Shown: positions 1 to 20,232 of the stretch, in pieces
Layout: each line of letters begins with the position of its first letter
How positions within the stretch are numbered: position 1 is the stretch's first letter
Virus record (IMG/VR): IMGVR_UViG_3300000115_000276
Location: 1-20,232 of that record
Source of the DNA: a virus
Strand: one strand, 5' to 3'
Length of the DNA: 20,232 nt
The notes under the pieces: model-generated
What the model saw: the letters and a program-made list of their open reading frames with translations, nothing else
The model's database searches: none
What the model was told of the DNA's origin: nothing
Translations under genes and position numbers: made by a program

Positions 1-125
1 GATTTTCCACCACCACCAATAGCATATAACGCTAACTTAAAAGCATTTCCATTAGTAGCAAAATTATGTGTAGCCGTCAAAAGCTCTGTTTTAAAGGAAG
101 TACACATCGCTTGTGTTATTGCCAT
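1..125 (-). CDS. Partial phage structural/tail-type protein (N-terminal 41 residues)
   Basis: The reading frame starts at an ATG at 123-125 and runs off the left edge, so only the first 41 residues are visible (MAITQAMCTSFKTELL, then a Gly-rich stretch). A good ribosome-binding site (AAGGAGA) lies just upstream on the minus strand. The MAITQA-C-SFK-ELL opening followed by a FKLALY-like segment is one I recognise from a small structural or tail-associated protein family common in marine phages. Its exact position in the virion is not known to me. It follows the 96-102 aa gene with almost no gap, so it belongs to the same late transcription unit. Confidence 0.6.
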   Translation of the reverse strand, partial: MAITQAMCTSFKTELLTATHNFATNGNAFKLALYAIGGGGK

Positions 126-126
126 T

Positions 127-417
127 TTATATTCTCCTTATAGTATTAGCTAAGTCGGGGTGACCAGCCTCTCTTAGTTTATGGGCTATAGTAGCACGTT
201 CTTCTTTTCTAGCCAACTCTATATGATAATGCACGACATTTCGCACGTTATCAGAAAAAGCTTGCGCTTGTTGCCTGATTGGTTCAGGGGCTGTTTCCGA
301 CACAGCAATTATCTTATTAGTAGCCATATCTGAAATTTGATCGTCACTAAGTCCGCCATTATTCGACGCAACTACAGTAACAAAACCTGCCTCAATTCCC
401 CCTTTTACACTAAACAT
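127..417 (-). CDS. Conserved phage protein of unknown function (96 aa)
   Basis: I do not recognise a named function. The protein is mostly helical and charged in its second half (residues with AFSDNVRNVVHYHIELARKEERATIAHKL) and ends with a short basic tail. The frame is open back to an ATG at 433-435 (102 aa). I prefer the internal ATG at 415-417 because it has a GGGGAG Shine-Dalgarno 9 nt upstream, whereas the upstream ATG has none. With this start it overlaps the 3' end of the preceding gene by 8 nt, like other junctions here. Position between connector-type genes and a tail-type gene suggests a virion or tail-assembly role, by context only. Confidence 0.6.
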   Translation of the reverse strand: MFSVKGGIEAGFVTVVASNNGGLSDDQISDMATNKIIAVSETAPEPIRQQAQAFSDNVRNVVHYHIELARKEERATIAHKLREAGHPDLANTIRRI

Positions 418-1117
418 TTCTTGCTTCTCCCCCATTCATGTGTTTGTGATCGTGTCTTCCAAATATCACAGGGTCTTGATCTAATGGCTCTGGTGGATCT
501 ACTTTAGATTGACGAGTTATCAATAAACCCCCACTTTTATACGATTGCACTAAAGGATCTTCTAACCTGTGATACCCATACAACTTTTCATTCTCTGGCA
601 CATTTGTATCTAAAAGCCCAGAACTATGTGCAACCTCTATCTTCACACCTCTAGTCGTAGCAATTGCACACCAAAACTCTGTGCAAGCTCTTCCCGCTTC
701 TGCCATGCTTACATTCTTGTATGTATAATCTAAGCCATACAAACAAAGCTCTTTTACCCCGTAGTATATTGCATACGCAATTGCATAAGGAACAGTGTTG
801 TTAAAATAACAAACGTTTAAATCTTTGATAACGGCCTCTAATGGATAAAGTTCTAGATGTTTTACTCGACTATCCATTTCACAAGTAATAATAGGTTTAG
901 TGTTTTTTTCTAAAAACTTTCTTGCTATGCCCGTCTGAGAACCTGCATCATCTGAATCCAAAAACCTAGACACTGGATCCATCATTATAGTTTTATCCAC
1001 ATGAATAATACCACCCACACAGTTAATGCCCCAGACCTCGTCAAATGTTTCTGAACGTATTCTAGCGGCTATATAGTCAGAATAGCTCCCACCCAATCCA
1101 ACAATAGCTAGTTTCAT
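410..1117 (-). CDS. Rossmann-like phage protein, possibly MptE/DUF115-like (235 aa)
   Basis: The N-terminus MKLAIVGLGGSYSDY looks like a beta strand followed by a glycine-rich nucleotide-binding turn. A second signature around residues 103-130 (FNNTVPYAIAYAIYYGVKELCLYGLDY) is the helix-strand-GxD/LYGxDY pattern seen in 6-hydroxymethylpterin-pyrophosphokinase-like (MptE/DUF115) proteins and some sialyltransferase-like Rossmann folds. Residues 195-230 are Pro/His-rich and probably disordered. The start is supported by a strong AGGAGG 8 nt upstream, inside the end of the preceding gene (4-nt overlap). An enzyme-like protein in a head-tail array is unusual but not rare in marine phages. The fold guess is inference, and the substrate is unknown. 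Confidence 0.65.
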   Translation of the reverse strand: MKLAIVGLGGSYSDYIAARIRSETFDEVWGINCVGGIIHVDKTIMMDPVSRFLDSDDAGSQTGIARKFLEKNTKPIITCEMDSRVKHLELYPLEAVIKDLNVCYFNNTVPYAIAYAIYYGVKELCLYGLDYTYKNVSMAEAGRACTEFWCAIATTRGVKIEVAHSSGLLDTNVPENEKLYGYHRLEDPLVQSYKSGGLLITRQSKVDPPEPLDQDPVIFGRHDHKHMNGGEARNV

Positions 1118-1764
1118 GTACGCGGCCTCCTGGGAAGACCTTGACGATAAGCGTCAGCATTTTCTCTAGCCTCACCATAATCTTTTAATCTCTCTAAAGA
1201 TCTTAAAAATCTTTCAGTATATAATTGTTGCAAATCTTGCTCCCCTTTCATGTATATATTAGCCTCTACTAAGCTTCCATATAACATAGCATTTGGTGCA
1301 TTTTCACTTAACCAAGTTGTACCATTATCTCCCACAGACGTTAAACTATTTGGTCTATAGAAATAATGCAATTCCGCAGTATAAGCTACCGCAGGTGTTG
1401 GAGCTAAGATAAAATTATCTATATCAAAAAAAGCATAGTATTTAGGAACACCTGTAGCAGAAGTAGGATTTACAGATTGAATATAATTAACGTCTTTTTC
1501 TAATAAAAATTCTTTAGTAGTTCCATTTAAAATAGACAAACTAAATGACGCTAAATAATCACTTGGCACTTGTAAATAAGGGTTAGTTCCTGTCCCAGAA
1601 GTTAATCCTGTAACATTTTTTCTAAAATATTGTAAATCTATAGAATTTAAAATTTGTTGTTCAGCACTTTCTATAAAATCAGGTATGCTGGAAACAAACG
1701 TAGTTTCTAAATTATCTGAATAATTTTGTATTGCTGATTTTAATTGTGCGTATGTATAGCTCAT
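1114..1764 (-). CDS. Head-tail adaptor/connector-type protein (216 aa)
   Basis: The sequence has the layout of phage adaptor (gp4/SU10-adaptor-like) proteins: an N-terminal helical part (YAQLKSAIQNYSDN, then IPDFIESAEQQIL), a central beta domain with Tyr/Phe-rich strands (YLQVPSDYLASFSLSI, YYAFFDIDNFILAPTP), a YFYRP segment, and a C-terminal helix pair (APNAMLYGSLVEANIYMKGEQDLQQLYTERFLRSLERLK). Such proteins sit below the portal ring and join the head to the tail. It lies in a row with a second protein of the same layout (2080-2748). It overlaps both neighbours by 4 nt, so translation is probably coupled. Assignment rests on fold-like patterns, not on a catalytic motif. Confidence 0.7.
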   Translation of the reverse strand: MSYTYAQLKSAIQNYSDNLETTFVSSIPDFIESAEQQILNSIDLQYFRKNVTGLTSGTGTNPYLQVPSDYLASFSLSILNGTTKEFLLEKDVNYIQSVNPTSATGVPKYYAFFDIDNFILAPTPAVAYTAELHYFYRPNSLTSVGDNGTTWLSENAPNAMLYGSLVEANIYMKGEQDLQQLYTERFLRSLERLKDYGEARENADAYRQGLPRRPRT

Positions 1765-2087
1765 GTTACCACCACCGTTACAGTTCCTATTTCTCCCGTA
1801 GCGGGAAGATCATTTGGAGTTAATCCATAGTCATTTCTCATTCCTACAGGGTTCCATCCCCATTGAATACTTCGTTGTTCAGATAAATCTTGTTCTGGCC
1901 TTGGATTTCTTAAAGCTTGGGCATCAGGTCTAGTTCTGATTGGATCTAATTGAGGATGTTTTGCCTCCCATTCGTCTTTTCCAACTAAAAAACCTGTCCA
2001 TTCTTTTCGCATATCTTTTAATCTATACCTAAATCCAGAACGGTCTGATATTCCGTAAGCCCATCTGTCACTAGCGTATTTAGACAT
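1761..2087 (-). CDS. Conserved small phage protein between the two adaptor-type genes (108 aa)
   Basis: The N-terminal half carries a pattern (YASDRWAYGISDRSGFRYRLKDMRKEWTGFLVGKDE) that I associate with conserved small proteins in the neck/head-completion region of marine phages. The second half is Pro-rich (KHPQLDP, RNPRPEQDL, PNDLPATGE) and ends in a Val/Thr strand. No enzymatic motif is visible. An AGAGG site lies upstream of the ATG. It overlaps the upstream gene by 8 nt and the downstream gene by 4 nt, which points to a stoichiometric partner of the adaptors. Function is inferred from location only. Confidence 0.6.
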   Translation of the reverse strand: MSKYASDRWAYGISDRSGFRYRLKDMRKEWTGFLVGKDEWEAKHPQLDPIRTRPDAQALRNPRPEQDLSEQRSIQWGWNPVGMRNDYGLTPNDLPATGEIGTVTVVVT

Positions 2088-2748
2088 TATTATAACCTCT
2101 TAGGGAAGGGGCAACGTGAAAAGAAGCCCTATCTCTATCTTCTTCCATGGCTCTGTCCATTTCTTCGTCATAAATACCTTTTAATAATTGTATTCTATCA
2201 GGAGCTTTTTTTATTGCTATATAATAAGAAAGTCCTGCCGCTAACGCAGGATAAAACCTAAAAGGAACTCCAATAGTATTTATGTAAGTATCTGCGTCAT
2301 CTAATCTAGTTAAAGCATCATAATACACAGCGTCAGTAGAGTTATCAGGTAAAGGCCAAAGCTTTAAATTAGGAGTAATTTGACGATCTAAAAAGAATTG
2401 AGTAGGTCTTCCTGTTGTGGTTTTAGTGGGTATATTTAAATAAGCATCTCTACTTATTCTTTCTAATGAATAATCTGTTCCATCTCTTCGAACTACAAGT
2501 GATAATATATCTATAACATCAGCATTTAAATCATATTCACCATCACTTTGAGTAACAGTAAAGTTTCTTTGAGCTATAGTCCATTGGTTTAAACCTCTGT
2601 TAGCCCAATCTGCAAATAATAAATTCATAGACCTTTTTGCAGTTTTTAAATCATAACCAGTTCTTGCATCTAAACCACAACGCTCAAAAGCTTCTTCTAT
2701 ATATTCAGAAACATCTAGTTCAAAATCTTTTGAGTTTGATACAGTCAT
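2080..2748 (-). CDS. Head-tail adaptor/head-completion protein (222 aa)
   Basis: Near the N-terminus are EYIEEAFERCGLDARTGYDLKTAKRSMNLLFADWANRGLNQWTI (about residues 15-58), the helical signature of phage adaptor proteins of the P22 gp4/SU10-adaptor type. A beta domain follows (FTVTQSDGEYDLNADVIDILSLVVRRDG), then a PTQFFLDRQITPNLKLWPLP strand pair, and a C-terminal helical region (VPFRFYPALAAGLSYYIAIKKAPDRIQLLKGIYDEEMDRAMEEDRDRAS). In this family the protein docks under the portal. It has the same overall layout as the protein at 1114-1764, so the two may form successive rings. It is followed by an 8-nt overlap with the next gene. Confidence 0.72.
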   Translation of the reverse strand: MTVSNSKDFELDVSEYIEEAFERCGLDARTGYDLKTAKRSMNLLFADWANRGLNQWTIAQRNFTVTQSDGEYDLNADVIDILSLVVRRDGTDYSLERISRDAYLNIPTKTTTGRPTQFFLDRQITPNLKLWPLPDNSTDAVYYDALTRLDDADTYINTIGVPFRFYPALAAGLSYYIAIKKAPDRIQLLKGIYDEEMDRAMEEDRDRASFHVAPSLRGYNNV

Positions 2749-2767
2749 AATTTAAAATTCCTTTTGA

Positions 2768-3055
2768 CTATCTGCATTTCCATCTTTTTCTAGCTTGACG
2801 AAGCCGACTGTTAGGATCTTTAGCCGCCTTCGGAAACTGCTTCATCTGTCCAGCAGACCTAGCGCAATAAGACTTTCGTCTATTTGCATCCTTGCTACCT
2901 TTTTTAACTTTCCCTGTAACAGCGGTCTTTAATTTACTTCCAGGGTTTTTTCTTCTATACGATGCAACACCTGCTTTTGTCATTCCCGCCCCAGACTTTG
3001 TGGGGCGGAAATTTTTCTTATTGCGCTTTGGCATTTTATCAGGACGTTTAGCCAT
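2768..3055 (-). CDS. Very basic small phage protein (DUF6321-like, 95 aa)
   Basis: About a third of the residues are Lys or Arg. The central motif TKAGVASYRRKNPGSKLKTAVTGKVKKGSKDANRRKSYCAR, followed by a C-terminal RKRWKC, is the pattern of a small conserved family found widely in phages (I recall it as DUF6321, from memory). The charge suggests nucleic-acid binding, for example packaged DNA or the capsid interior, but this is inference. The ATG at 3055 overlaps the previous gene by 8 nt and has only a weak ribosome-binding site, so translational coupling is likely. It lies between virion proteins, which supports a structural or packaging-related role. Confidence 0.65.
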   Translation of the reverse strand: MAKRPDKMPKRNKKNFRPTKSGAGMTKAGVASYRRKNPGSKLKTAVTGKVKKGSKDANRRKSYCARSAGQMKQFPKAAKDPNSRLRQARKRWKCR

Positions 3056-3452
3056 AATCTTTTCGCATTGACATAATAATTGTATAAGTGTCTCCGCTAG
3101 TATGACCTACAGTAGTAAACGAAACATCTCCTGTTTTTCCAGAGCCTGAATTATTTGTCAAACCTCCAAAATTAGTATAATCTTGATTACCACTTTGGTT
3201 TTCACCAAGCTCAATAGCCATTACATCGGTAGTTGCATCAAATAAAATACGAACTTTCATTCCAATACACTGCCACCAAATTTTATCGATTGTAACACCA
3301 GTACATGCTTGACCGTTAGAATCAGAGGCTAAACCACTAACATCTACCTTAACAACAGCACTTTCACCTGTTCCGTCAGAAATATTAGTAAATTTCTGAA
3401 CAAGCATTTTTGCACCATCTTGAAGCGTTTGAGTCGCTACAGCATCAGCCAT
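3048..3452 (-). CDS. Phage structural (virion) protein, beta-rich (134 aa)
   Basis: The protein is beta-rich and low in charge, with KFTNISDGTGESAVVKVDVSGL, a GVTIDKIWWQCIGMKVRILFDATTDV segment and a FGGLTNNSGSGKTGDVSFTTVG segment. I recognise this combination from virion proteins of uncultured marine phages, next to capsid and connector genes. No enzymatic motif is seen. Start is supported by AAGGAG upstream (3459-3464 region). It is placed between the FNGPVRSENGFE protein and the basic 95-aa protein. A head-fibre, decoration or tail-tip role cannot be told apart from sequence alone. Confidence 0.65.
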   Translation of the reverse strand: MADAVATQTLQDGAKMLVQKFTNISDGTGESAVVKVDVSGLASDSNGQACTGVTIDKIWWQCIGMKVRILFDATTDVMAIELGENQSGNQDYTNFGGLTNNSGSGKTGDVSFTTVGHTSGDTYTIIMSMRKDYG

Positions 3453-3474
3453 ATTAATTACTCCTTATTTTAGG

Positions 3475-4092
3475 TTAAGAAGCAATATCATAACCAGTGA
3501 TTGTAATAATTAATCTACCCGCTGTATAAGTGGCATCTGTTGTTGCACCCGCAGTTAAATACAGATACTGATCTGCCGCGATATCGCCACCAGCGACTAA
3601 ACTACCTGCCGCTAAGTCACCTGAGTTGATAATTAAAGTCTCAGTTAAATCAGAAATAGGCGTATCTTCGACACCTGTAGCTTCTGTAGCAGAATGTAGA
3701 TTAATGTCTGGATCTCCACCCGCAGGTGTTTCAAGACACATCATAGTGACACCAAAAACTGTACCTGAGTTAGCAGTAGTTACCTGACCAAGGTAGGCAA
3801 CTCCATCACCGTCTTTACCAATAATATCTCCCGCCGCTGTTGAACGCAGTCCAGTTAGGTCGATCATTATTGTTGTTTTAACAATATTCACATTTGTAGT
3901 GGTATCACTCTTAAAACGCTCAACTTGTGTTACATAAACAGCCGCAGTGCCTTCTATTCCTGCACTTCCAGCGGCTTCAACAGCCATTTTATTACCACTG
4001 GTAATTGTAACAGTACCTGTTGTTGCATTTTTTGTTATGGTTTCAAAACCATTTTCTGAACGGACTGGGCCGTTAAATGTTGTATTAGCCAT
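3475..4092 (-). CDS. Phage structural protein, decoration/head-associated type (205 aa)
   Basis: The opening MANTTFNGPVRSENGFETITKNATTGTVTIT is the hallmark of a conserved marine-phage virion protein that is often found beside the major capsid gene. The rest is Thr/Gly/Ala-rich and beta-rich, typical of surface or decoration proteins. A strong AAGGAG site precedes the ATG. It lies 103 nt downstream of the 54-aa membrane protein, across a gap that contains a hairpin at 4119-4137. There is no known catalytic activity, and the exact virion location is unknown. Confidence 0.68.
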   Translation of the reverse strand: MANTTFNGPVRSENGFETITKNATTGTVTITSGNKMAVEAAGSAGIEGTAAVYVTQVERFKSDTTTNVNIVKTTIMIDLTGLRSTAAGDIIGKDGDGVAYLGQVTTANSGTVFGVTMMCLETPAGGDPDINLHSATEATGVEDTPISDLTETLIINSGDLAAGSLVAGGDIAADQYLYLTAGATTDATYTAGRLIITITGYDIAS

Positions 4093-4118
4093 TTTAATCT
4101 CCTTGTCGTGGCAAATGT

Positions 4119-4137
4119 CAGTCGCGGGATGCGACTG
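4119..4137 (-). other. Small hairpin in the leader of the 205-aa structural gene
   Basis: CAGTCGC and GCGACTG form a 7-bp perfect stem around a 5-nt loop, 27 nt upstream of the start at 4092. On the minus strand a TTGACA (4136-4141) overlaps the stem, but no acceptable -10 box is found 16-18 nt downstream, so I do not call a promoter. There is no U-run after the stem, so it is not an intrinsic terminator. It may be an mRNA processing or stability element. A second weak pairing (AGGTAG with CTACCT) lies just beside it at about 4141-4164. Confidence 0.35.
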
Positions 4138-4195
4138 TCAAGGTAGTTACAGGTTACACTACCTCTTTGTAAAAAGAAAGAGTGCAACCTTTAAT

Positions 4196-4360
4196 TTATT
4201 TTTTAGCCTCTTCAGAAAGAATTAAACCTAATATAGCACAACCCAAGCCGACAAAAACCAACTCGCCAATTCCTGATATAGTTCCTACAGCAATTACACC
4301 AACGCCAATTGCTGCGTAACTTGATGGTTCAGATAGTCTTCCAGTAATCCATTTTATCAT
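4196..4360 (-). CDS. Small two-helix membrane protein, holin candidate (54 aa)
   Basis: The frame runs ATG (4358-4360) to TAA (4196-4198): MIKWITGRLSEPSSYAAIG, then two hydrophobic stretches (IGVGVIAVGTISGIG and LVFVGLGCAILGLIL) with a short turn, then a charged tail EEAKK. An AAGGAA site lies upstream at good spacing. Two short membrane segments, a small N-terminal domain and a charged C-terminus fit a small phage holin or other inner-membrane phage protein. It sits immediately after the terminator of the capsid transcription unit. Holin function is inferred from topology and context. No endolysin gene is visible in the window. Confidence 0.65.
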   Translation of the reverse strand: MIKWITGRLSEPSSYAAIGVGVIAVGTISGIGELVFVGLGCAILGLILSEEAKK

Positions 4361-4383
4361 TTTACTATTCCTTTTTAAATTAA

Positions 4384-4410
4384 TTAAAAAAAGGCGACCG
4401 AAGCCGCCTT
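4384..4410 (-). terminator. Intrinsic terminator after the major capsid gene
   Basis: On the minus strand AAGGCGGC and GTCGCCTT form an 8-bp stem (one G-U pair) closed by a UUCG tetraloop, followed by a run of T. It begins 26 nt after the capsid stop codon. This is a textbook rho-independent terminator and likely limits or tunes readthrough from the capsid unit into the 54-aa and downstream genes. Confidence 0.85.
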
Positions 4411-4436
4411 TTCTATTACTTTAACAAGAGCATCTA

Positions 4437-5345
4437 TTAAGCTCCAGGTGATCCATATACGCAACGTGGGTCACTAAATCCGAAAGAATAACGCTCACGG
4501 GCTTTAAACCGCATGTTACCTGTATCGAAATCAGCTTCCATGTTAGTACGCATTGGAGAACGCTCGAAGTGCTTAAAGCCATTAGGAGCATCTGTTTTTA
4601 GGAAGAACGCATCAGGATCTGTCAAGAAGTGATTGACTGTGTATCCTTCAGAAACCATTCCCATGTTTTTAACTGCGTTGATGTCGTTATCCGCAGTTGA
4701 TGGGCGTAGTGTGGTTTCTAGCAAACGATCCGCAATAAACTGTAGCTGTGGTGGAATTACTAATTTCATACCACGAAGAGCAACAACCATGTTCCTCTCA
4801 TCTACAAATGCTGCAACATCAATTAAAGCATTTTCTAACGAAGTTTCGTTAAGATCTGCCGCAGTTGTTGGTTCGTTTGCAAACGTACCGCCACCATTCA
4901 AGGGATGCACGAGAGAGCAAAGCTCAACTCCATCACCACCAGTAAATGAGGCATTAAAAGCATTGTTTAGAACAGCCGCTGCTTTAACCTGCTTAGTGTG
5001 CGCCATAGATCGGGCTAATGCCTTAGTATAACGTGCGCCAAGTCGGTCATAGAGGTTGTCCTCAATTGCTTCCTCAGTTAGTGCGAAAGCTAGAGCAACG
5101 GTTTCGTGTGAATAACGAGCAGTGTATGCTTCGTTAGCTGAGTCGAAACCAACTCCTGCACCTTCAGTTTTGGTCGGTGCGCTTCCAAAACCAGCCAACA
5201 TAACTTCTTCTTCAAAAGCTCTGTCTGATGATTCTGTATCAAAGATTTCTGCATGTTCGTTATCATAACGATCATACTCCATCCCGAACAAGGCGTTTAG
5301 ACCAGGTTCTAGTTCTGCAACTAGTTGTGAACGTGAAATTGCCAT
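4437..5345 (-). CDS. Major capsid protein (HK97-fold type, 302 aa)
   Basis: Length, position after scaffold-type genes, and an own terminator all fit the major capsid protein. Visible family-like segments are an N-terminal helix (SRSQLVAELEPGLNALFGMEYDRYDNEHAEIFDTE), an AYTARYSHETVALAFALTEEAIEDNLYDRL helix region likely forming the E-loop/spine, a middle Gly-rich AFNASFTGGDGVELCS...LNGGGTF loop, the MKLVIPPQLQFIADRLLE domain and the C-terminal NMRFKARERYSFGFSDPRCVYGSPGA. No protease or cleavage site is obvious. A strong GGAAGGAGA precedes the ATG. The assignment rests on pattern and synteny, with fairly high confidence. Confidence 0.85.
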   Translation of the reverse strand: MAISRSQLVAELEPGLNALFGMEYDRYDNEHAEIFDTESSDRAFEEEVMLAGFGSAPTKTEGAGVGFDSANEAYTARYSHETVALAFALTEEAIEDNLYDRLGARYTKALARSMAHTKQVKAAAVLNNAFNASFTGGDGVELCSLVHPLNGGGTFANEPTTAADLNETSLENALIDVAAFVDERNMVVALRGMKLVIPPQLQFIADRLLETTLRPSTADNDINAVKNMGMVSEGYTVNHFLTDPDAFFLKTDAPNGFKHFERSPMRTNMEADFDTGNMRFKARERYSFGFSDPRCVYGSPGA

Positions 5346-5360
5346 AACTTAGTCTCCTTC

Positions 5361-5945
5361 CTATGCTAATCCAGCGCCTTTAAGCCCGAATATATGATTT
5401 TCAATTACAACTTTGATATTGGCGTTAGCAGTAGCTACATCACTATTGTCAGGGTCTTGAGAAATATCAATTGCCTTTAACGGTAAACTAGTTGCTGTTC
5501 CACCAGTAGATACCTCTAATTCAGAACCTGAAACACCACTTTGTGTGCTTCCTGCTGTAGTATAGATAATATCAAAGTTACCGAATAGATCTGTGATTGG
5601 GAATACTGCATCCGATTGAATTTCATAAACAACCATAGGGTCATCAATGATAAACGCAATAATATCATCAGCGTTCGTACTTGCTGGATAATAGTTACTA
5701 AATGTTACTTTACCAGTAGTAGGATCTGTGTACTCACAACCGTTAAATACACCAACTATTGGTACAGTTCCACCGTCAGCATGTATTGCTACAGTACCTC
5801 CAGTAACTTGAGCTACCATATCGCCTTGGAAAATTGCTGTTCCATAGTTAGCGGCGATTCGATAACGATTTTGGCCTCCTGTGAATGGGGTTCCCCCGAT
5901 TCTTCCAATAGGACGTAGACCAAAAGGGGCATCTTGATTTGCCAT
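5361..5945 (-). CDS. Capsid-adjacent structural/decoration-type protein (194 aa)
   Basis: The N-terminus NQDAPFGLRPIGRIGGTPFTGGQNRYRI and the beta-rich body (VAQVTGGTVAIHADGG, GVFNGCEYTDPTTGKVTFSNYYP) match a protein family that is regularly found just upstream of the major capsid gene in marine phages. It is probably a head decoration or minor capsid protein. No transmembrane segment or catalytic motif is seen. It is separated from the capsid gene by only 15 nt and has an AAAGGAG site upstream, so it is likely co-translated with capsid at high level. Confidence 0.68.
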   Translation of the reverse strand: MANQDAPFGLRPIGRIGGTPFTGGQNRYRIAANYGTAIFQGDMVAQVTGGTVAIHADGGTVPIVGVFNGCEYTDPTTGKVTFSNYYPASTNADDIIAFIIDDPMVVYEIQSDAVFPITDLFGNFDIIYTTAGSTQSGVSGSELEVSTGGTATSLPLKAIDISQDPDNSDVATANANIKVVIENHIFGLKGAGLA

Positions 5946-5947
5946 TT

Positions 5948-6421
5948 TTACTCTCCTTTAGAGTTTTCTGAGCCTCGTTTAGATCCGAAGCTTACAGATG
6001 ATTGACGTTGAGGAGCCATTTTGGGCATGTTCGGATTGTTTTCACGCATCCAATCATTGTCCACGGCATCCATTTGATTCTTTGAAGCATTAAGATAATG
6101 CTCATTCCGCTGTTCGACCATTTCAATAGGGATACGAGCTAAAACTAATCCGCCTACGCCTATAACGCCTGCGTTCCTTCCCTCATCTACTGTTGGTCCA
6201 AAATAATCGGGATGCTCTTCAGCGCGAACGAGTTCCCAGCCTTCCTGCCGTTTCTTATGCACGTTTGTTTTGTCATCGTACTCTAATACAGACTCACGAA
6301 TCCACCTATGTTTATAGCCTATTGGAGGCTCTGGAGCGTTTAAAGCAGAACCAGGTCGCCACTGTTGAGGTCTTTCTTGTACCTCCCGCGTTGTTGTATC
6401 GCGTGAAACTCTATCTGCCAT
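5948..6421 (-). CDS. Conserved capsid-proximal phage protein (157 aa)
   Basis: The core carries GYKHRWIRES, a WELVRAEEHPDY segment, GVIGVGGLVLARIPIEMVEQRNEHY and MDAVDNDWMRENNPNMP, a pattern I recognise as very widespread in uncultured marine phages between scaffold and capsid genes. Its role is not known to me. A head-assembly or chaperone-like role is inferred from position. The frame extends upstream to 6496, but the start at 6419-6421 is preferred: it has GGAGAG 8-9 nt upstream and gives the MADRVSRDTT N-terminus. The longer version would overlap the scaffold gene heavily. Confidence 0.68.
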   Translation of the reverse strand: MADRVSRDTTTREVQERPQQWRPGSALNAPEPPIGYKHRWIRESVLEYDDKTNVHKKRQEGWELVRAEEHPDYFGPTVDEGRNAGVIGVGGLVLARIPIEMVEQRNEHYLNASKNQMDAVDNDWMRENNPNMPKMAPQRQSSVSFGSKRGSENSKGE

Positions 6422-6422
6422 T

Positions 6423-7379
6423 TTAATCTCTCCTACTTTCCAGTCTAACAACTTCAGCCGCATATTTATCCAGGGGTATTCGCATTTTATTAGCAAATGC
6501 CACCTGACCCTTAGTAAGTTCTACTGATTGTTTCCGTCCTTTTTTAATAGACCGTCCGTTTCCAGACGTAGGAGTGACAACTTGGACGTTTTTCTTGTCA
6601 CTCTTAAATTTAGTTGGCATTTCAGATCTCATTCTTTTATCAATTTCTGAATAATAATCAGTTGATATAGGATCAAATCCCTCATTAACCATATCTTTGT
6701 GAAGTTGTTCGGCGACAGCAGTCATAACTGTGTCTCCTCCATCCCCAAACCATTCGTTTTTGGATCTCCAATCATTCAAAAGTTTAGCATTTTCAGCGGC
6801 TCTTGCATCATTTACTCTAGGTTGAGGGTTTTGCGCTCTAGCCTGTTCTTGTTGCCTGTAATACTCTTGTTCTTTTGATTCACGAGCAGATCTAGCTTTT
6901 TGAACTCTAAGTCTTTCTTTTTCTATAGCAATTTGAGAAATGGCTGATTGAGCTTCCGCAACTTTCCCATTGTCTCCTGCATCTAAAGCTTCAGTTAAAG
7001 CTCTTTTTACATCATTTTCTTGAGAACTAACACGCCCTTCGTATTCAGATAAATATCCCTTATCTAATCGAGCTAACTTGTTTCTGAGATTCTCATTCTC
7101 TTCTTCTTTTTGTTTTGCATAATTTATAGCTGCTTCAGCTTCTTCAGAAGCTAATTTTTGTTTAGCAGTAAGCTTGTTAATTCTTTTCTTAACGCCTTCA
7201 CTATAACTAGCTAACTCATCTTCTTTTGGCTCTGCCTTAACCTCTTCACGAACATTTGTTCGGGTTTCTTCAGAATCATTGGATTCTTCAGACTGAAGAT
7301 CTATTTCTACAGACGTTGTTTCATTAGAAACATCATCATCTTCAACAATTTCTTCTTTAATATTTTCAGCCATAGACAT
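6423..7379 (-). CDS. Scaffolding-type protein (318 aa)
   Basis: The first about 70 residues are very acidic (EEIVEDDDVSNETTSVEIDLQSEESNDSEETR) and probably disordered. Residues about 65-190 are Glu/Lys/Gln-rich coiled coil (KKRINKLTAKQKLASEEAEAAINYAKQKEEENENLRNKLARLD). The C-terminal third is compact and ends in a basic region (KSDKKNVQVV...GRSIKKGRKQSVELT) that could bind capsid. Acidic, coiled-coil protein of this length immediately before the capsid genes is the usual profile of a phage scaffold. There is no obvious protease domain. It starts at an ATG with GGAG/AGGAAA upstream. Confidence 0.75.
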   Translation of the reverse strand: MSMAENIKEEIVEDDDVSNETTSVEIDLQSEESNDSEETRTNVREEVKAEPKEDELASYSEGVKKRINKLTAKQKLASEEAEAAINYAKQKEEENENLRNKLARLDKGYLSEYEGRVSSQENDVKRALTEALDAGDNGKVAEAQSAISQIAIEKERLRVQKARSARESKEQEYYRQQEQARAQNPQPRVNDARAAENAKLLNDWRSKNEWFGDGGDTVMTAVAEQLHKDMVNEGFDPISTDYYSEIDKRMRSEMPTKFKSDKKNVQVVTPTSGNGRSIKKGRKQSVELTKGQVAFANKMRIPLDKYAAEVVRLESRRD

Positions 7380-7399
7380 TTTTCCTGTTCTCCTTTGCT

Positions 7400-7897
7400 T
7401 TATACATATGAAATATCTTCGGGGTCAAGGATAGTCGCAATAATATTGTCGTCATTTATAAGACGAACCTCTAAACCTTCCACTTTAAACCTATTTCCAG
7501 CATATCTTCCTATTAATACCCATTTCTTTTCAGATGCCCAAGCACCACTTGGGAATTTCTGGGTGTCTGTGTAAGCGTCAGGCCCAAGTTTAACAACGTA
7601 AGCCGCCACAGTTGCGAAGGATTCACGCTCTCTAACAGAGTCTGGAACTATTACTCCACCTTTAGTTTTGGAGCTAGGATAATATGGGATAATAAGAACT
7701 CTATAACCAGTTGGCTGGGGTAGGCGTTCTATTACAGAACTTTCTAGATTAGAAGGATCATCTTCATTTTTACTCTTCTCTGGCTCTCTAGAAGCTCCTC
7801 CACCAAAGGCAGTTTTTAGTGCTTTTGGCATTTCAGGTTCTTTTTTATTTGCTAAGGATCTTGCGACATGTTCAGGAACATATAATTTTTTAGTCAT
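7400..7897 (-). CDS. Phage GroES-like (Cpn10) co-chaperonin
   Basis: Residues about 58-160 resemble the Cpn10 fold: RVLIIPYYPSSKTKGGVIVPDSV has the entry strand and the mobile loop with KTKGGVIVPD (about 77-86), then VVKLGPDAYTD, a WVLIGRYAGNRFKVEGLEVRLINDDNIIATI strand set. The first about 55 residues are an added N-terminal extension rich in Lys, Glu and Pro. It resembles phage co-chaperonins such as T4 gp31 in role: capsid proteins of such phages need a phage-coded GroES partner for host GroEL. Its place just before the scaffold and capsid genes supports this. It overlaps the upstream gene by 8 nt. The family match is from pattern recognition. Confidence 0.82.
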   Translation of the reverse strand: MTKKLYVPEHVARSLANKKEPEMPKALKTAFGGGASREPEKSKNEDDPSNLESSVIERLPQPTGYRVLIIPYYPSSKTKGGVIVPDSVRERESFATVAAYVVKLGPDAYTDTQKFPSGAWASEKKWVLIGRYAGNRFKVEGLEVRLINDDNIIATILDPEDISYV

Positions 7898-8087
7898 CTT
7901 CTAACATTACACCTTTCATCGCGGTTTTAATTTCATCTTCAATAAAGGTCATTCCGCGTAGTTGACCTGCAAGATACCGATACTCATCAAATGAGTTAAT
8001 CGAACCATCAGCAAGCGTGTCTTTAACTCTAGAGATACGCTCACGAATGTTTTTTAATAAGTAGTCTGCTAAATTTATTGCGTCCAT
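7890..8087 (-). CDS. Small helical phage protein of unknown function (65 aa)
   Basis: The sequence (MDAINLADYLLKNIRERISRVKD, then FDEYRYLAGQLRGMTFIEDEIKTAM) predicts three amphipathic helices and no membrane segment. I recognise the general form as a recurrent small protein next to the GroES-like gene in marine phages but know no function. It overlaps the co-chaperonin gene by 8 nt, so the two are probably translated together. There is only a poor ribosome-binding site before the ATG. Confidence 0.6.
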   Translation of the reverse strand: MDAINLADYLLKNIRERISRVKDTLADGSINSFDEYRYLAGQLRGMTFIEDEIKTAMKGVMLEDD

Positions 8088-8136
8088 AATTTAGGACAAT
8101 ATACCATGATAAAGGAAAGGCAAGTACAATTACCAT

Positions 8137-8370
8137 CTATTTCTTTTTAGTTGTTTTTTTAACTTTTAATTTAGCTTTAGCTTTAGGCTTTGCTTTAACT
8201 TCTGATTTTGGTTTCTCAACCCAAGCCTCATTTTCTGGCGTTTTAGGATCGTCTTTTACAAAATGACCTTCTTCAGTCCTTGCTCTAACTTTTACTGTTT
8301 CAACAACTTCGACAATATTTTTTTTAGCTGCTCTTATTTGTTGAATAATTTTATCTCTTACAGAACCCAT
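8137..8370 (-). CDS. Small phage protein with Lys-rich tail (77 aa)
   Basis: The first half is a helix (SVRDKIIQQIRAAKKNIVEVVE) followed by KVRARTEEGHFVKDDPKTPENEAWVEK. The last 25 residues are almost only Lys, Ala, Pro and Val (KPKAKAKLKVKKTTKKK), like a histone H1 tail. This suggests binding to DNA or acidic partners, for example the scaffold. That is inference. A strong AAGGAGA site precedes the ATG. It lies between portal and the 65-aa gene. Confidence 0.6.
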   Translation of the reverse strand: MGSVRDKIIQQIRAAKKNIVEVVETVKVRARTEEGHFVKDDPKTPENEAWVEKPKSEVKAKPKAKAKLKVKKTTKKK

Positions 8371-8382
8371 TATAATCTCCTT

Positions 8383-10824
8383 TTAATTTGCTTTCTGTCT
8401 GGCGTTAAGAGATGCTATATCTCTTTGAGTTTGGATACGATCTTCTGCTATTCTTGTTTTATCTCTTAAAGCTTCTTGAGAAACAGCAACACGTTGTTGA
8501 TCTATCATATTATCATTAATCTCTTTTTCTCTATCAAACTCTTGTCTAGCTACAAATTCACTATCTTTTCTTTGTAAATCAGCGGCTTTTATTTCTAATT
8601 CTTTGTTTCTAATTTCTACAAGAGGATCAGTTTCTGGCGGAGTTTCCATAGATTGTGACAATTGCTCAACAGTATCTGCTATTATTTGAGCCGCAATTTT
8701 ATCTATTTGTGGCTGTATTTGTTGCATCATAGCTTGCATCTGTTGTTGATCTTGCTGAACTTCAGGAGGGATTCCTTGCATAATTTGTTGCTGTGCCTGT
8801 TCCTCAGACATTAATCCAATATGCTCCTGCACATGCCCTTGTAGAGCCATAATAGCATTTGGGTTCATTTCTACTGCTGGAGTAGACATAATGGCTAAAT
8901 GAGTCTCGATATGGGCCTGATGGTCTTGACCTGGAAATGCCTGCAAAGGAACACCCAATAAAGAGTTTTGATTTTCTTTGGCTGCATTAACTGGTTGAGG
9001 CTGTGGAGGTGCAGGCAGTAAAGCATCAATATTGCTAACACCTAAAGCCTCGTACATCTTACGATAAGCTTGGTATAATCCTTGAGGGCCACCATGTATC
9101 TCTGGATTAGACTGAACTAACTGCAACTGTGTTTGAGCTAATGCAATCCTTTGAGACATAGAAAATATGTTTGGATCGCTGGTAGGAATAACATCAACTC
9201 TACCATCAAAGTCTTGCGCTTTAACTTCTGGACCAACTTCATTTGAAATAATATAGGGATATGGTTCTACGCTCTTAGAGAACACTTGAGCTAATAGCTT
9301 AAACTCTAATTTTTGAGAATAATGTAGCCTTTTATGGATAGCAGACATAACTTTTGTGCCACGCTCCATAATAGCCATAGTAGTCCCAACAGGAGTATCA
9401 CCCCCCATTTCACCTACTTTTAGGTCTGCCATAGACGCAAACCTACGCCCTGCGTCCACAAGATTACCTAAAAGGTTGTACAAAGTACCTGAAGGCTCTT
9501 TAAATGGTAATGGCATAAGCGCACCACGCAAATCGCCACTAACTACGTCTATATCTCTAAATTCTCCAGGCTGTAGTGGTTCGTCATCATTTTTGATCCT
9601 AGCACCACGAGCTTTAAATCCAGCAGGAAGATTAGCTAAAGTACCCGCATCTATAAGCTGTCTTAAAATCGAAGTAGAAGCTTGAGCTAACCCTCCAATC
9701 ATATGAGTTAGCCCCAACCCATAAAAACCAAGACCTGGAAGAAACTTGTAATGAACAAAGAAATGTTTTTGTTTCTTCATTGTGTCTTGCTCTTCGTAGT
9801 TCCTCCTAATAGATAATACTTCGCTAGTATCCTCTAAAATTGTTACGATATAAGGCAACTGTAAACCAGTAGGCTCACCCATCTCGTCAATATCTTCAAA
9901 TCCCTCTAAATCTAGATTTAAATGGACTTCATATAAAGTTAACTCTTCTGAGTTATTAGTTGGATGAACGCCTTGAATATCATTAATAGATTCTTGAACT
10001 TCACCAGAATCATCGGTTCCAGAAGAAGGTAAATCTATGTCATCACTATAAAAACCTGCTAACTGAAGCTTCCTAACTTCATTAGAGTTCATGCTAATTC
10101 TATGCGTAACTCTAGGAGAGGAAGCTAGATCTGATACTCCGTATGGAACAATTAAATCTTCTGCGTGAACAAAATCAGATACAGCTCTGTTTTTTAATGG
10201 GTTAAAATAAATCTTTTTAAATGTAGAACCAATAATAGGTAAGTAGAATAACATCTGATCTAACTCTGGATCATATTCTTCCATCTTACATGTAATCATA
10301 TAGTTCATGTATTCTTGGACTCTTTCAGCTTGCTTAATAAGAGCCTCAGTCTCTTCTCCAAATACCTGCACCCTTACTGGCCCTTGGGCTGGTAACAGCT
10401 CCCTGTAGGCTTGCGATTGGAACTGGGTGACAGACTCAGCCAAAAGAGGGTGAACAATGCCAGAGGAGCCTTCAAATGGCTCAGAACGCTTTTCGTTTTT
10501 CATGCCAAGAAATTCTATGCCTTTTTTATAGGTGTCTTCCCAATCTTTTCTTGAAGATAAATCATCATCAATCGAACCTATCAAATCAGATGCTATTGTA
10601 CCTAACTCTCCAGAATCCATTGTATCTGCTAAATTACCATCAAAAGGAAGATCTATAGTAACAGTTTCCTCCTCAAATTCACCTACAATAGCAGAACCAT
10701 CTTCCATTTCTAGGATTCCAGGTCCAATTTGCATTTCTTCTATTTCAACAATAGCTTCAGGATTTTCATCTAAAGGAAGAATTCCAGGCATACCACCTGC
10801 TCCCATATCTCTCTCAACAGCCAT
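8383..10824 (-). CDS. Portal protein (813 aa)
   Basis: The protein matches large P22/SU10-like portals in size and order. An acidic N-terminal 75 residues is followed by the core with SSRKDWEDTYKKGIEFLGMK, EPFEGSSGIVHPLLAESVTQFQSQAYRELLP (about 115-147), a DQMLFYLPIIGSTFKKIYFNP region and an FVHAEDLIVPYGVSDL region, and then PGLGFYGLGLTHMIGGLAQASTSILRQLIDAGTLANLPAG, a highly conserved portal helix. The last about 170 residues are Gln-, Met- and Glu-rich and helical (QQIMQGIPPEVQQDQQQMQAMMQQIQPQID), fitting the barrel domain of such portals. It forms the dodecameric DNA entry ring. A strong AGGAGA precedes the start, and a 125-nt leader lies upstream. Confidence 0.88.
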   Translation of the reverse strand: MAVERDMGAGGMPGILPLDENPEAIVEIEEMQIGPGILEMEDGSAIVGEFEEETVTIDLPFDGNLADTMDSGELGTIASDLIGSIDDDLSSRKDWEDTYKKGIEFLGMKNEKRSEPFEGSSGIVHPLLAESVTQFQSQAYRELLPAQGPVRVQVFGEETEALIKQAERVQEYMNYMITCKMEEYDPELDQMLFYLPIIGSTFKKIYFNPLKNRAVSDFVHAEDLIVPYGVSDLASSPRVTHRISMNSNEVRKLQLAGFYSDDIDLPSSGTDDSGEVQESINDIQGVHPTNNSEELTLYEVHLNLDLEGFEDIDEMGEPTGLQLPYIVTILEDTSEVLSIRRNYEEQDTMKKQKHFFVHYKFLPGLGFYGLGLTHMIGGLAQASTSILRQLIDAGTLANLPAGFKARGARIKNDDEPLQPGEFRDIDVVSGDLRGALMPLPFKEPSGTLYNLLGNLVDAGRRFASMADLKVGEMGGDTPVGTTMAIMERGTKVMSAIHKRLHYSQKLEFKLLAQVFSKSVEPYPYIISNEVGPEVKAQDFDGRVDVIPTSDPNIFSMSQRIALAQTQLQLVQSNPEIHGGPQGLYQAYRKMYEALGVSNIDALLPAPPQPQPVNAAKENQNSLLGVPLQAFPGQDHQAHIETHLAIMSTPAVEMNPNAIMALQGHVQEHIGLMSEEQAQQQIMQGIPPEVQQDQQQMQAMMQQIQPQIDKIAAQIIADTVEQLSQSMETPPETDPLVEIRNKELEIKAADLQRKDSEFVARQEFDREKEINDNMIDQQRVAVSQEALRDKTRIAEDRIQTQRDIASLNARQKAN

Positions 10825-10846
10825 TGTGATCTCCTATATATAAAGT

Positions 10847-10940
10847 GTTGGGGCAGAAATTGCTCATACCACTTTTCTCTCCAAAAATGGGAACAGACAA
10901 CAGTTAGTGGGAGGACTCACCTGTTGCACTCTACCCCAAC
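10847..10940 (-). other. Potential structured RNA leader of the portal gene
   Basis: The gap between two tightly spaced genes holds a 7-bp outer pairing, GTTGGGG with CCCCAAC, that closes a 94-nt segment. Inside it CAACAG pairs with CTGTTG (minus strand), around a loop with a possible GTG/CAC pairing. The segment lies 22 nt from the portal start. No T-run follows, so it is not an intrinsic terminator. A structured 5' leader, RNA-processing site or translational control element for the portal is possible. Pairing was judged by eye only. Confidence 0.4.
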
Positions 10941-10949
10941 CTCTTTGCG

Positions 10950-11138
10950 CTATCTAACGCCAATAAACTTAGTCCCTCTTAGTGCAGCTCCACCGCCTCT
11001 AGAGTTTCCTGCTCCTGTTCCGCCTGTCATAGGAGCCTTTTTTAGATTGTTAAAAGACTCACTCATTACACCTGTAACTGCATTTTGATTGTTGCCGTCA
11101 GTAGGTGTTTTTATTGTTTTCTTTTTCTTCATCTTCAT
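10950..11138 (-). CDS. Small Lys/Gly-rich phage protein (62 aa)
   Basis: The sequence begins MKMKKKKTIKTPTDGNNQN and ends GGTGAGNSRGGGAALRGTKFIGVR. The C-terminal Gly-rich RGGGAALRGTKF motif is one I recall from small proteins next to terminase and portal genes in marine phages. It probably lacks a stable fold. There is an AAGGA site upstream. Function unknown; location next to the terminase suggests a link to packaging, as inference. Confidence 0.58.
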   Translation of the reverse strand: MKMKKKKTIKTPTDGNNQNAVTGVMSESFNNLKKAPMTGGTGAGNSRGGGAALRGTKFIGVR

Positions 11139-11150
11139 TGCTCTAATCCT

Positions 11151-11564
11151 TTACTTGTTCATTGCTCGACTTTTTCCACGACCTGGCATTACGCAACCAC
11201 CGCCCTTGTACTTCTTCACTGAACCACCGCCTTTGTATTTCTTAACCATACCGCCGCCCATCATGCCTTTTCTTTTACCCATCATGTTTTCTAAACGAGA
11301 CCTATCCATATTACTCATGCCTCGTCCAGATTCTTTAAGACCTCCTTTACTCAGCAGCATCATAAGTTTTTTAATCATACCTGCTTTTTCTGCATCCATG
11401 TCAGTAGTTGCATTTTGAGACTCCATATCAGACATACCGCGTTCAGCCATCATTCTTCTGTTGTTTGCTATGTCTTCGTCAGTAACAGCTTTACCTGCAC
11501 CCGCTCCCGTCATACCCTTCATTATTTTTGCCATTCTGATACTGTCTGCCATAGAATCTGCCAT
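11151..11564 (-). CDS. Met/Gly/Lys-rich phage protein with KKYKGGG repeats (137 aa)
   Basis: The first 90 residues are Met- and charge-rich helices (ADSMADSIRMAKIMKGMTG, MMAERGMSDMESQNAT). The tail repeats a KKYKGGG unit twice (GGGMVKKYKGGGSVKKYKGGGCVMPGRGKSR). Short Lys-Tyr-Gly tails with CVMPGRG are frequent in virion-region proteins of marine phages, but no function is known to me. It lies between the 62-aa gene and the terminase, with an AGGAGA site. No cleavage site or catalytic residue is seen. Confidence 0.58.
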   Translation of the reverse strand: MADSMADSIRMAKIMKGMTGAGAGKAVTDEDIANNRRMMAERGMSDMESQNATTDMDAEKAGMIKKLMMLLSKGGLKESGRGMSNMDRSRLENMMGKRKGMMGGGMVKKYKGGGSVKKYKGGGCVMPGRGKSRAMNK

Positions 11565-11574
11565 TTTTTATCTC

Positions 11575-13053
11575 CTAATAATACTCTCTTGAGCTTCTAA
11601 ATTCGTAGTCATCTTCGTCATTATAGTCAGTTGGGGTAACAATAAAACCACCTTGCCTAAAACGGAGTATAGCCTGTGTCATGCTATCTGCCAAGTCATC
11701 ATGTTCGCCATTAGGAAAAGAAGCACATTCTTCCATCACCTCATCCGCAAAATTAGTCTCAGGACACCACACCATGCCACTCTCAAATACAGGAGCGCAG
11801 GAGTGCATCCTCGTAAACTTATCAGCACCACGGCTCGGAGTAAATGGTGTTACTGGAATCCCCATACGCCTTAATTCTTGCGTTAAAGGCATCCCTGAAC
11901 CTTTTTGCTCTATGAGAACCATATCAGGGTCATACAATTTGTAAAGTTCATTTGCCTCTTCTTTTAGCTGTGGGAACTCCCAACGCCCCTTAACAGCGTC
12001 CAAAAGCATGATATGTTCCTCATTTGACTCAGATTCAGTGAATATTCCCCATGTTGTAACCGCAGAATAGTCGGCTCTATCACTCTTACTAAAGGCCGTA
12101 TCATAGCTCTGAATGATGTAATTACACTCAGGAGGGTCCTCTTTTTCCCACTTTTGCCACCATTCTCGCTTGATTATCGCCCCTTCTTCGGCTGTGGGGT
12201 TCTGCATGTACTGTGCGTTCCACTTCCCCACAGGAATAGACGCTTTTACCCCCTCTAACTCCTCTAATTTCCAATATTCAGGCCATAATGACTTGCCAGA
12301 GGGCATAATAGCGGGAAATTCTACTATATCCCACTTATCAGCTCCTTTTTCGCTCTGTTTAGACAAAACTTTTGCCGTTAAGTCCCTAATAGACCACCTC
12401 GTCATCACAATTATGATCGAACCACCAGGCTGTAGACGCTGTCGAGGACCAGAAGTGTACCATTCGTAGATAGTATCAAGCGCAGTAGCACTTAATGCGT
12501 CTTGCTCAGACACAGGATCATCAATAATAGCTAAATCAGCACCACGACCAGCTAACGCACCCCCAACTCCAACCGCATAATACTCTCCACCCGCATTTGT
12601 ACTCCACCTGCCAGAGGCTTTAGCATCAACAGCAAGCTTAACGTCAGGGAAAATGTCCTGAAAGTCCTCATTCTCAATTAAATTCTTTACTTTTCTACCA
12701 AAACCAACCGCCAGCTCCGCCGTGTGAGTCGCCTGAATGATTTTTTTAGTAGGATCACGTCCCATAAGCCACGTTGGGAACAAATAAGACGCAAATTCAC
12801 TCTTTGTATGACGAGGAGGCATGTTAATAATAAGTCTTTTGATCTTACCATCAGCCACAGCTTGCAATTTTTCAGCATAAATCTTATGATGCGCCCCCTC
12901 AATAAAATCAGGCCACACATACTTAACAAAAGACATGAAATCTTTTTGTTTCTCTTCTCTTTCATCTAATTTATTAAGCCGCTCCAACATAGGAGCAACT
13001 TTCATAAGCTCTTCGTCAGTTAGAAACTGCGAAAAGTCTTCTACACCATCCAT
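11575..13053 (-). CDS. terL: Terminase large subunit (492 aa)
   Basis: The ATPase part has a Walker A-like loop MPPRHTKSE (residues 78-86), Walker B LAIIDDP (174-180) and the coupling motif IIVMTRW (214-220). The RNase-H-like nuclease part has three acidic clusters: SYDTAFS with D318, VLIEQKGSG with E382, and HDDLADS with D452/D453. This is the motor that packages DNA into the procapsid and cuts concatemers. All key acidic residues are present, so it looks intact. The ribosome-binding site is weak (GGGGTAGGG region). No small terminase gene was found next to it. Confidence 0.95.
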   Translation of the reverse strand: MDGVEDFSQFLTDEELMKVAPMLERLNKLDEREEKQKDFMSFVKYVWPDFIEGAHHKIYAEKLQAVADGKIKRLIINMPPRHTKSEFASYLFPTWLMGRDPTKKIIQATHTAELAVGFGRKVKNLIENEDFQDIFPDVKLAVDAKASGRWSTNAGGEYYAVGVGGALAGRGADLAIIDDPVSEQDALSATALDTIYEWYTSGPRQRLQPGGSIIIVMTRWSIRDLTAKVLSKQSEKGADKWDIVEFPAIMPSGKSLWPEYWKLEELEGVKASIPVGKWNAQYMQNPTAEEGAIIKREWWQKWEKEDPPECNYIIQSYDTAFSKSDRADYSAVTTWGIFTESESNEEHIMLLDAVKGRWEFPQLKEEANELYKLYDPDMVLIEQKGSGMPLTQELRRMGIPVTPFTPSRGADKFTRMHSCAPVFESGMVWCPETNFADEVMEECASFPNGEHDDLADSMTQAILRFRQGGFIVTPTDYNDEDDYEFRSSREYY

Positions 13054-13057
13054 AACC

Positions 13058-16000
13058 CTACCCCGTTAAGCTACTTAAAAACCTTTGTGTCGCTGAAGCT
13101 AAACTATCTGTTACAGCTCCACTTGTAAGAGGATCTACTCCCATTGCGCCACCTTTGTTCGCAAAAGTAATTGGATTGAATGTCTCAGTAGGTTCAGTAG
13201 GAACTCTAGAAGGCTGTTTAATTCTAGCAATAATCTCGTCTAAAGTTTCTGTAGGTGTTTCATCTTCAGATGTGTCATCTGTATCATCCTCAGTTGTTTC
13301 ATCATCTTCACCTACATTTTGAACTGGAACACAAACGCCACCACTTAATACATAACCCGCTGGACATGGATCATTAGGAGCAGGAGAATCATCATCATCA
13401 GGGCCAGGTTTGAATCCTTCTCCTAAAATGTAATCATAAAGAGGATCTTTGTTATCAAATTGATTGGGCATAACTGAATGACCTTTGTATTCAACTATGT
13501 TGCCTTTTGCGTCTTTGATAACAACACCAACATACTTACCTTTATGTCTTCCTTTTTGTATTCTAACCGCTGTCGCTGTTTGACCATCTTTCAAGTAGCC
13601 TCTTTTATCTCCATCTAATAGGTCAGCCTGTTCCTTCATGTCTTTTTGAGTTAATTTTATCATAACCTTATCAAGCAGTGCCAAAATAGGATGCGCTTTA
13701 GAAATAAGACTAACACCATCTCTCACCCAACCTTGGTTTCTTTCTCCAGCTCTTAGACGTTTTAAAAGCTCTTCTTTAGTTTCAAAAGCATAATTACCTT
13801 CACTTAGGCCGTCTAATTTGTTGTAGTAAAGATCGTTATTAAGGTCTTCTTTTACAGCTTTTATTGTGCCTGCGGTAACATCGCCATTTTGTCCGTTGCC
13901 AGCATTAGCAATAAGTTGTTCTAGTTTTACAATTCCTTTGTTTTCAATCTCATTTTCATCAGGGAAACCTCCAGTAACAGCGTTTGAAATTGTTTCTTCT
14001 AAATCTAAACCTTCACCACCTTCTCCTTGAAACTCTGAATTAATATCATTGACAAGGGCTTCTTCCTCATAACCACCTGCTTGTTCAGAACCAAAATCAT
14101 CAAAACTAACTGCTGGATCTCCAATGCCCATTGGGTCTACAGGATCGCCTAAAGGCTGTATGGAACTGCCGCCTGTAGGAACATCGGCTCTTGTATCCGT
14201 AGCCATCGCATTTATACCTGCATCCTCCTGAAAAGGACCACCTGTAGGAATATCTGCCTTATAAACAATCTCAGCATCATCTGGAATCATGGGTCCTAAA
14301 CCGTCAAACTCACCTTCAAAGGTATTATTATCAAATGTAATTGGTTGGTCGTCTGGCCTTTTAGTGTCTGAAGGAAATTTTTCTATAGGATCTCCAATGC
14401 CCATCGAATCAATAGAATCAAACGCTAAAGGCTGTATAGAACTTCCACCCGTAGGTCTATCAGCCCTTGTATCCGTAGCAAATACATCAAAACCCGCATC
14501 TTCACTATCAAGTGGGCCACCCACAAGAGGACTAGGAGTTGGGAAAATACGGGCATCATCTTTTGGTGGAGCCATAGATGTAGCTGGTCTAGTGCTAAAA
14601 CCTTTTGAAGCCCTATCTCTCTCAAAGGCATCAAGTTCTCTTGCATTTTGATCATCATTCCTAGCGCGTAATGCGTTAGAAGCTCCCTCATCACCATCTA
14701 AAGATAGTTGCTCTAATTCAGCCTCACTAAGGTCGCTATACATAACAGAAGAATCAAATCCCTCTCCATCCTCATCAAAACCAAACCCAGTAGGCGTAGG
14801 TGTTTGATTCGCTAAGTCCTCAGTTCCAAACATATCATTAGACGGAATATTAGCTTTTTCTAACTCATTTTTACGCTTTTCAAACTCATTAATACTATTT
14901 TGTAATTCAGTTTTAAAACCTGACATGTCATCTCTAACAAAGTCATCAGTTTCAGGATTGTAAGGCATATACCCCCTACTATCTTTCGTAGGAGCAAATG
15001 GATCTCCAGTCATTAAACCAGACGTTAATCCACTCGAACCACTCGACATAATATTTCCACTAGTATTCGGGTCAGAAGGATCAAAATCAAAAGGAGAAAT
15101 AGACCTGTTCTTAAACTCCTGTGGAGCCGCAAATAACATGTCATCTGGTAAAGCACGATTATCACTTATACGATCACCCATAGAGTCTACATACGCACCA
15201 GAAGACGAAAGCGCATCCGTCCTCTCAGGAAAACCAAGCTTGCTTCTAGCAAGAGCAAGACCATCAAGACTTTCCATTCTTTTCGCTAAGTTGCTCCTAG
15301 CAGTCACAGGATCAGTATCTAGACCCCCCGTTTTAGAAGATCCACCAAGATACCCAACATCACTAGACTCTAAATTCCCGCCATCACCTGTAAAATTACT
15401 GGATGAAAATTTAGGAATAGATATACCACTTGTTCCAGCATTTACAGTGTTACCACCAAAAATGTTTGACATCCTATCCCTAACTCCGTCATCAAAGATA
15501 GAAGAAGTGCCGCCAGTATTAGCAAACGTACCCTCAGCACTCTCAGCATTTAAAAAGTCAGACGCAGGATTACCTAAATTCGTCATAGGTCTGTTATCCC
15601 TGCTAAACGGTTGCTCTAAACCACCCCTGTTGGAAAATAACTGACCACCACCAAAACCTGCATAACTATCTCGACTCGCAGTAGGATACTGCGTAGGCTC
15701 CTTATCATAACCAGCCGTGTTCATTACCTCAATCTCATCCGCAGAAGGATACTGCGCCGCAATCCTCTGCTCAGTCGCAGCCCTCAAAGCCGCTTCCGCT
15801 GCCGCCCTGTCATCCGCATCATTCTGACGCTGTTCTTCCTCTTGCCTGTCTAACTCATCTCTAAAATCACGCGCCTCAGCACCAAAATTCTCAGAACCAG
15901 GGCCATCTCTACGAGCATACGCAGGAACTCCACCTGGACCAGGCTGACCAGAACCACCCATCTGCCGCAACATAGACTGCTCTTGAGGATCAATATACGC

Positions 16001-16786
16001 CAACATATGAGGCTGATCTTCAATCATAGTCTGTCGAGGTACAGCTCCGCCTTGGTTAAAATTAGCCGCATAGTTTCCACCACCTGTCGCAGTGTTGTTT
16101 TGATGAAACAGCACATCCTCGTTGCCTCTGCTCATCGGATTATATGGACCGTTAAGTGCGGGACTTTTATTCATAAAGGGCATTAGCCCACCACCATAAC
16201 CTGACGGAAGTCGATTATTGTATGGAATTTGAGTAATCGCTGGTTGAGCAATAGCAGTCATACCACCAGACTGTAAACCAAAAGTCTCTTGAGCATTGCC
16301 AGCAACTTCGTCAATAAATGGACCTACCTCCTGACTAGCCTGCTGTTGTAACTGAGTAGTAATATAACTGCTAAGAGGCTGTAAAGCACCCTGAATACCA
16401 CCACCTCCACCATAACCGCCAAACGAAGGCATAACCGCAGGTCTAGCCGCAGATAAATTCATAGGAGGTAAGAATCGTTGTTGGTCTGCTATGGGCTGCT
16501 GAACAGAGCCACCATGACTCATCCTCACAGGGCCACCCCTGTTCATAGCTAACGGAGCAGTCGTGTTCATCTTCTGTAAATACTTGCTAAACTTATCACG
16601 ACCAGAAGAACTACCACCATAACCCGCAATACCAGAATTACTGCTGTTTAACGGAATCGGCGATCCTACAGGAGGAACACCACCCATCGGAGGCTGTAAT
16701 CCAGGTAACGTAGGTGTCGGAGCAACAGGTTGAGTACCCGCCATCGGACTCATGCCCGTACCAAAACGTGGTGGAAATCCTGCCAT
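13058..16786 (-). CDS. Large low-complexity phage protein with internal duplication (1242 aa)
   Basis: The N-terminal about 300 residues are Pro/Gly/Asn-rich with PHMLAYIDPQEQSMLRQMGGSGQ and GGVPAYARRDGPG, which I recognise from large proteins preceding terminases in marine phages. Residues about 310-740 are Asp/Ser-rich and mostly disordered. A duplicated unit with ATDTRAD-PTGGSSIQPL occurs at 743-804 and 836-895. A folded-looking domain follows at about 1010-1120 (VKLEQLIANAGNG upstream, then HPILALLDKVMIKL, RKGKYVGVVIKDAKGNIVEYKG-like strands). Next is a Cys motif DPCPAGYVLSGGVCVP at about 1137-1154, an acidic Glu/Thr linker and a short tail. Its function is unknown. It may be a virion or ejected protein, or an adhesin-like protein, by location only. 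AGGAGA precedes the ATG. Confidence 0.72.
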   Translation of the reverse strand: MAGFPPRFGTGMSPMAGTQPVAPTPTLPGLQPPMGGVPPVGSPIPLNSSNSGIAGYGGSSSGRDKFSKYLQKMNTTAPLAMNRGGPVRMSHGGSVQQPIADQQRFLPPMNLSAARPAVMPSFGGYGGGGGIQGALQPLSSYITTQLQQQASQEVGPFIDEVAGNAQETFGLQSGGMTAIAQPAITQIPYNNRLPSGYGGGLMPFMNKSPALNGPYNPMSRGNEDVLFHQNNTATGGGNYAANFNQGGAVPRQTMIEDQPHMLAYIDPQEQSMLRQMGGSGQPGPGGVPAYARRDGPGSENFGAEARDFRDELDRQEEEQRQNDADDRAAAEAALRAATEQRIAAQYPSADEIEVMNTAGYDKEPTQYPTASRDSYAGFGGGQLFSNRGGLEQPFSRDNRPMTNLGNPASDFLNAESAEGTFANTGGTSSIFDDGVRDRMSNIFGGNTVNAGTSGISIPKFSSSNFTGDGGNLESSDVGYLGGSSKTGGLDTDPVTARSNLAKRMESLDGLALARSKLGFPERTDALSSSGAYVDSMGDRISDNRALPDDMLFAAPQEFKNRSISPFDFDPSDPNTSGNIMSSGSSGLTSGLMTGDPFAPTKDSRGYMPYNPETDDFVRDDMSGFKTELQNSINEFEKRKNELEKANIPSNDMFGTEDLANQTPTPTGFGFDEDGEGFDSSVMYSDLSEAELEQLSLDGDEGASNALRARNDDQNARELDAFERDRASKGFSTRPATSMAPPKDDARIFPTPSPLVGGPLDSEDAGFDVFATDTRADRPTGGSSIQPLAFDSIDSMGIGDPIEKFPSDTKRPDDQPITFDNNTFEGEFDGLGPMIPDDAEIVYKADIPTGGPFQEDAGINAMATDTRADVPTGGSSIQPLGDPVDPMGIGDPAVSFDDFGSEQAGGYEEEALVNDINSEFQGEGGEGLDLEETISNAVTGGFPDENEIENKGIVKLEQLIANAGNGQNGDVTAGTIKAVKEDLNNDLYYNKLDGLSEGNYAFETKEELLKRLRAGERNQGWVRDGVSLISKAHPILALLDKVMIKLTQKDMKEQADLLDGDKRGYLKDGQTATAVRIQKGRHKGKYVGVVIKDAKGNIVEYKGHSVMPNQFDNKDPLYDYILGEGFKPGPDDDDSPAPNDPCPAGYVLSGGVCVPVQNVGEDDETTEDDTDDTSEDETPTETLDEIIARIKQPSRVPTEPTETFNPITFANKGGAMGVDPLTSGAVTDSLASATQRFLSSLTG
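14102..14560 (-). repeat. Internal duplication of about 60 codons in the 1242-aa gene
   Basis: Two copies, 14375-14560 (residues 743-804) and 14102-14281 (residues 836-895), share DDA-I at the start, EDAG, ATDTRAD-PTGGSSIQPL in the middle and MGIGDP near the end. The copies are still similar at DNA level in the AAAGGCTGTAT and CTTGTATCCGTAGC stretches of the plus strand, so the duplication may be fairly recent or under constraint. A 31-codon spacer separates them. Confidence 0.8.
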
Positions 16787-16836
16787 AAGCCTTCTCCTAA
16801 TAAATTATATAATACATACTAACAAAATATTGAATT

Positions 16837-17073
16837 TTAATCAACATACTCTAATAAACCATTCTTTATCATACTATCCGCAAATAATTCCCTGCTACCA
16901 TAATGATAATCACCACCATTCCACTCACACATCTCCATAGCCTTGCGCTTCATAAAAAGAACCTCCTGACTACTAGTCAGTATCGCCATATTAGATAAAA
17001 TAGGAACAACTTCCTCTGGACTCTGCCCGTCAAATTCAACAACATCACCGTAACTCAAACGAAATGTAGGCAT
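16837..17073 (-). CDS. Small phage protein of unknown function (78 aa)
   Basis: The open frame extends to 17202, but the ATG at 17071-17073 is preferred: it has AAGGAAAAAG directly upstream, and the upstream extension is Lys/Ser/Cys junk-like and would run through the promoter region. The protein (MPTFRLSYGDVVEFDGQSPEEVVPILSNM...SRELFADSMIKNGLLEYVD) has an N-terminal beta strand set and a C-terminal helix pair. I do not recognise the family. It is the first gene of the long minus-strand virion array, 50 nt before the 1242-aa gene. It is small for a terminase small subunit, and no helix-turn-helix is apparent. Confidence 0.6.
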   Translation of the reverse strand: MPTFRLSYGDVVEFDGQSPEEVVPILSNMAILTSSQEVLFMKRKAMEMCEWNGGDYHYGSRELFADSMIKNGLLEYVD

Positions 17074-17116
17074 CTTTTTCCTTTTTTTAAAATTTTTTTT
17101 AGAGTAGTGTATTCGC

Positions 17117-17145
17117 AATAAAGATGAACACACACAAATTGTCAA
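17117..17145 (-). promoter_or_regulatory. Sigma70-like promoter candidate for the virion array
   Basis: On the minus strand TTGACA (17140-17145) is followed after exactly 17 nt by TTTATT (17117-17122), a 4/6 match to the -10 consensus. It lies 44 nt upstream of the 78-aa gene start. The -35 box overlaps the Shine-Dalgarno of the opposing plus-strand gene, so the two directions may interfere. Confidence 0.5.
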
Positions 17146-17155
17146 GGATCTAAAA

Positions 17156-17497
17156 GTGGGCTGTATAGAAATTCTACTCGCAATTTCACTGCACTTGGGC
17201 ATGGACGGAGACTACAATGCAGTACACCCACACGCCAGATGTAACATAGATGACTCAATATTCGGCGTATACTACAACTCACTCAACAATCTCAGCTTCT
17301 ACGCCGCTAGAGAATTCAAATTCGGTTACTTCTGGGACCAAAGAATCGAACTAGGCTTCGTATCAGGCTACTCATCCAGCACAGTAACACCCATCATTCG
17401 ATACAAGATCGAAAACTTTTTCATCTCACCCAGCTACGAGACACTCAATGGGGACAACAACTACGGCCTAGTCGTCGGGTTCGAGTTCAAACTTTAA
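17156..17497 (+). CDS. Small beta-barrel-like protein, the only plus-strand gene (113 aa)
   Basis: A GTG start at 17156 has AAGGA 7 nt upstream. The sequence alternates short amphipathic strands (SIFGVYYNSL, LSFYAAREFKFGYFWDQ, IELGFVSGYSSS, VTPIIRYKIE, NFFISPSYETL, YGLVVGFEFKL) and ends in Phe-Lys-Leu after an aromatic-hydrophobic strand, like a minimal outer-membrane beta barrel. LGMDGDYNAVHPHAR near the N-terminus is a motif I recall from other marine-phage proteins, and it precedes the strand region. A short hydrophobic start (ILLAISLHLG) is not a full signal peptide. Codon use is strongly C-ending (all Tyr TAC, almost all Phe TTC), unlike every other gene here. Function unknown; a surface-exclusion or host-envelope role is only a guess. 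Confidence 0.6.
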   Translation: MGCIEILLAISLHLGMDGDYNAVHPHARCNIDDSIFGVYYNSLNNLSFYAAREFKFGYFWDQRIELGFVSGYSSSTVTPIIRYKIENFFISPSYETLNGDNNYGLVVGFEFKL

Positions 17498-17752
17498 TTT
17501 TTTTTTATAAAATTTTTTTTTGGGGTAATCGTTTGAGAGAAACTGGGTGTAAAGGCCCTCCGCACTACCATAATCTATTTCGGGGGTTCGCATAAGTCAA
17601 AATCCGATCCGATGTAAATCGAACAATTGTTCTAGGGTACCTACCACCATATCCCAGATAGTCCCTCACGCCCGATATTAGCGCCACCAACAACCCGAAC
17701 AATTGTTTTGGTTAGTATCCCTGCTTAGAAAACATAGCGCCAATGTGCGGGC
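17498..17752. promoter_or_regulatory. Non-coding regulatory gap with palindromes and CCGAT repeats
   Basis: No credible gene was found here. It holds poly-T/A tracts at 17498-17521, a CCGATCCGAT pair at 17604-17613, GAACAATTGTTC at 17621-17632 (perfect palindrome) and GAACAATTGTTT at 17697-17708. A minus-strand TTGACT (17595-17600), 17 nt, TAGATT (17572-17577) resembles a promoter, 4/6 at -10, just downstream of the palindrome. Any transcript from it would run antisense through the plus-strand gene toward the virion array. Confidence 0.45.
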
Positions 17753-17780
17753 AAAAAAAAGAGCGGGATAAAACCCGCTC
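17753..17780 (-). terminator. Intrinsic terminator after the amidoligase gene
   Basis: Minus-strand GAGCGGG and CCCGCTC form a perfect 7-bp GC-rich stem with a 6-nt loop, followed by eight T. It lies 31 nt past the amidoligase stop, so the amidoligase has its own 3' end. Confidence 0.9.
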
Positions 17781-17800
17781 AAATTTATTTATTGAGTTTT

Positions 17801-17828
17801 ACTTGCGATCTTTATCTAGATCGCAAGT
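17801..17828 (-). other. Hairpin spanning the amidoligase stop codon
   Basis: ACTTGCGATC and GATCGCAAGT form a perfect 10-bp stem around an 8-nt loop. The stop codon (17812-17814) lies in the loop. There is no T-run after it, and the real terminator follows 21 nt later. It may protect the mRNA 3' end or slow ribosomes at termination. Confidence 0.5.
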
Positions 17829-18948
17829 CGATTATTCTATTCTGGAACCATTCGAAAACAGGGTCAGAAACACTTGCCCAAATTGACGCGCTACCAATTC
17901 TATTTTCTGGCATCAATCTTGGACCTGTGGGTTGGATTTCATACGACCTTACAATCTCGTATCCATTCAAGTGAGTGCCGTCCCCATAACGATTACCAAA
18001 GGTTGCTTGGTCGTATTGTATGACGGCTCGCGTCCTATCAAAATCCAATGTTTCTAACCTGTTTCTAATCTCTGTAATCTGTCTTCTAATATCGGCATCG
18101 GTTCCACCTGTGGCGTTCATAATTTCTTGCGTTGCCACACCACCACGTTGACGTGCCATCTCATACACAACACCAACCCTAGTTCCTCTTCTGAATGGTG
18201 CATTTTCTGGGGTAGTAATTGTAATTGGTTCACTTCCTATTTCAACTCTGTTATCCACAGTTTGTGCGACTAGGGTTAAAAGAAATTCTACCCAATGCGT
18301 GATCTTGTCTAGTTCTATTGTACCACTTGCTTGCCGAAATTCTATAGTGCCTTTTGAAGTCCAAGGTTGTAAGTTAATAACGCAATACTTTCCCATGGCA
18401 TTGGCTATAAGCTCTTCTATAGTATCGCCAACAATTGTTCTGGTTATGGGATTGGCCATATTGTGATTAGTTCTAGATGGTGGAAAAAAACCATTTATCG
18501 AAATTTGATTTAATTGATATCTTTCCATGATATCTTTTACAGCAATTGCGTCCATTGGCTCTTCCAAACATTCTAATTTAAGAACGTCTATATTCCCATG
18601 CCTTTGCATACTTTGAATACATTGACCTGCAAATGTGACTAAATTAATATCATCTTTTATTTTGGCGTTACCTATATGAACATGCATACCGCAACTTCTA
18701 TTTACTGTGGCACCTTTTCTTTGAGTTAGTTCTATTACGCTTTTGATGTAATCAATTGAGAACTGGTTATAAGGTAATGGTGGAAATGCAATTTCTAGAT
18801 CTACACCTGTGGTGCCATCGGGTCCACAAGGTACGCCATTAATTCCTGCATCTATAAAAAACTGTGGAAAATCCTCCCAACTTAATCCTGTTCCTGTAAG
18901 TGAAAATTCTAGTTCTAATCCAAACAATCTGTTTTTAATATTTGTCAT
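17812..18948 (-). CDS. Amidoligase (glutamine-synthetase-fold COOH-NH2 ligase, 378 aa)
   Basis: The protein shows the putative-amidoligase family pattern in order: GLELEFS (residues 10-16) with the ExE pair, VDLEIAFPPLP (49-59), CGMHVHIG (86-93) and KGTIEFRQASGTIELDKI (199-216), which is the conserved EFR/GT block. Family members use ATP to join a carboxyl group to an amine, forming amide or isopeptide bonds, and are known to occur with GGCT-like partners. The visible acidic, His and Arg residues are intact, so it is probably active. The extra C-terminal about 130 residues (ADIRRQITEIRNRLETLDFDRTRAVIQYDQ onward) are helical and less conserved. AGGAAA precedes the ATG. The target is unknown; candidates are a virion protein, a cell-wall peptide or a small metabolite, all inference. 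Confidence 0.85.
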   Translation of the reverse strand: MTNIKNRLFGLELEFSLTGTGLSWEDFPQFFIDAGINGVPCGPDGTTGVDLEIAFPPLPYNQFSIDYIKSVIELTQRKGATVNRSCGMHVHIGNAKIKDDINLVTFAGQCIQSMQRHGNIDVLKLECLEEPMDAIAVKDIMERYQLNQISINGFFPPSRTNHNMANPITRTIVGDTIEELIANAMGKYCVINLQPWTSKGTIEFRQASGTIELDKITHWVEFLLTLVAQTVDNRVEIGSEPITITTPENAPFRRGTRVGVVYEMARQRGGVATQEIMNATGGTDADIRRQITEIRNRLETLDFDRTRAVIQYDQATFGNRYGDGTHLNGYEIVRSYEIQPTGPRLMPENRIGSASIWASVSDPVFEWFQNRIIDLRSR

Positions 18949-18977
18949 TGTGTTTCCTCATATATTTAGTGTTTTGC

Positions 18978-19009
18978 TAGGCGTTATTGCCTAACACCTT
19001 AAGGTGTTA
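18978..19009. promoter_or_regulatory. Palindrome and hairpin in the amidoligase leader
   Basis: TAACACCTTAAGGTGTTA (18992-19009) is a perfect 18-bp palindrome. A second inverted repeat TAGGC/GCCTA with a 6-nt loop lies at 18978-18993 and shares its right edge. Both lie 30-61 nt upstream of the amidoligase start. The larger one overlaps a weak minus-strand box TAACAC 17 nt after TTGACT (19027-19032), so it could be a repressor operator. It has no T-run. Confidence 0.55.
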
Positions 19010-19106
19010 CATGGGATTTAATGGGAAGTCAATAGATAAACACTATATTTCTATATTTATTTTACTTTTGTTTATTGGGTCAATAACGCTTACCTATTTG
19101 AGATCT

Positions 19107-19144
19107 CGCGTTTCCATTATAAGGAACGCGCATATATATGTGTA
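19107..19144 (-). promoter_or_regulatory. Amidoligase promoter candidate within a hairpin
   Basis: On the minus strand TACACA (19139-19144, 4/6 to -35), 17 nt, TATAAT (19116-19121, perfect -10) points to the amidoligase gene, with a leader of about 160 nt. The -10 box lies in the loop between CGCGTTCC and GGAAACGCG arms (19107-19130, one bulge), so it may be shaped or bound as an operator. Confidence 0.5.
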
Positions 19145-19190
19145 TGTATGTATATGTATATATGTATGTATATATGTATATATGTGTATT
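19131..19190. repeat. TA/TG microsatellite tract
   Basis: About 60 bp of irregular TATG/TATA repeats on the plus strand lie between the promoter candidate and the CCGAT repeats. They are easily melted DNA, and could affect promoter spacing. They code for nothing I can support. Confidence 0.8.
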
Positions 19191-19240
19191 CCGATCCGAT
19201 CCGATCCGATTCTCCGATCCGATCCCGAACAATTGTTCGG
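19191..19240. promoter_or_regulatory. CCGAT repeat array and CCGAACAATTGTTCGG palindrome
   Basis: Four tandem CCGAT units (19191-19210), a TCT break, two more units (19214-19223), then the 16-bp perfect palindrome CCGAACAATTGTTCGG (19225-19240). The same two elements in the same order (CCGATCCGAT then GAACAATTGTTC) occur at 17604-17632. The site lies upstream of the amidoligase promoter candidate and just past the terminator of the GGCT unit. A protein-binding site is likely, identity unknown. Confidence 0.65.
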
Positions 19241-19252
19241 CTTATTCTCCAG

Positions 19253-19280
19253 CAAAAAAAAGACCCAGCCGAAGCTGGGC
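19253..19280 (-). terminator. Intrinsic terminator after the GGCT-like gene
   Basis: Minus-strand CCCAGC and GCTGGG form the stem (extended by further pairs) with a UUCG tetraloop, followed by eight or nine T. It ends the transcription unit that starts at the 116-aa gene. It comes 13 nt after the stop of the possible 29-aa membrane peptide. Confidence 0.9.
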
Positions 19281-19293
19281 CAGTTGAGGCGTT

Positions 19294-19383
19294 CTAGTGA
19301 AAAAAGATTAAAAGCATTATCGGAGTGGCGAACACACAAACCACCCCAATAATGTCAACGAGAAGTTTAAACTGATTGGACAT
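19294..19383 (-). CDS. Possible 29-aa membrane peptide
   Basis: ATG at 19381-19383 to TAG at 19294-19296 encodes MSNQFKLLVDIIGVVCVFATPIMLLIFFH, a single hydrophobic helix with a short polar start. It overlaps the last 17 nt of the GGCT-like gene and fills the space up to the terminator at 19253-19280. A GCGGGG lies 7 nt upstream, so the ribosome-binding site is weak. Such short membrane peptides are common in phages but also arise by chance in AT-rich DNA. The evidence is the position, the clear hydrophobic run and the tight end near the terminator. Confidence 0.35.
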   Translation of the reverse strand: MSNQFKLLVDIIGVVCVFATPIMLLIFFH

Positions 19384-19780
19384 ATTTAAACCCCGCTTCT
19401 TCTGCCGCAAGTCTTAACGGTGTAGTATCAAGACCGAAATCCCTATATCCCTCGCCAATCATTCTATAATAACCGTGGCTCGGTGGTGATAGAGCTGTAC
19501 TATCAACCATAAAATAACAAATCCATTTATAGCTATTGATCTTCCTCCTGTTGTATAGGGTTGGGTAACCTTCGACCCGATCCAGTGAGCGCAAGCATTG
19601 CGTTGTAATTTTCCAGAGAACAACGGGAGCTACGCAGTCATCTTCAGGTACTAAGTCAGCAACCCCTCGGAAAACTAAGCGGTAGTTGGGGAGGTAAAAC
19701 CCCCCCATCGGTTCAGCATCAGGGCAACGCGCCTTCATGGATTCTAAGTTCGTATTCATTCCATATGATAGATAATACAT
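19367..19780 (-). CDS. Gamma-glutamylcyclotransferase-like (GGCT/AIG2) protein (137 aa)
   Basis: MYYLSYGMNTN at the start is the YGxN substrate-binding turn of the GGCT fold (residues 6-9). LDRVEGYPTLYNR carries the expected catalytic glutamate (E70) in the LDxxEG motif. Between them lies GFYLPNYRLVFRGVADLVPEDDCVAPVVLWKIT, the usual strand set. The family cleaves gamma-glutamyl-amine bonds by forming 5-oxoproline. An upstream TTG start would give 142 aa, but the ATG at 19778-19780 has GGGAGGG 7 nt upstream and overlaps the previous stop by 1 nt, which implies coupling. It lies one gene from the amidoligase, fitting a make/remove pair for a gamma-glutamyl-like bond. Confidence 0.82.
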   Translation of the reverse strand: MYYLSYGMNTNLESMKARCPDAEPMGGFYLPNYRLVFRGVADLVPEDDCVAPVVLWKITTQCLRSLDRVEGYPTLYNRRKINSYKWICYFMVDSTALSPPSHGYYRMIGEGYRDFGLDTTPLRLAAEEAGFKYVQSV

Positions 19781-20130
19781 TAACAGCCCTCCCAAAGTTC
19801 TTCCAAGACAGAATCTAAATCCATATAGTCATGGTCGTAACTAGCAAATTGTGTTTCATTCCACCAATAACCCTCGACGGTTTTAGTTTTAGTATTGATC
19901 CAAATATTAGGGCCGCCAAAAGCAACGCAAACCCTTGCACCTAGAAACTTTTTTTCACTTGAAACGATGTATTCAATGTCAAGCGCATCGGCTAGGTAAT
20001 CGTACCCATCAACGTTCTCGCCATCATCGGATGTATAGCCATTTTGTAAATCTTGTGCGATTGACTGAACATTATTTTGTAAGAAATTTGTTCTTACATT
20101 ATTAGATGTTAATTTAACTGTATTTGTCAT
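19780..20130 (-). CDS. Conserved small acidic phage protein of the amidoligase cassette (116 aa)
   Basis: The protein begins MTNTVKLTSNNVRTNF and has a FLGARVCVAFGGPNIWINTKTKTVEGYWW middle (strands with Trp/Gly) and a DYMDLDSVLEELWEGC acidic helix at the end. I recall similar small proteins (KLTSNNV...FGGPNIW...EGYWW) in other phages but know no function. It has an AAGGAA site upstream and overlaps the GGCT-like start by 1 nt, so it is co-translated with it. It may be an accessory subunit or an immunity-like protein for the cassette; that is inference. Confidence 0.65.
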   Translation of the reverse strand: MTNTVKLTSNNVRTNFLQNNVQSIAQDLQNGYTSDDGENVDGYDYLADALDIEYIVSSEKKFLGARVCVAFGGPNIWINTKTKTVEGYWWNETQFASYDHDYMDLDSVLEELWEGC

Positions 20131-20163
20131 TGTGTGTGTTCCTTCTTATTTGTTTATAATCCT

Positions 20164-20192
20164 TTTATATCCCACCTTATCTATAGTGTCAA
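20164..20192 (-). promoter_or_regulatory. Strong sigma70-type promoter of the GGCT unit, with an SP6-like core
   Basis: On the minus strand TTGACA (20187-20192, perfect), 17 nt, TATAAA (20164-20169, 5/6) is a near-consensus bacterial promoter 34 nt before the 116-aa gene. The same stretch contains TGACACTATAGA (20180-20191), which matches the core of the SP6 phage RNA polymerase promoter. Either host polymerase or a phage single-subunit polymerase could use it. No such polymerase gene is in the window. Confidence 0.7.
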
Positions 20193-20232
20193 GTATAAAA
20201 ATGCAAAAAAACAAAAAAATATAAAAAGTTTC

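Follow-up and report, generated by a model that had tools for sequence, protein, structure and literature searches.

The stretch analysed here, referred to as the window, is a 20-kb fragment of 20,232 nucleotides that shares 99.99% identity with IMG/VR contig 3300000116_000060 across 17.7 kb. Its minus strand carries three open reading frames, found in the ORF list where an initial annotation, made from the sequence alone, had placed three small genes (Table 1). Two of them encode enzymes, an amidoligase and a gamma-glutamyl cyclotransferase (GGCT), and the third encodes an acidic protein of 116 residues. According to the longer contig, the enzyme genes sit between terS and terL. The start of the GGCT is likely the ATG at 19780, yielding 137 residues, and not the TTG at 19795; this ATG shares its A with the stop codon of the 116-aa gene, of which it is the last base (TAATG). 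Terminator-like hairpins are found after the GGCT and after the amidoligase, and from these the two adjacent transcription units proposed in the initial annotation appear plausible. The next gene in the window, as well as in the related contig G003, encodes a PagP-like outer-membrane protein.

The three genes had been considered a single cassette, including a conserved acidic protein. The 116-aa protein is indeed acidic, but the term conserved was too strong, as its homologues came from four phage records and three viral contigs. Neither Pfam nor PHROG profiles provided a family match, and its structure model was uninformative (pLDDT 42.8). In contig G002, an unrelated 89-aa gene (phrog_3199) takes the place of the 116-aa gene and adjoins the GGCT start in the same way; moreover, the 116-aa gene is missing from nearly all relatives, and its homologues are also found in phages devoid of the two enzymes. 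Because the gene is exchanged and its homologues occur without the enzymes, the three-gene cassette was rejected. A different exchange is seen in G003, where the flanks, the GGCT and terL are 92-99% identical to the window and the amidoligase is only 45% identical.

Table 1. Features mapped at the amidoligase/GGCT locus (positions in the window)
Feature	Positions	Strand	Basis
Amidoligase of family Amidoligase_2 (PF12224), 378 aa; GS-fold ligase extended at the C-terminus by a predicted helix-turn-helix domain	17812..18948	-	Pfam, AlphaFold2, Foldseek
Amidoligase catalytic domain, residues 1-234	18247..18948	-	Conservation in 42 relatives
Amidoligase winged-helix domain (predicted), residues 253-340, with the recognition helix at 284-300	17929..18192	-	Model and profile matches of relatives
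Gamma-glutamyl cyclotransferase (GGCT/AIG2 family), 137 aa	19367..19780	-	PF06094, phrog_2520, human GGCT structures
116-aa acidic protein, exchangeable cargo	19780..20130	-	No family match; swapped in G002
Intrinsic terminator-like hairpin with T-run, 3' of GGCT	19262..19281	-	Scan; equals L008 8850-8869
Intrinsic terminator-like hairpin, 3' of amidoligase	17761..17780	-	Scan; equals L008 10351-10370
Sigma70-like promoter TTGACA-17-TATAAA, 5' of 116-aa gene	20164..20192	-	Read from sequence; missed by stricter scan
Palindrome GAACAATTGTTC, between GGCT and amidoligase	19227..19238	.	Motif scan
Palindrome copy, 1 mismatch, within amidoligase ORF	18429..18440	.	Motif scan
Palindrome copy, 1 mismatch, beyond terminator-like hairpin 3' of amidoligase	17697..17708	.	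Motif scan
Palindrome GAACAATTGTTC, downstream of amidoligase	17621..17632	.	Motif scan

The two enzymes and their co-occurrence

Profile searches placed the amidoligase in PF12224 (E=1.8e-15, 58 bits versus a curated cut-off of 22) and in phrog_2443 (2.4e-10, PHROG), and PF12224 was also matched by all 42 amidoligase relatives. When these 42 sequences were aligned, E12, E14, H89, H91, E203 and R205 proved to be invariant and E52 was kept in 98% of them; together with D44, R159, K187 and K215, these positions form a set that is invariant or nearly so. The metal/ATP residues characteristic of PF12224 (ExE, E, HxH and ExR) are all present in the window protein. The AlphaFold2 model of the latter (mean pLDDT 92.3) was submitted to Foldseek, and its N-terminal part was found to resemble YbdK, glutamine synthetase (GS), gamma-glutamylmethylamide synthetase (GmaS) and PafA, with probabilities of 0.99-1.00 and E-values of 4e-4 to 9e-4 for YbdK, GS and GmaS, at TM-scores that were low (0.31-0.34). 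The protein therefore looks like a GS-fold ligase with intact catalytic residues and a predicted ligase activity, as the initial annotation had proposed on the basis of its motifs. No close relatives were found in bacterial genomes.

The identity of the second enzyme was equally borne out by matches to PF06094 (6.6e-7, Pfam) and phrog_2520 (1e-20, PHROG), and by the fact that human GGCT structures match the GGCT profile (6.7e-13). Residues Y6, G7, N9 and E70, corresponding to the YGxN loop and the catalytic Glu (E70), are invariant in 20 relatives. Such invariance of the amidoligase and GGCT motifs across their relatives denotes a conservation far beyond chance.

Related loci were collected through scans by the palindrome described below, by an amidoligase motif and by distant amidoligases, resulting in 224 loci with an amidoligase, about 88 of which were non-redundant. 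In these related marine contigs the amidoligase of the clade lies downstream of terS, and the GGCT adopts one of three arrangements: upstream of terS, in either orientation, or within the terS-amidoligase interval. The GGCT was present in 41 of the 42 loci whose coverage included terS together with 2.5 kb or more upstream, the exception being a short contig, and in 18 out of 18 long amidoligase contigs, a count from which the palindrome-only record G019 was left out. Co-occurrence of the two enzymes is thus strong despite the three arrangements, in keeping with their initial pairing. The median identity between clade loci falls from 80% for TerL to 50% for the GGCT and 34% for the amidoligase. 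One record retrieved by the palindrome scan (L054) gave no GGCT match; amidoligase and TerS matches are also absent from it, and it probably represents a chance match.

The C-terminal domain of the amidoligase and the palindromes

Residues 253-340 of the amidoligase are confidently modelled by AlphaFold2 as three helices (257-265, 273-280 and 284-300) plus strands (309-312, 329-332 and 335-338), arranged in winged-helix order. Matches to DUF3489 were obtained for 26 of the 42 relatives (best 1.3e-6) and to HTH_23 for 16 of the 42, in addition to weak helix-turn-helix matches in the PDB. Conservation is higher in this predicted helix-turn-helix part (mean entropy 1.52) than in the catalytic part (2.03). 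The net positive charge of the winged-helix domain is near nil (median +1), which counts against DNA binding. The alignment with phage amidoligases from outside the clade stops at about residue 252. Judging from model and profiles, the presence of a C-terminal helix-turn-helix domain in the clade amidoligases appears to be new with respect to both the initial annotation and the known module, and a literature search for the combination of amidoligase, winged helix and phage retrieved no description. Neither this domain nor the palindromes had been mentioned in the initial annotation.

The palindrome, defined as a 14-bp site, reads CGAACAATTGTTCG and is often lengthened to ATAACCCGAACAATTGTTCGGGTTAT. 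It was found in all 76 covered terS-amidoligase intervals, in 2-13 copies each (median 5; 386 copies in 135 kb), and in 74 out of 74 contigs picked by the amidoligase motif alone, the expectation from shuffled sequences being 0-0.1 per 13 kb. Between the terS match and the first palindrome downstream of it there are 114-280 bp; the later ones follow with a median spacing of 95 bp, and the most distant copies are about 4 kb away from terS. With respect to the amidoligase gene, there are copies ~70-80 bp beyond the stop codon, frequently also 85-135 bp ahead of the start codon, and in some cases within the coding sequence, in frame; the helical phasing of the palindromes is weak (R=0.136 vs about 0.075). 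The array is, apparently, a new feature of this locus. The possibility that the palindrome might be a host regulatory site was discarded, because the matches of its 18-bp form to chromosomes were scattered and single (28 across all genomes), with no taxon enriched.

The palindrome was absent from four sister phages without amidoligase, as well as from 80 further sister contigs found by their terminase, nine of which reach 6 kb or more upstream of terL. A TerL scan for clade members without amidoligase returned the sister group only, and no clade member was found having the amidoligase or the palindromes without the other. Since both mark a single clade, the link between them may reflect common ancestry. 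A possible further connection came from one subclade, in which the recognition helix carries INTIR, not ISEIR, and the cores of the sites are shifted (e.g., CGAATAATTGTTCG, CGAATTATTGTTCG and CGAACTATTGTTCG). This shift represents a single evolutionary event in eight loci, so that its Fisher value is not an independent test and the co-variation of helix and palindrome core is suggestive only.

Relation to known phage modules and to BirA

Loci combining a PF12224 amidoligase with a GGCT have been reported from phages of Pseudoalteromonas, Pseudomonas, Clostridium and Terrisporobacter. Following Iyer et al. 2009 and Hardies et al. 2013, these reports mostly interpret them as a module for peptidoglycan modification (PMC5498523, PMC11945000, PMC11253131, PMC11318856). 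In the case of UFV-P2, the same families were named without the peptidoglycan reading (PMC3890496). Therefore, the pairing alone is not new, and the pair cannot be called undescribed; as its substrate, peptidoglycan has been put forward as a candidate. The amidoligase/GGCT arrangement was confirmed here in LUZ24, Bacillus phage 031MP004, two gut phages and TPDSL_ph1.

The clade resembles the module of LUZ24, phiEco32, RIO-1, PSA-HP1 and UFV-P2 in that a PF12224 amidoligase and a GGCT are found in one phage region (PMC5498523, PMC3890496). In contrast with the LUZ24/phiEco32-type module, it adds the predicted C-terminal helix-turn-helix domain and the palindrome array, and it is sited around terS. 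Neither a RimK-type ATP-grasp nor a glutamine amidotransferase (GATase) was detected in any of the 18 clade contigs, several of which are fragments, and the control genomes were positive for both; the COOH-NH2 ligase profile PF14395 matched none of the 18 clade contigs and, likewise, none of the control genomes. In gut and Bacillus phages (Ca. Heliusvirales, 031MP004 and TPDSL_ph1) the two genes are adjacent or at most about 2 kb apart, in some cases near the terminase, but those amidoligases that were aligned contain about 290-320 residues and lack the ~130-aa C-terminal extension of the clade. The large terminase of the window is ~55-61% identical to those of the Pelagibacter phages HTVC023P and HTVC027P, and of 023Pt_psg01 and DSL-LC04. 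Both Pelagibacter phages share the gene order terS ... terL ... capsid and are devoid of palindromes, and HTVC027P has neither amidoligase nor GGCT.

A parallel for the predicted architecture is provided by BirA and the group II biotin protein ligases, in which an ATP-dependent, amide-forming ligase is equipped with a DNA-binding domain and represses its own pathway (PMC4016012, PMC6391492). The clade amidoligase would share this working logic, being a ligase fused to a predicted helix-turn-helix domain, but the ligase folds differ, and the DNA-binding domain is N-terminal in BirA and, by prediction, C-terminal here. Among the 50 Foldseek matches listed there was no biotin ligase, the best ones being GS-fold ligases. 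BirA shows that a ligase-regulator of such kind is feasible, but it is no homologue of the clade amidoligase.

Possible roles of the locus

These observations could be integrated by viewing the locus as a compact form of the phage amidoligase/GGCT module already known, made up of two enzymes. Given the enzyme families, the amidoligase is predicted to activate a carboxylate at the expense of ATP and to form an amide, and the GGCT would release gamma-glutamyl groups as 5-oxoproline, either from what the ligase makes or from a similar compound of the host. The ligase domain would act on a small molecule or a cell-wall peptide, and the winged-helix domain would dock the protein on the palindromes downstream of terS, where the bound amidoligase would tune the transcription of its own locus, as BirA does. 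We infer the binding from the combination of domain, array and helix/site co-variation; indeed, with a predicted DNA-binding domain and palindromes around its gene, the enzyme may also act on the part of the phage genome in which its gene lies. For this putative interaction common ancestry is a confounder, and TerS is just as well placed to be the binder. The model of a BirA-like amidoligase that regulates its locus, with ligase and GGCT handling a substrate, is the reading with the best support; it is proposed tentatively, as something possible that falls somewhat short of probable. More doubtful, albeit still conceivable, is a specific version in which the amidoligase is a sequence-specific DNA-binding enzyme at the terS-side palindromes; there it would control the locus according to its own substrate or, instead, form amide bonds on a protein bound to that DNA. 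We know of no PF12224 ligase acting at defined DNA sites, and this one would be the first.

Phage amidoligases are widespread and, as far as we could find, their substrate has so far been guessed. The large uncultured marine lineage described here offers a minimal version, consisting of two enzymes with near-constant co-occurrence, and a concrete handle, namely the putative DNA-binding domain of the ligase together with a 14-bp palindrome of defined sequence. If the amidoligase does bind the palindrome, amide-bond chemistry would be joined to gene control or to DNA packaging in phages. The observation made in the initial annotation was confirmed, and its interpretation, that the phage makes and removes a peptide-like modification, perhaps on its capsid, on host wall peptides or on a small molecule, is partly supported.

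Alternatively, the enzymes might modify the peptidoglycan or envelope in the manner of phiEco32 and LUZ24, remodelling wall peptides against superinfection, with the C-terminal domain serving only for substrate binding or oligomerisation. This possibility, which we consider somewhat unlikely, is favored by the gene run of LUZ24, holding both families together with RimK-type ATP-grasp, GATase and COOH-NH2 ligase, by the PagP-like neighbour of the enzymes, and by published proposals of wall modification (PMC5498523, PMC11945000, PMC11253131), also put forward for OM43 phages. However, what the literature offers would itself be a proposal, the RimK and GATase components went undetected in the clade contigs, and a conserved helix-turn-helix domain would be unexpected in a wall enzyme. 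As for the capsid, suggested as a target in the initial annotation, the enzyme genes are near structural genes but occupy the variable region between terS and terL, and no virion partner co-varying with the enzymes was seen in the data examined; modification of a virion protein is, consequently, unsupported and scarcely credible.

A serious rival assigns the palindromes to TerS, as packaging sites (pac/cosB-like), the amidoligase and GGCT being unrelated cargo in the variable terS-terL slot. The distance of the first palindrome from terS and the spacing of the rest would fit TerS as the binder equally well, and in sister phages without palindromes TerS is mostly too diverged for tblastn. Nevertheless, palindrome copies flank and enter the amidoligase gene, far from terS, and the GGCT co-occurs even when it lies beyond terS, which argues that the enzymes are not random cargo; taken as a whole, this explanation seems distinctly unlikely. 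It is very unlikely, in turn, that the palindromes serve as punctuation, for recombination or regulation, that allows cargo to be exchanged, with a logic like that of T4-type stem-loop cassettes: they are just as conserved at loci without a visible swap, no recombinase for them was identified, and punctuation is compatible with protein binding too. What suggests this role is that the genes swapped between near-identical phages, namely the 99-aa gene inserted in G002 and the swapped amidoligase of G003, are bounded by palindromes.

Palindromes and exchange of the amidoligase gene

The amidoligases of the window (17812-18948) and of the related locus L089 (8392-9552) are only 45% identical, while the phages that carry them are elsewhere 92-99% identical, which represents an allele swap, and palindromes lie close to either end of the swapped segment. 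The palindrome array, placed between terS and cargo genes, was also found in 93 viral stretches of IMG/VR, in which the exact 19-bp pattern is almost restricted to this phage clade. A conserved gene for a 99-aa product (p99), recurrent in many clade members, including the loci L047, L058 and L114, is located between terS and the amidoligase gene, with palindromes on its borders; p99 is missing from the window.

Features located in the window and in related stretches
Feature	Location	Strand	Detail
Mu-gpT-DE RNA (Rfam RF03012)	window 4090-4143	-	67.1 bits; gathering score 49
PagP-like ORF	window 17156-17497	+ (opposite to amidoligase)	phrog_3600 match, 3.1e-11
Repeats of low complexity (ATACATATATAC type) together with recurring TCCGATCCGATC units	window 19132-19225		GGCT-amidoligase spacer
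Palindrome array	L008 (related locus) 7310-7806		between terS and cargo genes
Two long amidoligase-domain ORFs (742 and 664 aa)	G005 (IMGVR_UViG_3300032224_000782) 55560-58187

Surroundings of the amidoligase gene

The phrog_3600 family matched by the ORF adjoining the amidoligase gene is annotated as PagP (lipid A acylation/antimicrobial peptide resistance), and its product is possibly an outer-membrane protein. This ORF is also retained in G002 and G003, two close relatives of the window with swapped genes. The repeats in the window's spacer are unusual in phage intergenic DNA.

Other elements

The 65-kb contig G005 also encodes a GGCT, placed 29 kb from its amidoligase-domain ORFs. In the window, the Mu-gpT-DE RNA sits 3' of the major capsid gene.
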